DNA of 64,000 nucleotides from assembly GCF_025685645.1 (NCBI RefSeq), contig NZ_JAGSYF010000002.1:1054907-1118906 (forward strand), written 5' to 3'. The notes beneath the pieces are model-generated. The model ran no database searches, had not been told where the DNA came from, and saw nothing but the letters and a program-made list of their open reading frames with translations. Shown here piece after piece: positions 1-64,000 of this stretch. Within the stretch, counting starts at the first letter, position 1; each line of letters begins with the position of its first letter. A program made the position numbers and the translations under genes. This DNA is from Edaphobacter bradus. GTDB lineage: Bacteria > Acidobacteriota > Terriglobia > Terriglobales > Acidobacteriaceae.

Positions 1-1
1 G

Positions 2-316
2 ATCCTTCTGCTGGCGCGACGCTACCCGAGGCTGCTGGAAAACGCGCTGTTGATCGCTTCCGATTATCTGGCGCACTACCGCGACCTCCACGTTGCCGTG
101 AGCCACGAGACCGCCAGCGAGCGAGTCGAGCGGGTGCTGGAAAAGGCGACGCGAGAGATCGGGCAGAAGGTCCCCGGAGGGATTGAACTCATGATCCGCA
201 ATGAGGAACTGGCCAACCAGGCGAATGTCACGGTCTTTACCGTCAGTCGGCTGTTGAGCGAGTGGCAACGCAAGGGGTTGCTGGTGAAGGGCCGAGGAAG
301 GATCGTGATGAAATGA
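2..316 (+). CDS. Crp/Fnr-family transcriptional regulator, 5' end outside the window
   Basis: The reading frame is open from base 2 and ends at a TGA at 314-316, so only the last 104 or so codons are present. The visible part fits the end of the long dimerisation helix followed by the winged-helix HTH of Crp/Fnr regulators. The stretch IRNEELANQANVTVFTVSRLLSEW matches the pattern in which an N-terminal 'eelA' turn is followed by the recognition helix, and the gene ends with the wing residues GLLVKGRGRIVMK. The nucleotide-binding domain lies upstream of the window, so the effector cannot be judged. Family assignment is from motif recognition; internal TTG at 50 is not a likely start because the frame continues upstream. 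Confidence 0.8.
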   Translation: MLLLARRYPRLLENALLIASDYLAHYRDLHVAVSHETASERVERVLEKATREIGQKVPGGIELMIRNEELANQANVTVFTVSRLLSEWQRKGLLVKGRGRIVMK

Positions 317-619
317 AGTCAAAGACCATCCCCGCCGACGTCAACCGGACGACGTTTGACTGGGGCTCCTGCCGCGCGCGGGGCGAGGCTCTGATGCAAT
401 TGATTGCAACGCAAGCAATACTTCGGCCTCTGGATGCAGCGCAAAGCCTAACCGCGTCCCGAATTCACCCCTTCAAGGTTTGGAAAGAAATGCGACATAT
501 TGGCGAGCCGATTGGTACCGACATGTTGGCTTCTCGTCAATAATCCGAATTGGCAGGAGTAAAGGGGGAGTTTCTTCAGCCCTTGAAAGAGGCTGCCAGG
601 CAGCTCTCACACAACCGAA
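317..619. other. Intergenic stretch, no convincing gene
   Basis: An open frame at 262-543 (+) overlaps the end of the regulator and has no recognisable family or ribosome binding site, so it is not called. The stretch holds one copy (424-450) of a 27-bp sequence that recurs at 1758-1784 next to an AraC remnant, which suggests this DNA is derived from decayed genes. Confidence 0.5.
424..450 (+). repeat. 27-bp direct repeat, copy 1
   Basis: The 27 bases starting CGGCCTCTGGATGCAGCG are identical to those at 1758-1784. The two copies lie on either side of the TPR gene at 620-1609. Confidence 0.75.
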
Positions 620-1609
620 TCAGGGCCCGTGATCGAGGCCATACACGCTTACCGTGCAATTAGCGCATTTACCACTCTGTTTCTTCAACTGAGCCTCTTC
701 CACAGCCACTTGCTTCGCCTCGGGCTCACGATGCACCGCCTCCAGATACACCCTGTACTGTTCCAGCACGTTGAGAAGATAGGCGTTATTCTGCGGTGCC
801 CGTGCCTTCACGATCTCGATGCCCTTCCGCATTTCCTCATCCGGACCATCCTTGATCTCCGCCTTCCACTCCGCGTACCCAAGCGCCATGTGCGCCAATC
901 CTACCTGCAACGAGTCGGCCGGGAACGCGCCCCTGGCGAGCGACCACGCCTTTCGCGCGTACTCAAGCGAATCACTGCAGCCGCCTCGCGTGCACGTCGC
1001 ATAGGTCAGTGTAAATAGCGTCGCAACGATGTCGTCGGTGTCGGGATTCTTCAGTGCCACCATCTCGTTGTAAGCCTCCAGCGCCTCCCGCCGTGCGCCT
1101 TTGTACTTATGCATCGCAACATGCAGTCCGGCCAGATGTACCTTACCGCGCGCAATCTCAAGTGGGTCGCCGAGCTTCTCGCGAATCGCAAGCGCGCGCT
1201 TGCAGCACCGTTCAGAGGCGTCATAATTGCCCATCATGCCGTACAGCGATCCCAGGTTGTCGAGCACAACTGCGTAATCCACTCTCTCTGACGATGAAGG
1301 CTCAAGCAGTGGAAGGGCATGGTTGTAAGCATCCTCGGCCCGCCCGAGTGCGGACTCATCTTGGTAGTCCGACGCAAGCTTCGCCCATAACCTTCCCATC
1401 ATCAGCGGCTCGAGCCCTTGATGCTCACTGTCGTGAATCAAGGCGAGTTCCTGAGCAATCTGCTGATCAAGCGAACTGGAATTGGCAGTCGCCTGAAGCT
1501 CAATAGTTTCGCCTTGTGTCTGACGTCGTCCGGTGACTGGCGAAATACCAACTGACGCGCTAACTAGTGCGAGCACTGAGAGAACCAACAACGTACGCGG
1601 TTTCTTCAT
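620..1609 (-). CDS. Secreted tetratricopeptide-repeat protein
   Basis: The 329-residue product starts with MKKPRTLLVLSVLALVSASVG, a classical signal peptide, so it is probably exported to the periplasm. Between about residues 75 and 260 the sequence is helical with TPR signatures, for example DNLGSLYGMMGNYDASERCC followed by KRALAIREKL around residues 115-145, the usual pattern of a tetratricopeptide scaffold. A C-terminal pair CANC (about residues 313-316) is notable. TPR proteins mediate protein-protein contacts; no enzymatic motif is visible and the partner is unknown. The start codon is an ATG preceded by GGAGTT in the coding strand. It stands alone, flanked by decayed DNA on both sides. 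Confidence 0.75.
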   Translation of the reverse strand: MKKPRTLLVLSVLALVSASVGISPVTGRRQTQGETIELQATANSSSLDQQIAQELALIHDSEHQGLEPLMMGRLWAKLASDYQDESALGRAEDAYNHALPLLEPSSSERVDYAVVLDNLGSLYGMMGNYDASERCCKRALAIREKLGDPLEIARGKVHLAGLHVAMHKYKGARREALEAYNEMVALKNPDTDDIVATLFTLTYATCTRGGCSDSLEYARKAWSLARGAFPADSLQVGLAHMALGYAEWKAEIKDGPDEEMRKGIEIVKARAPQNNAYLLNVLEQYRVYLEAVHREPEAKQVAVEEAQLKKQSGKCANCTVSVYGLDHGP

Positions 1610-1693
1610 CGCAACTCCTCTAACGGCCTAACGGATTAGGGGAGGTCACGCGATAATAAGGAAATTCCCGCGCTAGATCGTTGCTTAAGCGCA

Positions 1694-1948
1694 ATGATGG
1701 ATCGTCTCCTGCTACCTGGTGTCGCGACCCTTGGCTGTTACTCGACGGCCCTGAAGCCGGCCTCTGGATGCAGCGCAAAGCCTATGGATATCCGCATGAC
1801 TCTGGCTGCTGATGAGCTACGAAGATCGTCTGCCTCGGTCAGTGTTGTAGCAGAGGCAGCAGGCTATCAGTCCGACGCCGCATTCCAGCGTGCCTTCAAA
1901 CAACGCATGGGAGTGACCCCCGCACGCTGGTGTCGCGATTGCAAATGA
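1694..1948 (+). pseudogene. AraC-family regulator, C-terminal HTH remnant
   Basis: The last 54 codons of this open frame (about 1786-1948) read like the second helix-turn-helix of AraC/XylS regulators: MTLAADELRR, then VSVVAEAAGYQSDAAFQRAF and the closing GVTPARW. In the family this lies at the end of a roughly 280-330-residue protein with an N-terminal cupin-like sensor domain. Here the sensor domain and the first HTH are missing and the preceding codons do not look coding, so it is most simply a 5'-deleted remnant. The 27-bp repeat at 1758-1784 sits exactly at the junction. Confidence 0.7.
1758..1784 (+). repeat. 27-bp direct repeat, copy 2
   Basis: This is identical to 424-450. It lies immediately before the segment with AraC homology, as if it marked a breakpoint or belonged to the ancestral gene. 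Confidence 0.75.
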
Positions 1949-2109
1949 CAATTGCTAAAGCCAGTGCGGTCCAACTAAGTCCCGTCCGCTATAGTCGCGA
2001 GGGGACGGTCGAAAAGGTCGTGCGGAAGATTCATGACTCGTCGATTAGTAACGAGAAGCCGACTTCTCATGAGCAATTCGTTGCTTCTGACAAGCGCGTT
2101 TGGAGCCGG

Positions 2110-2274
2110 CGCGATGAGCGCTGAGACGAGCTTGATGGCGAAGCCCGCGTAGGCCCACTCCTTGAGCCGCGCGGGGACCATTGGGACGAGCAGTGCGGCC
2201 AGGCCCGCGAACTTTGCCCACGAAAGCTCGATGCGGAAATAGTCGGGGGGAAGCCAAGGTGGACGAAGGGTCTT
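2110..2274 (-). pseudogene. DoxX-like membrane protein fragment
   Basis: Within an open frame spanning 1975-2637 on this strand, only about 55 codons look like a protein family. LPPDYFRIELSWAKFAGLAA then LLVPMVPARLKEWAYAGF is the central part of DoxX-like four-helix membrane proteins (usually 120-140 residues). The first helix is absent upstream, and the last helix is replaced after LVSALIA by unrelated residues. It is therefore a broken gene, not the 220-residue protein the long frame would suggest. Confidence 0.65.
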
Positions 2275-2298
2275 GGCCACATCGGGGATCCGCAGCGA

Positions 2299-2490
2299 TC
2301 GTCCGTTATCTATTACGACCCATCCTCCGGGCGGGATTGGGGGACTCGGACTTTCGAGCGCTACACGGGCGATACCGTCAGAGTTCGGCGAAGCCGCCGA
2401 GCCCAATATGAGCAGGAGTTGGCCGACGTACTTCAGTTCATCAAGCCGAGCCTCAACGAAGAGATGCGCGCCGGCCACACCAATATGTAA
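2299..2490 (+). pseudogene. Possible 3' remnant of an unknown gene
   Basis: Reading forward from 2299 to the TAA at 2488-2490 gives about 63 protein-like codons with high third-position GC, including YYDPSSGRDWGTRTFERYTG and ELADVLQFIKPSLNEEM. No start codon or upstream continuation exists, because at about 2275-2298 the sequence changes abruptly into the opposite-strand DoxX fragment. I do not recognise the family. It may be chance, but the clean abutment of two gene fragments suggests a deletion or recombination joint. Confidence 0.3.
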
Positions 2491-2595
2491 CGATTGCTGC
2501 TCGAAAACTGCGGTGTTGCGGGCTAACCAGTCTGGCGGGTAATGGGTCAGTTTGGAGAAGGCGATTTGCCGACAACTGACTGGTCGATGGAACCC

Positions 2596-2618
2596 AACTT
2601 CCGAGTTGCCGACAAACC
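2596..2618 (+). repeat. Core of the dispersed CTTCCG-TTGCCG repeat, copy K
   Basis: The sequence AACTTCCGAGTTGCCGACAA matches the core found at 13038-13055 and 56469-56486 with one or two changes. Upstream, GGTAATGGGTCAGTTTG (about 2536-2552) is found inverted at 5142-5158 as CAAACTGACCCACTAAC, beside the inverted core at 5020-5048. Confidence 0.6.
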
Positions 2619-2826
2619 AGGAGTTAAGTAAAGACAAGTACGTTTGCGAACTGCCTTGATAGAGGGCTGCAGGAGCGCCGCGCCATCATCGGAGCGCGGC
2701 GGCTGCTCTTCATCCATTCTCCTCCTCGGCCCAGATCGGCTGGCCACCGGTGATTGCGGCCCTGCTGTAATTGCAGCACTCGTTCGACCTGTCGTTTAGG
2801 GGCGACTCGATAACGAACCGCAACTA

Positions 2827-3258
2827 TCACGGGTGCGTAAGTTCGGTGTTGTCGCCCATAAAACTCCGTGTCGCGCCTTTGGTTCGCGTCAGTAGAGCGA
2901 TTGTCGAGAAAATCGTCGCTAGCACCCAAAATACCGGGCCCAGAATGCCAGGCCAGACGGGCGCATAACCGGGAACAAGGACGAAGAAGATAAAGCCGGT
3001 ATCCGCGATGCCGACAGTAGCGATGTTGATCCAATACCCCCAGACGCTGTTCCTCCAGTTCAACGTCGCAGCCACGGAAATGGCGATGATCGAAAAGAAG
3101 AGGAGGTTCCATGCATCTTGGAATACTCGGCCTTGTACCATTGACGAATCCAATGACCGGGCAAGCACGTATACCGAATATGCGGCCAGAAGATGCAAGC
3201 AGGCCCAGATAATGTAGAAAACTGCACCGATCTTTGAAGTTGTGTTCGACGTACTCAT
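2827..3258 (-). CDS. Small four-helix integral membrane protein
   Basis: The 143-residue product has four strongly hydrophobic segments: IGAVFYIIWACLHLLAAYSV, NLLFFSIIAISVAATLNW, INIATVGIADTGFIFFVLV and GPVFWVLATIFSTIALLT. It should span the inner membrane four times, and no catalytic residues stand out. The start at 3258 (MSTSNTTSK) is chosen over the more upstream in-frame ATG at 3303 because an AGGTGA motif sits six bases before it. It lies in a zone of gene remnants downstream of the SDR gene on the same strand. The function is unknown; the topology resembles small uncharacterised acidobacterial membrane proteins. Confidence 0.7.
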   Translation of the reverse strand: MSTSNTTSKIGAVFYIIWACLHLLAAYSVYVLARSLDSSMVQGRVFQDAWNLLFFSIIAISVAATLNWRNSVWGYWINIATVGIADTGFIFFVLVPGYAPVWPGILGPVFWVLATIFSTIALLTRTKGATRSFMGDNTELTHP

Positions 3259-3375
3259 AAAATCACCTGTTAAGGAACTCCTTGGTTGCTTGTGCTGGAT
3301 CATTCGACATCCGACTCGTGCGGCGCAATAGCGCCGCGCGGAAGTCGCGTCGAGGTTCAGTGGTAGAAGAATTAC

Positions 3376-4119
3376 TCACACGGCCGCTAGGCCGCCATCG
3401 ACCGGCAAATCGATTCCAGTGATGTAGCTGCTCTCGTCCGAAGCCAGGAACACCGCTGCCGAAGCAATCTCCTCAGGCTTCCCGATGCGCCCCATCGGAA
3501 CCATCGTCTTGAACCGTTCCTTCATCGCTTCCGTGTTCTCGCCAAATTGACCTTTGAGAATAGGTGTCTCGACGGGGCCAGGGTTGATCACATTGGCGCG
3601 GATTCCTTTGCCTGCCAAGTCCGCCGTCCAGGTGCGCACAAACGACCGCAGAGCCGCCTTCGTAGCTGCGTAAGTCGGATAGATCGGAACACCTTTCTGC
3701 CAGAGCCCGGAGCCGGTCAGAATGATCGATCCGCCCTCTTTCATCAGGGGCAAGGCCTTTTGCACCGCAAAGAAAACTCCGCGCGCGTTGATGTCGAAAG
3801 TCTTGTCGTAGTCTTCCGGGCTCACGGCTGCTGTCGGTTTCGGCTCCGCGATGCCCGCATTCGCAAACAGCACATCGAGCTTGCCTTTCTTTGTAGCTAC
3901 TTCCTCGTACAGCCGGTCCAGGTCGTCGAGATTGGAAACGTCCCCCTGGACGGCAGTCACATTGCTGCCGATTTCGGCAACGGCCTTGTCCAGTTCCGCC
4001 TGTCGGCGGCCCGTAATGAAGACGTAGGCTCCTTCTTTCACGAAGCGCTTGGCGGTAGCAAGTCCGATACCGGTGCTGCCCCCGGTGATGACGGCAATTT
4101 TTCCTTGTAACGCGGGCAT
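3376..4119 (-). CDS. Short-chain dehydrogenase/reductase (classical SDR)
   Basis: The 247-residue length is typical for classical SDRs, cytoplasmic NAD(P)-dependent oxidoreductases. The cofactor motif TGGSTGIG is at residues 12-19, NAG at 87-89, catalytic Ser at 137 and the YxxxK pair at Tyr150/Lys154, so the active site is complete. The arginines in TGRR after beta-strand 2 (residues 36-39) suggest NADP preference. The closing DLPVDGGLAAV is the usual substrate-loop/C-terminal signature. It is divergently transcribed from a TetR regulator at 4244, a common arrangement in which the regulator controls the reductase. The substrate cannot be predicted. Confidence 0.93.
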   Translation of the reverse strand: MPALQGKIAVITGGSTGIGLATAKRFVKEGAYVFITGRRQAELDKAVAEIGSNVTAVQGDVSNLDDLDRLYEEVATKKGKLDVLFANAGIAEPKPTAAVSPEDYDKTFDINARGVFFAVQKALPLMKEGGSIILTGSGLWQKGVPIYPTYAATKAALRSFVRTWTADLAGKGIRANVINPGPVETPILKGQFGENTEAMKERFKTMVPMGRIGKPEEIASAAVFLASDESSYITGIDLPVDGGLAAV

Positions 4120-4144
4120 GATCTTGATCTCCTGTTTCTGATTC

Positions 4145-4166
4145 GAAGTGTCCGAACTTCTGGACT
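4145..4166. promoter_or_regulatory. Candidate TetR operator between SDR and TetR genes
   Basis: In the divergent SDR/TetR intergenic region, GAAGT-GTCCGA-ACTTC (4145-4160) is an inverted repeat, overlapped by GTCC...GGAC (4150-4165). A matching inverted half TCCAGAAGT occurs at 4221-4229, mirroring ACTTCTGGA at 4156-4164. Position and symmetry suit a shared operator; binding is inferred only. Confidence 0.45.
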
Positions 4167-4243
4167 CATCGTTTCAGATGTTCCCGAGGCGAGATGGTTT
4201 CATATTTTTCAACCTTTCGTTCCAGAAGTGCGTCCAATCCCGT

Positions 4244-4879
4244 ATGAACACTTCAACGGCAGTGGAAGTAAGGATGGGGCGGCCTCGCGAGTTTGATGAA
4301 GACGCCGCCCTTGAAGCTGCGATGCGGGTCTTCTGGGAGAAGAGCTACGAAGGCGCGACCATGGCCGACCTGACCGAAGCCATGGGAATCAACCGTTCCA
4401 GCATGTACGCCGCTTTTGGCGACAAGGAATCACTCTTTCGCAGGGTCATGGAGCGCTACCGGGAGGGACGGTTGGCTCATCGCAGGCAAGCTCTCGCTCA
4501 GCCGTCGCTGCGGGAAGTCGTAGCGGGGCTGATCCTGGGAACCGCGGAGTTCCTCTCGATCCCCGGCAATCCTCGCGGATGTCTTATGATCCAGGGGGCA
4601 CTGGCATGCAGCACAGATACGGAACCTGTAAAGCAGACGATGATCGAGTGGAGAAAAAGCGGTGAAGCCGCGTTGAAGGTGCGTCTGCAACAGGCGCAGT
4701 CTGAGGGCGAGCTCCCTCGAGAGATCCAGCCCGCAGACTTTGCCCGCTACCTCTCATCGGTAATGGCGGGCCTTGGCATTCAAGCTGCCAACGGGGCAAC
4801 AAGGGCAGAGTTGCGGCGTGTGGCTGAAATCGCCTTGCGCTGTATTGAAACCGATCTTCGGGGTTCTGCAGGTGGCTAG
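4244..4879 (+). CDS. TetR/AcrR-family transcriptional repressor
   Basis: The start at 4244 (MNTSTAVEVRMGRPREF) gives 211 residues; an ATG at 4148 in the same frame is rejected because it would lie inside the divergent promoter region. The N-terminus GRPREFDEDAALEAAMRVFW, followed by GATMADLTEAMGINRSSMYA and AFGDKESLF, is the TetR HTH with the 'GRPREFD' opening of the subfamily that regulates adjacent reductases. The C-terminal half contains the conserved GCLMIQGALA stretch of the TetR_C domain of this group. It likely represses itself and the divergent SDR gene in response to a small ligand. Confidence 0.92.
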   Translation: MNTSTAVEVRMGRPREFDEDAALEAAMRVFWEKSYEGATMADLTEAMGINRSSMYAAFGDKESLFRRVMERYREGRLAHRRQALAQPSLREVVAGLILGTAEFLSIPGNPRGCLMIQGALACSTDTEPVKQTMIEWRKSGEAALKVRLQQAQSEGELPREIQPADFARYLSSVMAGLGIQAANGATRAELRRVAEIALRCIETDLRGSAGG

Positions 4880-5258
4880 GTTTGCAGCTCTTCGCTTCTC
4901 TTACGAGTGATGTGTTCCGAGAGTGAAAAAAATCGGCTCTCATTTGTAGCCAAATCGCCGAGGCACTCATGGACACCGGATTTGTACCGAGATGTCGGCT
5001 AATGGGAAGTTACGGTCACTCCCGAGTAACCGGCAAACCGGACGTTGAGTGTCAACTGGCGATAGCAGGCCATAGCGTGAAGTGAGCACTCCAGAGGAAC
5101 GTGATCCAAGTGGATGTGTAACGGGCTTCTCGGACACTTGAATGCAAACTGACCCACTAACCAGTCTGGTGCGCCGAGTTGCGCTGCGAATTGACCCGTG
5201 ATAGCTTCCTCTCGGCCTGAAGGAGGCGTTTTTCCTTCACGCAAGAGGAAAATAGAAC
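4880..5258. other. Intergenic region with an inverted copy of the dispersed repeat
   Basis: No gene is visible. Bases 4990-5048 hold a copy (N) of the dispersed repeat, inverted relative to 2596-2618. Its stretch AATGGGAAGT...GTAACCGGCAAACCGGA aligns with the reverse complement of 34441-34503. CAAACTGACCCACTAAC at 5142-5158 mirrors 2536-2552. The last 20 bases contain the ribosome binding site (AAGAGGAAA) for the next gene. Confidence 0.55.
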
Positions 5259-5591
5259 ATGAGGAAGCTCATTCGAATTGCATCGCCGCTGCTTGCCGTG
5301 GCTCTCGTGAGCAGCTCGCCGGTTTTGGCAATCGCTCAGACCAACCAGGCTGCTCAAAACGTCCAGGACTGGAACACCCCGCCTGCCGGCACCGAACAGG
5401 CGCAGCAGGGCTACCGCGACGGTATCGAGGCGGCTAAGCTGGACCGGGCAGCAAAGCGCAAGATCGACGCCAAGTCGTCGCACCTGTACCTGCATCCTCC
5501 CGTCAAGGGCGCAGCTCGCGAGGCCTATCGCGACAGCTTCGTGAACGGATACGAGGCTGCAGTTAAGCACAGCGATAACCCTGGCATGTGA
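5259..5591 (+). CDS. Small secreted protein with duplicated YRD motif
   Basis: The 110-residue product has a clear signal peptide (MRKLIRIASPLLAVALVSSS, cleavage likely after VLAIAQ). The mature part of about 85 residues contains two related segments, QGYRDGIEAAKLD and REAYRDSFVNGYEAA, suggesting an internal duplication of a YRDxxxxGYxAA unit. I do not know a function; small periplasmic proteins with this motif seem common in acidobacteria. The ATG is preceded by AAGAGGAAAATAGAAC. A terminator follows at 5641-5668, so it is probably monocistronic. Confidence 0.75.
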   Translation: MRKLIRIASPLLAVALVSSSPVLAIAQTNQAAQNVQDWNTPPAGTEQAQQGYRDGIEAAKLDRAAKRKIDAKSSHLYLHPPVKGAAREAYRDSFVNGYEAAVKHSDNPGM

Positions 5592-5640
5592 GCTTTGCAG
5601 CAACATCAGGAGATGCTGATACAACTGAAAGTGAAGAAAG

Positions 5641-5668
5641 AGGTCCCATCCATGGGGCCTTTTTCTTT
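5641..5668 (+). terminator. Rho-independent terminator after the small secreted protein
   Basis: AGGTCCC (5641-5647) pairs with GGGGCCT (5654-5660) and is followed directly by TTTTCTTT. Confidence 0.8.
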
Positions 5669-5739
5669 GCCACAGGCAGCACGCCGGAGCCGGAAGAGTC
5701 GCCTGATGGGCAGCAGGTTTGTGGAGGGCGAGCTTGGCG

Positions 5740-8085
5740 ATGGTGATGGCGAGACGGACGGGGCGGGGCCTGATGGCCGTGGTGATGGGGATTGCTCTCA
5801 CGGCAGGCGCGGCTGGCGCGCAGCAACCGCAGGATGTTCCGGTATCGCCAACAGCACCGGCAGGGCAGCCTGCGACGGCGATGGCGCAGTCCGGCCGCAC
5901 GGCCGAGGCTCCGGTAGAGGGGCTGGTCCGCAAGGACATGTACACGGTGGCGCTGACGCTGCCCGGTAGTCAGAAGGCCGCGGGAGCCGCTGCCCCAGAG
6001 CTCCTGCTGAGCGACTTTGAGTTCGAGGGCGAGCGTGTGCGGGCGAGCCAGCTTCACTTCAGGCAGCTCTCGCCTGGCGTCGTCGAAGTTACGAGCATCG
6101 CGTACACGGTGGGCTACTGGCGGTTTCGCGTGCGCGATGCGGCGAACTACTACGGCCTGGGCGAGCACTTCGACGCGCTCAACCACAGCCATACGATTGT
6201 GCGGAACAGCTCAACCGACAACGGGCATGCGAAGGGCTCGTCGACCTACAAGCCGATGCCGTTCTACATGAGCACGACGGGCTACGGGCTCTGGGTCGAT
6301 ACGACGTCTGACGCGACCTTTGACATGAACGCCTCGAGCGAGCATGAGGTGATAGTCGATGTCGCGACCGACAAGCTGCGCATCGTGCTGTTCACCGGGC
6401 CTGAGTTCCCGAAGATCCTCGACCATTTCACCGAGTTGGCCGGGCGATCGATCCTGCCGCCGTACTGGGCGTTTGCGCCGTGGACCGGCCGCGACTATCA
6501 CCAGAACGACGCCCAAGTGAAACAGGACGTCGACAAAAACCGCGAGCTGGGTCTCCCGGCGAGTATCATCCTTATCGATTCACCGTGGACAACGGCCTAT
6601 AACAGTTACAAATTCAACCCGGCGCAATTTGCAGACGCACCCACAATGGTGAAGTATGTGCACGACAACGGTTACAAATTAGTGCTGTGGCATACCTCGT
6701 GGATCAATGTGAAGTCGGACTCGCCGGGAGAGGCTGGCTTTGCGGGCAAGATGGCCGAAAAATCGGAGAACTACGACGAGGCAGCGGGCAACGGCTACTT
6801 CGTGAAGACCGCCGACGGGACGCCCTACGTTGGTCGCTGGTGGAAGGGGCTGGGCTCGCTGATCGACTTCACGAACCCTTCGGCGAAGCTGTGGTGGCAG
6901 GACCAGGTTCGCCAGGCGATCAAAGCAGGAGCGGACGGCTTCAAGGACGACGACGCCGAGGGAAGCTTTGTGGCGGCGCCGGTGAAGTTCGCCGACGGCA
7001 CCGATCCGCGCGTGATGCGCAACCGCTACGCCGTGCTCTACAACAACGCGATGGAGGAGCTGATCCAGAAGGACCTGAAGGGCAACGGCGTTCTGTTCGC
7101 TCGCAGCGTGACGCAGGGAGCGAACGGCCTCGGGCTGCTCTGGGGAGGAGACAACGAGTCGAGCTTCAGCCCGGAGAACGGTCTGCCCACCGTCGTGACG
7201 GCTGGACTGGGCGCGGGGCTGAGCGGCATGCCGCTCTGGACCTCCGATCTGGGCGGCTACCTGAAGACCTCCTCAGCTCCCGATGCGACGCTGTTTCAGC
7301 GCTGGACGGAGTACGCAGCCTTCTCGCCGGCGATGGAGGTGTTGTCGCAGACGAACCTCGGGCCGTGGGATTACGGGGATCAGGCTCTTGCTACGTATCG
7401 CAAGTTCGCCGTCCTGCACATGAGCCTTTTTCCGTACCGCTACGCCGCGGCGCAGGAGGCGGCGAAGACGGGCATGCCGATCATGCGGGCGCTCGTGCTG
7501 AACTACCAGAACGACGAGCGCGCACGGCAGGCGAAGGACGAGTATCTCTTTGGGCCCGATCTGCTGGTGGCTCCTGTGGTGAACGAGGGCACGCAGCGAG
7601 TCGTCTATCTCCCTGCAGGCGAGTGGGTCGACTACTGGACAGGCGCGCATCTCACCGGCGCAAAGACGGTCGTGGCAGAGGTTCCGATAGACGCGATCCC
7701 CGTCTACGCCCGCGCTGGAGCAGTGATTCCGAAGATTCCCGAGGACGTGATGACGCTGGTCCCGCAGAGCGAGAGCGGGAATACACAGGTGAAGGCGATG
7801 GACGACCGCCGCGTCTACGAGCTAATAGGCGGGGAACTGATCAGCGGCGGCGACGCAACCGGCAACGCAACGATTAAGGACTTCGAGGGAAGGACCGTGG
7901 TGCGCCACGACAACTCGCTGACCATCGCGGGAGACTCGGTGGCCCACATGATCGTGCGCTGGCGGTTCGGCAAGCCGGGGAGCGTGACGGTGAACGGCGC
8001 GGCCGTCCTGGTGCAGACCGGCGATGGTGGCGAGCCGTTCGTCGAGTTCGACCACGTGGACAAGAGCGAGGTCGCCTGGCAGTAA
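5740..8085 (+). CDS. Exported glycoside hydrolase family 31 (alpha-glucosidase/alpha-xylosidase type)
   Basis: The product (781 residues from the ATG at 5740; a TTG at 5719 would add seven) hydrolyses or transfers alpha-glycosides by the retaining GH31 mechanism. A signal peptide (MVMARRTGRGLMAVVMGIAL) points to the periplasm. An N-terminal beta-sandwich precedes the TIM barrel. The nucleophile region ADGFKDDDAEGSF puts the candidate nucleophile Asp at about residue 403, and LLWGGDNESSF carries the acid/base Asp at about 471. The C-terminal sandwich is present (YLPAGEWVDYWTG). GGAGG at 5723-5727 supports translation near 5740. The DGFKDDDAEG nucleophile loop departs from the KTDFGE loop of YicI-type xylosidases, so the substrate is open. 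No other carbohydrate genes are adjacent. Confidence 0.93.
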   Translation: MVMARRTGRGLMAVVMGIALTAGAAGAQQPQDVPVSPTAPAGQPATAMAQSGRTAEAPVEGLVRKDMYTVALTLPGSQKAAGAAAPELLLSDFEFEGERVRASQLHFRQLSPGVVEVTSIAYTVGYWRFRVRDAANYYGLGEHFDALNHSHTIVRNSSTDNGHAKGSSTYKPMPFYMSTTGYGLWVDTTSDATFDMNASSEHEVIVDVATDKLRIVLFTGPEFPKILDHFTELAGRSILPPYWAFAPWTGRDYHQNDAQVKQDVDKNRELGLPASIILIDSPWTTAYNSYKFNPAQFADAPTMVKYVHDNGYKLVLWHTSWINVKSDSPGEAGFAGKMAEKSENYDEAAGNGYFVKTADGTPYVGRWWKGLGSLIDFTNPSAKLWWQDQVRQAIKAGADGFKDDDAEGSFVAAPVKFADGTDPRVMRNRYAVLYNNAMEELIQKDLKGNGVLFARSVTQGANGLGLLWGGDNESSFSPENGLPTVVTAGLGAGLSGMPLWTSDLGGYLKTSSAPDATLFQRWTEYAAFSPAMEVLSQTNLGPWDYGDQALATYRKFAVLHMSLFPYRYAAAQEAAKTGMPIMRALVLNYQNDERARQAKDEYLFGPDLLVAPVVNEGTQRVVYLPAGEWVDYWTGAHLTGAKTVVAEVPIDAIPVYARAGAVIPKIPEDVMTLVPQSESGNTQVKAMDDRRVYELIGGELISGGDATGNATIKDFEGRTVVRHDNSLTIAGDSVAHMIVRWRFGKPGSVTVNGAAVLVQTGDGGEPFVEFDHVDKSEVAWQ

Positions 8086-8110
8086 GGCCGGTGAAGAGCC
8101 GGGTCAGATT

Positions 8111-8566
8111 TCAGACCGTTCCTACTTCAGCCTGCTCCGCGTGGATGGGGTTGCTGGTCGCGTGGCCGCAGTGCGGGCAGAAGGCGGCCATCGGTTCGAC
8201 GGGGCCTCCGCAGGCGGCACAGGGAGTAGGCGTGGAGCTCGGCGGCGCGTAAGCGTAGGCGCTGGCGAGGATATGGCGGGCGATGTAGTCTGCCTGCTGG
8301 GCGTTGTACTCGCGGACGCGGCCAGGCATGAAGAACGCCTCGACCAAGCCGGCGAGGGTGGGGATACCGGTCCAGAAGAAGCAGAGGTACAGGATTCCGA
8401 GGCCGTTCCGGCTCAGGTAGAAGTGGTGGACTCCGAAGCAGCCGAGGAACAGGGCGAGCAGAACGCCGATCACCTCGTCGCGGCGGGCGTGCTGGTACTC
8501 GGCGTAGAACCAGGCGCGCTGACGGTCGTCCATGCGTGCTGTGTAGACGGGATCTGCGAATGACAT
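8111..8566 (-). CDS. TM2-domain membrane protein with C-terminal zinc ribbon
   Basis: The 151-residue protein (start at 8566, GGAG nine bases upstream; an ATG 10 codons earlier is less likely) has an N-terminal soluble helix, then a TM2 domain: RRDEVIGVLLALFLGCFGVH with HFYLSRNGLGILYL and a second helix ending in LAGLVEAFFMPG. The C-terminal tail holds CAACGGP and FCPHCGH, two CxxC knuckles forming a zinc ribbon. TM2 proteins are small inner-membrane proteins of unclear role; here the zinc ribbon suggests a regulatory or assembly factor. It converges on the GH31 gene, 25 bp away. Confidence 0.88.
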   Translation of the reverse strand: MSFADPVYTARMDDRQRAWFYAEYQHARRDEVIGVLLALFLGCFGVHHFYLSRNGLGILYLCFFWTGIPTLAGLVEAFFMPGRVREYNAQQADYIARHILASAYAYAPPSSTPTPCAACGGPVEPMAAFCPHCGHATSNPIHAEQAEVGTV

Positions 8567-8807
8567 AACGTGTAGCTCCGGGAAAGTGCTTCGCAAATGT
8601 GCAGAGTGGGATACGGCTCTGTTCTGGTTAGAGTTCCATAGTGTGATTAAGGGCTCGTGAGCCGAAGAACAGTTAATTACTTATCGGCCATGGATTTACA
8701 GATCGGCAGTATTTCCGGCGCGAAACTCCCGAAGAAAGTTTGTGACGAATTGCCCGAGGCAACGGATGAAGGCAGTTCCGGTCTCCAAGCAATGCAGGAG
8801 GTCGGTT

Positions 8808-9029
8808 ATGAAAGGTATGGAATCGCTTCACTCCGGCCAGTGCGGGCTTTGCTCGCACTTCGGTGAAGGTCATCCGTCGACTCCCGTGCTGATTACGATC
8901 ATGAAGAAGAAGGAGGCGCCGCTGAACATGCTGGATGAGTGCGGGCATCCGAAGCACGCCGGGCTGCACCTGAAGGTTTCGCCGATCAGCGGCTGCGATG
9001 GCTTCGCTCCTGCGGCGCGGGCGGCCTAG
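8808..9029 (+). CDS. Small conserved Cys/His-rich protein
   Basis: The 73-residue reading frame begins at 8808 with a strong AGGAGG 5-10 bases upstream, which excludes the longer in-frame start at 8742. It contains GQCGLCSHFGE near the N-terminus and LDECGHPKHAGLHLKVSPIS with a final GCDGF, four cysteines and three histidines in a layout suggesting one small zinc site. I do not recognise a named family or a function. It is followed at once by a terminator, so it is a single-gene unit. Confidence 0.75.
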   Translation: MKGMESLHSGQCGLCSHFGEGHPSTPVLITIMKKKEAPLNMLDECGHPKHAGLHLKVSPISGCDGFAPAARAA

Positions 9030-9042
9030 ATTTGAGGGAACA

Positions 9043-9069
9043 AAAAGCCCTGCCGAAGCAGGGCTTTTC
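9043..9069 (+). terminator. Rho-independent terminator
   Basis: AAAAGCCCTGC pairs with GCAGGGCTTTT around a four-base loop, with T tracts on both strands. It can stop transcription of both the small Cys/His protein (+) and the convergent rplU-rpmA operon (-). Confidence 0.9.
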
Positions 9070-9087
9070 TTCATGCTGGAGAATCTC

Positions 9088-9345
9088 TTACGCGACAGGT
9101 TCGATGGAGACAAACCGCCCGAGCTGTCCGCGATCCTGGAACTTCACCACGCCGTCGATCTTGGCGAACAGGGTGTCGTCCTTGCCCCGGCCCACATTGG
9201 CGCCGGCCTTCAGTGGGGTCCCACGCTGACGAACGATGATTGAGCCCCCGGTGACCGTCTGGCCGCCGAACCGCTTCACGCCGAGCCGCTGCGCATTGGA
9301 GTCGCGGCCGTTTTTCGAAGATCCTAAACCTTTTTTATGTGCCAT
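9088..9345 (-). CDS. rpmA: 50S ribosomal protein L27
   Basis: The 85-residue protein starts at [20 protein letters not shown], the universal L27 N-terminus; the ATG nine codons upstream is rejected. The N-terminal tail of L27 reaches the peptidyl-transferase centre of the 50S subunit. Conserved [20 protein letters not shown] and [20 protein letters not shown] follow. Length is normal. It lies 107 bp downstream of rplU in the standard rplU-rpmA operon, read on the minus strand and ended by the terminator at 9043-9069. Confidence 0.99.
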
Positions 9346-9452
9346 CTCGATTGCCTCTTTCGCGCCGCCCAAAGGCGTTGCGCATGAAATCTAAACTCTC
9401 AATCCCATCTAGCCTTTAGCTAAGAGCTAGAGGCTGGCAGCGAAAAGCTGCC

Positions 9453-9773
9453 TTACTTGAGCGACTTGCCGCCCACCACGATCTCGTTGATCTTGACCTC
9501 GACGTAGTCCTGGCGGTGGCCCTGCATCTTCTTGTACTGCTTCTTGCGCTTCAGCTTGAAGACCAGGATCTTGTCGCCGCGGCCTTCGCCGAGCACGGTC
9601 GCGGTCACCTTGGCGCCCTTCAGGTCGCTCTCAAACTGACCCTCTGCCCCGCTGACGGCCAGAACGTCCGAGAACTCGACGTTGCCTTCCTGGTGCGCTG
9701 TGGTCTCGATCTTCAACGTATCGCCAGGGGCGACCCGGTACTGCTTGCCGCCGGTGCGGATAACTGCGTACAT
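9453..9773 (-). CDS. rplU: 50S ribosomal protein L21
   Basis: The 106-residue product starts at MYAVIRTGGKQYRVAPGD, the canonical L21 start, 12 codons inside a longer open frame. The C-terminal GHRQDYVEVKINEI is the rRNA-binding signature region. L21 binds 23S rRNA in the large subunit. It heads the rplU-rpmA operon. In many bacteria an L21 leader RNA sits upstream; the 300 bases before this gene (9774-10072) are non-coding on this strand and could hold promoter and leader, but I could not fold a specific structure with confidence. Confidence 0.99.
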   Translation of the reverse strand: MYAVIRTGGKQYRVAPGDTLKIETTAHQEGNVEFSDVLAVSGAEGQFESDLKGAKVTATVLGEGRGDKILVFKLKRKKQYKKMQGHRQDYVEVKINEIVVGGKSLK

Positions 9774-10072
9774 AACCAAACCTCTAAAGCGTAGCGCACA
9801 AAGCGCCAACCGCCTTCTTCATGGATTGTGCTGCAAGGGGCGCATACAGGAGCACTGCATCAGCCAACCGGCCCGGCCAACCCGGTCCGTCTCGTTCAGG
9901 ACCGTCGGCCAACCAATTGTCCTGCAGCCTGAGGTTTAAGACACACCGGCTACAGCGCCAAACTTAATGAGTGTACCGTTTTCCGGCCGGAGGGTCAATT
10001 AGGGGTTGAAATGCTTGATTTGGGATAATACCGTTTCAAGCAGCGATTTTTCTTTTAGATCCTCGTTTTGAG

Positions 10073-10462
10073 GTGCCTTTGCGACGACGCTTGCTGCAGG
10101 TCCTGCTGGTGCTCAGTGGTTTATTCTTTGTTGCGGGCATTTATCCGCTGTTCACATCGATTCCACGACATGATCAGTCTGCTTACGGCGATCAGATGAT
10201 GCTCGCTGTTTATTTTGTGCTTGGGGTGTTCCTGCTCCTGGCGGCGAAAATGCCCCAAGCTCACCGCAGTTTAATTGCGTTCCCTGGTTGGGGAACTCTC
10301 GCTCACGACGCCATCATGGCTGTCCAAGCTTACCAACAGAAACAGTTGCGCTCCGAATTGCTGCCTCTGATCGTAATCGCACTGCTCTGCATCTCTCTGA
10401 TTATCCTGACTCCTCCACGGTTACTCTCTAGCGGAGCGCCCCGTGTTAGCTCACCTCAATAG
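10073..10462 (+). CDS. Small membrane protein, DUF6632-like
   Basis: The 129-residue protein starts from a GTG and has four hydrophobic segments (LLQVLLVLSGLFFVAGIYPL; MMLAVYFVLGVFLLLAAK; GWGTLAHDAIMAVQAY; LLPLIVIALLCISLIILT). The motif AHRSLIAFPGWGTLAHDAIM with MAVQAYQ matches uncharacterised small membrane proteins I associate with DUF6632. No function is known. The gene is convergent with, and overlaps by a few bases, the decayed CocE fragment at 10456. Confidence 0.75.
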   Translation: MPLRRRLLQVLLVLSGLFFVAGIYPLFTSIPRHDQSAYGDQMMLAVYFVLGVFLLLAAKMPQAHRSLIAFPGWGTLAHDAIMAVQAYQQKQLRSELLPLIVIALLCISLIILTPPRLLSSGAPRVSSPQ

Positions 10463-10755
10463 GGGAGGCAGTAATCGCGATGAAGAAAAGAACTCGTACC
10501 GATGCTGACGTGTCGGAATCCCAACGGCATATCGATGTCCTTGTTCTGGTCATCGATCGTCAGGAATAAACGAATCTTGTGCCCTGCAAGGAAACGCCGC
10601 GAGTTCGGGACGAGAGGGACACATCTCGCTTCTGAGACGTGGGTGCTGGGCGTTTGAATAGTCCCGGGCGGGAGATGGATCTTGCGAGTTGCCGCCATAA
10701 CTTCTGACGGGCCATCATCAAAGTAGGGAAAGTTCAGCCACCGATCGGGGTTCAA
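10456..10755 (-). pseudogene. CocE/NonD-type hydrolase, C-terminal remnant
   Basis: The last 60 codons, NSRRFLAGHKIRLFLTIDDQ through GFRHVSIGTSS to the end, match the C-terminal beta-sandwich of the CocE/NonD (X-Pro dipeptidyl-peptidase-like) hydrolases, full-length proteins of 550-650 residues. The alpha/beta-hydrolase domain with its catalytic serine is missing and the only possible start is a TTG. It is read as the tail of a deleted gene; 18 bp separate it from the NTF2-like gene. Confidence 0.7.
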
Positions 10756-10773
10756 TCTCGCCTCAATGCGGCG

Positions 10774-11187
10774 TCAGGAGATCCGCTGAACCCATTGACT
10801 CCGCCAGGCCGGCGCCTCGAAGGGATCTGCGAAATACTGTGTCTCGTGCACGACCTTACCGTTGCGGAACTCCATAATGCTCACTGTGTATGCTGGGCGC
10901 CCCTGGTAGGTGATTGTGTATTCCGTGATCCAGAGATCACCTTTTCCGAGAATTCGCTTGACGTTGAAACCTGACGGCTTGCCGGGATGATGACTCCGCA
11001 CGGCCTGCAAATTGCTTCGCCCGAGGATTCGCTCGCCTGACTGGGGATAGTCACAAATGGCGTCGTCATCGTAAATATCGTGTTCCGCGTTTGCATCTCC
11101 GGCTGCCGACGCGTCCCAGTGCGCGTTCAGGGCTTTACGTATTTGCTCCTCTTGCATGGACTGCTCCAGGTGCTGTTTGGGTTTCAT
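10774..11187 (-). CDS. NTF2/SnoaL-like protein
   Basis: The 137-residue protein (ATG at 11187, two bases after the stop of the aldo/keto reductase; a TTG at 11193 is less likely) has the cone-shaped alpha+beta NTF2 fold pattern: an N-terminal helix IRKALNAHWDASAAGDANAE, DAICDYPQSGERILGRSNLQ with the 'G.e.i.Gr..l' signature, and closing strands YTVSIMEFRNGKVVHETQYF ending in DPFEAP. Such proteins are small-molecule isomerase/hydrolase-like or binding proteins. It is translationally coupled to the upstream reductase, so both probably act in one pathway, whose substrate is unknown. Confidence 0.88.
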   Translation of the reverse strand: MKPKQHLEQSMQEEQIRKALNAHWDASAAGDANAEHDIYDDDAICDYPQSGERILGRSNLQAVRSHHPGKPSGFNVKRILGKGDLWITEYTITYQGRPAYTVSIMEFRNGKVVHETQYFADPFEAPAWRSQWVQRIS

Positions 11188-11189
11188 GT

Positions 11190-12128
11190 TCAACTACCTT
11201 GTGGAATGAAACCCGGGCTGCCGGTCTTCACTACTTCATTGAACCTCTGTCTAGTCTGAATTCGATTGATTTCGTCAAACGCGTCTTCCGGAAGGGCAGA
11301 GATGTTGAGATTCTCCCGCGCGCGGGCCGCAGTCTTAGGCGTGGTAAGCAAAGCCGTGCCGCGCTGCACCGCCCAGGCCAGCAGCACCTGCGCTGGCGTC
11401 TTTCCAACTCGCGCGGCGATTGCCGAAATGACTGGATCTTCGAGCGGCCCCGGCCTTATTCCGTGACCCAATGGCGCGAAAGCCAAAAGCACAATGCCCT
11501 TCTCCTTGCAGAATTCCAGAAGCTCCGTTTCCGGCAGATACGGATGTGCTTCGACCTGGACCACGGCTGGCTTGATTTTCGCAGATTCGTAGATGGGCAC
11601 CAGTCCGTTCAAGGTTATGTCAGACAGTCCGATGGCCCGGCATCTGCCATGGTCTACGAGACTTTCCATCGCCCTCCAGGTGTCGAGCAAAGTGACGCCG
11701 CGGTCGTAAAGGACATTGCCGTTTTGATCCCGCGGATCCTGCTCGTCCCCCGGTTGAAACGCAAATGGAGTGTGAATGAGATAGAGATCCAGATACTTGA
11801 GCCCGAGTCTGTCCAGACTCGCTTCGAAAGCCGGTTCGACGCGCTCGGGCCGGTGATTGGAGTTCCACAACTTTGTGGTAACAAAGATGTCTTCGCGCGC
11901 GATCCCTCCAGCGGCAAGTCCCGCCTGCAACGCCTCGCCTACCTCACGCTCGTTCCGATATCGTTCCGCACAATCGAAGTGTCGAAATCCGGCTTCCAGC
12001 GCGTCTCTGGTAGCACTTATCGTCGCGGCTGCATCGGGAATCAGGGTGCCAAACCCGAGCGCGGGCATGTGGCCGGCTCCGTTGCTGAGTGGTATTCTCG
12101 CCACCCGAAAATCAGACGATTCGATCAT
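11190..12128 (-). CDS. Aldo/keto reductase
   Basis: The 312-residue protein (start MIESSDFRVARIPL at 12128, GAGG eight bases upstream; an ATG 17 codons earlier lacks a site) is an NADPH-dependent TIM-barrel oxidoreductase. The catalytic tetrad is intact: Asp52 and Tyr57 in RHFDCAERYRNE, Lys86 in TTKLWNSNHR, and His119 in LYLIHTPF. The adenine-binding C-terminus (TTPKTAARARENL) is present. It reduces carbonyl groups of an undetermined substrate. The gene ends two bases before the start of the NTF2-like gene and is the first gene of that two-gene operon. Confidence 0.95.
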   Translation of the reverse strand: MIESSDFRVARIPLSNGAGHMPALGFGTLIPDAAATISATRDALEAGFRHFDCAERYRNEREVGEALQAGLAAGGIAREDIFVTTKLWNSNHRPERVEPAFEASLDRLGLKYLDLYLIHTPFAFQPGDEQDPRDQNGNVLYDRGVTLLDTWRAMESLVDHGRCRAIGLSDITLNGLVPIYESAKIKPAVVQVEAHPYLPETELLEFCKEKGIVLLAFAPLGHGIRPGPLEDPVISAIAARVGKTPAQVLLAWAVQRGTALLTTPKTAARARENLNISALPEDAFDEINRIQTRQRFNEVVKTGSPGFIPQGS

Positions 12129-12549
12129 GGTGACGCCTCGGCACCATCTCGCGTCCAGCATGACCGTCCGGATAGGCAATCCTCTACTCGACAGGCGGGG
12201 CGACGCGCGTCTTTATATTACTATTCATTGCTTCAATTCCACCTTCTGAAGGAGCAACACCAGCTTCCCTGGGTAGAGAGTTCCGAAAAACCGATCTGGC
12301 CCGAACCTCATCCCAACTCCCGGGCGCTAGCTTCATCTGCACGATAAGTAGGAATATCGAGCCAAGCCGCCAACTGTCCGAGCGAGGCGCAGGGAAAGGG
12401 ATATGCCTGCTGTTGCACGTGTTGGTCGAAGGAATGGCATAAGGCTATAGAAAGCAGCAGACCTGCCCTCCGAAATCAGCTTCTAATTGCCAACCGCCAT
12501 CATCGGAAACATTCGAGACGCTAGAGGACCAACGGGGTCGGTCTCTGCA
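12129..12549. other. Intergenic, nothing recognised
   Basis: I see no supported gene, RNA or strong repeat between the start of the aldo/keto reductase gene and the end of the VOC gene. The open frame at 11091-12347 (+) that runs into it is an antisense shadow of the reductase. Confidence 0.4.
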
Positions 12550-12915
12550 TCAACCAGCAGCAACAGGCTGCCAAAGCTCGACACGATTTCCTTCCGGGTC
12601 GGTGAACCAGCCGAATCTGCCGAAATCGTAGCTCTCGCGTTTGGGATCGACCGCGACGCCTTCGTTTGTCAGACGGTCCAGCACTCCATCGAGGTTATCC
12701 ACTTGGAGGTTGATCATTGCCTTCTGTACCACAGGGAAATACTCATCGTCTTGGCTGAAGAAGGCGAAGACAATCTGAGCACGTTGCGCCGAGGCAGGAA
12801 ACGCGAAGAACCCTTTTGACCTCGATAAGCCGAGATGCCGTTCGTACCACCCATAGAGTTGTTCTGGATCCCTCGCTCGGACAAATGCACCGCCAATCCC
12901 GGTGATTGAAGCCAT
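12550..12915 (-). CDS. Glyoxalase/bleomycin-resistance (VOC) family protein
   Basis: The 121-residue single-domain VOC protein starts at MASITGIGGAFVRARDPEQL; the frame remains open upstream to 13005, but that part overlaps repeat DNA. It shows the beta-alpha-beta-beta-beta pattern twice: LYGWYERHLGLSRSKGFFAF, then KAMINLQVDNLDGVLDRLTN and GRFGWFTDPEGNRVELWQP, where Glu in VELWQP is the usual metal ligand. Family members include glyoxalases, dioxygenases and antibiotic-binding proteins; no specific role can be assigned. The gene abuts the left repeat of the SulP cassette. Confidence 0.9.
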   Translation of the reverse strand: MASITGIGGAFVRARDPEQLYGWYERHLGLSRSKGFFAFPASAQRAQIVFAFFSQDDEYFPVVQKAMINLQVDNLDGVLDRLTNEGVAVDPKRESYDFGRFGWFTDPEGNRVELWQPVAAG

Positions 12916-12990
12916 GCAGCCTCCTACGAGCAATGTCCAGAGCTTACACCTAAAGAATAGCGGGCAAGCGAGAAGTTCAATGGAATTGAT

Positions 12991-13055
12991 TAGAACCCAT
13001 CTCATAAATGCCTCTGGTCGGCGAAGCTTGGCAGAATTACTTCCGGATTGCCGAC
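12991..13055 (+). repeat. Left inverted repeat of the SulP cassette (copy I)
   Basis: The 65-bp element begins with the 19-bp terminus TAGAACCCATCTCATAAAT and ends with CTTCCGGATTGCCGAC. It differs from 56422-56486 at three of 65 positions. The terminus is repeated inverted at 15032-15050. TA at the outer edge could be a target-site duplication. Confidence 0.85.
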
Positions 13056-13071
13056 TAAACCCTTTCTAGGG

Positions 13072-14796
13072 CTATGATTGTGGTTTCGCTGCCGTCTCCG
13101 ACAAGTACGCCTGAACACACTCGTAGCGGGATTCGAAGATTCGGTTCGAGCCGATGAGTTCCAGCAGCCCCATACGTTCAAGGACTCGCGGCTGTCGCAC
13201 GGGGACGACAATGAAGGCAAGAGCTACACCGGCCTTTTTCAGGTCCTCGAAGAGTTCAAGAAGGGCGCGTCCGGCGGAAAAATCCATCTCTGTAACGGCC
13301 CTGGCGTCAACCACCAACCATCGCACGGCCGCCGGTGAATCGTGCACAAGTCTCCGAGCCTGGTCTGCAAAGAATGCTGCATTGGCGTAGAAAAGGCCCC
13401 CTCCAAACCAGAACATAACCAAACCGGGTTCGGCTTCCCTTCCGGGGACGGGGTCGTCAATTCGCCAGTGATCGGTACTGTCCCGCACGACGACGCCGGT
13501 ATGCGGCCGGTAGCCGTGGCGCACATGCATCAGCAAAGACATTACCGTCGCGAGCAGAATCCCTTGCTCCACACCGAAAAAGACAACCGTTGCCGCTGTG
13601 ATCAAAGCCAGAAGGAATTCTGTTGGACTCACGCGGCAAACTTCCGCGAGACCACGATGATCGATCAGTTTGACGCCGATCATGAAAACAATCGCAGCGA
13701 GGACGGAGTTGGGAAGATAACTCAGCGGCTTCGTCAAGAACAGCAGGACGAGAAGCGTAACGGCAGCGGTAGTGAGATGAGCCCACTGAGTGCGGCCGCC
13801 TCCTGAGTCCACGATTGCTGTCTTGGTCGGGCTGCCGTTCACGACAAACGTACTGCTGCAGCCCGCGACTAGGTTGGCCAGCGACAAACCAACTAAGTCG
13901 ACATTCTGGCTGAAGTTTTCGCGGTAGCGCAAAGCGTACGCCCGCGATGTGGCGGCACTTTGAGAGAGGATCACGATAAAACACGAGAAGGAGATCGGCA
14001 GAACCAGCATCACGTCTGAGAGCGTAATATGCGGAACGCTCAGATGGGGAAGGCCGCCCGGGACGTTTCCAACTACACGTACGCCGTGGCCGGCCCAATT
14101 GCGGATGGCGCTTGCTGCGGTCATGCCGACTACGGCGATAAGAGCGCCGGGGAAACGTGGAGCGAGGAACTCAAATCCTACAATGACGGCCACAACCGTC
14201 AGTGCGATAAGCGCGCTTGGCAGATGGGTTTCGTTCAGGTGCCGCAAGGTGAAGAGAGTCTGACGAAGAAACCCGTGGCCGTTTGCTTCGATGCCGAGCA
14301 TCTCGTGTATCTGACCAATTGCAACCTGCACGCCGACACCCGTAAGGAAGCCGACAAGCACTGTTCGAGAGAGGAAGTCAGCAAGGAAGCCAAGACGAAG
14401 GATCCTGGCCAGAAGGAGTGTGGCTCCAGAAACGAGTGCGATGAGACTGGTAAGCTCGATGTATCGCGGAGTATTGGCAACAAAGGAAAGAGCGGTCAGC
14501 GCCGCGAATACCATCGCCGCCGTCGCAGAATCTGCGCTGACCACCAGATGCCGCGAAGACCCGAAGACCGCAAACACCACCATTGGCAGGAAGATCGTGT
14601 AGAGCCCAGTGATCACAGGTGTGCCGATGATCTTGGTGTATCCCATTACCTCTGGAATGCCCAGCGCAGCGAGCGTGATGCCGGCCATGATGTCGGAACC
14701 GAGTTGAACCTTATTCAAAGGCAGGAGTCCCTGCATGATAGGCAGGGAATGCCACCATGAGTTCTTCCTATCGGGGCTTGACACTAGTATCGCCAT
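13072..14796 (-). CDS. SulP-family anion transporter with STAS domain
   Basis: The 574-residue inner-membrane protein has the SulP architecture: a transmembrane region of 10-14 helices (about residues 25-420) including DIMAGITLAALGIPEVMGYT at the start and the ...NGSPTKTAIVDSGGGRTQ motif near residue 315, followed by a cytoplasmic STAS domain (about 440-560, with WLVVDARAVTEMDFSAG). SulP proteins import sulfate, bicarbonate or dicarboxylates; the substrate is not decidable here. The gene is enclosed by inverted repeats at 12991-13055 and 14982-15050, its stop codon lying 17 bp from the left one. No sulfate-assimilation or carbonic-anhydrase gene is adjacent, so it looks like an individually transferred gene. 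Confidence 0.93.
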   Translation of the reverse strand: MAILVSSPDRKNSWWHSLPIMQGLLPLNKVQLGSDIMAGITLAALGIPEVMGYTKIIGTPVITGLYTIFLPMVVFAVFGSSRHLVVSADSATAAMVFAALTALSFVANTPRYIELTSLIALVSGATLLLARILRLGFLADFLSRTVLVGFLTGVGVQVAIGQIHEMLGIEANGHGFLRQTLFTLRHLNETHLPSALIALTVVAVIVGFEFLAPRFPGALIAVVGMTAASAIRNWAGHGVRVVGNVPGGLPHLSVPHITLSDVMLVLPISFSCFIVILSQSAATSRAYALRYRENFSQNVDLVGLSLANLVAGCSSTFVVNGSPTKTAIVDSGGGRTQWAHLTTAAVTLLVLLFLTKPLSYLPNSVLAAIVFMIGVKLIDHRGLAEVCRVSPTEFLLALITAATVVFFGVEQGILLATVMSLLMHVRHGYRPHTGVVVRDSTDHWRIDDPVPGREAEPGLVMFWFGGGLFYANAAFFADQARRLVHDSPAAVRWLVVDARAVTEMDFSAGRALLELFEDLKKAGVALAFIVVPVRQPRVLERMGLLELIGSNRIFESRYECVQAYLSETAAKPQS

Positions 14797-14981
14797 AGTT
14801 CACCGCCGCTGGCGGCTACATCAACCTAGAACGCTGATCCCAGATTCCAGATATAGTCTCTTTGTCCGAATGAATGCTTGCTCAGTTCCTCCGCGTAAAA
14901 GAACGACCAGGCGCACCTATTATCCGCGACAAAGACCATAGCACCAGAACCAATTAGCTGGCATTTCGGGGTCCTGGGTGT

Positions 14982-15050
14982 ATCACCGGCAATACGGAAG
15001 TTATGCCGAGGCGGGACAACCCGGCTCGTCAATTTATGAGATAGGTTCTA
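14982..15050 (-). repeat. Right inverted repeat of the SulP cassette (copy J)
   Basis: Read on the minus strand it starts TAGAACCTATCTCATAAAT (18 of 19 identical to 12991-13009) and reaches CTTCCGTATTGCCGGTGATA after a diverged 31-bp middle. It is in inverse orientation to the left copy, 2,060 bp between outer ends. Confidence 0.8.
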
Positions 15051-15215
15051 GTCTCGGGAAACGCGCTTTTCGCCACTTGTCCGTGTAGTCGGCATCTCGG
15101 ACAGATTGCCGCGACGCTGTAGCACAAGTTCATCGCCAAACCAACCTGAACATTACCCGTTTTTCCGCGTAGTGGCCAAGTTTGAATGCGCATGTCCGAA
15201 CCACCCCCCCGAGTA

Positions 15216-16232
15216 CTAGCTGGTAAGAATCTGTTCAAGCTTTTGTAAGCTCGACCGCTCACCCATGACGATCAGGAAATCACCGGCCGAGATCTCGAGT
15301 TCAGCGGGGGGATTGAAGATTGTTTCGCCCCCTTGTTTACGAACCGCAAGCACGATCACTCCGGATTTCCGCGACTCCAACAGCTGCCCCAGAGTCTTCC
15401 TGGTGAATTCACCTGTGAATTCACCCTTGGACGCGACGCAGACTTCTTCCATCGTGACCTTTGGCCCTATGTCGCCTCTGGCGAAGTCCAGGAACTCAAC
15501 CACATGGGGTCGCAGCAATGCGTCAGCAAGTTGGCGTCCCGCCATCGCATAGGGAGTAAAGACAGTGTCGGCTCCTGCGCGGCGCAATTTTTCTCCGGCT
15601 TCTTCTTCAGAGACCCGGGTTACAACAGTCAGCCTCGGATTCAGAGTCTTTGCCGAGAGAATGATGAAGAGGTTCTCGGCATCGGAGGGCAAAGCGGCAA
15701 TCAGTCCCCTTGCTCTGGTCACGCCTGCTTCGCGAAGGCTGTCATCTTGCGTCGCATCCGCAACAATGGCAAGCATTCCAGCGTTCACCGCCTTTGCAAC
15801 ACGCTGCTCATTGCGATCAAGCAACACGAAGGGAGCGTCTGCCCGTTGAAGTTCATAACAGGCGTTCCGGCCTACACGGCCAAAACCGCAGACGATAATG
15901 TGGTCGTGCAGGTGATTGATCATGCGTCTTTTCCTGCGTTCGCCATAGCGATCCTGTAACTCGAGCTCGATGATAGTTTGGGTCATGGCGCCCACCGCTA
16001 AGAACATGGCGCTCACTCCAAACAGAATCAGGAACGAATTAAAGACCCGTCCAGCATGGCTGAGAGGCCACAGCTCCTGATAGCCGACCGTCGTGATCGT
16101 CGTGATGGTCATGTAGAAGCCGTCGAACCACGTATAGCCTTCTATCAGCTTGAAGCCGGCGGTACCCACAACCACCGTGAAGCATAACAGTCCAGCGATC
16201 AGAATGATCCGGCGAACCAGGCGGCTTTGCAT
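15216..16232 (-). CDS. Potassium channel / TrkA-N RCK domain protein
   Basis: The 338-residue protein has two transmembrane helices around a pore loop (about residues 8-90). The selectivity filter TTITTVGY occupies residues 44-51, followed by QE instead of the common GD. Next come an RCK N-domain with the nucleotide-binding HIIVCGFGRVGR motif (111-122) and an RCK C-domain from about 255 ending in ISAGDFLIVMGE. This is the MthK-like 2TM-RCK plan: a tetrameric inner-membrane K+ channel gated by ligands at the RCK ring. It is a single gene, separated by about 165 bp from the SulP cassette. Confidence 0.92.
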   Translation of the reverse strand: MQSRLVRRIILIAGLLCFTVVVGTAGFKLIEGYTWFDGFYMTITTITTVGYQELWPLSHAGRVFNSFLILFGVSAMFLAVGAMTQTIIELELQDRYGERRKRRMINHLHDHIIVCGFGRVGRNACYELQRADAPFVLLDRNEQRVAKAVNAGMLAIVADATQDDSLREAGVTRARGLIAALPSDAENLFIILSAKTLNPRLTVVTRVSEEEAGEKLRRAGADTVFTPYAMAGRQLADALLRPHVVEFLDFARGDIGPKVTMEEVCVASKGEFTGEFTRKTLGQLLESRKSGVIVLAVRKQGGETIFNPPAELEISAGDFLIVMGERSSLQKLEQILTS

Positions 16233-16436
16233 CGAAGATATCCCCGAAGAGATGTTCAGGCCGCCATTGGCCTCCTGTCGACGGCTTAAGCGAGGCTCGA
16301 AAGGCGTAGCGACCGGAATCGAACGATCAAGCGGACAAAATCTATTCCATCAAGAAAAAGCTTCAAAACCCAGCAGAAATCCTTGTCGCCCCCCCCAAAC
16401 CACGCATCTCAAACAAAATAAACCCAGGGAGGCAGC

Positions 16437-16763
16437 ATGAACCAGGATCCCAATTCCTTTCGCGCCATCCTGAAACACCCGAGTGCCTTTCTCCCCCTCG
16501 CAATGTCCCTTACAGCCTTGGCAGTCGTGTTTGTCGCCGCAATCTACAACGTCCTCCATTACGGGCATGGCCTTGTTCGTGAACCAGACGAAGGGACCGC
16601 CGCCCACCTCTGGCAGTTGCTTATGGCGGGACAGATGCCGATACTGGTCTTCTTCGCCATCAAGTGGCTGCCGCGGGCTCCAAGATCGACGCTGTATGTA
16701 CTCGCACTGCAGGCCGGAGCAGCGCTCGCATCCATGGCCCCTGTCTTTTTCCTCAATTTGTGA
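16437..16763 (+). CDS. Small hypothetical membrane protein
   Basis: The 108-residue product starts at an ATG with GGGAGG eight bases upstream. It has three hydrophobic helices: FLPLAMSLTALAVVFVAAIY, LLMAGQMPILVFFAIKW and STLYVLALQAGAALASMAPV. The linker between the first two (HYGHGLVREPDEGTAAHLWQ) carries two histidines. No family is recognised. The gene is divergent from the K+ channel and followed by a terminator shared with the convergent lyase gene. Confidence 0.7.
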   Translation: MNQDPNSFRAILKHPSAFLPLAMSLTALAVVFVAAIYNVLHYGHGLVREPDEGTAAHLWQLLMAGQMPILVFFAIKWLPRAPRSTLYVLALQAGAALASMAPVFFLNL

Positions 16764-16802
16764 ATGCCCGCGACTGTCACCGAACCAGACAACGGTAAAA
16801 AC

Positions 16803-16839
16803 AAACCGGCAGCCAGACACTTGGTCCGGTTGCCGGTTT
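16803..16839. terminator. Probable bidirectional terminator
   Basis: AAACCGGCA (16803-16811) pairs with TGCCGGTTT (16831-16839). It lies between two convergent genes. The T run is weak on the plus strand. Confidence 0.6.
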
Positions 16840-16866
16840 CGTCGTTTCCAGTAGAACGCTTACCTG

Positions 16867-19080
16867 TCAATAATTGCTTGGGGTGAAGCTGCAAACATTG
16901 TTGGAACCCACCGCGGCATAAAGCGCCTGGTTGTTCAAGGTAGGGGCGTTCAGCCGGAAGCCGTAGTTCTGGCCGACCAGCGTCGTCGTCCCTCCCGCCG
17001 GAGTGACGTACACCGTATACGTCTGGGCCGGCACGTTCACGATGAACTCGAACGCGTAGGTTGTCCCACCGGTGTACGGAATACTGTTGGCCGCCTGGTA
17101 GCCCGTGCTGTTATACGCGTCGATGAACCCCGAGGGATTGAACCGCGCGATCGCCGCCAGGCTGGTGTAGGCGCTCTGCGGCCCATCCGTTAGGCCCATC
17201 ACGGTATTGATGAGGTTCGCCGAAGGAGTCGCCGTGTAGGTCGCCGTGAAGGTAGTCGACTCACTCGTGAAGGGCGTGTTGTTCCACGTGGTGCTCGCGC
17301 TCTGGCACGAGGGGCCGCTCGCAGTCGCCGTAAAGCCGCAGACATTGTTCGTGCCAGCCGCCGCATACAGCGACAGGTTGTTCAAGGTCGGCGCGCTGGT
17401 GCGGAACACGAAGTTCAACCCCACCAGGGTCTTCGTGCCGCCTCGCGGAGTCACCCAGACCGTGTAGGTCTGGGCCGCCACGTCCACGTCGAACTCGAAC
17501 GTATACATCGTGCCGCCCGAGTAAGGAATGGTCGAGACTGCACTGTACCCCGTGCCGTTATACGCGTCGATGAACCCCGAGGGATTGAACCGCACGATCG
17601 CCGCCAGGCTGGTGTAGACGGTCTGCGGCCCATTGCTCAGGCCCATAACGGTATTGATCGGGCTCCCCGAGGGAGTCGCGTTGAACGTCGCCGTAAAGGT
17701 CCCCGTCTGCGCCGCAAACGAAGTGTTGCTCCACGAACTGCCCACCGTCTGGCACAGATTCGTTGAGTGCGTCAGGGCCTCGAACAGCGTCATATGGTTG
17801 CCATAATCGCCCGTGAGAGACAGATTCAGCAGCCCGTTCTGGATCCAGTTATAGACATTCGCCGTGCCATGCAGGCCGCTCGATCCAGAGCCATCCGCCA
17901 GGTTCGGATCGTTCAGGCGGTTGTGGTAGTGGTTATAGCCGATCGCGTACGTCGAGCCAGAGCCGAGCGTGATCTGGCCGATGTGCGTCGCACCAGAGCT
18001 GGTGCAGTAGTTTGTGGGTGCCGTGATGAGCGCGTTCTGACCGCCCCCCTGGCCTTCAAAGCCTGCCATCACATTTATCGAGCCGACGATGCGCTGCTGG
18101 GCTGCGCTGCCGGTGTCCTGGTAGAGTGAGCCGCCCTGGATCCAGTCCGTCTCCGCAGCGTTGATGGTTCCGGCGATGCTGTCTTCCGTATGCGTCAGAT
18201 CGCGGCAGGTCTCCTGCGCAACGTTCGTGGTCGACGAGTCGAAGACCGTCTGCCCATACCAGCTCGGGTTGCCACGCGGGGAAGGTGCATGGAAGCCTCC
18301 ATCGACAGACTGCAGATAGAAGAGGTCAGGCACGCGCCCCTGCCAGAACGAGCGCGCCGTCGCCAGCAGCGATGCGTTCTCCGTGAACACGGCAATCTGC
18401 ATGATACCGTCGATCATCGACATGTCCCAGTTGCCGTTCACGCCCGATCCGTTCTGAATCACAGGCAGGTAGACGTTATTCAGCATGTTCGTAAAGGCCT
18501 GGATGTTCGAAGAAGACCATCCGGAGCCATTGCCGCCGGGCTTGCCCCAGCGGATGATCTCCGCCGCGCGCGGCCACTTCTGCGAGTCCCACCCCGACTG
18601 CAGCGGCCCGTTCGAGCAATCCGTGCCGCTCGGGCACGAAAGTCCGTTGGTCCCGGCGTACCCTATGAAGTTGTTCGCGTAGGTGTTCATGATGTTGATC
18701 GCGTTATTCGCGTAGGTCTGGTTGCCCGTGATGTACCACAGCAGAGCCTGCACATAAGCCGCGTTGGAGTCGTTGTCCGCCTCCTGACATCCGTTATTGG
18801 GATGCGAGAAGGCTCCGCACTGGTTGATGCCACCGGGCCACGGCCCCTGCACCGTGTAGCTCAATGAGCCATAGCTGCTGCTCATCGCCTTGTTCACCTG
18901 GCTGACGATGACAGAATTATTTGCCTGGTATGCAGCACGGGTTGCATCCAGCTGCTGCTGGCTCACCACAATGCCGGGATGTACCCATGTCTGGGCCTGG
19001 ACCGCCGCTGGGGAGCAGAACGCCGCGCACAATGCGCAGAGCAAGAGGGCATTACTGACTGCGGACTTCCGAAAGTTCAT
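16867..19080 (-). CDS. Secreted alginate-lyase-like protein with two C-terminal modules
   Basis: The 737-residue protein has a signal peptide (cleavage near AVQAQT, residue 30). Residues of about 30-440 form an all-alpha lyase-like domain of the alginate lyase / chondroitin AC lyase superfamily, with GNWDMSMIDGIMQIAVF and a later CRDLTHTEDSIAG plus NHYHNR, likely active-site Asn/His/Tyr regions. From about 445 to the end come two tandem modules of about 145 residues, each with NTVMGLxxGPQ, FNPSGFIDAYN and QTYTVxVTPxGGT, probably carbohydrate-binding. It should depolymerise an acidic polysaccharide outside the cytoplasm, alginate being only one possibility. No transporter or other lyase lies beside it except the divergent MFS gene at 19400. 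Confidence 0.82.
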   Translation of the reverse strand: MNFRKSAVSNALLLCALCAAFCSPAAVQAQTWVHPGIVVSQQQLDATRAAYQANNSVIVSQVNKAMSSSYGSLSYTVQGPWPGGINQCGAFSHPNNGCQEADNDSNAAYVQALLWYITGNQTYANNAINIMNTYANNFIGYAGTNGLSCPSGTDCSNGPLQSGWDSQKWPRAAEIIRWGKPGGNGSGWSSSNIQAFTNMLNNVYLPVIQNGSGVNGNWDMSMIDGIMQIAVFTENASLLATARSFWQGRVPDLFYLQSVDGGFHAPSPRGNPSWYGQTVFDSSTTNVAQETCRDLTHTEDSIAGTINAAETDWIQGGSLYQDTGSAAQQRIVGSINVMAGFEGQGGGQNALITAPTNYCTSSGATHIGQITLGSGSTYAIGYNHYHNRLNDPNLADGSGSSGLHGTANVYNWIQNGLLNLSLTGDYGNHMTLFEALTHSTNLCQTVGSSWSNTSFAAQTGTFTATFNATPSGSPINTVMGLSNGPQTVYTSLAAIVRFNPSGFIDAYNGTGYSAVSTIPYSGGTMYTFEFDVDVAAQTYTVWVTPRGGTKTLVGLNFVFRTSAPTLNNLSLYAAAGTNNVCGFTATASGPSCQSASTTWNNTPFTSESTTFTATYTATPSANLINTVMGLTDGPQSAYTSLAAIARFNPSGFIDAYNSTGYQAANSIPYTGGTTYAFEFIVNVPAQTYTVYVTPAGGTTTLVGQNYGFRLNAPTLNNQALYAAVGSNNVCSFTPSNY

Positions 19081-19399
19081 GGAACGTCTCCTTGGGCAAA
19101 ATCAGTTAGTTCGAACTCTGGCCGAATATCGACCGCCGATCATAGAACCATCGCGCTTCAAATCTTGTCAAGAACAAAAAACAAGGGAAGACCTGAAGAC
19201 AACCGATTGTCTTTAGTGGTTGGCCGACTTCCGAGTCTCCTGTTTAGCGTCTATCTCTCGTCATATTTCAGAGTCCGAGCATCCAATCTCGGCAGCCAAC
19301 TCGGGTCAAGGGCTCCCAAATATACTGATTCAGTCCGGGCCCAACAGTGGCTCAGGCACCGCGACCACATTCGCCATTCCACGCAAAGAGGTTGACTTC
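19081..19399. other. Divergent promoter region between lyase and MFS transporter
   Basis: No gene is supported. The region must hold the promoters of both flanking genes. A partial resemblance to the dispersed repeat (GGCCGACTTCCGAGTCTCC, about 19220-19238) is seen. The GTG start of the transporter at 19400 is preceded by AAAGAGG. Confidence 0.4.
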
Positions 19400-20647
19400 G
19401 TGCTAAGTCCTGCGTTGCCCACAGAAGGACTTAGCGATCATGCGCGCTGGCGAATGCTCGCGTTGATCTGCACTGGCGTCGTCCTCTGCATGACGACCTG
19501 GTTCTCCGCGACAGCCATCACGCCGGAGCTCATCCAGCTCTGGCGCCTCTCTCCCGCCCAGGTCTCCTGGCTCACCAACGCAGTCCAGCTCGGCTTCGTC
19601 ACCGGAGCGCTGCTCTCCAGCTTCGTGAGCCTTCCCGACCTGGTTCCGCTGCGCAAGCTGATGGCGGTGAGCGCCCTCGTAGCGGCATCGGCGAATCTGT
19701 GCCTGCTCTGGGTGCCCTCAACCAGCTGGCTGCTTGCTGCGCGCTTCGTCACCGGCGTGGCGCTCGCCGGTATTTACCCACCGGCTCTCAAGCTCACATC
19801 GACTTGGTTCGTGCGCGGCCGAGGCACCGCGCTCGGCCTCGTCATCGCAGCGTTGACCCTGGGATCATCGCTCCCCCACCTCGTTCGTTCTCTTACCGAC
19901 CGCGTAGATTGGCAGGCCGTCGTCATCACAGCTTCCGCATGCACGCTGGCGGGCGCCGCGCTCATCGTTCTCTTTGCGGCGGAGGGCCCGTTTCCGTTCA
20001 GCAAAGCCGTCTTCAATCCCCGTTACATGGGGGTTGTTCTGCGGAACCGGCCGCTCGCCCTCGCCAATCTCGGCTACTTCGGCCACATGTGGGAGCTCTA
20101 CGCCATGTGGGGCTGGTTCCTGGCCTTTACGCGGGCCGCTGGGCCTCATCTCGGCCTGACTGGCGCAAAAGCCGCATCGCTCGTGACCTTCATTGTGGTC
20201 GCCTCCGGTGTCGTGGGAGCGGTTCTCGGCGGGCTGCTGGCCGATCGCACAAGCCGCACCTTCGCTGCCGGCCTGATGATGACGCTCTCCGGCCTCTGCG
20301 CCGTCGTCATCGGTCTCGTCTTCGACGGCCCGCTCTGGCTGTTTCTGCTGGTTGCCGTCCTCTGGGGAATCACCGTCATCGGCGACTCCGCGCAGTTCTC
20401 TGCCATGGCGACAGAGCTAAGCGACCCCAGCTACGTCGGAACCGCGCTCGCGCTCCAACTCGGCCTCGGCTTCACCCTGACCCTCGTCTCGATTCGCTTC
20501 ACGTCGATACTCGCAGCGCACATCGGCTGGCGCTGGAGCTTTCTGCCGCTCGCCGCCGGACCCGCGGTTGGGGTCGTCGCGATGCTGTTTCTGCACCAGC
20601 TCCCCGGCCAAGCCCCTTGCGGGAAAAGTGGCTCTGGTTCTGGGTAA
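19400..20647 (+). CDS. Major facilitator superfamily transporter
   Basis: The GTG at 19400, with AAAGAGG nine bases upstream, gives 415 residues and twelve predicted helices; the longer frame from a TTG at 19220 adds 60 unlikely residues. MFS features include the helix 2-3 loop SLPDLVPLRKL, FVTGVALAGIYPPALKLTST with the R-G-R region WFVRGRGTALG, and the second-half loop GLLADRTSRTFAAG. It is an inner-membrane secondary transporter of unknown substrate. Divergent orientation from the secreted lyase suggests it could import an oligosaccharide product, but this is inference from position only. Confidence 0.88.
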   Translation: MLSPALPTEGLSDHARWRMLALICTGVVLCMTTWFSATAITPELIQLWRLSPAQVSWLTNAVQLGFVTGALLSSFVSLPDLVPLRKLMAVSALVAASANLCLLWVPSTSWLLAARFVTGVALAGIYPPALKLTSTWFVRGRGTALGLVIAALTLGSSLPHLVRSLTDRVDWQAVVITASACTLAGAALIVLFAAEGPFPFSKAVFNPRYMGVVLRNRPLALANLGYFGHMWELYAMWGWFLAFTRAAGPHLGLTGAKAASLVTFIVVASGVVGAVLGGLLADRTSRTFAAGLMMTLSGLCAVVIGLVFDGPLWLFLLVAVLWGITVIGDSAQFSAMATELSDPSYVGTALALQLGLGFTLTLVSIRFTSILAAHIGWRWSFLPLAAGPAVGVVAMLFLHQLPGQAPCGKSGSGSG

Positions 20648-20811
20648 AGGCTGGGCAGGCCCGGTCTGAGATAAGAATATCTCCCAACGCTCGTCTACCG
20701 CAGGGCCGTCACGGCCCCTCCATTACTGACGAGATGAGCGTTTCACGTTATTAATTTGCTCATGTAATCAACGCTGTTTAGAACCACCTCACGATGAGGA
20801 GTTCTTCACCT

Positions 20812-22065
20812 TCACTTCGCTGTGTTTGCGGTAGGATGCTTTCTGCTCAGACAGTCTTGCCTTATCCTCAACTTCGTCTCTTGTGAAACCGGTTGTCTGG
20901 GAGCAGGAGTCAACACAGGGTGTGCCGCACTCGCAACGATCTGAACATCGAGCTCTTCTAATGTCGAAGGGACAGGCAGGCCAGCAACTTTCATTCGGCG
21001 CAGCCATTCGGATCTATAGGCCCGATCAAGAGCGATATCCGCTGGAAGGGGTTCGGCCAGTAGTAATTTCTGAGGACCTAAATAGAGAAAAGCATCTATC
21101 TGATCTGCAACGGTCTTGGATGGCTTGCTCGAGAATGCATCGATGGCGTTGCAGTTCTGGTCAGTTGTAATCGGCGATGGAAGGAATGAGTCAAGGCCTA
21201 ACGTGCCTAGGCTGCTGTTCTTTGTTCTCAAAAGCGACGGCCACACCCCACCCGGAGCGTTCATTTCTCCAAGCGGTTCGTTGCCGGTGCCGTAGTATCC
21301 AAAATCGCTGATCACGAAGGTCCTGCCGGGGTAGTGACGCTCGTACCTCGTGACCGCATCCCCTTCTCCCGGGCCGCCTCCATGCACCAGATGAAAGACT
21401 CCGAAGAGCATCAGGGCTTTGCGATGCTTAGAAAGCACCTCTCTTTCCATCACAGAAGCAATGCTTCCTTCTCGCACAGAAGCGAGGTTTTCATCCCGGC
21501 CGAAAAACGACGTGAGGTCTTCGTGTGTATAAATCTTGCCCCAATCGATCGGCGGATCTGCGGCAACAACTCTCAGGCGGCTTCTGGCAGGAAGCCGTTG
21601 ATTAAGCGAGCGAACCAGCGGAAACAGCTGCTCGTAGAAGCCGGATGCTCCACACATTTGTTGGACCGTCGTGTCTCGCCAGACATGCTGGACTTCGGTA
21701 AACGGAACATCCTCGCCGGCGATGTACCGATCAAGAACCGGCTGGTACCGCACATTGCCACATTCAACAACTATGTCGTTCACCGATGCCGGAAAGCGTG
21801 GGTCACGAATGAGGGACAGGATGAAGTCGTCGATATCTTTCTGTCCATGAGCCGCTGGCATCCCTACAACTTCGAAGGTCTCAAAAGTTTTCAAGATCGC
21901 CGGGATCGCAGGTTCAGGGATCGCGTCCTGAGTGTCGCTGACAGGATGGCTGGCTGAGACCTGAGCCCTGCAAGGTTGTGAAGGCAGTGAAATCGATGCA
22001 AGTGAGAGAAGGACGGTTCCGCAGCGCGCACTTCTCAACATGCGAGGAAAGAACTGCTCATTCAT
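20812..22065 (-). CDS. Secreted protein of unknown function, weakly EreA/ChaN-like
   Basis: The 417-residue product starts at MNEQFFPRML (22065, GGAGG eight bases upstream); the frame continues upstream only because a transposase fragment is joined in frame. A signal peptide (GTVLLSLASISLPSQP, cleavage near CRAQVS) is present. The core has DIVVECGNVRYQPVLDRYIA and KALMLFGVFHLVHG, which recall the EreA/ChaN/TraB fold with conserved Glu and His, but the match is weak and I would not assign a reaction. The C-terminal stretch QNCNAIDAF with two later Cys is unremarkable. It is convergent with the MFS gene before it. Confidence 0.7.
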   Translation of the reverse strand: MNEQFFPRMLRSARCGTVLLSLASISLPSQPCRAQVSASHPVSDTQDAIPEPAIPAILKTFETFEVVGMPAAHGQKDIDDFILSLIRDPRFPASVNDIVVECGNVRYQPVLDRYIAGEDVPFTEVQHVWRDTTVQQMCGASGFYEQLFPLVRSLNQRLPARSRLRVVAADPPIDWGKIYTHEDLTSFFGRDENLASVREGSIASVMEREVLSKHRKALMLFGVFHLVHGGGPGEGDAVTRYERHYPGRTFVISDFGYYGTGNEPLGEMNAPGGVWPSLLRTKNSSLGTLGLDSFLPSPITTDQNCNAIDAFSSKPSKTVADQIDAFLYLGPQKLLLAEPLPADIALDRAYRSEWLRRMKVAGLPVPSTLEELDVQIVASAAHPVLTPAPRQPVSQETKLRIRQDCLSRKHPTANTAK

Positions 22066-22099
22066 AGCTACTACCTCCGTTGTGCAACTGCCGTGATGC

Positions 22100-22312
22100 G
22101 GAGCCCCAAGCTGCCATTCCAGCGAAAGACGCGAGAGACCGAGGATACCAGTCCCAGAGAACGGCACGCCGTTGTCGGTTCGGATGCGTTCGGGAACCCC
22201 GTACTCACGCATGGCAGCCTCACAGATCGCGCGGACGTGCGCGGTATCCATGCGAGTAATGACTTGGCAACGGATGAGGTATCGGCTATGGGCGTCCGTG
22301 ATCGTGAACCCA
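22100..22312 (-). mobile_element. IS481-type transposase fragment (integrase core)
   Basis: In the minus strand, FTITDAHSRYLIRCQVITRM then AICEAAMREYGVPERIRTDN and GVPFSGTGILGLSRLSLEW is the rve/DDE integrase core of IS481/IS3-like transposases, with the second catalytic Asp in RTDNG. Only about 70 codons remain. The first Asp is in TDAHS; the final Glu region is lost. The fragment begins two bases from the MFS stop codon at 22315 and ends before the secreted-protein start, so an IS insertion decayed precisely between these genes. Confidence 0.85.
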
Positions 22313-22314
22313 CT

Positions 22315-23652
22315 TCAGCCTGCTGCCGCGTCCCGCTGTCTCTGAGAGCTCCGGTGCATCGCAAACATGATTGCGGCGGCAGCGAGGCTCGGGATGGTCA
22401 GCGTCAGCAAACCGCGCTGATAATCGCCTGTGAGGTCCCTGGCCAATCCCATCCAGTAAGGACCGAGGAAGCCGCCGAGCATCCCGATCGTATTCATCGC
22501 TGCGATGCCTGCCGCCGCCCCTCTTCCCTTGAGGAAGATTGCCGGGATCGACAACAGCGGACCCTCCAGCGAACTGTTGTTGATGACTGCAACTGCCAGC
22601 GCCGGAACCGCGAGCCACGGCAGCATGGAGAGGCCGCTGACGAAGTAGCCGGCAGTGATCACCAGAAACGGAACAATGACGTGCCAATAACGCTCGCGAG
22701 CACGATCGGAGTGGATGGCGTTCAGGATCATGCCGGCTCCACCCAGCAGGTTCATGGCGGCGATCAGGAAGCCGACATTCGTAACGCTGAATCCGGTGAG
22801 CTTCTTCAGGATGACGGGCGCTGAGAAAGTATAGGCATAGATGCTGCCGCGCAGGCAGAGGCAGAGCACACCGAGCTGCCAGACCCGCCGGTCGAGCAGC
22901 GCGCGGCCGACACCCTCTGTGTGAGCTCCCGCAGCCGCATCTTCTCGAATTTGCGTGAGAAGCCACTCCTGCTCCTCTGGATCAAGCCATGCGGCGTGTG
23001 CCGGAGTATCGGGCAGGCAAAACAGGAAGACGATACCGAGCGCAATCGGAGGCAGGCCTTCGACCAGGCAGAGCCACTGCCAGCCTGCCAGACCGAGGCG
23101 TCCCTGCAGGTTCAGCAGCGCGCCCGCAAGGAGACCCATCACCACCGAACTCAGCGGAAGTGAGACGTAAAAGCGGCTCACCGCCCGGGCGCGCATATCC
23201 GGCGGGAACCACTGCATGAGGTAGTAGAGCACTCCGGGAAAGAAGCCTGCCTCCGCCATGCCCAGAAAGAACCGCGCCACGTAGAACTGGCCCGGCGTCC
23301 TCACGAACATCATTGCGACAGCCAGCGCTCCCCAGGTGACCATGATTCGAGCCAGCCAGCGCCGCGCGCCGAAGCGCAACAGCAGCAGGTTGGATGGGAT
23401 CTCGCACGCGGCATAGCTCACAAAGAAGAGCCCCGCGCCAAAGCCATAAACCGTTGCGCTGAAGTGCAGATCGCGGTTCATCTGCAGCGCAGCAAAACTG
23501 ATATTGACGCGGTCCATGAAGGCCATGCCGTACCCGAGAGCGATAAGGGGCAGCAGCCGCCAGCTCGCCTTGCGCACCGCCGACCGGCCTACGGCCTCAT
23601 CCGCCAGACGAGGGGCGGAGGATGAAGCAACCACGTGCTTGGTCATCGACAC
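22315..23652 (-). CDS. MFS transporter, anion:cation symporter (ACS) type
   Basis: The GTG at 23652 (AAGGAG nine bases upstream) gives 445 residues; an ATG two codons inside and a TTG eight codons upstream are alternatives. The sequence RLLPLIALGYGMAFMDRVNI near the start and the helix 4-5 motif FFLGMAEAGFFPGVLYYLMQ WF are hallmarks of the ACS family, which imports organic anions such as tartrate, phthalate or sugar acids with protons. Twelve helices are predicted. The C-terminal end abuts the IS481 remnant. Possible substrates include uronate-like products of the nearby lyase, an unproven idea. Confidence 0.9.
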   Translation of the reverse strand: MSMTKHVVASSSAPRLADEAVGRSAVRKASWRLLPLIALGYGMAFMDRVNISFAALQMNRDLHFSATVYGFGAGLFFVSYAACEIPSNLLLLRFGARRWLARIMVTWGALAVAMMFVRTPGQFYVARFFLGMAEAGFFPGVLYYLMQWFPPDMRARAVSRFYVSLPLSSVVMGLLAGALLNLQGRLGLAGWQWLCLVEGLPPIALGIVFLFCLPDTPAHAAWLDPEEQEWLLTQIREDAAAGAHTEGVGRALLDRRVWQLGVLCLCLRGSIYAYTFSAPVILKKLTGFSVTNVGFLIAAMNLLGGAGMILNAIHSDRARERYWHVIVPFLVITAGYFVSGLSMLPWLAVPALAVAVINNSSLEGPLLSIPAIFLKGRGAAAGIAAMNTIGMLGGFLGPYWMGLARDLTGDYQRGLLTLTIPSLAAAAIMFAMHRSSQRQRDAAAG

Positions 23653-23775
23653 AAATGGCATCTCCTTGCGTGCCAAATCGGCAAGTCGAGTTCCAATTCA
23701 AAGAGTGCCTGAGCATATCACGCCGGTTTCAACTGCGACCGTGCAGGGCGTAGCGACCGCGATGCCAACCCCGAC

Positions 23776-23851
23776 CAGGCCTTCAGAGGAGGCCTAGAAT
23801 CCTGTCAAGCCCCAAAGCCAACCAACCCAAACAAAACAAGCCACATCGCCG
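23776..23851 (-). repeat. Direct repeat R1 upstream of the hip-like module
   Basis: These 76 bp align closely with 25651-25727, sharing blocks such as TAGAATCCTGTCAAG and CCAACCCAAACAAAACAAGC. A third copy is inverted at 49219-49283. The pair encloses the three hip-like genes. Confidence 0.85.
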
Positions 23852-23940
23852 GGTACAAACATACTTGATGCACCAAAGCGCACCGACTGATATGCTCCTC
23901 GCACTAGCTAACCCAAAGGTTCGAGAGAGATTACACGGAC

Positions 23941-24996
23941 GTGTCATTGCAAGTGAACGGCCTGACGCAGCTTGGCCCCATGACCAAAAAAGAGATGATG
24001 TCCCCCTATCGCCAGGGACTTCCTACTCGCTTTGTTCGGGTTGGGCGGAGGGGTGCAACCTGGGGCTTACCACGAAGATTTCAGGGCTATCAGGCAAGTG
24101 GCGAGCATGTGATGAGCATGGCGGGGGCAGCTACCAAATGCTTTCTGTCAAAGGACGGAAGTCCTGAAGGAGCTTATATAGCCAAATTTGCCCATAAAAA
24201 TGGGCATATAGAAACCTATACGGAACTCTTCAATAATCAACTAGGAATGTTGTTAGGGTTCGGCATGGCCCATAGCGGTATAGCCAAACTGGACGAGAGT
24301 CTTCACTTCGTAAGTCGTTCGTTTAGAACAGATCCAGCCGATCAATTGTTGCACGGAAGCCTCTTAGTACAGGAAATTGGACTTGCAGATCAGTTTGAGC
24401 TTGAGCGGATTAACACCGCTTCCCGGCAACAGGGCATCTACGACATCGATTTTGTCCGAGACATGATCTATCAAGTGTGCGATAAATATGCCGATACCGT
24501 GTTTGCATCGCTAGTGGAAATGCTCGTGTTCGACGCTCTTACAGGTGCAATGGACCGTCATCCTCGAAATTGGGGGGTTCTACGGACCGCTACGCTACCT
24601 GCCGAATATAAATTTGCTCCACTTTACGACTCAGCGAGAGCCCTTTTATGGGACAAGACTGATGATAGTCTAGAAATACTGGAGTCCAACGAGGGGGACT
24701 TTCAGCGGTACGTCCTAAAGTCGCATCCGCGCATTGGGCTACCAAAATCGGTAGGACAAAAAGGCAAATGCACGCATGTAGACCTGATACGCTACCTCCT
24801 CTCGCAGCATAAAGAGGTGACATTGCGTGCCTACACAAAGATACGTGTCGATATAGAACGCACGGCAGGCCACCTGTTACGTCAACACCCGTTTCGACGT
24901 GTGTTCACAAAGCGCCGGGCTCGCCTGATTGTGCGGTTATTGCTGGTTCGCCAACAAGCTTTAGAGCATCTCATAAAGGAGGGAAACAATGCTTAA
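23941..24996 (+). CDS. HipA-like Ser/Thr kinase (HipT-type)
   Basis: The 351-residue protein has the HipA kinase core but lacks the HipA N-terminal subdomain, as in HipT. Motifs: a glycine-rich loop with candidate autophosphorylation serine, SMAGAATK (Ser59), Lys82 in AYIAKFAH, Glu95 in YTELFNNQLG, the catalytic loop GAMDRHPRNWG (Asp205, Asn210) and the metal-binding Asp230 in LYDSARAL. All catalytic residues are present. HipA/HipT kinases phosphorylate aminoacyl-tRNA synthetases and arrest growth; the target here is unknown. The start is a GTG; in-frame ATGs follow at codons 14, 19 and 20. Codon use is AT-richer than its neighbours, suggesting transfer. The next gene overlaps it by eight bases. 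Confidence 0.8.
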   Translation: MSLQVNGLTQLGPMTKKEMMSPYRQGLPTRFVRVGRRGATWGLPRRFQGYQASGEHVMSMAGAATKCFLSKDGSPEGAYIAKFAHKNGHIETYTELFNNQLGMLLGFGMAHSGIAKLDESLHFVSRSFRTDPADQLLHGSLLVQEIGLADQFELERINTASRQQGIYDIDFVRDMIYQVCDKYADTVFASLVEMLVFDALTGAMDRHPRNWGVLRTATLPAEYKFAPLYDSARALLWDKTDDSLEILESNEGDFQRYVLKSHPRIGLPKSVGQKGKCTHVDLIRYLLSQHKEVTLRAYTKIRVDIERTAGHLLRQHPFRRVFTKRRARLIVRLLLVRQQALEHLIKEGNNA

Positions 24997-25360
24997 TCCG
25001 TGGGCATCAAGGTCCAAAATGTCGTACAAAACGCCGCCACCCACGCTCCTCGTTTCCTACGATGGCAGGGTCGTCGCAGAGTTGAAGAAGGTTGATCGGA
25101 AGTATTCGTTTCGTTACTTGGATGCGTTTCAAGAGATGAATCTTTCTCCGCTTCCTGGGCTGCCGCAGAAGAGCGGCGAGTCATTACACGACGAGCTTCC
25201 GTTGTTTTTCAAGGAGAGGTTACCAGACCTTCGTCGGCCTGAGATCAGCAGTTGGTTGCAGGCTCATCCATCTGTTGATCGGAACGATGACCTACAGCTG
25301 CTCGGAGCACTGGGAGCGCATTCCATAACTGATTCGTTCGTTATCTCACCCGCTGCATAA
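24989..25360 (+). CDS. HipA N-terminal-subdomain protein (HipS-like)
   Basis: The 123-residue protein resembles the N-subdomain 1 of HipA, encoded separately: LLVSYDGRVVAELKKVDRKY followed by SFRYLDAF, ELPLFFKERLPDLRRPEISS and LLGALGAHSITDSFVI. In E. coli HipBST the equivalent HipS neutralises the HipT kinase. The gene overlaps the kinase gene by eight bases, so translation is likely coupled. The order kinase then HipS is the reverse of hipBST, in which HipS precedes HipT. A role as antitoxin is inferred from family and context. Confidence 0.7.
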   Translation: MLNPWASRSKMSYKTPPPTLLVSYDGRVVAELKKVDRKYSFRYLDAFQEMNLSPLPGLPQKSGESLHDELPLFFKERLPDLRRPEISSWLQAHPSVDRNDDLQLLGALGAHSITDSFVISPAA

Positions 25361-25361
25361 A

Positions 25362-25556
25362 ATGAAAACTCCTCCTGATACCCCCGAGTTTGCGCGCTTC
25401 ACTGCAGCGGTGCGGGATATTCTCAAGGTGTCAAAGAGCGAGATGCAGGCGCGCATTGGTGCGCACAAAGAGAGTGGGAAGAGGCTGTCTAAAGGCTCCT
25501 CTTCCCTCGGTTCTGCCGCATCATCCAAAATCCGTTCTTCGATAGGCGAACGTTAG
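25362..25556 (+). CDS. 64-residue protein, third gene of the hip-like module
   Basis: It starts one base after the HipS-like stop codon, so it is almost certainly cotranscribed. The N-terminal half TPEFARFTAAVRDILKVSKS EMQARIG is predicted helical; the C-terminal half is a basic, serine-rich, disordered-looking tail (RLSKGSSSLGSAASSKIRSS). There is no HTH, so it is not an obvious HipB. Small proteins of this kind seem frequent in acidobacteria, and their function is unknown to me. It could be a second regulator, a substrate of the kinase (its tail is rich in serines) or an accessory protein. Confidence 0.6.
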   Translation: MKTPPDTPEFARFTAAVRDILKVSKSEMQARIGAHKESGKRLSKGSSSLGSAASSKIRSSIGER

Positions 25557-25650
25557 AAAACTTCCGTTTCCGACACCTTGCCGGTCAACTCTGCATAAGT
25601 CAGTCTCTTCCCCGAAATCTGCGATACCGCCAGCATGAATCTATCCGCAT

Positions 25651-25943
25651 CAGGCCTTCAGCGGAGGTCATAGAATCCTGTCAAGTCCCCAAACCAGCCA
25701 ACCCAAACAAAACAAGCCACATCGCCGTGGCAGAGTAGTTTCCCCTGATCCGCTAAAATAGAACCAGTGAGAAAAAGGAAAGTGCCCCGGCCAACACCGG
25801 GGCTCTCCTCTCTTACCTAAATAACCCATTTACTTTTAATACTTTGCCGGTAAGTCGTTTAGATAGAATATTTTGCAGTCGAAGTCCAAGCCTAAAGCCA
25901 ATAGAATGAAGATTTTGACGGAAAACTGGAGGGGTGGGGGTAC
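25651..25943 (-). repeat. Composite intergenic repeat C1, directly after tsaE
   Basis: Read on the minus strand from the tsaE stop: a GGGGGTACC block, TGCAAAATATTC (25866-25877), CAAAGTATT (25838-25846), a terminator hairpin (25784-25803), AACTACTCTGCCAC (25727-25740) and CTTGACAGG (25677-25685). The same ordered blocks occur at 32577-33070 and 49012-49283. Its distal part (25651-25727) is direct repeat R2 of the hip-like module. Confidence 0.8.
25784..25803 (-). terminator. Rho-independent terminator inside composite repeat C1
   Basis: GCCCCGG...CCGGGGC hairpin; on the minus strand it is followed by ACTTTCCTTTTT. It would end the nnrD-tsaE transcript. Confidence 0.8.
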
Positions 25944-26402
25944 CTACCGCCACCGGACCATCAGCAGCCGCTCATTGCCCTCGCCGTGCTCCATGGCGAT
26001 CTCGGCGTCGGCGCGGCTGACGATGCTCTCGAAGCGCTCGCCCCACTCGACCAGAACCAGCGCGTCGGGTTGGGACTCCATCTCCTCAATGCCGAGCGTA
26101 GCGAGTTCCTTCTCGGTCTCCAGCCGGTAGAGATCGAGGTGATAGACCCGCACCTTCGGCCCGGCATACTCGTGGACGAGCGTGAAGGTCGGGCTGGTCA
26201 CGTCCTCCTCCTGGGCCGCGCCGAGCGCCGCAGCGATGCCCTTCACCAGCGTCGTCTTGCCTGCGCCCACATCGCCGCGCAGCACGACCAGCTTCGGCGG
26301 AGGCGACAGAATCTCGGCGATCGTCTGGCCCAGCGCCAGCGTCCCTGAAACCGACCGCGTGCGAAACCGCTTTTCGCGAGTAAAGCTCGGCGTGACGCTC
26401 AT
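25944..26402 (-). CDS. tsaE: tRNA threonylcarbamoyladenosine biosynthesis ATPase TsaE
   Basis: The 152-residue protein starts at 26402 in an ATGA overlap with the nnrD stop; the upstream in-frame extension is the 15-bp repeat of nnrD read in another frame. TsaE is the P-loop ATPase that works with TsaB and TsaD to make t6A37 in tRNAs. Walker A is GDVGAGKTT (residues 43-51), followed by TSPTFTLVHEY, HLDLYRLE and LVLVEWGER, all conserved in TsaE. Length is normal. It is the last gene of the nnrD-tsaE operon. Confidence 0.97.
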   Translation of the reverse strand: MSVTPSFTREKRFRTRSVSGTLALGQTIAEILSPPPKLVVLRGDVGAGKTTLVKGIAAALGAAQEEDVTSPTFTLVHEYAGPKVRVYHLDLYRLETEKELATLGIEEMESQPDALVLVEWGERFESIVSRADAEIAMEHGEGNERLLMVRWR

Positions 26403-28036
26403 GCGCGCAGCCCCACGCTCCGAAGCCCTGCGATCCGAAGTCCTGCGATCCGAAGTCCTGTGATCCACGTGAGCCGATTCGCGTCGGTCACGCGAGAGCG
26501 GAACGCATCCGAAAGATGGCGCACTGTGTCTGTCGCGAGAACGGTATGTTCATCCATCGCCTGCGCGGCGAAATCACCCGCGAGACCGTGCAGGTAGACC
26601 GCCGTCTCCACCGCGCGGGCAACGTCATCGGGATACTGCGCCAGCATCGCCGCGACGATGCCGGTCAGGATGTCGCCGCTGCCGCCCTTCGCCATCGCTG
26701 GATTCCCCGTCGTATTCACGGCGATGCTGCCGTCGGGATGCGCGATCAGCGTTCGCCAGCCCTTGAGCACCAGCGTGACCTTGTGCGCCGTAGCAAACCG
26801 GCGCGCAAGCCCGATGCGGTCGGCCTCGACCTCCTTGACGGTCAGCCCGGCGAGCCGCGCCATCTCGCCCGGATGCGGAGTCAGCACCAGCACGCGCCCC
26901 GCGCCGTCGAGCAGCTCGGCGCGCCCGGCGAAGGCGTTCAGCGCGTCGGCGTCGAGCACCATCGGCACGCGCGTCTTTGCCACCAGCTCGCGCGCCACCG
27001 CCGAAGCCTCGCCCTTCTGCGAGAGCCCCGGCCCAACCGCAACGACGGTCATACGCTCCAGCAGCGCCGCGAGCCTGTCGCCCGCGAGATTCCTCAGCGA
27101 GACCGCACCTTCGGGCCCCTGCAGCAGCGGGCGAACCATCAGCTCCGGCGCGACCCCGCCGACCAGCCCGACGATGCTGTCCGGAACCGCAGCCGTCACC
27201 AGTCCCGCGCCGGTCCGCATCGCCGCCAGCGACGCCATCGAAGGCGCGCCGGCTGTCCCGTAGCTTCCGCCGACGATGAGCACATGGCCGAAGCGGCCTT
27301 TGTTGGCGTCCACATCGCGAGGCCGCTCCACAACTGCCTTCGACGAGCCCGCCCACGTGAGCCCCGAGCCCGACTGCACCGCCGCCTCCGGCGAGCCAAT
27401 CGGAGCGACGACGACCGGCCCAAACGTCGCGCTCGTCAAGTGTCCAAAGACGTGAGCCATCTTCGGAGCCGTGAATGTGGCGACGGCATCGGCGCGATAG
27501 GCGCCCTCTGCGCTCTGCTCCATCGAGTCAGCGTCCCAACCCGAGGGCAGATCGACCGCAACGACGGGCACAGACGTGCGGTTCACAACATCGCGCGCCG
27601 CAGCGGCAAGCCCGCGCAGCGGCGGCTGAAAGCCCGTACCGACGACAGCGTCGATGAGCAGATCGCAGTCGTCGAGCAGTGGTGCGAGTTCAGAGGCGTC
27701 CTCGATCTCAAGCAGAGCGACCTTCGAAGCCTCGTACCTCAGCCGATCGAGAGCCGTAGCGGCTTCTCCTGCCTTTACCTCGGCGGCGCGCCCCAGCAGC
27801 ACAACTGTAACGTCGCGTCCCTTCGCCGCCAGCAGCCGCGCTGCGACGAAGCCATCGCCGCCGTTGTTTCCCTTGCCGCACAACGCGACAACGCGCCGCG
27901 CCGCCGGATACTCCGCCAGGCAGAACGTCGCCACCGCTGAGCCGGCGTTATCCATCAGCGTATTCAGCGGAACGCCAAACTCCTCGGCGGTCCGCCGGTC
28001 GGCCGCCCCCATCTCTGCGGAGGTGAGAATCTTCAT
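26399..28036 (-). CDS. nnrD: Bifunctional NAD(P)H-hydrate repair enzyme (epimerase + ADP/ATP-dependent dehydratase)
   Basis: The 545-residue fusion repairs hydrated NAD(P)H. Residues 1 to about 215 form the NnrE/YjeF_N epimerase domain (AALCGKGNNGGDGFVAAR-like motif near residue 55, DLLIDAVVGTGF). Residues of about 230-525 form the ribokinase-like NnrD dehydratase with VLTPHPGEMARL and the nucleotide-site GNPAMAKGGSGDILTGIV. Both halves look intact. The extreme C-terminus (WITGLRIAGLRIAGLRSVGL) is an oddity encoded by three 15-bp tandem repeats and is probably lineage-specific. It overlaps tsaE by ATGA. Confidence 0.96.
   Translation of the reverse strand: MKILTSAEMGAADRRTAEEFGVPLNTLMDNAGSAVATFCLAEYPAARRVVALCGKGNNGGDGFVAARLLAAKGRDVTVVLLGRAAEVKAGEAATALDRLRYEASKVALLEIEDASELAPLLDDCDLLIDAVVGTGFQPPLRGLAAAARDVVNRTSVPVVAVDLPSGWDADSMEQSAEGAYRADAVATFTAPKMAHVFGHLTSATFGPVVVAPIGSPEAAVQSGSGLTWAGSSKAVVERPRDVDANKGRFGHVLIVGGSYGTAGAPSMASLAAMRTGAGLVTAAVPDSIVGLVGGVAPELMVRPLLQGPEGAVSLRNLAGDRLAALLERMTVVAVGPGLSQKGEASAVARELVAKTRVPMVLDADALNAFAGRAELLDGAGRVLVLTPHPGEMARLAGLTVKEVEADRIGLARRFATAHKVTLVLKGWRTLIAHPDGSIAVNTTGNPAMAKGGSGDILTGIVAAMLAQYPDDVARAVETAVYLHGLAGDFAAQAMDEHTVLATDTVRHLSDAFRSRVTDANRLTWITGLRIAGLRIAGLRSVGLRA
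26416..26460 (-). repeat. Three 15-bp tandem repeats in the nnrD 3' end
   Basis: Units at 26416-26430, 26431-26445 and 26446-26460 (the last two identical) encode repeated GLRIA-type pentapeptides at the C-terminus of NnrD. Because 15 is a multiple of three, copy changes keep the frame. Confidence 0.9.
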
Positions 28037-28113
28037 CTCAGTCGTGTACCAGACATTCCTCTCAACCCTTGTACCCGATTCGCGCGCGTCGCGCCAATCG
28101 ACGCGCGCGTTGG

Positions 28114-29031
28114 TCAGAGCAGCGAGAGGATGCGATCGGCCACGGCGGCAGCCTCAGCCGCAGCCAGCACGTCATGCACGCGCACGATGTGTGCTCCGTT
28201 GAGGATCGCGGCGACGCTTGCGGCGATGGTTGCATGCAGCCGCGCGTCGACTGCGGGCGGCTCCTGGGCTGGTGGCCCCTGGCCATGCAGCGACGCGATC
28301 GTGTGCGCGAGGAAGCCCTTGCGCGAGGCCCCGAGCAGCAGCGGCAGGCCGAGCTCCTGCAGCTCGTCGAAGTGCGAGAGCAGTGGATAGTTCTCGTCGA
28401 GGAGCTTGCCGAAGCCGACCCCGGGATCGAGCACGATGCGGTTGCGCGCGATGCCTGCGGACGTCGCCTCATCGAGCCGCTGCGCCAGGTCGTTCAGCAC
28501 CATCGGCACGACGGCCTGCGGAGCCAGCGGAGGCAACTCGCGCCACTCCTGCGGCCTTCCGCGCGTGTGCATCAGCACGAGGCCGCAGCGCAGCGCCGCA
28601 CAGGTCGCGGCCATCTCCGTGTCCCAGAGGAACCCGCTGACATCGTTGACGATCTCGACTCCCGCCTCAACGGCGCGCTTCGCCGTTGCCGCGTGGTAGG
28701 TGTCGACCGAGAGGATCACCTCGGGGCGGTGCGCGAGGATGGCTTCGATGACGGGCAGGATGCGCGCCTGCTCTTCGTTCGCGGTGAGTGGAGTGGCATT
28801 GGGCCGAGTCGTCTCGCCGCCGATGTCGAGGATCTGCGCTCCCTCGTCGAGCAGCCGGATGGCGTGCGCCAGAGCGCGTTCGGGGGCGTTCTCGGCCGAG
28901 TAGAAGTAGCCGCCGTCGGAGAACGAGTCGGGCGTGACGTTGAGGATGCCCATGATGATCGTCCGCTGCCCGAGAGCGAGAGTTCGGGAGCGGAGATGCC
29001 AGTCGTAGCTCGGGCGAGGCAGAAACGGCAT
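28114..29031 (-). CDS. folP: Dihydropteroate synthase
   Basis: The 305-residue TIM-barrel enzyme condenses p-aminobenzoate with 6-hydroxymethyl-dihydropterin pyrophosphate in folate synthesis. Signatures are complete: IMGILNVTPDSFSDGG (residues 26-41), the second pterin motif ILDIGGETTRPNA, EIVNDVSGF, and LLLGASRKGFLA. Length is within the normal range with a short N-terminal extension. It is separated by 77 bp from the nnrD start on the same strand and may be cotranscribed with it. The upstream non-coding stretch, shared with divergent dacB, contains a long inverted repeat. Confidence 0.97.
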   Translation of the reverse strand: MPFLPRPSYDWHLRSRTLALGQRTIIMGILNVTPDSFSDGGYFYSAENAPERALAHAIRLLDEGAQILDIGGETTRPNATPLTANEEQARILPVIEAILAHRPEVILSVDTYHAATAKRAVEAGVEIVNDVSGFLWDTEMAATCAALRCGLVLMHTRGRPQEWRELPPLAPQAVVPMVLNDLAQRLDEATSAGIARNRIVLDPGVGFGKLLDENYPLLSHFDELQELGLPLLLGASRKGFLAHTIASLHGQGPPAQEPPAVDARLHATIAASVAAILNGAHIVRVHDVLAAAEAAAVADRILSLL

Positions 29032-29050
29032 GCAGGAATTCTAGTTGGAG

Positions 29051-29128
29051 TTGCAGGTTGTCAGTTACAGGTTGTTAGTTGTCCGGCCGCCACGCACCAC
29101 CTGACACCTGGCAACTGACAACCTGCTA
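29051..29128. repeat. Inverted repeat between folP and dacB
   Basis: CAGGTTGTCAGTT at 29051-29063 is mirrored by AACTGACAACCTG at 29116-29128, and pairing continues imperfectly inward (ACAGGT with ACCTGG). Related GGTTGTTAGTTG sequence occurs at 49132-49160. It occupies the divergent promoter region and could fold into a hairpin of 20-30 bp. Confidence 0.7.
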
Positions 29129-29140
29129 GACTGCGCGGAT

Positions 29141-30781
29141 ATGGCGAGATGGATGCGGTTTGCGGTGGCGTTGCTGGTGGTGTGTTCAGGCGTAGCGCGC
29201 GCTCAGGAAACAGGATGCACTGGTGCGAAGGGCAAGGCTGGCAGCAGCGCGCCGTGCTCCGAGATGGCGAAGCAGATCGCGGCCCTGCTGGACGACCCGC
29301 AGGTGGCGCGAGCGCACTGGGGAATCGACGTGACGGCAATAGACGGCACGCCGATCTACTCGCTGAACGAGGGCCAGCTCTTTCAGCCGGCGAGTAACGC
29401 GAAGATGTTCACGACGGCGACTGCGCTCGCACTGCTCGGCGCGAACACGACCTTTGAGACGAAGATCGTTGCGCGAGGCGTCTTCAACGGAGCGACCAAG
29501 CTCACCGGCGACGTCGTGCTGGTGGGCTCGGGCGATGCGAACCTCTCGGGGCGCGAGATTCCTTATGTTCCGCCGTCGATGCGGCCGAAGCTGGCTCCGG
29601 GACAGACTCCTCCGCTGGGGCCGCCTGCGCTGCGGTATCTGGACGAGATGGCCGATCAGGTCGCGAAGACGGGCCTGAAGGTCGTGAACGGCGATGTGGT
29701 GGGAGACGACACGCTGTTTCCGTGGGAGCCTTATCCGCAGGACTGGTCGATCGACGACACGGTGTGGGGATACGGAGCGCCCATCTCCGCGCTGTCGATC
29801 AACGATAACCAGATCAAGGTGACTGTGACGCCGGGAGACGCGCCGGGCAAGCCGCCGACAGTGACGATCGATCCGATTGCGCCGTACTACACCATCGACA
29901 CAACGGCGCTGGTGACCGGCGCGGCCAAGAGCGGCAGCCACGTGGACATGCAGCGCGCGATGGGCTCGAAGGTGCTGCGGATCTACGGGTCGATTGCAGT
30001 GGACGCGCAGCCGGATGAGGAGGAAGTCGCGATCATCGATCCGGCGGAGTACGCGGCTGCCGCTCTGAAGTCGATGCTGGAGGCACGTGGGATTGTGGTG
30101 ACGGGCGTAGCGCGGGCGCGGCACCGCATCTCGACGGATTCGACGGGGTTCATGCAAGCTTCGCATGAGCCGCTGGCAACGATGGACTGGTCGAAGACTT
30201 ACGCGCCGCAGAGGCCGGCGGAGCAAGGGACGAGCGTGCTGGCGCGGCACACCTCGCCGACGCTGATCGAAGACGTCGTGGTGACGAACAAGGTCAGTCA
30301 GAATCTCCACGCAGAGATGTTCCTGCATAACGCAGGCGCCGCAGTGCTGAGCGATGGTTCGACGGTCGGCGGAGCGCGCGTGGTGCGGGCGTTTCTCGAG
30401 CATGCGGGCATCGACAAGGATGACTTCGTCTTCTTCGACGGCTCAGGCCTGAGCGGTCACGATCTGGTGGCTCCCCGGGCGACGGTGCGGTTGCTGCAGT
30501 ACGCGACGACGCAGCCGTGGTTCGCCGACTGGCGCCGCTCGCTGCCCATAGGCGGCGAGGACGGCTCGCTGGTGGAGCGGTTCGGCAAGGCTCCGTTGAA
30601 AGACCATGTCTTTGCGAAGACGGGGACGCTGGGCGAGGCGCGCGCGCTGAGCGGCTATCTCGACTGCGCGAGCGGGAAGACGGTGATCTTCTCGATCATG
30701 GTGGGGAACCACACTCCCGCGTCGAGCGCCGACCGCGAGGCGATGGACAAGATCGTGGCGGCCATTGCGGCGGCGAACTGA
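29141..30781 (+). CDS. dacB: D-alanyl-D-alanine carboxypeptidase/endopeptidase (PBP4, class C)
   Basis: The 546-residue periplasmic enzyme has a signal peptide (FAVALLVVCSGVARAQ) and the penicillin-binding motifs of PBP4: SxxK as SNAK at residues 85-88, SxN as SQNLHAEMF, and KTG at about 493-495 (AKTGTLGEARALSGYL). The extra domain between SxxK and SxN is present. It trims or cleaves peptidoglycan cross-links. Length is slightly above the E. coli protein. It heads a plus-strand run with a cytochrome c lipoprotein and a membrane protein. Confidence 0.95.
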   Translation: MARWMRFAVALLVVCSGVARAQETGCTGAKGKAGSSAPCSEMAKQIAALLDDPQVARAHWGIDVTAIDGTPIYSLNEGQLFQPASNAKMFTTATALALLGANTTFETKIVARGVFNGATKLTGDVVLVGSGDANLSGREIPYVPPSMRPKLAPGQTPPLGPPALRYLDEMADQVAKTGLKVVNGDVVGDDTLFPWEPYPQDWSIDDTVWGYGAPISALSINDNQIKVTVTPGDAPGKPPTVTIDPIAPYYTIDTTALVTGAAKSGSHVDMQRAMGSKVLRIYGSIAVDAQPDEEEVAIIDPAEYAAAALKSMLEARGIVVTGVARARHRISTDSTGFMQASHEPLATMDWSKTYAPQRPAEQGTSVLARHTSPTLIEDVVVTNKVSQNLHAEMFLHNAGAAVLSDGSTVGGARVVRAFLEHAGIDKDDFVFFDGSGLSGHDLVAPRATVRLLQYATTQPWFADWRRSLPIGGEDGSLVERFGKAPLKDHVFAKTGTLGEARALSGYLDCASGKTVIFSIMVGNHTPASSADREAMDKIVAAIAAAN

Positions 30782-30821
30782 CGCCTCGGGGCCTCAGTCG
30801 CGAGATGCGAGAATAGAAGTT

Positions 30822-31172
30822 GTGAGGATATCGAGGATTTTGCTGGCCGCTATGGCCGTGACGCTGATGGCGGGATGTAGGCGTGTGCCTCCGCCAACTC
30901 CGCTGTCGGAGCTGAATGCGCAGCAGATGCATGGTCATGCGGTGTTTCAGACGCAGTGCGCGCGCTGCCATAACGACCGTCAGGACGCTCCGCTGAACGG
31001 GCCTCCGCTGATTGGGATCTACAAGAAGCAGTATCTGCACAGCGGCGCACCTGCAAACGACGAGCGCGTCACGGACACGATTCAGCACGGCCACGGACTG
31101 ATGCCGGCAATGGGGAATACGATTGACCAGCAGGACCTGGACGATCTGCTGAGGTATCTGCATACGTTATGA
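30822..31172 (+). CDS. Cytochrome c-type lipoprotein
   Basis: Starting at the GTG 30822, the 116-residue product has a lipoprotein signal (AAMAVTLMAGC, lipobox Cys at about residue 18), so it is membrane-anchored. A single haem c site CARCHN lies near residue 50 and the axial Met is probably in GLMPAMGN. Such small class I cytochromes carry electrons on the periplasmic face. It is 40 bp after dacB and its stop overlaps the next gene by ATGA, indicating an operon. Confidence 0.88.
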   Translation: MRISRILLAAMAVTLMAGCRRVPPPTPLSELNAQQMHGHAVFQTQCARCHNDRQDAPLNGPPLIGIYKKQYLHSGAPANDERVTDTIQHGHGLMPAMGNTIDQQDLDDLLRYLHTL

Positions 31173-31558
31173 GCGACCCAATGAGTAATTCAGACGAGAT
31201 CAAAAAACTGGAAGCGCGCGCGCATGGCATGTTGCCCGGAGTCGCGGGCATCTGCCTGTTCCTGCTGGTGATGACGATGGTGAACGCCTTTGCCGCGCTG
31301 CGGGGGCAGTTCGGCACAGGCGGCGGGAAGTATGGCGTGCTGGCGATCTGCACGCTGTTCGCCGCGGGAATCTTCGGGCTGCTGCGGCTTAGGCGCTGGG
31401 GATGGGCGCTGGTGCTGGCCGGGTGCCTCACGCTGAGCCTCGGGAACTTCTTTGTCTTTGCGAAGCTGCACATCTTTCCGTTTTTGGTGCAGGCTCTGTT
31501 CGCGCTGGTCTTCTTCCTCTACCTGGTGAGGACTGAGGTGCGTGAGCGGCTGCGATGA
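31169..31558 (+). CDS. Hypothetical four-helix membrane protein
   Basis: The 129-residue protein starts in an ATGA overlap with the cytochrome gene. Hydrophobic helices are GVAGICLFLLVMTMVNAFAA, YGVLAICTLFAAGIFGLLRL, WGWALVLAGCLTLSLGNFFV and FPFLVQALFALVFFLYLV. The motif LRRWGWAL after helix 2 is typical of many small uncharacterised membrane proteins. Coupling to the cytochrome suggests a membrane partner, but no redox motif is seen. Confidence 0.75.
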   Translation: MSDPMSNSDEIKKLEARAHGMLPGVAGICLFLLVMTMVNAFAALRGQFGTGGGKYGVLAICTLFAAGIFGLLRLRRWGWALVLAGCLTLSLGNFFVFAKLHIFPFLVQALFALVFFLYLVRTEVRERLR

Positions 31559-31630
31559 TGGAATCCGCCGCAAGACGGTGAGCTTCGATTAGCGGCCATT
31601 TCGGGGGGAAACGGCGGACAGGCAGGTACA

Positions 31631-32575
31631 ATGAAAGGGATGACTCCGCCGGTGGCAACGATACAGGAAGAGCTTGTCCAGATCGACCTTACGCCGAGGA
31701 AGCCCGCGCCGAAGCCTGCATGGCTGAAGGCGAAGGCCCCCATGGGCGAAACCTTTCACAGCCTGAAGAAGATGGCGCGGGAGCTGAACCTCCATACCGT
31801 GTGCGAGAGCGCGCAGTGCCCGAACATTGGAGAGTGCTGGAACCAGAAGGCCGCGACCTTCATGATGCTCGGCAACCTCTGCACGCGGCGGTGCGGATTC
31901 TGCGCGGTTCCCAAGGGCAAGCCGGAGCCGATTGATTTTGATGAGCCCCGGCGCGTGGCCTACGCCGTCGCGCAGCTCGGGCTGCACCACGCGGTCATCA
32001 CCAGCGTGAATCGCGACGACGACAATGTTGGTGCGGCGCAGGCGTTCGTGAAGGTGGTCGAGGAGATTCGGCTGCAGGCTCCGGGCTGCAGGGTGGAGAT
32101 TCTCACCCCCGACTTCCAGGGGAATGAGGAGTCGCTGCGGCTTGTGGTCGCGGCGAGGCCGGAGATCCTGAACCACAACATCGAGACGGTGCCCCGGCTG
32201 TATCGCGTGGCGAAGTCGGGCGGCCGGTATGAGAGGTCGCTGCGGTTTCTGGAGCACGCCAAGGAGATCGCCGCCGAGACAGGCGAAGAGATTGTCACCA
32301 AGACGGGCATCATCGTGGGGATGGGCGAGGAGATCCACGAACTGCTCTCCGTGTTTCGCGACCTGGCAGATCGCCGTGTCGACATCCTGACCATCGGGCA
32401 GTACCTGCGGCCTTCACGCGACCATCTGCCGATGATGCGGTACTACACGCCGGACGAGTTCGCCTTCCTCAAGCACGAAGCGCTGGGCATGGGCTTCAAG
32501 CATGTGGAGTCGGGGCCGCTGGTGCGGTCGAGCTACCATGCGCAGGAGCAGGCGGAGTCTACCGGGTTGGCGTGA
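31631..32575 (+). CDS. lipA: Lipoyl synthase
   Basis: The 314-residue radical-SAM enzyme inserts two sulfurs into octanoyl groups on lipoyl domains. The auxiliary cluster cysteines 58, 63 and 69 (CESAQCPNIGEC), the radical-SAM cysteines 84, 88 and 91 (CTRRCGFC) and the C-terminal RSSYHA serine ligand are all present, as are ITSVNRDD and ILTPDFQG. Length and order are standard. No lipB is seen nearby. Composite repeat C2 starts directly after its stop codon. Confidence 0.98.
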   Translation: MKGMTPPVATIQEELVQIDLTPRKPAPKPAWLKAKAPMGETFHSLKKMARELNLHTVCESAQCPNIGECWNQKAATFMMLGNLCTRRCGFCAVPKGKPEPIDFDEPRRVAYAVAQLGLHHAVITSVNRDDDNVGAAQAFVKVVEEIRLQAPGCRVEILTPDFQGNEESLRLVVAARPEILNHNIETVPRLYRVAKSGGRYERSLRFLEHAKEIAAETGEEIVTKTGIIVGMGEEIHELLSVFRDLADRRVDILTIGQYLRPSRDHLPMMRYYTPDEFAFLKHEALGMGFKHVESGPLVRSSYHAQEQAESTGLA

Positions 32576-32576
32576 T

Positions 32577-33070
32577 AGGTTGTACCCCCCCTCCCCCTGT
32601 TTTGGTGCAAAATATTCAAAACAGATACTTTAGGTTCGGACTTCGGGCGCAATTGGACTGCCAGACACCGAAAAGCATGGGAAATCCGGCATTCCGATGC
32701 GCAAAGTATTCGAATAAAATGGTTTACGTGGCGGTGAAACAGGGGATAGAGTCTGAAGCCGAATAGTGCGGGCTTTCAGCCCTCGTTCTCTGACCTGCCT
32801 TTCCATGGGTTTCTCCCATGCTGGTATTGGACGCGCCGTTGGCGCGGTCACACGATTACAGGCGTAACGCGGTAACCGTGGTTCTGCACTAAAAGCGAAA
32901 GCCCGGCGCTCGGCCGGGCTCTTTTGTCTTCTGCTGTATTTATTTTACCGAATGGATGGAAACTACTCTGCCACTTGCCGACGAAAGATTTTCCGGCTGT
33001 AAGTTGATGGCCTGGATGGGGTTGCGAGTTTTGGTGCTGTGGGAATCGTGTCTGGAGGGCTTGACAGGTT
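32577..33070 (+). repeat. Composite intergenic repeat C2, directly after lipA
   Basis: Blocks in order: TACCCCCCCTCCCCCT, TGCAAAATATTC (32606-32617), CAAAGTATT (32702-32710), a long variable insert, a terminator hairpin (32900-32920), AACTACTCTGCCAC (32961-32974) and CTTGACAGG (33061-33069). It shares this layout with C1 and C3. The variable insert is not seen in the other copies. No gene is supported in 32576-33174. Confidence 0.75.
32900..32925 (+). terminator. Rho-independent terminator inside composite repeat C2
   Basis: AGCCCGGC...GCCGGGCT hairpin followed by CTTTTGTCTT. It would end the lipA transcript about 325 bp after the stop codon. Confidence 0.85.
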
Positions 33071-33174
33071 TTTCGGCATGTCCCCTGTCTGTCCGCAATG
33101 AGATTGCGGCAGCGCGCTGCAGCTACGCGGCCTAGTAGCAGGCGAAGTTGACGGGGCTACCGTAGAATGCGCCG

Positions 33175-33480
33175 ATGGGCGTTCGCTACCCGATCATCGC
33201 CAAAGAAGAGTCGCGCAAAGTGCGTGTTGAGATTCGTAGGGTCTTCGTTGAGGTGTGGGACCCAATACGTGTCATGGATGACCCAGAGTGGCCTCGCGAC
33301 GAATATGACGGCTACATCGGTCACGTCTTTGAGTTGCTGACCACTGGTGGGAGTGACGCGGAGATCATCGAATACCTCACATGGGCTGTTGAACGCATGG
33401 GGATGGATGGAAGCAGGATTAGCCTGCAGGGTGTCGTCGACGCATTGCGCCAAATCCGGTGGAAGGATAAATCGAACTAA
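33175..33480 (+). CDS. Small hypothetical protein, DUF1871-like
   Basis: The 101-residue protein contains FVEVWDPIRVMD, WPRDEYDGYIGHVFELLTTG and DAEIIEYLTWAVERMGM, which resembles the small helical DUF1871 family (WDPIGV..DEYD pattern). No biochemical function is known. The ATG at 33175 lacks a strong ribosome site. It is the first gene after composite repeat C2 and is followed after 60 bp by a secreted protein gene. Confidence 0.6.
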   Translation: MGVRYPIIAKEESRKVRVEIRRVFVEVWDPIRVMDDPEWPRDEYDGYIGHVFELLTTGGSDAEIIEYLTWAVERMGMDGSRISLQGVVDALRQIRWKDKSN

Positions 33481-33541
33481 ATGTTCATCTCACACCGACA
33501 TTTTCGTGGCAGACTGTTTGGGATCTACACGAGGAGCTAGG

Positions 33542-34306
33542 ATGCGGCTGCCTTTGGTGTCTGGGTTGGTCTTTGGAGTTCTTTGCACCGCGGGAATTGC
33601 GTGCTGCATGGCGGGGGCGCAGGATCAGTCAACGATGCATGCCCTGGATGGCGGAACGAGGGAGAGAATCCAGACTCTGACGATCATCTTGCCTACGACG
33701 AATGCGCCGTTCACGGCGACGGTAACGACAGAGCTGACGAAGATACTGAGCGATGGAAGTTCGCAGACGAACTGGAATCACCGGACGGTAGCTCGCGACA
33801 GCTCCGGGCGCATCTTTGAGGAGCGGCGGTTCTTTGCTCCAAACGGCGACAAGGTGGCGACGTCTATCGTACAGCTCGACTACTCCGACCCCAGCCGGCA
33901 CGAGATCTATACCTGCAGGACGCAGGAGAAGACGTGCTATGTCTCTCGGTACTATGCACCGGAGTCGGTGAGGATGGAGCCTGCCGGGCCACTGCCGAAT
34001 GGCGGAGGATCGGTGACGCGCGAGGATCTGGGGAAGAGAATGATCGATGACCTTGATGTGGTTGGCTCGCGCGAGGTCACGACTCTCAACGCGGGTGTGG
34101 TCGGGAATCAAAAGACTGAGCCGATCGTGAAAGAGTTCTGGTACTCGCCGCGGCTGCAGATCAACATCATCACGAAGCGGTTCGATCCGCGATTTGGCGC
34201 GCAGAAGCAGAACTTTGTGGTGAGCAATATCAACGAGAGCGAACCCGATCCGAAGCTGTTCGAGCCGCCTGCGGATTACCGTGTTGTGAAGATGAACGGA
34301 CAGTGA
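33542..34306 (+). CDS. Secreted hypothetical protein
   Basis: The ATG at 33542 (GAGGAG upstream) gives 254 residues with a signal peptide (PLVSGLVFGVLCTAGIACCM, cleavage near AGA-QD). The mature protein is rich in beta structure: FTATVTTELTKILSDGSSQT, ...NWNHRTVARDSSGRIFEERR, EIYTCRTQEKTCYVSRYY, WYSPRLQINIITKRFDPRFG, ending LFEPPADYRVVKMNGQ. I recognise it only as a conserved acidobacterial exported family with a substrate or ligand unknown. Its last 56 bases are duplicated as a frameshifted fragment at 38771-38827, implying a paralogue once stood there. Confidence 0.75.
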   Translation: MRLPLVSGLVFGVLCTAGIACCMAGAQDQSTMHALDGGTRERIQTLTIILPTTNAPFTATVTTELTKILSDGSSQTNWNHRTVARDSSGRIFEERRFFAPNGDKVATSIVQLDYSDPSRHEIYTCRTQEKTCYVSRYYAPESVRMEPAGPLPNGGGSVTREDLGKRMIDDLDVVGSREVTTLNAGVVGNQKTEPIVKEFWYSPRLQINIITKRFDPRFGAQKQNFVVSNINESEPDPKLFEPPADYRVVKMNGQ

Positions 34307-34440
34307 TCGGGCGGAGAGATGCCTCCTTTGGGATAGATTGTGGCTCTCCTTCGATGAGTGCACTGGCATTTACCTCAGAACCGTTGGCCGAGATCGGTGA
34401 AGCGAAGCGCGTTTGTCCTTACCGATTCTGCGAGAGGTTG

Positions 34441-34503
34441 AGGTCGAAACTTCCGGTTTGCCGGTCATACGGCAAGCATCACTTCCCATAAGCCGACTTC
34501 ACC
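34441..34503 (+). repeat. Dispersed repeat, copy A
   Basis: Core AAACTTCCGGTTTGCCGGTC at 34447-34472, followed by a tail that aligns, in reverse complement, with 4990-5048. The preceding bases AAGCGCGTTTGTC (about 34404) recur at about 51471. It occupies most of the 266-bp gap before the DUF4262 gene. Confidence 0.65.
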
Positions 34504-34572
34504 GGACTAATCGGGGCAGTTTCCGGACATACATATGGGATCGCTATGTGGCATGACGTCTATCATCGATAA

Positions 34573-35058
34573 ATGACACGGCACAGTACTGATCCCGGTT
34601 TGACCGAGCACGAGAGAGATGTGCTCCAAAGGTTGGAGGCTACAGGTTGGTTTGTTAATAAAATTGCCGAGGACAGTGAGGGTCCAGGCTTCGCTTACTC
34701 GTTTGGTCTATATGAACGATATCAACACCCCGAGATCATTATTTTCGGGCTACCACCGGACATAATGCATCGATTGATTAATGACATCGGCAAGCGGGTG
34801 AGCGGTGGAATGCGGTATGGCGACGGTGACCAATCACACGACCTATTGGAGGACTATTCCTGCGTATTCCGACGGGTCAATCCACTGCGATATAGGGAGA
34901 CCCTAACGTGGACTATGTGGTTCTACGAAAGCTCCGATTTTCCGGCTCTTCAACTCTTCTGGCCCGATAAAGCGCATCGTTTCCCATGGGATCCGGGGTG
35001 CAGCGAGATTTTCCGAAAGAGTCAGCCTGATATGAGCAGATCTTCTACTTCGGCCTGA
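34573..35058 (+). CDS. DUF4262-domain protein
   Basis: The 161-residue protein matches the DUF4262 pattern: an N-terminal helix LTEHERDVLQRLEATGWFVN, then FAYSFGLYERYQHPEIIIFG and LPPDIMHRLINDIGKRV, and later TMWFYESSDFPALQLFWPDK. The family is cytoplasmic and functionally uncharacterised, and is often found near plasmid or toxin-like genes. GC content is visibly lower than in housekeeping neighbours. It is enclosed by dispersed-repeat copies A and D, so may have been acquired. Confidence 0.85.
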   Translation: MTRHSTDPGLTEHERDVLQRLEATGWFVNKIAEDSEGPGFAYSFGLYERYQHPEIIIFGLPPDIMHRLINDIGKRVSGGMRYGDGDQSHDLLEDYSCVFRRVNPLRYRETLTWTMWFYESSDFPALQLFWPDKAHRFPWDPGCSEIFRKSQPDMSRSSTSA

Positions 35059-35108
35059 CAATTCTCATCCGCTGGTTTCGACAGCCGACTAGTGAGACAT
35101 ATGTCAGA

Positions 35109-35402
35109 TCAGTCCTCAGAAACGCGCTTGTTGAGTAATGTCCGTATTGTCGGCAATACGGACATTTCGGGGTTACTTCCGTATTGCCGGTGATACGCCA
35201 ACGATCGCGCCAAACCCTCTGCCAGTGTCTTCTCTAAAAAACTTCGGAACGCCGCCGCGTGAATCTTCGCCTGTTGCTCCGGGGTAAACTTCGTAATCGC
35301 ATTGTCGATGGCCCAACTCGCGGCCCGATACGCCAGAAGCTTCGCCCCGGCTACCTGCTCAGGCGTCAGTTTGCTCAAGTCCAAGTAGTTCAGGTCGTCC
35401 AT
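35109..35402 (-). CDS. Small hypothetical protein whose 3' end is repeat-encoded
   Basis: The first 65 residues (LDLSKLTPEQVAGAKLLAYR, then AIDNAITKFTPEQQAKIHAA and FLEKTLAEGLARSLA) look like a real amphipathic helical protein. The last 30 residues are encoded by palindromic repeat D (35137-35197), including SVLPTIRTLL, so the native C-terminus was probably replaced when the repeat arrived. The family is not recognised. Confidence 0.5.
   Translation of the reverse strand: MDDLNYLDLSKLTPEQVAGAKLLAYRAASWAIDNAITKFTPEQQAKIHAAAFRSFLEKTLAEGLARSLAYHRQYGSNPEMSVLPTIRTLLNKRVSED
35137..35197. repeat. Dispersed repeat, copy D with perfect palindrome
   Basis: AATGTCCGTATTG (35137-35149) and CAATACGGACATT (35154-35166) pair perfectly around TCGG. 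A second core, ACTTCCGTATTGCCGGTGAT, follows directly. It overlaps the 3' end of the gene at 35109-35402. Confidence 0.8.
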
Positions 35403-35660
35403 GTATCCTCCCCGACAGCCACTCTACCGCCGCGGCTTTCGTGCATCTATACCTCTCCCAAATGGACCCACTTGTCTTCGGGCAATGCGCGGATGAATGC
35501 CCCCACTTGACCAAGCTGGTTATGACCTTCGGCCCATTGGATATGCTCTCTGAATCGCAGTTGCAACTGTGGTCGGCCCCTGCGAAGGTGCGCCTTGCAT
35601 CTGCGGAAGGCTCGTGGGACCATCATGGTGCACTCCCTGGACGCACTGGGAGGAAAGCAA

Positions 35661-36023
35661 GTGAGCGAAGAGCTTTGCAAGTGCGGTCATCGCAAATCGC
35701 AGCATGCAGCCATCGTGTGCAGTTGGTGGAAATGCTATTGCAAGCAGTTTGAACCCCTCACGCGAGAGGAGCCGAAGCGAGAGCGGAAGCCATTTGAGGA
35801 GTTTCCTTATGCGGGTGACATCATCCGTGCCGATGTTGCTCCCCAGGAAGTCGAACAATTGCGATCCAAGCTCCGCGCCGCCCTGGAGGAGATCGAGAGG
35901 CTCAAACAGCTTCAAGAGGGAAATTCCATGCTGGCAACTCGGCTTGGCGTCGAAAACAACCTGCTGAGGGAGGCGCTGGCCGAAATAAAGAGACTCGTCG
36001 AAGCAATACTCGCACGGCCTTAG
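35661..36023 (+). CDS. Small Cys/His zinc-binding-like protein with coiled coil
   Basis: The GTG at 35661 is preceded by GGGAGGAAAG, so it is preferred to the open frame's upstream codons. The 120-residue product begins MSEELCKCGHRKSQH and continues with CSWWKCYCKQF, a CxCGH-x4-H...C..C.C arrangement that could bind zinc. From about residue 60 onward a heptad-rich coiled coil runs through EVEQLRSKLRAALEEIERLK and LLREALAEIKRLVEAIL. This could be a small DNA- or protein-binding dimer. No family name is claimed. Confidence 0.65.
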   Translation: MSEELCKCGHRKSQHAAIVCSWWKCYCKQFEPLTREEPKRERKPFEEFPYAGDIIRADVAPQEVEQLRSKLRAALEEIERLKQLQEGNSMLATRLGVENNLLREALAEIKRLVEAILARP

Positions 36024-36246
36024 AGGAGTTGCTGTAATCCACAGGGCTCCTGTGAATTGTGGATTGCTGGCGCACGATAAGGCGCAAGCGGTGCTCTCCG
36101 AGTCACGGCTTCTCTATCCACTGGTCGATGCTCTGAGGCTCGGAAAATCGAACTCGGAAGTCGGCTTATCTCTACCGACCGCTAAACGAAAATCCCCCAG
36201 CCCGTTTTCGTCTCCGTCACCATCGTTGGCCACGGCCCACCGTAAA

Positions 36247-36783
36247 ATGGAAATGATGATATTCGCTCCAGGTTCCTCGGCGGTTGTTGCTCTGCTGGGC
36301 CTCATTGGTGTGCTGGTGTGGCGGCTTCGCGAGGGGAGCCGGCAGGTCACGCTCAAGACCATCGTCTTTCCGCCCCTAGGCATGGCCACCGGTTTCTCGA
36401 TGTTTGTCGTATCGGGTTTCCGCGTTCCTCTCGCCTGGGCGCTCGCAGCCTTCCTCATCGGCGCCCTAGTGCTCTCCTACCCGCTCATCCGCACCTCGCG
36501 GCTCGTCCTCAAACAGGACACGGTCATGATGCACCGATCCAAGGTCTTCTTCATGGTCGTGCTCATCCTATTCGCCGTCCGCTACCTGGCGCGCGACTAC
36601 GTCGGTAAGATCATCTCCGTGCAGCAGACCGCAGGGTTGTTCTTCATTCTTGCCTTCGGCATGATCGTCGCCTGGCGCACCGCCATGTTCTTCGAGTACA
36701 AGCGCCTCTTTGCACATAGAATCCCGGGCGACTTGGCCAGGTCGAGTGACGAACAAGGAGAATCGCGCTCGCAGGAACGATAA
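36247..36783 (+). CDS. CcdC-like membrane protein
   Basis: From the ATG at 36247 the product has 178 residues and five hydrophobic segments. TIVFPPLGMATGFSMFVVSG, VPLAWALAAFLIGALVLSYP, LIRTSRLVLKQDTVMMHRSK and FFMVVLILFAVRYLARDYVG are typical of CcdC/DUF1453 membrane proteins, linked in Bacillus to cytochrome c maturation but poorly characterised. No ccdA or thioredoxin-like gene is nearby, so the role is uncertain. AAGTCGGCTT occurs both about 90 bp before (36154-36163) and a few bases after the gene, a short direct repeat. Confidence 0.75.
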   Translation: MEMMIFAPGSSAVVALLGLIGVLVWRLREGSRQVTLKTIVFPPLGMATGFSMFVVSGFRVPLAWALAAFLIGALVLSYPLIRTSRLVLKQDTVMMHRSKVFFMVVLILFAVRYLARDYVGKIISVQQTAGLFFILAFGMIVAWRTAMFFEYKRLFAHRIPGDLARSSDEQGESRSQER

Positions 36784-36845
36784 GTCGGCTTGTATTGACT
36801 CTGCGAGAGGTTGCAATAGCCCTGAAGTCGTCAATTGAGGTCGAA

Positions 36846-36867
36846 TGTTCCGGTTTGCCGGTTAACC
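36846..36867 (+). repeat. Dispersed repeat, copy B
   Basis: TGTTCCGGTTTGCCGGTTAA core preceded by CTCTGCGAGAGGTTG and GAGGTCGAA, as in copy A. With the inverted copy at 38646-38666 it flanks the amidase gene. Confidence 0.6.
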
Positions 36868-36981
36868 GCCCGCAATCGGCGAAGGGCAAAAACCGGGGGA
36901 GGGGAATTCCGGATCAACTGGACGGACTATCGGCCCGTTCCGTACCAGCGCCGCTGGTCGGCCGTGTATCGCTACCGTGCC

Positions 36982-38571
36982 CTACCCCTCGTAACCGGAG
37001 GGTGCTACAAATCCGCCCAGTACCTGCGCCAGCAGCTTCGCAAAGACAATCGGCGTGGCGTCTTCCCAATACGGTCCCATGATTTGCAGGCCGATGGGCA
37101 AGCCGCCCTCGCCATGCCCGACCGGTGCTATCGTGGCCGGACATCCTGTCAGCGTAGCGGGCGCGATCCAACGCAACATATCGGCGTAGTCACGCGGGCC
37201 ATCCACCGTCGCAATTTTGCGCTTGTCCTGCGGTTCGCTGTGGTCATGCTCAAACGCCGTGGTGAAGGCCACGGGTAAGAGGAACACGTCGACCTCATCG
37301 AAATAACTCTGCCACTGCGCGCGATATCCCAGCCGCCGGAAGTTTTGCTGTTGCCAGTCGGCAAAGCTCGCCAGGCCCGGCACTACTTTACCGCTCGCCG
37401 CTGCCTCTTTCCGCTCCGCCTCTTGCTGCTCTGCCGTCTCAGCGCTGAACATGAACGCATCCAGGTGGAACCTGTAATTCCGGTTCAGCTCTTCAATCTT
37501 GAATCCTGCGGGCCAGCCGCGTTTCAGCGTGGCACCCGCTTTCTCAAGTTTCTGGATCGTATTCTCCAGTACTGCTTTTGTTTCCGGAGTTACGGGACAA
37601 TATGGATCGTCCAGCACGTAGCCGACCCTAAATTCCCGCAAACTTTCGTGTCGCGCTGCGGGCAGTTCCCATTTCCACGCTTTCGCGGAGTAGTCCGCCG
37701 GACCGCCCAGAAAGCGCAACGCCGCCAGTAAATCCTCCGCGCTGCGCGCCAGCGGCCCGCCCACGGCAAGCAGAGTCGAGAAACCTGGATTTTGGTGCTG
37801 CCCGCCAGGCAAATGGCCCTGCATGTCTACTAGGTCCAGCGTCGGCTTGTGCGCGTACAGACCGCAGAAATGCGCTGGCACGCGGATTGATCCCCCAATG
37901 TCGCTGCCCACACTCAGGTATCCGAGGCCTGCCGCCAGCGCCGAGGCCGTCCCGCCCGACGATCCTCCCGGCGATCGCTTCAAATCCCACGGGTTGTTCG
38001 TTGTGCCATAAATCTGGTTGTAGCTTTGCCAATCGCCCAGCGCGATCGGAACATTCGTCGCCCCAATCAGCACGGCCCCCGCGCCCCGGAACCGCGTCAC
38101 CACCTCCGAGTCGCTCGGAGCCTTGGAGTCTTTCAGCGCCGGAATCCCCCAAGTGCAAGGACGCCCCGCCACCGCAAAGCTTTCCTTCACGTGAACCGGC
38201 ACGCCGTGAAGGACGCCGAGCGATTTCCCGCCTGCCTGCGCTTCATCCGCTTGCTTCGCCCGCGCGAGCGCGTCTTCGCGAAGCTGATACGCAAATGCAT
38301 TCAGTTGTGGATTGAATTTGTCGATCCGCGCGAAGGTTTGTTGCGTCAGCTCGAATGACGAAATGTGCTTTTTGCGAACCGCCTCTGCAGCTTCCAACGC
38401 CGACGCAAATTCCAGCCGGCCACTAGGACTTGTCGTCCGACTGGAGGTTGGACCAGTAACATTCGCGTTGGGGCTACCCGCTTCGACATCGCCTACGCCG
38501 TATTCGGCAAAAACTGGCAGACGTGTCGCCAAACCCAGAGACACAGTGGTGACAAAATCTCGTCGATTCAT
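36982..38571 (-). CDS. Exported amidase (amidase signature family)
   Basis: The 529-residue enzyme starts with MNRRDFVTTVSLGLATR, a Tat-like signal with RR. The Ser-cisSer-Lys triad of amidase-signature enzymes is intact: Lys129 in VHVKES, cis-Ser204 in SPGGSSGG and nucleophile Ser228 in GSDIGGSIRVPA. It hydrolyses carboxamides; the substrate is unknown, and GatA is excluded by the export signal and lack of gatB/C neighbours. The gene is enclosed by inverted repeat cores at 36846-36867 and 38646-38666, only about 75-115 bp outside its ends. Confidence 0.93.
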   Translation of the reverse strand: MNRRDFVTTVSLGLATRLPVFAEYGVGDVEAGSPNANVTGPTSSRTTSPSGRLEFASALEAAEAVRKKHISSFELTQQTFARIDKFNPQLNAFAYQLREDALARAKQADEAQAGGKSLGVLHGVPVHVKESFAVAGRPCTWGIPALKDSKAPSDSEVVTRFRGAGAVLIGATNVPIALGDWQSYNQIYGTTNNPWDLKRSPGGSSGGTASALAAGLGYLSVGSDIGGSIRVPAHFCGLYAHKPTLDLVDMQGHLPGGQHQNPGFSTLLAVGGPLARSAEDLLAALRFLGGPADYSAKAWKWELPAARHESLREFRVGYVLDDPYCPVTPETKAVLENTIQKLEKAGATLKRGWPAGFKIEELNRNYRFHLDAFMFSAETAEQQEAERKEAAASGKVVPGLASFADWQQQNFRRLGYRAQWQSYFDEVDVFLLPVAFTTAFEHDHSEPQDKRKIATVDGPRDYADMLRWIAPATLTGCPATIAPVGHGEGGLPIGLQIMGPYWEDATPIVFAKLLAQVLGGFVAPSGYEG

Positions 38572-38645
38572 GCGTGCATGCTAACAGCTCCAATCGGGAA
38601 CAAGTTCAAAATCACCCAACGCTTTAGCCGAAATCGTGGGCGAAT

Positions 38646-38666
38646 GGTCGGCAACACGGACATTTC
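38646..38666 (-). repeat. Dispersed repeat, copy E
   Basis: GGTCGGCAACACGGACATTT is the core in reverse orientation relative to copy B; TAAGTACCGGGAAGTCGGCT follows within 60 bp. It lies just upstream of the amidase start. Confidence 0.55.
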
Positions 38667-38770
38667 AATCTGAGCGAGAAATCGCCGATGCCCTCACCGA
38701 TTCGGATAAGTACCGGGAAGTCGGCTGTATTCACCCGAGCTTCGCGAGTCTCATTTCATGCGCGCCGTTT

Positions 38771-38827
38771 TCAAGCTGTTTGAGCCGCCTGCGGATTTAT
38801 CGAGTTGTTAAGATGAACGCGCAGTGA
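38771..38827 (+). pseudogene. Fragment of a paralogue of the secreted protein at 33542-34306
   Basis: About 56 bases align with 34253-34308 at close to 90 percent identity, including CGAGCCGCCTGCGGAT-like sequence and the terminal codons VKMN-Q. A one-base insertion shifts the frame in the middle. Only the last 17 codons survive, immediately after repeat copy E. Confidence 0.8.
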
Positions 38828-38897
38828 TCCGCCGGTCGCTGGATTCTCGGCCAATGTCCTTGCCAGCCCCGTTATGCGGGCATAAACTTCCAGCCGC

Positions 38898-39227
38898 ATG
38901 AGTGAATCTTCGGAATTTCCAAATTTTGACAGCTTCTTTCGCTTCTACGTGCGGCAGCATAGCCACCCGGGGAATCGCCTGCTGCATGCCATCGGAACGG
39001 TGAGCGGGATCGTCGTCGTCATCGCGGCCTTCGCTACGCATCATCCGTGGTATGCGCTTCTGTCGCCGGTTGTTGCGTATGGATTTGCCTGGACGGGGCA
39101 CTTCCTGATTGAAGGCAACAAGCCAGCGACGTTTGGGCATCCGCTGTGGTCGTTCCTGGGGGACTTCCGCATGCTCGGCCTGATGCTGACCGGGCGGCTC
39201 AATCCCTATCTCGATCGCAGCGCGTGA
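38898..39227 (+). CDS. DUF962 / Mpo1-like membrane protein
   Basis: The 109-residue protein matches the DUF962 family: FDSFFRFYVRQHSHPGNRLLH near the N-terminus, two membrane hairpins (IGTVSGIVVVIAAFATHHPW; LLSPVVAYGFAWTGHFLIEG) and NKPATFGHPLWSFLGDFRML. Conserved histidines at both ends of the helices suit the Fe2+-dependent dioxygenase proposed for yeast Mpo1 in fatty-acid alpha-oxidation. Bacterial roles are unknown. It stands alone next to gene debris. Confidence 0.9.
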   Translation: MSESSEFPNFDSFFRFYVRQHSHPGNRLLHAIGTVSGIVVVIAAFATHHPWYALLSPVVAYGFAWTGHFLIEGNKPATFGHPLWSFLGDFRMLGLMLTGRLNPYLDRSA

Positions 39228-39339
39228 TGGGGCGGCGTGGCTCTCTGCGCCTGGTCATCTTGCGTTCGGCGCTGCCCAAGGGCTATCGCGCGGCGAAGAT
39301 GAACCAGCGGTGATGCTCTGCGGAGACGTCCTTTGTCGA

Positions 39340-39741
39340 TCAGGAGGCCCGCGTTTTACGCTTTGCCTTGCTCTGCTTGTAAGCCTCGAGCTCTGGCCCG
39401 CAGTCAAGGGAAGTTCCGGCGTAAGGCGAAGCATGCGCCGGGAGAGATCTCGCAGCGCTCTTTCGCGCGGATGGGGGATTCCCCTGCGTGTCGGTTGTCC
39501 CCTCGGAGCGAAGGGATTTCGGGAGCTCGGATTGGTTGAACTCAATGCCGTCGTCGGCCATCTGTTGCGCCTTGCGTACGAGCAATTCGCGCTTGGCGGC
39601 CATCTTGCCTGCGGCGATGTCGCGCTCCGCATCGGAGGGGAAGGTTTCGTACTTGAGCAGGTGCGCCAGCTTGCGGTCGAAGAGATCGATCTCCTCGTGG
39701 AGGGACTTCAGTTGGTATCTACCGGGCGTCATAGTGGACAT
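39340..39741 (-). CDS. Hypothetical cytoplasmic protein
   Basis: The 133-residue protein has a helical N-terminal domain (SLHEEIDLFDRKLAHLLKYE; ERDIAAGKMAAKRELLVRKA) of about 75 residues followed by a low-complexity, basic, probably disordered tail ending KAKRKTRAS. The helical part looks conserved, as in acidobacterial proteins I have seen unnamed. No function can be assigned. It lies downstream of the cold-shock gene on the same strand, separated by its terminator. Confidence 0.6.
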   Translation of the reverse strand: MSTMTPGRYQLKSLHEEIDLFDRKLAHLLKYETFPSDAERDIAAGKMAAKRELLVRKAQQMADDGIEFNQSELPKSLRSEGTTDTQGNPPSARKSAARSLPAHASPYAGTSLDCGPELEAYKQSKAKRKTRAS

Positions 39742-39822
39742 AAAGAACCTCTAGGGATCTGGGCGTGAGTTGAAGGAGGAAGCGGAATGCAACCGAGTCG
39801 CGTTCCGTCTTTCCGGGGAGAC

Positions 39823-39852
39823 AAAAAGGGCGGCCATGAGGCACGCCCTTTT
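39823..39852 (-). terminator. Terminator of the cold-shock gene
   Basis: AAAAGGGCG (39824-39832) pairs with CGCCCTTTT (39844-39852); on the minus strand the stem is followed by CTTTTTGT. Confidence 0.9.
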
Positions 39853-39870
39853 CCGATACATAAAACTTTG

Positions 39871-40071
39871 TTAGAGGGCCTTGACGTTCTCAGCCTGCCA
39901 GCCCTTGGGGCCCTTCACGACGTTGAACTCTACGGCCTGACCTTCCTGGAGGGTTTTGAAGCCGTTGCCCTGGATGGCGGTGTGATGAACGAACACATCA
40001 TCGCCTGTAGCGCGGCTCAGAAACCCAAAGCCCTTCGCATCGTTGAACCACTTTACTGTACCTTGTTCCAT
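39871..40071 (-). CDS. Cold-shock domain protein (CspA family)
   Basis: The 66-residue protein is a single cold-shock domain with both RNA-binding motifs: KGFGFLSR (RNP1, residues 13-20) and DVFVHHTAI (RNP2, 25-33). It begins [14 protein letters not shown], canonical for CspA. It acts as an RNA chaperone and single-strand-binding protein. AAGGAAA lies upstream of the ATG. The 168-bp upstream gap could hold a long leader like those of cold-inducible csp genes. Confidence 0.97.
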
Positions 40072-40239
40072 GACATATTTCCTTGACTGCTTGTTGATGT
40101 ACCGCTGAACTCAATGTGGGATTGTTCGCGTGTAGAGCAGGACGTGCCAGAACAAGGAAGAACACCAGATCGGATTCTACGATCAGGTACCAGTTTACCA
40201 TCTTTGTGGAAAAGTCGCCCTAAACTTAGATAAGCGACG

Positions 40240-41289
40240 CTAAGAGAACCACTTGAGCAGGCGAATGATTCCCATCGACGCCGGCTTGGAGTGGGCGGAG
40301 ACGTCCTTGCGAGCGTGGATCTCTTTGCGCTGCGCGGCGTAGTAGCGGTAGGCCTCGATCATCATCTGCTGGTTGGTCAGGGTGGGGCGCCAGCCGAGAC
40401 GCTCGCGGATGCGCGTGGTGTCGAAGATGAAATCCTCGGCGATCATACGGTAGTGATAGGGGCCGAGCGGTGAGACGCCGAGCTTGTGCGCGAGCTTCAT
40501 GGCGGCGATGGTCGGCGCCTTGGGGAGTTGGGCGACGCGGGCGCGCGTGCCGGCGTCGCGGATGACCGCCTCGTAGACCTCGCGGAGCGAGCAGACGTTC
40601 TCGGAGCCGATGTGGAAGAGGTCGGAGTGCGGGTAGTCCATGGCCTGGATGCAGGCGGTGGCGAGATCCTGCGCGTAGATGAACTGGTAGCGGTTCGAGC
40701 CCGAGCCGACGACCCAGACCTTCTTGTTGTCCTGGATGAACTCGAAGAGGATGGCGAGCAGGCCGAGACGGCCGCTGTCGATGATGGTGGGGCAGCGGAT
40801 GATGATGACGTTAAGGCCGTGTTGGCACTCTTTGAGGACGTGCTCGGCGGCTAATTTGGAGCGGCCGTAGAGCTCGACCGGATTGGGAGGCTCATCTTCC
40901 CTGACCTCGTGGCCGAGGTTCGAGGCCCAGAGGCAGTTGGTGGAGGTGAAGACCATCTGATGGACCTTGTGGACGTGGCAGGCGAGGGCGAGGTTGCGGG
41001 TGCCGTCGACGTTGGAGGTCCAGAGATCGTTCTCGTTGATAGTGTCGTGGGCGAGAAGCGCGGCGCAGTGGAAGACTGCGGAAAAGTTGCCTCTCGCGAA
41101 GAGATCGTTGAGGAGCGCGGTGTCGCGGATATCGCCCTGGACGCTGGTGAGCGCGGGGTGGGAGTCGGAGTCGGCGACGAGATCGATGTTGGTGACGGCG
41201 TAGCCCTCGGTGAGGAGGCGGCGCTTGAGGACTCCGCCGAAGAAGCCGGAGCCTCCGGTGACGAGGACGTTTCTGGTGGGCTGGGTCAT
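40240..41289 (-). CDS. NAD-dependent epimerase/dehydratase (extended SDR)
   Basis: The 349-residue enzyme has TGGSGFFGG (residues 11-19) and YGRSK with Tyr141 and Lys145, so cofactor site and catalytic pair are intact; the serine/threonine of the active site is in FTSTNCLWAS. The family modifies nucleotide sugars or related substrates. It overlaps the membrane glycosyltransferase-like gene by ATGA (41286-41289), so the two are cotranscribed and probably serve one glycoconjugate pathway. The exact substrate is unknown. Confidence 0.9.
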   Translation of the reverse strand: MTQPTRNVLVTGGSGFFGGVLKRRLLTEGYAVTNIDLVADSDSHPALTSVQGDIRDTALLNDLFARGNFSAVFHCAALLAHDTINENDLWTSNVDGTRNLALACHVHKVHQMVFTSTNCLWASNLGHEVREDEPPNPVELYGRSKLAAEHVLKECQHGLNVIIIRCPTIIDSGRLGLLAILFEFIQDNKKVWVVGSGSNRYQFIYAQDLATACIQAMDYPHSDLFHIGSENVCSLREVYEAVIRDAGTRARVAQLPKAPTIAAMKLAHKLGVSPLGPYHYRMIAEDFIFDTTRIRERLGWRPTLTNQQMMIEAYRYYAAQRKEIHARKDVSAHSKPASMGIIRLLKWFS

Positions 41290-42659
41290 ACGTTTTGCGC
41301 CTGCGCGTGGCGCGGTGTGGCCGACTGAAAGAGATAGACGGCGAGGACAGTAATAACAGGCTCAAGCGGGTGACGGAAGCGGGCCTGCACAAAGACGGTG
41401 TAATAAGGGATGGGAAGCAGAAAAAAAATCCAGGCAAAGAGACCGGAGGCCGGCACGCGGCGATAGAGCGCGAGCGCAAGGCCGAGCAGACCGGCGAGGC
41501 TGATAAAGCTGTAGCTGATCACGCGCGGCAGCTCGAGCGCCCACCGTGCGTCCGACGGAACGCTCACCCAGAAAAAGTAGATGCGCTTGAGCGTATTCGC
41601 GAGGAAGTGTGCGGGACAAGCGCGGATGTATGCGCGTGCGAGGTCGCCACGAAACTTTGCATAGCGCACCTCGCCCATGGAGGCGTAGAGGCGGAGTTGG
41701 TCGGGGGCAAACGTGGGGTGGTCATAGGCCATGACGAAGCCGTTGGAGCCTGGACCGTTGCCGAGGTAAGTCTCGACCCCGAGATTGCCGCGAATCGGAA
41801 TGAAGGCGTGGAAGACCTTGTAGTTGCGCAGCTCCCACGGAGTGAGGCATGCGAGACAGACGATGCCTGCGAAGACAGCATTACGCAGCGCGTGGGGGCG
41901 ATGCCGGGTGCCGATGAGAATCCAGAGGCCACAAACAGGAAGGAACAGCAGCAGCGTCGAGGTGGTGAGTGCAATAACTCCCCAAAGCAGGCCGAAGAGG
42001 AGCCACTGGCGCGTTTGACTGGAGTTTTCTTCGATACGTGGAGACTCCGCGTTGGCGTTGACACCGCGCATGCGAAGGGTGAGAACGAGGACGGCAGCAA
42101 AGAGGAACGTGGTGAGGCTCATCTCCCAGAACCAGCGGACGGCATACTGCATGGCCGCGGGGTAGAGGGCCCAGAGCCAGCCGGACCATACGGCATTTGT
42201 CCGCGAGAAGCAGCGAAAGGCTATCTCCCAGACGGCCAGTGCGGTGGCTGCAGAGAAGGCGCAGTTGATGGCGAGCAGCATCCACGCTGAGGCGCTGGTG
42301 TAGACGCCGAAGAGCTTGAAGACGACAGCGATGAGCAGAGGGTAGACGGGTGGAACCCAGGCAGTGGGGCCGGTATAGGGGAGCCAAGCAGTGGCGAAGG
42401 GGCTTCCATAGCCGTGTCCGGTGACGACCGAGCGGGCGATGCGGCCAGCCTCCCAGGCGAAGTGGAAGTGGTCGTCCAAGGGGCGGACCCGGTAGGTGTG
42501 GGCCAGCGTCATGTAAGCGACCCGGATGAGAAACGCGACCCAGAAGAGGCGCCATGGTGCACGGGGATCACCCTCAGCGCGGGCGTTTTCAGCCTTCATC
42601 CAGTGCCAAACGGGGCCCCTGGCGAGCTTGCTCGCTGGGGTAGAAAGGCGTTCGAACAT
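41286..42659 (-). CDS. Polytopic membrane glycosyltransferase-like protein (GT39/PMT superfamily pattern)
   Basis: The 457-residue protein has about ten membrane helices. After the first helix (WRLFWVAFLIRVAYMTLAHT) comes a periplasmic loop with PLDDHFHFAWEAGRIAR, the place where GT-C enzymes keep their catalytic Asp pair, followed by TAWVPPVYPLLIAVVFKLFG. This is the layout of dolichyl/undecaprenyl-phosphate-sugar transferases such as ArnT/PMT-like proteins. The acceptor is unknown. It is cotranscribed with the epimerase that follows. Confidence 0.8.
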   Translation of the reverse strand: MFERLSTPASKLARGPVWHWMKAENARAEGDPRAPWRLFWVAFLIRVAYMTLAHTYRVRPLDDHFHFAWEAGRIARSVVTGHGYGSPFATAWLPYTGPTAWVPPVYPLLIAVVFKLFGVYTSASAWMLLAINCAFSAATALAVWEIAFRCFSRTNAVWSGWLWALYPAAMQYAVRWFWEMSLTTFLFAAVLVLTLRMRGVNANAESPRIEENSSQTRQWLLFGLLWGVIALTTSTLLLFLPVCGLWILIGTRHRPHALRNAVFAGIVCLACLTPWELRNYKVFHAFIPIRGNLGVETYLGNGPGSNGFVMAYDHPTFAPDQLRLYASMGEVRYAKFRGDLARAYIRACPAHFLANTLKRIYFFWVSVPSDARWALELPRVISYSFISLAGLLGLALALYRRVPASGLFAWIFFLLPIPYYTVFVQARFRHPLEPVITVLAVYLFQSATPRHAQAQNV

Positions 42660-42729
42660 CGTGATTTGATTTTAGCTGTTGGGATGGAGATGATCGGTTG
42701 AGATTTTCTGATTGTGAGGGTGTTGCAGC

Positions 42730-43164
42730 ATGGGAGTTCCGATCAAGGTATTGAAGTTGAAGCCGGAGGCGCAGTTGCCGCGCTACGCGCACGTGGGAGC
42801 CTACGGCGATCTGGCCGCCGATCTGTATGCGGCTGAAACGATTGTGATTGAGCCGGGAGCGACCGTGGCGGTTTCGACCGGCGTGGCGCTGGAGTTTCCG
42901 CCGACGCACGGCGCGCTGGTGGAGGACCGCTCCGGACTGGCGATGCGCGGCGTGACGACGCTCGCCGGTGTGATCGATCCCGGCTATCGTGGGGAGGTTC
43001 GCGTGGTGGTGACGAACCTCGGCGAGGTTGCCATCTCTGTGAAACCCGGAGACAGGATCGCGCAGCTCCGTATCGTGCAGCGCATCGAGGCTGATTTTGA
43101 AGAGGTTATGGAGTTGGGCGTCGCAGCGCGCGGCGCGAAGGGATTTGGAAGCACAGGGGTTTAG
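42730..43164 (+). CDS. dut: dUTP diphosphatase
   Basis: The 144-residue trimeric dUTPase removes dUTP and provides dUMP. The five motifs are present: AADLYAAE (1), DRSGLA (2), [11 protein letters not shown] (3, with catalytic Asp and sugar-binding Tyr), GDRIAQLRI (4) and [10 protein letters not shown] (5, the flexible C-terminal arm). Length is standard. It lies 50 bp upstream of purL on the same strand and may share its transcript, linking nucleotide genes. Confidence 0.98.
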
Positions 43165-43214
43165 CGCGCGAGCTGATTTTGGCTCGATGCATGCGACAAT
43201 TAACACAGCGAGCC

Positions 43215-45605
43215 ATGGCCAATCTGCAAGCGGAAACCCTGTCCGGCACACCCTCCCCAGCGACCATTACCCCGGAGCTGCTTAGGCAGCACAGCATCAC
43301 TCCAGACGAGTACAAGCGCATCGAAGAAGCACTTGGCCGCACGCCCAGCCTTACCGAGTTGGGCATCTTTTCGGTGATGTGGTCCGAGCACTGCTCCTAC
43401 AAGAGCTCTCGCGTGCACCTGAAGCGGCTGCCGACCAAAGGTGCGCGCAAGACTGGGCCGGGAAGCGTCGTGCAGGGACCGGGCGAGAACGCCGGCATCA
43501 TCGACGTGGGCGATGGCTGGGCCTGCGCCTTCAAGATCGAGTCGCACAATCACCCCAGCTACATCGAGCCCTACCAGGGCGCGGCGACCGGCGTCGGAGG
43601 CATCCTGCGCGACATCTTCACCATGAACGCGCGTCCGCTGGCCGTGATGGACTCGCTGCGCTTCGGGCCGCTCGACGAGGCGGAGCCGGATGAGGCTCTG
43701 CGGCGGAAGAACCATCAGGTGGCGACCGGCGTAGTGCACGGCGTCGCGGGATACGGCAACTGCTTTGGCGTGCCGAACCTCGGCGGCGAGACGCGCTTTG
43801 AGCCGTGCTACTCCGGCAATCCGCTGCTGAACGCTTTCGCGCTTGGGCTGGTGAAGACCGACGAGATCTTCTACGCCAAGGCCGTCGGCGTAGGGAACCC
43901 GGTGATCTACGTGGGCGCGAAGACGGGCCGCGACGGCATCCACGGGGCAACGATGGCCAGCGAGGAGTTCACGGAAGGCTCCGAGCAGAAGCGGCCCAAC
44001 GTGCAGATGGGCGATCCCTTCATGGAGAAGCTGCTGCTCGAGGCCTGCCTTGAGGCGATGGCCACGGGCGCGGTGCTCGGCATTCAGGACATGGGCGCGG
44101 CTGGCCTCACCTGCTCGACCTGCGAGATGGGCGCGCGCGGCGGCCTCGGCCTCACCGTCGAACTTGACCGCGTACCGCAGCGCGAGACCGGCATGTCAAG
44201 CTACGAGATCATGCTCTCGGAGTCGCAGGAGCGCATGCTGCTGGTCGCCGACAAGGCCCGCGCCACCGAGGTGCTGGACGTCTTCTCGAAGTGGGGGCTC
44301 GACGCCTCGATCGTGGGCCACGTGACCGCCGAGCCGAGGATGCGCATTACGCAGGGCGGCGTGCTGGTGGCGAACATTCCCAACCAGAGCCTGACGGACG
44401 ACGCTCCGGTCTATCACCGCCCGGTAGGCACGTGGAAGGCTCCGGTGCCACTCGATCCTCCAGCGCATGTTCTCGAAGCTCTGACCCAGCCGCGCGACTA
44501 CACCGCCGACCTCAAGAAGCTGCTGGCGAGCGCGAACATCTGCGACAAGCGCTGGGTGTACGAGCAGTACGACTCGATGGTGCAGACCAACACCGTGCAG
44601 GGCCCGGGCGGCGAAGCCGGCGTGATTCGCATCAAGGGCACGAGCCGCCATACGGACGGGCCGGGAATCGGCGAACGTACAGGCGATCGTGGTTTGGCGA
44701 TGGCTCTGGCTGGCAACGGCCGCTGGACGTATCTCGACCCCAAGCTCGGCGCGATGCACGCAGTGGCCGAGGCTGCGCGGAAGGTCGCGTGTACGGGCGC
44801 GACTCCCGTGGCCGCGACCAACTGCCTGAACTTCGGCAATCCCGAGAAGCCCGAGATTATGGCGCAGCTCTCGGCGGCGATCGATGGCATCGCCGAGGCC
44901 TGTACAGCGCTAGGGACTCCGATTACTGGCGGCAATGTCTCGCTGTACAACGAGACGAAGGGCGTGGGGATCTATCCGACTCCGGTGGTTGGAGTGGTTG
45001 GGATTATTGATGATGTGACGAAGGCTGTGCCGGCTAGCTTTAAACGTCCCGGTGAGCGGGTCATCGTAGCTTTCTCGAATGTCCAGGGTGAGGACCCTAC
45101 ACAAGAATTTGGGAGTTCAGAATTTGCACGTTCTATAGGGGCGCCTCTATATGGAACACTGCCGCACTTTAGCCTGAATGCGGCTAGGTACTGCAACGAA
45201 ATGCTCTGTGATCTTGCCGATAAGGGACTTATCTCCTCCGCTACAGATATCGGTAGTGGTGGCCTTGCAGTTGCTCTTGCGAAGGCGTCTATCAGTAGTG
45301 GAATTGGAGTTGACGCCTGGTTGCACGCAGATGGCGGCGGTGAGACCGCAACAGAAGCGTTGTTTAGAGAACAGGTTGGTTCGATTGTTCTTACATGCCC
45401 TGCCGAGAATGCTGACGAGGTGATCCGTCGGATCGAAGCTGATGTACAGCACTACGTCGCACTCCCCATCGGAATGACGGCAGAAAAGACTTTCGAATTG
45501 AAATGGGAAAGGGAACCAATCATTTCGGTTTTGGTGACGGAGCTGAGCCACTCCTACTCCGGCGCGATCGAAGCTCAACTCGCGGAAGAGGTGGTGACGG
45601 CATGA
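43215..45605 (+). CDS. purL: Phosphoribosylformylglycinamidine synthase subunit PurL
   Basis: From the ATG at 43215 ([11 protein letters not shown]) the product has 796 residues, the size of the small-type PurL that works with PurQ and PurS. It forms FGAM from FGAR, ATP and ammonia. Motifs include [21 protein letters not shown] with [17 protein letters not shown], and the second-half [14 protein letters not shown] and [15 protein letters not shown]. The last 570 bases (about 44990-45560) have far lower third-position GC than the rest, as if replaced by recombination. The stop overlaps the purF start (ATGA). purQ and purS are not in the window. Confidence 0.97.
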
Positions 45606-47164
45606 GCGACCTTCTGATTCAGGATGAGCTTATGGCGTTGAATGCTGTTGGAACAGCAGATTCCTCCGCTGCGCTGCGGAATGACAACCAAGAAGCGATG
45701 TTCGCTGAGGACGACGTGACTCTGTGCGAAGCTGACGGACATTTCGACAAGCTGCGTGAAGAGTGCGGCGTGATGGCGATTTACAACCATCCGGATGCGG
45801 CTCGGCTGACGTACTGGGGGTTGTACTCGCTGCAGCATCGCGGGCAGGAGTCGGCGGGGATTGCCTCGGCCGATGGACAGGAGGTCAACGACATCAAGGG
45901 CATGGGCCTGGTGTCGGAGATCTTCACCGATGAGGTGTTGGCGAAGCTGCCGGGCTATCTTGCGATCGGGCATACGCGCTACTCGACGACGGGCGACTCG
46001 GCGCTGCTGAATGCGCAGCCGATTGCGGTCGAGAGCACGAAGGGACTCATCGCGATTGCTCATAACGGCAACCTCGTCAATCTTGGCAATTCGAAGGAAC
46101 GTCTTGAGCGCGACGGCGCCGTCTTCCAGACGACGTCGGACTCCGAGATCATTGTGCAGCTCATCGCCCACTCGAAGCAGACGACGCTGGTCGACTGCAT
46201 CGCCGACTCGCTCTCGCAGGTTGAGGGCGCGTTCTCCATCGTGATGATGACGCGCAACCGCATCTTCGCCGCGCGCGATCCGCATGGTCTGCGTCCGCTC
46301 TCGATGGGTAGGATTCCCGGCGTCAATGGCGCGCCGGACACGTTTGTGTTTGCTTCCGAGACGTGCGCGTTCGACCTGCTGCACGCGAAGTACGAGCGCG
46401 ATGTGAAGCCGGGCGAGCTGGTGATGGTCTCCGAGGATGGAGTGACTTCGCGGTACTTCGACACGACGACGAAGCAGGCGAGCTGCATCTTCGAGCACGT
46501 TTACTTCGCGCGGCCGGACTCGAAGATCTTTGGCCGCTGGGTGCAGCAGAGCCGCGAGCTGATGGGCCGCACGCTAGCGCGTGAGTCGGGCGTGCCTGCC
46601 GACCTCGTGGTGCCGGTGCCGGACTCGGGCGTGACGGCAGCGCTGGGCTACGCGGCGGAGTCGGGGATTCCGTTCAACCTCGGGCTGATTCGCAACCACT
46701 ACGTCGGCAGGACGTTCATCCAGCCGGAGCAGCGCGTGCGCGACTTCGGCGTGAGGATGAAGCTGAATCCGGTGCGCTCGCTGCTTGAGGGCAAGCGCGT
46801 CATCCTGATCGACGACTCGATCATCCGGGGAACGACGTCGCGGAAGATCGTCCGGATGGTACGGGCCGCGGGCGCGAAAGAGGTGCATCTGCGCATCTCG
46901 TGTCCGCCGACGATCTCGCCGTGCTTCTATGGCGTCGATACTCCGAGCAAGAAGGACCTGATCGCGGCGAACCATTCCGTCGAGGAGATACGGCAGTTCA
47001 TCGAGGCGGACTCGCTGGCGTACCTGTCGCTCGAAGGGATGCTGCATAGCTGCACGAGCGGCGACGCGACACCGAATGGCTACTGCACAGCCTGCTACAC
47101 AGGCGACTATCCGACGTCGTGGGTGGATGTGTCGGAGATTCTGCCTGCGGTGGCGGTTCGGTAA
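45602..47164 (+). CDS. purF: Amidophosphoribosyltransferase
   Basis: The 520-residue enzyme makes phosphoribosylamine from PRPP and glutamine, the first committed purine step. The catalytic Cys after propeptide cleavage is Cys55 in [10 protein letters not shown]. The glutaminase region ([23 protein letters not shown]) and the PRPP loop [14 protein letters not shown] are present, and CTAC near the C-terminus plus SPCFYG suggest a Bacillus-type 4Fe-4S enzyme. The propeptide is unusually long (54 residues), and residues 18-31 ([14 protein letters not shown]) are encoded by a 39-bp dispersed repeat. It is coupled to purL. Confidence 0.97.
45655..45693 (+). repeat. 39-bp repeat inside purF (copy 1)
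   Basis: This is identical over all 39 bases to 47172-47210, the core being AGCAGATTCCTCCGCTGCGC. It contains the imperfect palindrome TCCTCCGCTGCGCTGCGGA. Shorter relatives occur at 50432-50468 and 50576-50612. Confidence 0.95.
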
Positions 47165-47171
47165 GGCGAAA

Positions 47172-47210
47172 AGCAGATTCCTCCGCTGCGCTGCGGAATG
47201 ACAACCAAGA
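47172..47210 (+). repeat. 39-bp repeat after purF (copy 2)
   Basis: A perfect copy of 45655-45693, starting seven bases after the purF stop codon and ending six bases before the DinB stop codon on the other strand. Confidence 0.95.
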
Positions 47211-47216
47211 GAGAAG

Positions 47217-47711
47217 CTAGACTCGCTCGACTCCAATGAAGAGGTAGTCGCCGGGCCAGGTGGGTTTGTAGCCGTGCTGGCGGACGAGCGTGCCGAGTTG
47301 CGCGTAGTGGCGCAGGCTGTGCAGCAGCGCGTGGAAGTAGATGGTCTTGAGCGAGGCGCGCAGGGAACCGTAGGAGCGGGTCTGGAACTCGATCATCTCG
47401 CTCCAGTCGTGATTCGCGGCGAGGGCTCGCTTCAAGATTTGGGTGGCGCGGTCGTGGGTGGCGTAGAGGGCTTCAACCGAGTCGTAGGCGACTTGCTCGT
47501 AGGGCGTCTCGGGGATGTGGGCGATGCGCTCGGCGTAGCGGAGTTCGACTGCGACGATGTGCTGCATGAACTCGGCGATGGTCTTCGTGTTGGCGATGTC
47601 GCAGGGAATGGCGAGGATGTCCGGGTGCTCGGCGAGGAACTTGCGCCAGTGGTCGGAGGTGGTCTCGTACCACTTGAGGACGTCTTGCGCGGTGAGGATG
47701 GGTTCGCTCAT
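47217..47711 (-). CDS. DinB-like four-helix-bundle protein
   Basis: The 164-residue protein shows the DinB/YfiT pattern: [26 protein letters not shown] with His51, and [21 protein letters not shown] with His127, His131 and His135, which would form the metal site. DinB-family members are metal-dependent transferases or hydrolases, some using mycothiol or bacillithiol; the reaction here is unknown. It follows purD by four bases on the same strand and is probably cotranscribed with it. Confidence 0.85.
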
Positions 47712-47715
47712 GCTT

Positions 47716-48987
47716 CTATTCTCCTCTCAAGGCGCGGTAGCCGATGTCGCGGCGGTAGTGCATGCCTTCGAACGAGATGGTTTCGAGGCGCGTGTAGATG
47801 CGGTCCAGCGCGGTTGCCAGATCGGGAGCAGCGGCGGAGACGGCGAGGACGCGGCCTCCGGCGGTGACTAGCTGGTTGTCCTTGATGGCGGTTCCGGCGT
47901 GGAAGATGACGACGCCGTCTGCGGCTTCACTGGTCACTCCGCTGATGGGCTTTCCGAAGGCGTATTTGCCGGGGTAGCCTCCGCTGGCGGCGATGACGGT
48001 GGCGCTGGCTCCGGGCTTGAGGCGGATGGGAAGGCCCTGCGCGTTGCCGTCGATGGAGGCGTTGAAGAGGTCGAGGATGTCGGTTTCGAGGCGGAGGACG
48101 ATGGCCTCGGTCTCGGGGTCTCCCCAGCGGGTGTTGAACTCGAGGACCATGGGGCCGCGCGGCGACATCATGAGGCCGATGAAGAGGATTCCCTTGAAGG
48201 GTGTGCCTTCAGACTTCATGCCGTCGACGGTGCGCTGGGCGATGTTCCTGGTGACCCAGTGGGTCATGGCCGGGGTGAGGAGTCCGTCGGTGGAGTAGGC
48301 TCCCATGCCTCCGGTGTTGGGGCCGGTGTCGCCTTCGCCGACGCGCTTGTGGTCCTGCGCGGTGGCGATGGGCAGGGCGTGCTTGCCGTCGCAGAGGGCG
48401 AAGAAGGAGACCTCCTCGCCAGTGAGGAACTCCTCGAGGACGATCTCAGGGTCGGGAGCGCCGGTGAGGACTCCGGAGAAGATCTCGCCGGCGGCGGACT
48501 CGGCCTCGAGGCGGGTGTGGCAGATGACGACGCCCTTGCCGGCGGCGAGGCCGGAGGCCTTGACCACGACGGGGAGGGAGAAGCGGAGGAGCTCCTCGCG
48601 GACCTGGTCGAGTGTGGTGCAGAGCGCGTAGGCGGCGGTGGGGATGCCGTGGCGCTGCATGAAGGACTTGGCGAAGGCCTTCGAGGATTCGAGCTGCGCG
48701 GCGTCCTTCGTGGGGCCGAAGACGCGGTGGTGGCGGCGCTGGAGCGCGTCGACGAGGCCGAGGGCGAGCGGGACCTCGGGGCCGATGACGGTGAGGGCGG
48801 GGTTCTCATGCTCGACGAGGGCGATCATGGCGGTGAGATCGTTGACGCTGACCGGCTCGGTGCGGGCGATGGCGGCGATGCCTCCGTTGCCGGGGGCACA
48901 GACGACCTCGGTGACGGAGGGGGATTTGAGGAGAGACCAGACGAGGGCGTGTTCGCGGCCTCCGCCGCCGATGACGAGGATCTTCAT
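47716..48987 (-). CDS. purD: Phosphoribosylamine-glycine ligase
   Basis: The 423-residue ATP-grasp enzyme joins glycine to phosphoribosylamine. N-terminal [17 protein letters not shown] (PurD signature), ATP-grasp [14 protein letters not shown] and [18 protein letters not shown], and the metal site [14 protein letters not shown] are complete. Length is normal. With purL and purF on the other strand, this makes three de novo purine genes within 6 kb but in two transcription units. Composite repeat C3 starts 25 bp upstream. Confidence 0.98.
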
Positions 48988-49011
48988 GACATCTCCGAGG
49001 GTAGCATCTTC

Positions 49012-49283
49012 AGGGGGTACTCCCCCCTGGGGTGTTTTCGTGCAAAATATTCATTCTATTGGCTTTAGATCTGGACCTTGAATGTAAGGTCTTCCATTCA
49101 AAGGGGTTAGGTATCAAAGTATTGAAAATACGGTTGTTAGTTGCTGGTTGTTAGTTGTTCGTTGAACTGCCCTGCCGGGGCGAGCCTGTTCTTAGTTCTA
49201 TTTTAATGGATTGACAGGAACTACTCTGCCACGGGGAAGTGGTTTGTTTTGTTTTGGTTGAGTGGTTTGGGGGCTTGACAGGA
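49012..49283 (+). repeat. Composite intergenic repeat C3, upstream of purD
   Basis: It begins with the hairpin CAGGGGGTAC-TCCCCCCTG (49012-49030), then TGCAAAATATTC (49041-49052), CAAAGTATT (49115-49123), AACTACTCTGCCAC (49219-49232) and CTTGACAGG (49274-49282), in the same order as C1 and C2. Between blocks it carries GGTTGTTAGTTG repeats similar to those at 29051-29128. No gene is supported in 48988-49492. Confidence 0.75.
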
Positions 49284-49492
49284 GTTTCGCTCAGGGCAGG
49301 CTGCTGCGTTGCGAAGTGACAATAAAATGCAACGGCAAAGACAAAGGCGAACGCAAAGGGCGCAAAGGCAAAACGCGAAGGGCGCGAAGGTGAACGTGAT
49401 CAGGGCCTTAAATGCAGTGGGGTGGACATCCATTTGATGGCGTCGCAACATCTGTTTGCATACCAAATCTGTTTTTTTGAGGCAGGCCGCTT

Positions 49493-50290
49493 GTGACCTT
49501 CTCTTCGTCTCGTGCAGATTCGCGTTCTGAGAAGCTTTCGTTGCCTCCTGGCACGGCGATGGAAGGGGAGGGTCAGGGTCACGACCCGCGGAAGGTATAT
49601 GTCGATGGCGAGGTGGTGGAGGACCTGATTGCGCAGAAGCGCATCGGCGAGCGCATCAAGGCACTGCGGTTGAAGCGGTCGATGGGGCTGGTGGAACTGG
49701 GGCGGCATACGGGGCTCTCGGCAAGCTATCTGTCGCAGCTGGAGACGGGGAGGGTGGTCCCGACGCTGCGGAACCTGGCGCGGATCGCGATGGTGTTCTC
49801 GAAGGACCTGACCTATTTCTTTGAGCCTGATCCGACGGCGTTGTTCCGGCTGCATCGGCGGAAGGATAGGGTGCGGTTGCCACAGAGCGGGGTGGGGGAC
49901 CCGGAGTACTTCTTTGAGAGCCTGGCGTACCTGGTTCCGGATCGACAGCTCGATCCGTACTATGCGGAGTTTCTGCCGTGCAAGGCGCGGCGTGAGCGAC
50001 GGGCGCATCAGCATGCGGGGTGCGAGTTTCTGTTTGTGATGTCGGGAAGGCTGGAGGTGCGGCACGGGGAGACAGCGCACACGCTGGAGCCAGGGGATTC
50101 AGCGTACTTCGACGCAGGGACGGTGCACAGCTACTCGTGTGTTGGCGATGCTCCTGCAATGACGGTGATTGTGACGCTGCCGGAGACACAGGTGAATGGG
50201 CATCGGCGGAATGGAAATGGAGCAACGACGCTGCGGCCGATGGGAGAGCTCGCTCGGGCCAGGGGGAATGGAGTGGGGGCGAGGGGCTAG
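49493..50290 (+). CDS. XRE-family regulator with cupin domain
   Basis: The 265-residue protein (GTG at 49493; ATG at 49559 is an alternative) has an XRE HTH at about residues 50-105 (IGERIKALRLKRSMGLVELG, then TGLSASYLSQLETGRVVPTL) and a cupin domain at about 165-235 (HQHAGCEFLFVMSGRLEVRH, LEPGDSAYFDAGTVHSYS). Such regulators sense a small ligand or metal in the cupin. The C-terminal 40 residues are Gly/Asn/Arg-rich and likely disordered. No neighbour suggests the regulon. Confidence 0.9.
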   Translation: MTFSSSRADSRSEKLSLPPGTAMEGEGQGHDPRKVYVDGEVVEDLIAQKRIGERIKALRLKRSMGLVELGRHTGLSASYLSQLETGRVVPTLRNLARIAMVFSKDLTYFFEPDPTALFRLHRRKDRVRLPQSGVGDPEYFFESLAYLVPDRQLDPYYAEFLPCKARRERRAHQHAGCEFLFVMSGRLEVRHGETAHTLEPGDSAYFDAGTVHSYSCVGDAPAMTVIVTLPETQVNGHRRNGNGATTLRPMGELARARGNGVGARG

Positions 50291-50360
50291 TTGAGGCTTA
50301 TGAGTCCAGGTGGCTGTCTAGGACAGGAAAGGCAAAGGCCGGGTGGGGATAGGGGATTCT

Positions 50361-50617
50361 TTCCCACCCATGCCGCGATGTGGCTGCGGCATGAATGGGG
50401 CACCCGAGCGTGGGTGGCTCTTCAGGCGGACAGCAGATTCCTCGGCTTCGCTCGGAATGACAACCAGAAAGGTGAGCGGCTCTGTGGCTGGGAGGCGTGG
50501 TTATTTCCCACCCATGCCGCGATGAGGCTGCGGCATGAATGGGGCGCCCGAGCTTTGGTGGCTCTCCAGGCGAACAGCAGATTCCTCGGCCTCGCTCGGA
50601 ATGACAACCAAAAATGA
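50361..50617. repeat. Tandem duplication of a roughly 110-bp non-coding unit
   Basis: Unit 1 (about 50361-50471) and unit 2 (about 50506-50617) share CCCACCCATGCCGCGATG, a stem formed with CGGCATGAATGGGG, then GGTGGCTCTNCAGGCG and a short relative of the 39-bp purF repeat. The units are separated by about 35 bp. It fills the gap between the XRE gene and rnhA; open frames through it are not genes. Confidence 0.85.
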
Positions 50618-50642
50618 TGGTCGGAATGACAACCAAAAGGTG

Positions 50643-51347
50643 CTACTCGCGGATGATCTTGACGAAGATTCCGTTGGGGAGGTTGTGGCCGCCGAGGATG
50701 TGGATGACTCCGTCGCGGGTGAAGCCTCGGAGCATTGTGCCGGACTGGGTTGAGGGCTGGGCTGGCGTTTGGGCTGGAGGCTGGTCTGGGTTGGGTGGGG
50801 CTTCGGATTTTTGTGGGTAGGGCGTGGCCTTGAGCGGTGCGGGGGCGGGTTGGCCGGGGGCGTGGGGCCTCTTCATGCCGCGGTCCATGGCCTCGTTGGC
50901 GAGGCGGTCGGCGTCCTTGTTCTTGTGGCGCAGGGCGTGGGAGATTTCGAAGCCCTTGAGACGGGCGATGCGGGATTTGGCCTCCTGCCAGAGGGGCTTG
51001 AGGTCTGGGGAGTTGACCTTGTACTTGCCCTGAATCTGCTTGACCATGAGCTCGGAGTCGGAGACGACGCGGAGGCGGGGGTGGTTGTGGTCGAGCGCGT
51101 ACTGGAGGACGGCGAGGAGGCCGGAGTACTCGGCGTAGTTGTTGGTGCGGACGCCGAGGAACTCGCTGAGCTCGGCGATGGGCTCACCGCTGGGGCCGGT
51201 GATGACGGCTCCGTAGCCGGCAGGGCCGGGATTGCCGCGGGCTCCGCCGTCGCAGTGGGCGTTGATCCAACCATGGGAGGGCTGCGCGGTGGAGGCGGGC
51301 TGGGGGGCTTCGGCGAAGAGGGAGGGGGAGGTGGTGCGTGACGGCAT
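50643..51347 (-). CDS. rnhA: Ribonuclease HI with C-terminal extension
   Basis: The start at 51347 (MPSRTTSPSLFAEAP) gives 234 residues. The RNase H fold at about 25-155 has the catalytic set Asp33 (CDGGARGNPG), Glu73 (NNYAEYSGL), Asp97 (VVSDSELMVKQ) and Asp147 (KDADRLANEAM). It degrades RNA in RNA-DNA hybrids. A Pro-rich linker is followed by a short C-terminal segment (MLRGFTRDGVIHILGGHNLP) not found in E. coli RNase HI and perhaps lineage-specific. Confidence 0.92.
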   Translation of the reverse strand: MPSRTTSPSLFAEAPQPASTAQPSHGWINAHCDGGARGNPGPAGYGAVITGPSGEPIAELSEFLGVRTNNYAEYSGLLAVLQYALDHNHPRLRVVSDSELMVKQIQGKYKVNSPDLKPLWQEAKSRIARLKGFEISHALRHKNKDADRLANEAMDRGMKRPHAPGQPAPAPLKATPYPQKSEAPPNPDQPPAQTPAQPSTQSGTMLRGFTRDGVIHILGGHNLPNGIFVKIIRE

Positions 51348-51692
51348 GGGTAATAGGTTACAGGCAGAGCATGTGACGGCGGGAATACGTCTGCTCGCCG
51401 GAAAGACTTGTTGCCTTGTGGAGATGTTTTGATGATGTCTTGTCATTCTGCCACCGATTCATCCACACAAGCGCGTTTGTCGTTACCTATTCTCTGACTT
51501 TGTCCAAATCGCGTTCAATGAGTGCATTGCCCTGGTGGCAATAATTGAGATCGAAGTTTCCGCATTGCCGGTAATACGTCCAAAATGCCGCGTTTCGCAG
51601 AATCTCGGTGAGTGACTCGGCGATGATGCGCCACCTGAGTTAAGATCACCGCATTTCCTGCCCAGCCGGCAACGATCTCGATGTCCTTGCCT
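51348..51692. repeat. Gap with dispersed repeat copy C
   Basis: The core AAGTTTCCGCATTGCCGGTAATACGTCC lies at 51554-51581. Upstream are AAGCGCGTTTGTCG (51471-51484), shared with copy A, and AATGAGTGCATTGCC (51519-51533), which recurs inverted as GGCAATGCACTCATT at 52627-52641. No gene is supported here. Confidence 0.65.
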
Positions 51693-52475
51693 CTATCGCA
51701 CGATAAAGCTAGCAATCCGCATCCACCACGCAGGCTCCGCCAGCATTGTGTGTTCCACGAACTGCTGTCCCACGATGAGGATGGGCAGCACGCAATAGTA
51801 GACCCTATGAACCCGCTGGGTGACGATAAGGTCGCGGGCCACGCCCAGTAAAATCACGGCGGCAACCCAGTAATAGGAGTAGTGCGCGAACGGCTGCGGA
51901 AACCGCGAAAAGGCGGGCGCCAGCAGCATACAGGTCGCCAGTAGGATTAGCCGCCGGTGCAGCTCCGGTTTCCTTCGCCAGTAGACAGACAGCCAGAACA
52001 GCGCAGTGAAGCAGGCGATATTCCACAAAGAACCCAGCTGCGCGGCCAGGCGCATGCGCGCAAGCCCGTCATGATGTATGCCGTTCAGCGCGAAAAGCGG
52101 GTGAGCATTCAGGTACTGGAGCTCAAAACGAGTCATCACAACGGACGTGACAACGCCCACCACCGTCATCGCCGTTGCCAGTCCGGCCCCGCCCCACCCT
52201 AACGTTCGGTGCATCGTTATGTTGCGCACCCGTACCAGTGCCGACTGAGCAATAAGGAACGCCATCCAGAGGGAGAACAGAATGGAATGGACCCAAAGGA
52301 TTACCGGGCGTGGCGGCCCCTCAAGCAACCGCGGTTCAATCCGTCTCGCGAAACCGTATGCCACGATAGCGGTTGCCAGGAGAGTCATACCGAAATAGAA
52401 CCAGCGATTCAGGACGGCAGCCATCTTCCTCGACGCTGGTGGCGTCTGCGGAAGAGCTTCGACGGAAGTCGTCAT
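51693..52475 (-). CDS. Polytopic membrane protein of unknown function
   Basis: Starting at MTTSVEALPQTPPASRKM (52475) the product has 260 residues and about six or seven helices: FYFGMTLLATAIVAYGF, ILWVHSILFSLWMAFLIAQS, GLATAMTVVGVVTSVVMTRF, LWNIACFTALFWLSVYW, LILLATCMLLAPAFSRFP and WVAAVILLGVARDLIVTQRV. Conserved-looking histidines occur in VHSILF, TMHRTLGW and LHRRL, so haem or metal binding is conceivable but unproven. No family named. The gene is enclosed by convergent dispersed-repeat copies C and F. Confidence 0.75.
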   Translation of the reverse strand: MTTSVEALPQTPPASRKMAAVLNRWFYFGMTLLATAIVAYGFARRIEPRLLEGPPRPVILWVHSILFSLWMAFLIAQSALVRVRNITMHRTLGWGGAGLATAMTVVGVVTSVVMTRFELQYLNAHPLFALNGIHHDGLARMRLAAQLGSLWNIACFTALFWLSVYWRRKPELHRRLILLATCMLLAPAFSRFPQPFAHYSYYWVAAVILLGVARDLIVTQRVHRVYYCVLPILIVGQQFVEHTMLAEPAWWMRIASFIVR

Positions 52476-52626
52476 GCGGACCTCAACTTGAAATGCGGAG
52501 AGTCGTGCCAGCGTACAGCCTTGAGCAGCCTTGAGCAACTTCCAAATAGGCTAGAAGGCAACGGCTGGCCGGCATTCATTCGGAAAATTATCCGGCACCC
52601 GGCCTTTACTCAACTCGTGACAACAG

Positions 52627-52680
52627 GGCAATGCACTCATTGACTGCGAAGCGGACGTATTGTCGGCAATACGGAAGTTT
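52627..52680 (-). repeat. Dispersed repeat, copy F
   Basis: CGTATTG (52656-52662) and CAATACG (52667-52673) form a hairpin; GGCAATACGGAAGTTTGG is the core in reverse. GGCAATGCACTCATTG at 52627-52642 mirrors copy C, and AATGCACTCATTGG recurs at about 52714-52727. Confidence 0.7.
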
Positions 52681-52833
52681 GGATTTGGACGAGCTCGACG
52701 AGTGCCAAATCGCTAATGCACTCATTGGACCGGGTCGGTCCCGATATGTCGGCATATGTTCAGAGATTCATAGGTACTCGGTCAGACGGGCAGATTGCTT
52801 TGAATACCTTCAAACACAAATCAGGTTTGATAC

Positions 52834-53646
52834 TTAGGCGAGAGTGGCCAGCGGTTGGGTGCGGTCGGTTTGCATGGTGGGGACGGAGGCGAGGAGGCGG
52901 CGGGTGTAGGGGTGCTGCGGCGAGCGGAAGAGCTCGCGGGCGGGGGCCTGCTCGACGATTGAGCCGCGGTGCATGACGGCGACGCGGTCGGCGACCTGCG
53001 AGACTACGGCGAGGTCGTGAGAGATGAAGAGCATCGAGAGGTTGTGCGAGAGGCGGAGGCGGTTGAGCAGCGCGAGGATCTGGGCCTGCACGGTGACGTC
53101 GAGCGCGGTGGTGGGCTCGTCGGCGATGATGAGGCGCGGGCGGTTGATGAGTGCCTGGGCGATGAGGATGCGCTGGCGCTGGCCTCCGGAGAACTGGTGC
53201 GGGTAGTCGCGGAGGCGGCGCTCGGGGTCGGGGAGAGCAACCTCGTGGAGGGCTTCGAGGACGCGGTCGCGGATGGCGGTGCGAGAGAGGTTGCGGTGAT
53301 GGACCTGAAGTGCCTCGGTGATCTGCTGGCCGATGGGCATGACCGGGTTGAGGGCGGTCATGGGCTCCTGGAAGATCATGGCGATGTCGCGTCCGCGGTG
53401 GCGGCGCATCGCGTCCTCGGAGAGCGTGAGCAGGTTGGAGCCGGCGAAGGCGACGGAGCCGGTGATGGTCGCGCTGGGAGGGAGCAGGCGCAGGACGGCG
53501 AGCGAGGTGGCGGACTTTCCAGAGCCGGATTCGCCGACGAGGCCGAGGGTTTCGCCCTCGTTGATGTGGAAGGAGATGCTGTCGACGGCGGGACGGGAGC
53601 CGAAGGCGATGGAGAGGTTTTCGACTTGGAGGAGCGGCGGGTTCAC
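52834..53646 (-). CDS. ABC transporter ATP-binding protein, oligopeptide (DppD/OppD) type
   Basis: The GTG at 53646 gives 270 residues; the frame is open far upstream, but that is antisense to the next gene. Walker [10 protein letters not shown] (38-46), Q-loop [11 protein letters not shown] (91-101), signature FSGGQRQRI (152-160) and Walker B LIIADEPT (172-179) are intact, and the C-terminal [12 protein letters not shown] is the signature of peptide/nickel-type importers. It would energise uptake of peptides or metal chelates with membrane and binding proteins not present in the window, so it is an orphan subunit here. Confidence 0.9.
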
Positions 53647-53721
53647 TGAGTGCCATAGTAACGGAGCGGAGAGGCGTGGACTTTGGGGTGAGAGTGAGCG
53701 TCTAAACTTCTGACAAGGCGT

Positions 53722-55410
53722 ATGAGGAAGAGTGGGTTTGGCGTGAGGATGGGTTGGCTGGGGCTGGCGGTTTCGCTGGCAGGGTGTGCTGCGGGCGATG
53801 CGGCGTGGGGACAGACACACAAGGTCGCCAAGCCTGAGCAGGTGGTGCGCGCGGTGGGCGTGTATGAGTGGACGGGCGATCTGGCCAGACCGAAGGCGAG
53901 CCGGCTGGTTCCGGTGTCGATCTATATCGAGGGGGAGTACCGGGACGCGGGAGTGTACGTCTCGCGGCCGGTTCCGTTTGCTCTGCTGACGGGGAACGTC
54001 TACGAGCTGGAGTCGAGCGGCGAGCCGAAGGGGACGCTGGAGCTGTCGTTTGCGCGGCATGTGCAGGCGACGGATGCGGCGGGCGATGTGCTGTTTGAGG
54101 ATGGCTGGCTGGGCTATGGGGTCTACCACGCTTCTCCGCTGGTGGCGGTGAACAAGCTGCAGCCCTCGAAGACGCCGCCGGTAATTGTGGCTTCGGGTGG
54201 GGATGCGGGGAAACCACATCTGGTGATCAAGAGCCCGGATGCAGGGACGAAGACGGACTCGGGGTCTGCGTCTGGCAGCTCGACGGCGGATGATCCTGAC
54301 CGGCCTACGATGAAGCGGCATGATTCGAGTGGCGGTGATTCGACGGCTTCGAGCGGGAGTGGCGCGGCCGGCGGGAACAGCCCGGAGGACAACGATCCGG
54401 ATCGGCCTACGCTGAAGCGGCGGTCGCCGGAGGAGGCGAAGAAGGCGAAGGACAGGAATTCGGTGAGCGGCGGTGCGGGGCTGGCGCTGAATGACGATCC
54501 GGACCGGCCGACGCTGCACCACGGCAAGGCGCCGGGGTCGATGCGGGACGAGGACCTTCCGGGGCTGAAGGGGATTCCGGCGGACATGCACCAGATGGTG
54601 GCGGTGTCGGACGCAGCGAACCGGCAGCCGCATGTGTTTGCGCGGGCGTGGGAGGACGATCAGGAGCGCGCGGTGGTGCTGGCGAAGATGCAGGCTCTGG
54701 CGCGGGCGAAGCTGGCGACGTATAAGAGCGGGCCCGCTCCGGTCGCGATTGCGAGTGGCGCTTCGGGGTCGGGGTCGGGAACGGGGGCGACTGCGGGGAG
54801 TGCGAAGGCCGCGGACTCCTCGGCGGTGGCTGCGACGGCGGAGGCGGACCCGGGGGCTCCGGTGTTGAAGCGCGGGATTCCGGCGAAGACGGCGACGCGG
54901 GCTGCTTCGGTGGCCACGTCCGCTCCGGCGGCGAAGACGGCGGCGACGAAGACGGCGGCAGCGCGCGGGGCGGGTGCGCACGGGACGGGTGCAAACGGGA
55001 CGAGGGCGCACGGGACGGGGGCGAAGACGAGCGCGGCTCCTGTGGGGGTGGCGCTGGTCGATGACGAGCTGCGTGGTTTCACGCTGAGCTATGGGGGTGA
55101 TCCGATTTTTGTGTACATGGCGCACACGGATGGCGTGGGCGCGGAGCTGAGGTATGTGACGGTAGTAGCGCAGGCGAATGGATTGGGCGGAGGCCTGGGC
55201 GACTTGAATCTGGCGATGGCGAGCGTGACGGACTCCGTGCATCTGGACCGCACGCCGAGGATGCTGCTGGTGGATGCGGTCGACGCGGAGGCGAGCAACC
55301 GCGCGAGCCTGCTGTTTGAGCTGCGCGGGCAGAGCTCGCGGCAGTTCGCGCTGTATCGCGTGATTGCAGCTAAGCCGGAGCAGCTTTTTGTGACGGGAAG
55401 CACGGAGTAG
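53722..55410 (+). CDS. Secreted (lipo)protein with DPDRPT repeats
   Basis: The 562-residue protein has an export signal with a possible lipobox (AVSLAGCAAG). An N-terminal beta-rich domain (VYEWTGDLARPKASRLVPVS, then LFEDGWLGYGVY, residues 40-150) is followed by a long low-complexity region with ADDPDRPTMKR, DNDPDRPTLKR and NDDPDRPTLHH and Ala/Gly/Thr-rich linkers, then a C-terminal domain from about 455 (DDELRGFTLSYGGDPIFVYM; DAVDAEASNRASLLFELRG). I do not know the function; the protein looks like an envelope protein typical of acidobacteria. Base composition of the linker is very GC-rich, creating long false antisense frames. Confidence 0.75.
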   Translation: MRKSGFGVRMGWLGLAVSLAGCAAGDAAWGQTHKVAKPEQVVRAVGVYEWTGDLARPKASRLVPVSIYIEGEYRDAGVYVSRPVPFALLTGNVYELESSGEPKGTLELSFARHVQATDAAGDVLFEDGWLGYGVYHASPLVAVNKLQPSKTPPVIVASGGDAGKPHLVIKSPDAGTKTDSGSASGSSTADDPDRPTMKRHDSSGGDSTASSGSGAAGGNSPEDNDPDRPTLKRRSPEEAKKAKDRNSVSGGAGLALNDDPDRPTLHHGKAPGSMRDEDLPGLKGIPADMHQMVAVSDAANRQPHVFARAWEDDQERAVVLAKMQALARAKLATYKSGPAPVAIASGASGSGSGTGATAGSAKAADSSAVAATAEADPGAPVLKRGIPAKTATRAASVATSAPAAKTAATKTAAARGAGAHGTGANGTRAHGTGAKTSAAPVGVALVDDELRGFTLSYGGDPIFVYMAHTDGVGAELRYVTVVAQANGLGGGLGDLNLAMASVTDSVHLDRTPRMLLVDAVDAEASNRASLLFELRGQSSRQFALYRVIAAKPEQLFVTGSTE

Positions 55411-55469
55411 CGCGAACGGCGCGTCGCGCATTCCTGCTGAAGATCGAGAGGGAATGGACGCGCCATGAT

Positions 55470-55533
55470 GGATTTGTCGATGGGTTTGCCGATGTGTTTA
55501 TCGGTGGATTTGTCGATGGGTTTATCGGATTTT
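55470..55533 (+). repeat. Imperfect short tandem repeats
   Basis: GGATTTGTCGATGGGTTT-like units recur three to four times (GATTTGTCGATGGGTTTG, then GTGTTTATCGGTGGATTT, then GTCGATGGGTTTATCGG) just before the ribosome site of the next gene. Confidence 0.75.
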
Positions 55534-55547
55534 ATTATGGAGATGAA

Positions 55548-55772
55548 ATGGCTTTTCCCATCAAAGTTTGTGTCATCTGTTCAGAAGAGTTCGAGTTGAA
55601 GCCGGATAAGCCCGGTTTCGCCAATCGGTGCCCGGAGTGCAGCGCCTCCGATGAAGTAATAGACCCCGTAACGAAGCGCCGCATGGACGCCGACGAACGC
55701 AAGGCCCAGAGTGAAGCGAACGAGGCCAGGAGAAAGGCGATCCGCGAGCTCCTTTATCGCAAGGACAGCTAA
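55548..55772 (+). CDS. Small zinc-ribbon-like protein
   Basis: The start at 55548 (MAFPIKVCVICSEEF) gives 74 residues; the longer frame from 55494 is encoded by the tandem repeat. CVICSEEFELKP and ANRCPECSAS form a two-knuckle CxxC/CxxC zinc ribbon, followed by a charged helix (DADERKAQSEANEARRKAIR). It could be a small nucleic-acid- or protein-binding factor. GGAGATGAA precedes the ATG. Confidence 0.75.
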   Translation: MAFPIKVCVICSEEFELKPDKPGFANRCPECSASDEVIDPVTKRRMDADERKAQSEANEARRKAIRELLYRKDS

Positions 55773-55852
55773 CGGCCTTCCGTGGGTTGAAGCATATAAC
55801 TCCCCTTCTGTTGCGAAAGGCCGTTTGTACGTCATACCCCTGAGAGCCGGGC

Positions 55853-56278
55853 TTATTTCTTCCTGGCTACCCGTTGAGCGCGCGCTGCGGAGTTGGCCGC
55901 CACCGCGGCGCGGATGAGTTGCTTGAAGGCAGCTTCGTTGATCTTCTCCCCTTCGCGGAGATCGATCGCACGCCGCACGTTCCCTTCCAGGCTGGAATTG
56001 AAGAGCGTCTTCGGGTCTTCGATGGAGGCTCCGCGAGCAAAGGTGAGCTTCACGACCTGCTTGTACGATTCCCCTGTGCAGACGATGCCGTCATGGGACC
56101 AGACGGGGGTGCCGGGCGACGCGGGCTTCACCCATTTCCACTCCTCCTGGATGTCGGGGTCGGCATCGTGGATGAGCTGACGGAGATGAGCGAGGGTCTT
56201 CCCGCGCCAGTCTCCAAGTTCCTTGATCTTCTGGTCGATGAATGCAGAGGCGGATTCCATTGGGACGGGCCCTTTCAT
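55853..56278 (-). CDS. DUF1801 (YdhG-like) protein
   Basis: From the ATG at 56278 the product has 141 residues: FIDQKIKELGDWRGKTLAHL, LIHDADPDIQEEWKWVKPAS, PVWSHDGIVCTGESYKQVVK and KTLFNSSLEGNVRRAIDLRE, the pattern of the frataxin-fold DUF1801 family of unknown function. The open frame upstream of 56278 runs into the inverted repeat at 56422 and is not coding. It is the gene directly outside the left end of the 825-bp cassette. Confidence 0.85.
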   Translation of the reverse strand: MKGPVPMESASAFIDQKIKELGDWRGKTLAHLRQLIHDADPDIQEEWKWVKPASPGTPVWSHDGIVCTGESYKQVVKLTFARGASIEDPKTLFNSSLEGNVRRAIDLREGEKINEAAFKQLIRAAVAANSAARAQRVARKK

Positions 56279-56421
56279 GTCAGTTCCAACTCTCGCTGCT
56301 AATTTAGCTGCGTTGAGCATAACCTGCAACCTTCGCAAGGAAGCCTCTTGTGGTTCGGCCGCAGCTCGGAAAGCTAGTAAGCGCCAGGGATGAATCTTCT
56401 GAATCGATAGACCGACCAGTC

Positions 56422-56486
56422 TAGAACCCATCTCATAAATGCCTCTGGTGGGTGAAGCTTGGCACAATTACTTCCGGATTGCCGAC
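56422..56486 (+). repeat. Left inverted repeat of the 825-bp cassette (copy H)
   Basis: 65 bp beginning TAGAACCCATCTCATAAAT and ending CTTCCGGATTGCCGAC, 62 of 65 identical to 12991-13055. Its terminus is inverted at 57228-57246. Confidence 0.9.
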
Positions 56487-56508
56487 AACACGCTCGTTAT
56501 CCCGCTAT

Positions 56509-57108
56509 TCACCCTGCCAGTGTTAGTGCGACCCCAGCCTCTTTCGCCAATCGAGCACCTTCATGTAGCGCCAGCCACGCTGTTCTAAAGTCCTCGATGA
56601 GTTCCATTGAGTCTCCTTCGCGGAAGGGTTGGTAATCATTGATTGCCGCTGCGGTCTGGTCAGAAACCTGTCCGTCTTCAATTGGTATGCCAAGATCGCC
56701 AGCGAGCCAGCCGAGTTCTTCCAGCAGTCCATCGAGCGAACCGACCCATATCGCAATCATGTTCCCCGCTATCCGTTCTTGGTACTTGGTCTCGTAGGGT
56801 TTCCGGAGCTTCGCAGGCACGAAGACCACTCTGTAGGGGTTGTCGCGGACGAGGGCGAGATGGGCACTGTTCATCAATTGGGTGCCCCGATATGCGACCT
56901 CGATTAGGACACGGGAAGAGTGGTGATCGAGGGCTGAACGCCCAAACATGTGTCCGATGTAGACATTTGGCGGTGGGTCAGGATCGATGTATGCAGCAAA
57001 TCGGTTCGCCGCGAGTACCTCGTTGATCGCTTTCACTAGGGTGTCCGCGAGACCTCGGGAATCTTCCGTGTACGAGCCGCGGATACCCATGAACATTCCA
57101 GTCGACAT
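56509..57108 (-). CDS. Orphan 199-residue protein inside an inverted-repeat cassette
   Basis: I do not recognise a family. The sequence begins MSTGMFMGIRGSYTEDSRGL, then LVKAINEVLAANRFAAYIDP, GRSALDHHSSRVLIEVAYRG, VRDNPYRVVFVPAKLRKPYE, NMIAIWVGSLDGLLEELGWL and ELIEDFRTAWLALHEGARLA, a mixed alpha/beta, apparently soluble cytoplasmic protein. The alternating hydrophobic strands and a GSLDGLLEEL helix could suggest a nucleotide-binding-like fold, but no catalytic motif is certain. It is the only gene between repeats 56422-56486 and 57174-57246. Confidence 0.65.
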   Translation of the reverse strand: MSTGMFMGIRGSYTEDSRGLADTLVKAINEVLAANRFAAYIDPDPPPNVYIGHMFGRSALDHHSSRVLIEVAYRGTQLMNSAHLALVRDNPYRVVFVPAKLRKPYETKYQERIAGNMIAIWVGSLDGLLEELGWLAGDLGIPIEDGQVSDQTAAAINDYQPFREGDSMELIEDFRTAWLALHEGARLAKEAGVALTLAG

Positions 57109-57173
57109 GGGACGATTGTCTCATCGCGTGGAAGTTCGACATCCGGCTTCAGTGCCGCTCAGCGCGGTAGCTG

Positions 57174-57246
57174 CCGTATTACCGGCAATACGGAAGTTCA
57201 CCGAGTGCGAGCAAACACAGCTTGCTGATTTATGAGGTAGGTTCTA
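57174..57246 (-). repeat. Right inverted repeat of the 825-bp cassette (copy G)
   Basis: On the minus strand it starts TAGAACCTACCTCATAAAT (17 of 19 identical to 56422-56440) and ends with CTTCCGTATTGCCGGTAATACGG, which includes a short hairpin (57174-57193). Confidence 0.85.
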
Positions 57247-57375
57247 CTCTATTCTGTTGCTTGTTCTGGCTGTGCATTTCGGCGTGGCTGCGCCAGGCAC
57301 GCTACCCACGACAGCGGATGCCTATGAGTTGACGTTGATGAAGACTGCCAGGCATCACGCCGGAGAGACCCGGAG

Positions 57376-58398
57376 CTAGACGGCTTTCAGAAAAGCAAGA
57401 AGGTGATGGAAGTAGGTGGCCTGGTCGTCCCACATTGCCAGATGGCTTCCGTTGGGGCAGATGGCGGATGTGGCGTTAGGCATCAGTGATGCGATCTTCT
57501 GCATGTCCGCCGGATCCATCTCGTCGTGGGCCGCACCGAGGGTGAGCGCTTTCGTTTTGATCTCGTGCAGACGGTCCCAGCGTTCCCAGTCGCGAAGATT
57601 TCCCGTAACTTCGAACTCGCTCTTCCCCTGCATCTGGTTGTAAATCTTGTCGTTTGCCCGGCCAAAGGCGCGAGTGACGGGCTCGGGCCAGGGCTGGAGA
57701 CGACAGATCATCTTCGTATACAGATCGTCCATGACGATGCGCTGGTACTCGGGATTGTCGTAGTCCTTTGCTGCTTCCATCGCGTTGAACCGCGTCAGGG
57801 TTGCGGGAGGAAGAAGCTGCGTCTTCAGGGCAGCGGTCCGCTTGAGGTAGGACTGGATGCCGGCAGTCATGTTGGAGATGACGAGTCCGCGCAGAGGCTG
57901 CGGGAAGTTCAACGCGTACTCGATCGCGAGGATGCCGCCCCAGGAGTGGCCGTAGAGAACGAAGTGGTCGAGGCCGAGACCACGGCGGACCTCCTCGACC
58001 TCAGCGAGATAGCGCGGGAGCGTCCACAGTGTGGGATCGTCCGGCCGATCAGAGTTGCCGCAGCCAAGCTGGTCGTAGTAGTACATCTCGATGCCGGCCT
58101 GCGGTAGAAAGGACTCCATCGCCTCGAGGTAATCGTGCGAGAAGCCTGGGCCGCCATGCAGCAACAGCACCTTCACCGGACCTGCGCCCATCCGCTTGGT
58201 CCAGACCTTGTACTTGCCTCCGAATACGGGAACCATGCGGATGCCTGCGACACGAATGCCTCCCGGATTCAGGGCGTCCGGGGTCTGAGCTGAGTCTGGA
58301 GAAGCGGCAGGATTCGTTTGCGCGGCCAGAGGCAGAGATGACGAGCACGCCGCAGCAGCGAGTGCGGCAGAGGAGCTGAGAAAGTGCCTACGGTTCAT
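57376..58398 (-). CDS. Exported proline iminopeptidase-like alpha/beta-hydrolase
   Basis: The 340-residue protein has a Tat-like start (MNRRHFLSSSAALAAAACSS). The catalytic machinery of the prolyl-aminopeptidase family is present: oxyanion HGGPG (81-85), DQLGCGNS, nucleophile Ser152 in GHSWGG, an acid at about Asp292 (GAAHDEMDP) and His319 in NGSHLAMWDD. It cleaves N-terminal proline from peptides or a related small amide/ester. It is monocistronic. Confidence 0.9.
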   Translation of the reverse strand: MNRRHFLSSSAALAAAACSSSLPLAAQTNPAASPDSAQTPDALNPGGIRVAGIRMVPVFGGKYKVWTKRMGAGPVKVLLLHGGPGFSHDYLEAMESFLPQAGIEMYYYDQLGCGNSDRPDDPTLWTLPRYLAEVEEVRRGLGLDHFVLYGHSWGGILAIEYALNFPQPLRGLVISNMTAGIQSYLKRTAALKTQLLPPATLTRFNAMEAAKDYDNPEYQRIVMDDLYTKMICRLQPWPEPVTRAFGRANDKIYNQMQGKSEFEVTGNLRDWERWDRLHEIKTKALTLGAAHDEMDPADMQKIASLMPNATSAICPNGSHLAMWDDQATYFHHLLAFLKAV

Positions 58399-58414
58399 TT
58401 AGTGAGAACATACC

Positions 58415-58573
58415 ATGCTCAGTAGCTTCGCGCTGATACCGCCTGGGAGCTTTGCCCATCACTCGCTTGAAGGCGTTGCCGAAGGCGCTTATGCAATCGA
58501 TCCGGAGGCAGCGGAACGGTTGTGGACCTTGAGCGAAGACCTTACCGGCGTGAAGTTTGACTCCTGAGATCAA
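58415..58573 (-). pseudogene. AraC-family C-terminal HTH fragment
   Basis: Codons at 58415-58501 on the minus strand (CISAFGNAFKRVMGKAPRRY) match the end of an AraC-type HTH, where SAFxRAFKRxxGxxPxxYR is the recognition part. Nothing upstream looks like the rest of the regulator. With 1694-1948 it is the second AraC remnant in the window. Confidence 0.55.
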
Positions 58574-58660
58574 AGCGGGTCGATGGCTTATTTCGTGGCT
58601 TTTGGAGGGCTGTCCTTCAGAAGCCTGCTCTCTCAGCCGGACCAGAGAAAAAGATTTGCG

Positions 58661-59293
58661 TCAGCAGCACCCACAAGCCTGTCCCTTCCACGCGCGGCGA
58701 GCCTCAACCAGCAGCAGAGGGATCAGGCAGGCAACGGCTGCCGAGTCGATCCACCAAAGCGGATGTATTGCCTGAAGCAGCAGGGATAGAAGCGTGATCG
58801 CGGCAAGATAGGCGCAGGTCGCAGACTGCACGGCGTCAGCAGCCAAGGCGCGATTGCGGGTCGCATTTGCGTGGCGGCGTTTCAACACCGCCAGAATCGG
58901 CATGATGAGAAGTGCACCCAAGGTGATCCCCATACCCAGGTAGCTGCGCTCTGGAACTACCTTGTAACGGGCAGCAAGCAGAGCAAGCATAACGATAACT
59001 CCCGTAAGGAGAAAGAGCAGGCCGCCTGCAATGCGAGCCGCCCTGAGAGCTGAGACTCTGAAGGCCTTGCCGAACTGAAGCATAATGACAACCGCTGAAA
59101 GAAGCTCGACGAAGCTGTCCGAGGCGAAGGCTGCTATCGGGAGACTGCGCGCTCTGGCCGCAGCGACAAACGAGCCACCGCCCTCGACGAGCATCCAGCC
59201 GATGGTGATCGCCTGGAGCACGAACACATAGCGACGCGCATCTGGTTTGCCGCCGTACTCCGCTGCCGGCTGGCAATGCGATGTCTGTGTCAT
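58661..59293 (-). CDS. Cation-diffusion-facilitator-like membrane protein without the cytoplasmic domain
   Basis: Starting at MTQTSHCQPAAEY (59293), the 210-residue protein resembles the membrane domain of CDF transporters: AITIGWMLVEGGGSFVAAAR, then SLPIAAFASDSFVELLSAVV and RNRALAADAVQSATCAYLAA, where the Asp/Ser and Asp residues correspond to metal-site helices, and a final IHPLWWIDSAAVACLIPLLL. The usual C-terminal ferredoxin-like domain is missing. It ends QACGCC. It starts 16 bp after the stop of an outer-membrane-like protein gene, so the two form an operon, possibly for metal handling. Confidence 0.72.
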   Translation of the reverse strand: MTQTSHCQPAAEYGGKPDARRYVFVLQAITIGWMLVEGGGSFVAAARARSLPIAAFASDSFVELLSAVVIMLQFGKAFRVSALRAARIAGGLLFLLTGVIVMLALLAARYKVVPERSYLGMGITLGALLIMPILAVLKRRHANATRNRALAADAVQSATCAYLAAITLLSLLLQAIHPLWWIDSAAVACLIPLLLVEARRAWKGQACGCC

Positions 59294-59309
59294 CGTGTTG
59301 CCTCTACCT

Positions 59310-60149
59310 CTATTGTTCACCATGAGACCTCCAAAGCCGGTGAGGTAGAAGGTAGGTGAAGCCTGCGAAGCCCTCCCATTGGGTTGAGGAGGAGGTAAGG
59401 CCATGATCGAATCCGGCGTCTACCACCAGATTCTTCCTGATTGGGTAGGAGAGCGCCCACAGGTTGCCAACAGCATTCCCGCGGATGAGTGGCTGCGTAA
59501 AGTGCCAGAGTTCTCCAGCCACGGTGAACGGCCCGAGCGGATGAGAGACAGAGAGGGTCTGACCGAACTGCCCGCGACGAACGATGCCTTGGGCCTGTTC
59601 GGAAAAGATACCGTTCATATCGAAGTGGAAACCGCCGAAATCTTCACTCAAGAGAAAGAGCGCGCTCTGACGAAAGGTCCCGATGTCGACCTCCGGTGCG
59701 GGACTTTCGTAGAGGCGGCGGATGTAGCTGAGGCTGATGGTGGGTTTGTGGCCCTCCCCTGGCAACACAACTGCTTGCACTCCGGCGAAGACTTCGCCGG
59801 GACGGTTCCCCGAAAGGGCATCTCCAGTCGCTCCGTTGGCATGGACGTGCGGCTCGGATAAGGCAAGCAACTGAAGCCGGGACGCAACGGTCAATTTGGT
59901 GACCTGGTTGATTCCGAATCGAGTGTCGAATTCAGGCGAGGTGTTGGCATAGAGGCCGCCATTCTCGAATTGCAGGTATCCCACGGGAGTCAACGTCGCG
60001 GGAGTTGAGACGGTCGGACGGCCGGGGTTTGCCTCGGGTGTTTCGGCGGTAGGCGATTGGGCACAAATCTGCGCGACGCACAGCAATGCGGTGATCCCAG
60101 CGGTGATCCCAGCAGTGATGCTGACAAGGGCGCAGTGGAAGAGTCTCAT
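59310..60149 (-). CDS. Outer-membrane beta-barrel-like protein
   Basis: The ATG at 60149 gives 279 residues with a signal peptide (LVSITAGITAGITALLCVAQ; cleavage near CAQ-SP). The mature protein has the alternating-strand pattern of MetA-pathway/phenol-degradation-type barrels: PVGYLQFENGGLYANTS, VTKLTVASRLQLLALSEP, TISLSYIRRLYESP and a final GFTYLLPHRLW. The signal peptide contains an internal TAGITAGIT duplication from 12-bp tandem repeats near 60080. It is followed 16 bp later by the CDF-like gene. Confidence 0.72.
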   Translation of the reverse strand: MRLFHCALVSITAGITAGITALLCVAQICAQSPTAETPEANPGRPTVSTPATLTPVGYLQFENGGLYANTSPEFDTRFGINQVTKLTVASRLQLLALSEPHVHANGATGDALSGNRPGEVFAGVQAVVLPGEGHKPTISLSYIRRLYESPAPEVDIGTFRQSALFLLSEDFGGFHFDMNGIFSEQAQGIVRRGQFGQTLSVSHPLGPFTVAGELWHFTQPLIRGNAVGNLWALSYPIRKNLVVDAGFDHGLTSSSTQWEGFAGFTYLLPHRLWRSHGEQ

Positions 60150-60176
60150 CGATGCAAATCTCAAGAAAGATAAGGG

Positions 60177-60842
60177 TCAAGCCGACGGTTTTATTCCAGG
60201 TCGGTTGTGCTTTTTGGCTGGTGTGGGTGTGGCGAGGCCTTGGAGGAAGGTGTCGGCCATCAGGCTGGTGAGGGTCTCGGCGGGTGAGGTGGGGAAGGCG
60301 GGGCAGGTGAGCTTGAGGCTGACGATGCCGTGGAGCCCGGCCCAGATGGTCTCGGCCAACTCGATGGGGGTGGCCTTGTTGGCGCGGAATCCGGCGGCAA
60401 TGAGGTCCTGCGCGATCTCGACGAGCAGCGTGTAGGAGCGGGTGGCGGGGTCGTCGGCGGACTGTTCGGCGAAGACGGCGGTGAGGTAGGCGGGGTCCTC
60501 CATGAAGATAAGCGAGTAGGTCTGCGGATTTTTGAGGCCAAAGCTGACGTAGGCGTGGCAGAGCGCGCGGAAGCGGGCAGCGGGTGTGGCGATGGCGTCT
60601 GTGGTGGCCGCGGTAAGGGTGGCGAGGAGATCGGCGTAACTGACGCGGCTGATCTCCTTGGCGATCTGGTCGCGGTTGCGGAAGTGCATGTAGATGGAGG
60701 CCGGAGAGTAGTCGACGCGCTCGGCGAGCTTGCGCATTGTGAGGGCGGCGAAGCCCTCGCGGGTGATGATCTCGCGGGCCTCGTCGAGGATGCTCTGGCG
60801 GATGTCCTGGCGGGCCTTCTCTCGGCGTTGCTGGGTTTTCAT
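60177..60842 (-). CDS. TetR-family transcriptional repressor
   Basis: The 221-residue protein has a typical TetR N-terminus (DIRQSILDEAREIITREGFA, LTMRKLAERVDYSPASIYMH, FRNRDQIAKEI) and a C-terminal ligand domain with LKNPQTYSLIFMEDPAYLTA and IWAGLHGIVSL, resembling the WHG/TetR_C_33 type. It is divergent from the NAD-binding gene at 60950, with a palindrome between them at 60875-60907, so it probably represses that gene and itself. Confidence 0.93.
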   Translation of the reverse strand: MKTQQRREKARQDIRQSILDEAREIITREGFAALTMRKLAERVDYSPASIYMHFRNRDQIAKEISRVSYADLLATLTAATTDAIATPAARFRALCHAYVSFGLKNPQTYSLIFMEDPAYLTAVFAEQSADDPATRSYTLLVEIAQDLIAAGFRANKATPIELAETIWAGLHGIVSLKLTCPAFPTSPAETLTSLMADTFLQGLATPTPAKKHNRPGIKPSA

Positions 60843-60850
60843 GGTTTTTC

Positions 60851-60907
60851 TTGACAGGCGCTGGGGTCAGTATAAACTGAACAGTGTTTGGTGAACGATG
60901 TTCAGTT
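60851..60907 (+). promoter_or_regulatory. Promoter and TetR operator of the divergent pair
   Basis: TTGACA at 60851-60856 and TATAAACT at 60871-60878 are a possible promoter with a short spacer. AACTGAACA (60875-60883) and TGTTCAGTT (60899-60907) are a perfect inverted repeat, and TGAAC-GAT-GTTCA (60892-60904) is a second palindrome inside it. Confidence 0.7.
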
Positions 60908-60949
60908 TTATGAATGGCGTTCATATTCTCGAGAAAACGAGGAGGATGT

Positions 60950-61903
60950 ATGGGAAAGATCGCTTTATTTGGAGCCGCCGGGGCGCTTGGGCGCGGCATT
61001 GCGGATGCGCTTGAGGCCCGGGGCGAAGGATATCGTGTAGTTGGCCGCGACAGGGCGAGCCTGGCCGAGGCGTTTGGCGGCAACCCGCAAGCGGAGATTG
61101 TGACGTGGAACCCGGACGATGCGGCTTCGGTGCGAGCCGTGGCGCGGGGCGTGGAGACGCTGATCTACCTGGTGGGGGTTCCGTACCACCGGTTTGAGGA
61201 GCATCCGATGGTGATGCAGAAGACGCTGGACGGTGCGATCGCCGAGGGTGTGAAGCGCGTGGTGCTGATCGGGACAGTGTATCCGTACGGCGCTCCGGTG
61301 ACGGCGAAGGTGACGGAGGAGCATCCGCGGAATCCGCAGACGTACAAGGGCCGGAAGCGCAAGGAGCAGGAGGAGGTTCTTCTGGCGGCTCACAGGGCCG
61401 GGAAGATTCAGGCGACGATCCTACGTCTGCCGGATTTCTACGGGCCTGGGGTGACGAAGAGCTTTCTGGACGGGGTATTCACGGCTGCGGCGAACGGCGG
61501 GACAGCGAACATGATCGGGCCGATCGATACTCCGCACGAGTTCGTGTACGTGCCGGACGTGGGGCCGGTGGTGCTGGCGCTGGCCGAGAAGCCGGAGGCC
61601 TACGGGAGGTGGTGGAACCTCGCCGGGCCGGGCGCGACGACGCAGCGCAAGATGGCCGAGATGGCGTTCGCCGTGACGGGACGCAAGCCGAAGCTGCGCG
61701 TGGCAGGAGTGATGACGCTGCGGTTGGTGGGGCTGTTCAATCCCCTCATGCGCGAGATGGTGGAGATGCAGTACCTGCAGACGGCTCCGGTGCTGATGGA
61801 TGATTCAGCGCTGACGAAGCTGCTGGGAGGGATCAGGAAGACCTCGTATGAAGAGGGTGTGCGGCGGAGCGTGGAGTATCAGCAGCGGAAGGCGAAGGGA
61901 TAA
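60950..61903 (+). CDS. NAD(P)-binding epimerase/dehydratase-like protein
   Basis: The ATG at 60950, five bases after GAGGAGG, gives 317 residues; the in-frame ATG at 60914 is rejected. The Rossmann motif GAAGALGRGIAD is near residue 8, followed by VVGRDRASL, which suggests NADP. The SDR Tyr/Lys pair is degenerate (GRKRKEQEE), so it may be an atypical (NmrA/HSCARG-like) sensor or reductase. DTPHEFVYVPDVGPVVLALA is a typical extended-SDR C-terminal element. It is probably under control of the divergent TetR repressor. Confidence 0.85.
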   Translation: MGKIALFGAAGALGRGIADALEARGEGYRVVGRDRASLAEAFGGNPQAEIVTWNPDDAASVRAVARGVETLIYLVGVPYHRFEEHPMVMQKTLDGAIAEGVKRVVLIGTVYPYGAPVTAKVTEEHPRNPQTYKGRKRKEQEEVLLAAHRAGKIQATILRLPDFYGPGVTKSFLDGVFTAAANGGTANMIGPIDTPHEFVYVPDVGPVVLALAEKPEAYGRWWNLAGPGATTQRKMAEMAFAVTGRKPKLRVAGVMTLRLVGLFNPLMREMVEMQYLQTAPVLMDDSALTKLLGGIRKTSYEEGVRRSVEYQQRKAKG

Positions 61904-61910
61904 AAGAAAA

Positions 61911-61938
61911 GGCCAGCCCGGATCTCTCCGGACCGGCC
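61911..61938. terminator. Hairpin between convergent genes
   Basis: GGCC-GCCCGG pairs with CCGG-CCGGCC imperfectly around TCTCT. An A-rich stretch before and AAATTT after suit a bidirectional terminator. Confidence 0.6.
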
Positions 61939-61970
61939 CAAATTTGACCAGACGTGTTGCTCGCAGCAGC

Positions 61971-62867
61971 TTAGTTGAGCTGGCCGAAGCGGCCGGACTT
62001 GTAGTCCGTGACGGCTTGCATGATCTCCTCGCGGGTGTTCATCACGAAGGGGCCATAGCTGGCGACGGGCTCGTTGATAGGCTCGCCGGTGAGGATGACG
62101 AGCGACGTGTCGGCGACGGCCTCGAGCGTGATGGACTCGCCCTCGGGGCTGAGCGTCGCGATCAGGGCTTCGCCAGTCAGTGCGGCATCGTTGAGCTTCA
62201 CGTCGCCCTTGCGCAGGACGACCGAGGCGTTGTGGCCCGCAGGCAGCGGGAGTTCGACGCGCTCGCCAGCCTTGAGTTCGACATCCCAGAGGTTGACGGG
62301 GGTGAAGGTCTTCGCTGGGCCCTTTCGTCCGTTGAGCTCGCCGGCGATGATCCGGGTAAAGCCTCCATTGGGGCTTCCGCTGGCGAAGGGAACGACGGGG
62401 ATCTGCGCTTTGGTGATGGCCTGGTAGCGCGGCTTGGACATCTTATCGGCCGCGGGAAGGTTGACCCAGAGCTGAATCATCTCGAAGGTTCCGCCCTCTT
62501 TGGTGAAGTCGGCCTCGTGCATCTCCTCGTGCAGGACTCCGGAGGCGGCGGTCATCCACTGGACGTCGCCGGGATAGATGACCCCGGAGTTTCCGGCGGA
62601 GTCGCGGTGTGCGACCGAGCCCTGGTAGGCGATGGTGACGGTCTCAAAGCCGCGATGCGGGTGCTCGCCGACGCCACGCGCGGTTTTGGCGGGCTTGAAG
62701 TACTTCGGGCCGGCATAGTCGAGCATGAGGAAGGGGTTGACCTCGCTCTCGAGCCCGTTGGACGGGAAGAGATTGCGGACAGGGAAGCCGTCGCCGACCC
62801 AGTGGTTCGAGCCGGGGCGATAGATGCCGAGGACCTTCTTCTGGCTGGTGCTGGTTGCGGTTGTCAT
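61971..62867 (-). CDS. Pirin-family protein
   Basis: The 298-residue bicupin matches bacterial pirins: HPHRGFETVTIAYQGSVAHR with metal-binding His residues, GDVQWMTAASGVLHEEMHEA, and a C-terminal cupin with FTPVNLWDVELKAGERVELP and MNTREEIMQAVTDYKSGRFG. Pirins bind iron; some are quercetin dioxygenases, others redox-sensitive regulators. It lies 47 bp downstream of a MarR regulator on the same strand, a frequent pair, and is likely controlled by it. Confidence 0.95.
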   Translation of the reverse strand: MTTATSTSQKKVLGIYRPGSNHWVGDGFPVRNLFPSNGLESEVNPFLMLDYAGPKYFKPAKTARGVGEHPHRGFETVTIAYQGSVAHRDSAGNSGVIYPGDVQWMTAASGVLHEEMHEADFTKEGGTFEMIQLWVNLPAADKMSKPRYQAITKAQIPVVPFASGSPNGGFTRIIAGELNGRKGPAKTFTPVNLWDVELKAGERVELPLPAGHNASVVLRKGDVKLNDAALTGEALIATLSPEGESITLEAVADTSLVILTGEPINEPVASYGPFVMNTREEIMQAVTDYKSGRFGQLN

Positions 62868-62922
62868 GGTCGTTGTTGCTCCTTCCGGGGCCCGTTCGAG
62901 GCTCCCGATTGCTGCTTCGTGT

Positions 62923-63375
62923 TCAAAAACTCTGTTCGGTGGCGCGGCCTAGCTTCCGGAGAAGCGGCAGAAGAACGGCGCGGTCCGGGTCGCTGAAGCC
63001 AGCGACTGCCTGCTCCATCTCCTGTCGGTGCTGGGCGAAGGCACGTTCGATGAGCGCGCCGCCCTCGGGCGTGAGCTTGATGATTCGCGCGCGGCGGTCC
63101 GTGGCGTCGTCGCAGCGAGTCACAAGACCGCGTGCGACGAGGCGATCGACTGCAGTGGTCATCGACCCGCTGGTGAGCAGGACCTTTTCGCCCACCTGCT
63201 TCACGGTGAGCGGTCCCTTGTGGAGCAGGGCTTCGAGGACGCCGAAGTCCGAGGGCCCCATCTCAAAGCGCGCAATGCTGCGGGTGGAGTGGGCCTCCAA
63301 GGCTCGAGCCGCCTTCCAGAGGACGAGCCAGAGATGGATGCCGCTGAGGTCGGGTTGTTGTGCTGGGTTCGACAT
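62923..63375 (-). CDS. MarR-family transcriptional regulator
   Basis: The 150-residue winged-helix protein has SDFGVLEALLHKGPLTVKQV, GEKVLLTSGSMTTAVDRLVA and RGLVTRCDDATDRRARIIKL, a standard MarR DNA-binding region with the beta-wing DxRARxI. It represses genes until oxidants or phenolics bind. It stands first in the unit with pirin. The palindrome GCTTGATATCAAGC lies 17 bases before the start. Confidence 0.95.
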   Translation of the reverse strand: MSNPAQQPDLSGIHLWLVLWKAARALEAHSTRSIARFEMGPSDFGVLEALLHKGPLTVKQVGEKVLLTSGSMTTAVDRLVARGLVTRCDDATDRRARIIKLTPEGGALIERAFAQHRQEMEQAVAGFSDPDRAVLLPLLRKLGRATEQSF

Positions 63376-63405
63376 AGCTTGATATAGAGATGCTTGATAT
63401 CAAGC
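63376..63405. promoter_or_regulatory. MarR operator candidate
   Basis: GCTTGATATCAAGC (63392-63405) is a perfect 14-bp palindrome, and GCTTGATAT also occurs at 63378-63386, a second half-site. TTGATATCAA matches operators reported for MarR regulators of pirin genes. The regulator likely controls itself and pirin. Confidence 0.75.
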
Positions 63406-63518
63406 TAGAGATTCAAAGGACGGCTCTCCGGCGGGTGGGCTATGGAATCAGTTGGTTGCGTTTGATCCAGTGGCAGGACTCTGGACTTCCCACTCTGTAT
63501 GTTGCGAATTGGAAGGGA

Positions 63519-63977
63519 TTAACGGGTTGGCTGCTTCTGCCAGGTCCATGCGTACCAGACGATGAGTGTTGTCAGTGTGATTTCTACTAATGCGAAAAAG
63601 ACATAGAAGTGCCAGCCACCTTTCATCGCCAGAATCATGATCACTGTGTAGACCGTGCCAAAAATGATATTCATCCAGCGATTCACACGTGGAGGCAAGG
63701 CGAGTGACAGAAACACCATGAGGCTCGGAATTGCCATGACCGCAGCCATCCCCAATAGGACCCCCTGGGAGACGGCACCGAGAGCCATCCTTCCGACGAT
63801 CATTTCCTGCAGTTTCCCAGGCTGATAAAGCTCGAAGTAGTCTCCATAGATGTAGAAGAACATCACGGCAGACCACAATGCGAAGAGCTTGAACTTCACG
63901 TGGATCTTGATGTCATCGAACGCTGAGGTGGCCTTGTTATCTTGACTTGGCGACGCTGCTTCGATCCGTTCCATCAT
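63519..63977 (-). CDS. DUF6326-like membrane protein
   Basis: The 152-residue protein has four helices: FKLFALWSAVMFFYIYGDYF, SQGVLLGMAAVMAIPSLMVF, IIFGTVYTVIMILAMKGGWH and FYVFFALVEITLTTLIVWY. The N-terminal hydrophilic part and the ELYQPG-KLQEMIVGRMALG loop fit small proteins annotated DUF6326. The ATG at 63977 has GGAGG seven bases upstream. No function is known. Confidence 0.8.
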   Translation of the reverse strand: MMERIEAASPSQDNKATSAFDDIKIHVKFKLFALWSAVMFFYIYGDYFELYQPGKLQEMIVGRMALGAVSQGVLLGMAAVMAIPSLMVFLSLALPPRVNRWMNIIFGTVYTVIMILAMKGGWHFYVFFALVEITLTTLIVWYAWTWQKQPTR

Positions 63978-64000
63978 TTCAGTGCCTCCAGGAAGGGCTG

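Follow-up and report, generated by a model that had tools for sequence, protein, structure and literature searches.

The analysed locus of Edaphobacter bradus most probably holds a hipJS module that travelled as cargo on a now decayed passenger-gene transposon of the IS1595 family, a reading to which, together with the steps proposed below, we assign a probability of roughly 0.87. The window, i.e., the whole stretch of DNA that was analysed, comprises 64,000 nucleotides, and the features discussed here are collected in Table 1. Three observations carry the assignment as cargo: the association of the third gene, ORF3, with IS1595-type transposases in other genomes, the overlap of ORF3 with the remnant of such a transposase, and a terminal repeat that begins at position 23852. 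The anatomy of the locus, the homology of its genes, the conserved order of the partners and the transposon signatures are observed features, while the action of the encoded proteins is discussed by analogy. The hipJS arrangement itself has already been described; the new parts are its carrier, the decayed state of that carrier, and a conserved ORF3 that accompanies varying cargo.

Table 1. Features of the hipJS locus, given as positions in the 64,000-nucleotide window.
Feature	Position	Strand	Basis
76-bp direct repeat, left-hand copy	23776..23851	+	22 local bases, then the opening ~54 bases of the dispersed intergenic repeat (~270 bp)
Presumed 8-bp target site CATCGCCG	23844..23851	+	Inferred; also in the uninterrupted copy at 25720–25727
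Cargo-side terminal inverted repeat GGTACAAACATACTTGATGCAC of an IS1595-family transposon	23852..23873	+	19 of 22 bases identical to one end of L204
hipJ, HipA-type Ser/Thr kinase without N-subdomain-1	23941..24996	+	Pfam HipA_C, PDC-M03A, fold matches to CtkA, HipA and HipT
hipS, putative antitoxin of 123 aa, stand-alone and similar to the HipA N-subdomain	24989..25360	+	Pfam Couple_hipA; AF2 model matches 8ezr_A, 7vkb_B and 7ab3_B
ORF3, 64-aa accessory gene of an IS1595-family transposon, not a hip component	25362..25556	+	Context of relatives
IS1595-family transposase remnant, last ~30 codons and stop	25553..25651	-	29 of 30 residues shared with the transposase of L053
76-bp direct repeat, right-hand copy, not interrupted	25652..25727	+	Alignment with the left copy
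Dispersed ~270-bp intergenic repeat entered by the transposon, complete copy	25674..25944	+	Whole-genome matches

The first-pass annotation had described three genes, the second overlapping the first by 8 bases and the third following after a gap of 1 base, and all three open reading frames were recovered in exactly this layout. The kinase frame encodes 351 aa from a GTG codon. This start is uncertain, and comparison with the homologue L027 makes an ATG at position 23980 (338 aa) our preferred guess. Assignment to the HipA type was confirmed by Pfam HipA_C (E 3.6e-15) and by the PADLOC profile PDC-M03A (E 1.8e-32), and both motifs reported earlier, SMAGAATK and DRHPRN, are in place. Counted from 23980, the residues G49, K53, D192, R193, H194, N197 and D217 were invariant in all 40 aligned kinases, D192 being the catalytic Asp. 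The serine proposed there for autophosphorylation (Ser59, or S46 when counted from 23980) adjoins the Gly-rich loop and is Ser or Thr in half of the aligned homologues (20/40), so that autophosphorylation could have a controlling role in the present kinase but would not be a general feature.

The second gene had been claimed to encode the HipA N-terminal subdomain alone, and this claim held. Its product matches Pfam Couple_hipA (E 2.9e-10) and the first half of PDC-M03B in PADLOC (E 1.2e-14, profile positions 20–116 of 245), and no HIRAN domain was found on it with Pfam, i.e., HipS stands alone. An AF2 model of this HipS (mean pLDDT 79.9) was searched against the PDB, a comparison in which a lack of any HipS or HipA N-subdomain match had been set beforehand as the outcome speaking against the claim. 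HipS chains ranked first, namely those of L. pneumophila (8ezr_A, E 4.0e-5; 7vkb_B) and E. coli (7ab3_B), followed by HipA. A profile built from eight HipS proteins recovered the same HipS chains by sequence, among other chains of the HipA family. The ATG of hipS is preceded by AAAGGAGG, and nothing similar was seen before those candidate kinase starts that were looked at; a strong signal of this kind before hipS and none before the kinase would favour an excess of antitoxin.

By its gene organisation, the pair corresponds to the bicistronic hipJS module of Gerdes, Baerentsen and Brodersen (2021, PMC8262856), in which, according to the accessible part of that source, the gene of a short kinase, HipJ, precedes that of a stand-alone HipS, a putative antitoxin, and an HTH gene is lacking. 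The present kinase shares the defining traits, being a short HipA-type protein with Gly-rich loop, catalytic and Mg motifs but no N-subdomain-1. The earlier statement that HipB is absent was likewise borne out, as Pfam and other family searches of the three open reading frames returned no HTH family for any of them. From the published description, the present copy differs in residing on a transposon remnant and in having an extra transposon gene behind it. How general the order is was examined in 83 kinase loci, namely the closest 80 of at least 348 relatives in the genome collection and 3 of the 18 loci in the viral collection, four of which (L085, L158, L159, L163) may coincide with the sources of the profile-building sequences. 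HipS lies directly downstream of the kinase in 81 of these sampled loci; at the two exceptions, L151 and L155, it was not detected. Among relatives from the same phylum, seven of nine have a short HipS, and the other two (L022, L023) have downstream partners of 241 and 302 aa with a Pfam HIRAN domain, resembling hipIN. In these two partners Pfam did not report Couple_hipA, and for the partner in L022 no HipS part showed up in a single-sequence search either. The first-pass annotation had presented the kinase–HipS order as a reversed HipBST without HipB and as a novelty. With hipJS already published (PMC8262856, as far as that source is accessible), the same order in 81/83 sampled loci and the fold match to HipS, the pair is not a new system. 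Experiments on hipJS were not found in the open-licence literature.

Two related systems help to place the module. The pair hipIN, or PDC-M03, which combines a kinase with a HipS–HIRAN protein, has the same kinase family by profile and the same gene order, whereas the HipS protein here has no HIRAN half and no HipS–HIRAN fusion is present. With hipBST of E. coli O127 and L. pneumophila (PMC10627512), as described in the available portion of that paper, the module shares the HipS fold and the fold of the kinase core, but its order is reversed, HipB is missing, and Trp65 is not conserved in HipS. According to the same portion, HipS of HipBST sits where HipA has its N-subdomain and keeps the kinase inactive, with Trp65 being used in E. 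coli; such a wedge is conserved in some HipS proteins, not in all. The corresponding position is Arg82 in the present protein and is occupied by residues other than Trp in all eight aligned HipS proteins, so the blocking mechanism of E. coli is not directly transferable and the contact must differ.

Among matches in the PDB, CtkA (JHP0940) of Helicobacter pylori is closest to the kinase in both sequence and fold, and HipT and HipA are more distant. CtkA was the top fold match of the kinase model (pLDDT 88.2; E 1.2e-11), ahead of HipA and HipT, and it also leads in the sequence profile (E 2.9e-16). We know of no description of CtkA as a toxin controlled by an antitoxin. The closeness to this best PDB match could mean that the present protein is a signalling or secreted kinase for which HipS acts as a regulator instead of a toxin antidote. 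We regard this as quite improbable, since HipS is the neighbour in 81/83 sampled loci, which by their labels derive mostly from Bacteroidota and other environmental bacteria, and since the gene beside ctkA (jhp0940) by number in strain J99, jhp0941, is a mosaic xerT recombinase and not hipS, according to the accessible text of PMC2731543. That text mentions no hipS neighbour of ctkA, and the identity between the two kinases in the fold alignment is 17%.

ORF3 had been proposed as a third component of the toxin system, either as a kinase substrate or as a second antitoxin. Such a tripartite system of kinase, HipS and 64-aa protein would agree with the position of ORF3 one base behind hipS and in the same direction, with its Ser- and Lys-rich tail, and with the general constraint on its protein sequence: dN/dS is approximately 0.09–0.24 in four of six pairs, those for which it could be calculated, while synonymous divergence is high, which indicates that the gene is kept as a protein. 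The context of its relatives, however, makes this proposal highly improbable and largely refutes it. ORF3 was not found at any of the 83 kinase loci (best 80 of at least 348, plus 3 of 18 viral) or at any of the nine loci from the same phylum, where open reading frames of at least 60 aa were considered. Conversely, neither kinase nor HipS was found within flanks of about 1.5 kb at any of 28 other ORF3 loci (30 scanned loci minus the window itself, L183, and L184, a duplicate of L060), but an IS1595-family transposase lies within 0.75 kb at 26 of them.

The arrangement at these loci is specific. In the window, the stop of the transposase remnant overlaps the stop of ORF3 by 4 bases, tail-to-tail, and relatives of ORF3 in the same genus also stand tail-to-tail with a transposase. 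The identical 4-base overlap occurs at 17 of the 28 loci; at eight more the two genes converge but are disrupted or up to 726 bases apart, at one (L191) they are co-directional, and at two (L199, L203) a transposase was not found within reach. The full transposase of L053, analysed in a longer stretch around it (L204), carries the Pfam domains DDE_Tnp_IS1595 and Zn_ribbon_IS1595. Viewed from the transposase side, 14 of 18 loci (the closer 18 of 30, five of them already contained in the ORF3-side set) have a convergent open reading frame with the 4-base overlap, and 12 of these frames are ORF3-like (E < 0.05). The third gene is consequently a transposon gene, and its fixed position suggests a role related to transposition. 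ORF3 has no match in Pfam, NCBIfam, PADLOC or PHROG; the idea that it is a degraded HIRAN domain or a third hip gene was discarded on this lack of a family match and on its absence from the 83 sampled hip loci. Both the transposase remnant and the transposon end at 23852 had been overlooked in the first-pass annotation. In the whole genome, no full-length transposase was found at E ≤ 1e-30, and its traces amount to three fragments, that of the window included. With the transposase mostly gone and the far end lost, the element is no longer self-mobile.

The direct repeats on both sides of the module are real, with 71 identical bases in 78 alignment columns, but they do not bound a cassette as had been assumed. 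A 79-base query over the left repeat gave 33 matches in the whole genome, both copies of the window included, and the right copy runs on into a repeat of about 270 bases that occurs elsewhere in the genome. Repeats acting as cassette boundaries or as recombination sites of their own were rejected, given that 31 of the 33 matches lack the first 21 bases. Since the leading 22 or so bases are common to the two window copies only (2/33), both copies stem from one place. At the transposon end the left copy breaks off, and the right copy is whole, which means that the element entered the dispersed repeat. Within the window, position 23852, the base following the left repeat, is the sole site with at least 17 of 22 bases matching any of 30 ends from 15 relatives. 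The transposase-side end is lost in the window, hence the status of CATCGCCG as target duplication is a presumption.

Composition agrees with the earlier claim of horizontal gain, which had been made from AT-richer codon use and the flanking repeats. The GC content from 23852 to 25651 is 50.8% against 59.9% for the window, equally low values are found in 0.3% of 1.8-kb segments, and the kinase has no match at E ≤ 0.001 in any of 60 relatives (60/60). An empty site was not found in relatives from the genus, as the alignable sequence at 19 compared loci (flank of about 1.5 kb) does not run beyond tsaE in the direction of the module; an MFS gene was not found beside tsaE at these 19 loci. The tsaE gene itself is present in 57 of 60 genomes of the genus, the own genome included. 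Searches for RNA families between 23600 and 26100 returned sub-threshold matches only. No transposase was found in the 83 kinase loci (best 80 of at least 348, plus 3 of 18 viral), so among these no other hipJS was seen on such an element, which counts against the cargo reading. At six other hip loci the terminal-repeat motif was not found beside the pair, with a strict motif that also missed one end in some of the positive-control elements.

To characterise the sister elements, 20 stretches around ORF3 relatives were fetched and searched for ends. In 15 of them, an element of approximately 2.0–3.7 kb is complete at both ends, with a perfect 8-bp duplication and matching ends like GGCATAAATATACTTGACACAC; one of these (L207) has a broken transposase and a broken ORF3. 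The remaining five stretches yielded no pair of ends with a perfect duplication. The cargo varies from element to element. RelA_SpoT-domain proteins matching PDC-S33 are found in L204 (E 1e-92), L207 (E 1.3e-97) and L208 (E 7.3e-115), the last of which also carries a SocA_Panacea protein. L206 holds an AAA ATPase with a DUF3226 partner (AbiLi, E 2.7e-43), L220 an AIPR protein (AbiU, E 6.5e-155) and L205 a DUF6941 protein, and DUF3800 proteins occur in L204, L212, L216 and L221, a second copy in L212 falling below the cut-off. The main cargo of L211, L213, L214, L215, L222 and L223 has no match in Pfam or PADLOC. These searches covered the larger cargo frames, with Pfam for all 21 listed proteins and with PADLOC for 20 of them. 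The window is homologous to L053, L054 and L055 from the start codon of ORF3 onwards, which indicates that cargo was exchanged at that point.

Some of these genes are of the Abi type, which bears on a further reading of the module, namely as a phage-defence system related to the PADLOC candidate PDC-M03, with a toxin released by infection and the transposon as one route of transfer. We consider it a serious possibility, if not the favoured one, and it overlaps with the cargo reading, as the two are not mutually exclusive. Besides the Abi-type genes on sister elements, the profile matches of the kinase to PDC-M03A and of HipS to the N-half of PDC-M03B fit this view, as do PHROG families that match both proteins and the viral contigs, since the kinase was found on 18 contigs of the viral collection and the kinase–HipS pair on all three that were examined. 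However, PDC-M03 has the status of a candidate, PDC standing for phage defence candidate in the accessible part of PMC11514479, and the HIRAN half of hipIN is missing here. PADLOC matches were obtained for 6 of 20 cargo proteins and, as a control, for 1 of 10 genes chosen from the 29 frames listed outside the elements, numbers too small to show an enrichment, so defence enrichment of the cargo is a lead and not a result. More tentatively still, the elements could form an IS1595-type transposon family, seen here in the Acidobacteriota, with a fixed backbone of transposase and ORF3 and with exchangeable cargo joined at the start of ORF3, preferentially toxin–antitoxin or abortive-infection genes (hipJS, RelA/SpoT-domain PDC-S33, SocA/Panacea, AbiU-like, AbiL-like); ORF3 might then serve specifically to control transposition or to make toxic cargo tolerable.

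Returning to hipJS as cargo of a decayed element, the following history can be proposed. The original transposon would have comprised the cargo-side inverted repeat, hipJ and hipS as cargo, ORF3, and the convergent transposase, and it would have entered one copy of the dispersed intergenic repeat. A later rearrangement would have deleted the far end along with most of the transposase and brought an intact second copy of the target next to what was left. The lost right end, without which no target duplication can be shown in the window, and this second copy are points against the cargo reading; deletion alone does not account for the second copy, and a further duplication or exchange has to be postulated. 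The joined, uninterrupted repeat could stem from exchange with a copy that no transposon had entered. As to function, the toxicity of HipJ, its neutralisation by HipS and the target of the kinase are suggested by analogy with the known systems. HipJ would be a growth-arresting Ser/Thr kinase that is inactive while HipS docks at the site of HipA's own N-subdomain, and loss of HipS would free it. The freed kinase would phosphorylate a target, by analogy an aminoacyl-tRNA synthetase, and the module would thereby serve addiction or phage defence.

Transposons with comparable loads are known. Transporter elements of the IS1595 family carry passenger genes (Siguier 2009, as cited in PMC11891212), and the ends of this family start with GG and generate 8-bp target duplications (PMC8101967), according to the accessible portions of these sources. 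The complete sister elements agree with them in transposase type, GG ends, 8-bp duplications and passenger genes, and differ, as far as those portions describe such elements, in the conserved tail-to-tail ORF3 and the varying cargo of toxin or Abi type. Descriptions of toxin–antitoxin cargo on IS1595 elements or of a conserved tail-to-tail ORF3 were not found in the open-licence literature. Toxin–antitoxin pairs inside a DDE transposon are also a feature of the Tn3 family (PMC7157771, in its available part); there, however, the transposon family is another one, whereas here the cargo varies per element and ORF3 is constant.

The claimed three-gene toxin system is hereby replaced by a testable account, in which a split-HipA pair was moved by an IS1595 passenger-gene transposon. 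ORF3 becomes of interest as a small conserved part of this transposon, and some of the cargo on the sister elements looks like abortive-infection or toxin–antitoxin genes. The IS1595 passenger-gene transposon would thus be one concrete vehicle by which such genes are scattered between soil bacteria.

The IS1595-type elements at two of the loci around ORF3 relatives, L208 and L220, carry other cargo (Table). In L208 this comprises a gene with a RelA/SpoT domain (PADLOC family PDC-S33), a small gene and a gene with a SocA/Panacea antitoxin domain, which possibly form a toxin-antitoxin set. The main cargo protein of L220 matched the PADLOC family AbiU with an E value of 6.5e-155.

Features in the window and at two related loci
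Feature	Coordinates	Strand	Description
Start of ORF 20812-22251	window about 22100-22251	-	sequence REYGVPERIRTDNGVPF
Dispersed intergenic repeat	window 25674-25944		~270 bp
L208 transposon	locus 3706-7205; cargo 3770-5956		complete, IS1595-type
L220 main cargo gene	locus 4121-5848	+	AIPR/AbiU-like protein; element complete

Window positions 23777-23855, used as a query, gave 33 matches in the genome, and TTTCCACAGA often stands before copies of the dispersed repeat, for which an Rfam search of window 23600-26100 returned nothing above threshold. The start of ORF 20812-22251 appears to be a fragment of an integrase-core transposase joined to sequence with no relation to it, and it is possible that another mobile-element remnant lies here near the hipJS module.

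The same phylum also has hipIN-like modules, at the kinase loci L022 (genome G315) and L023 (G219), where the downstream partners of 241 and 302 aa, respectively, contain a HIRAN domain. With regard to the kinase itself, profile and fold comparisons of the window protein with PDB 3akj, 3akk and 3akl placed HipJ-type kinases nearer to H. pylori CtkA than to HipA/HipT. The gene numbered next to that of CtkA in strain J99, jhp0941, is given in PMC2731543 as the recombinase gene xerT. Because of this closer relationship, CtkA may have descended from the HipJ-type kinase group.
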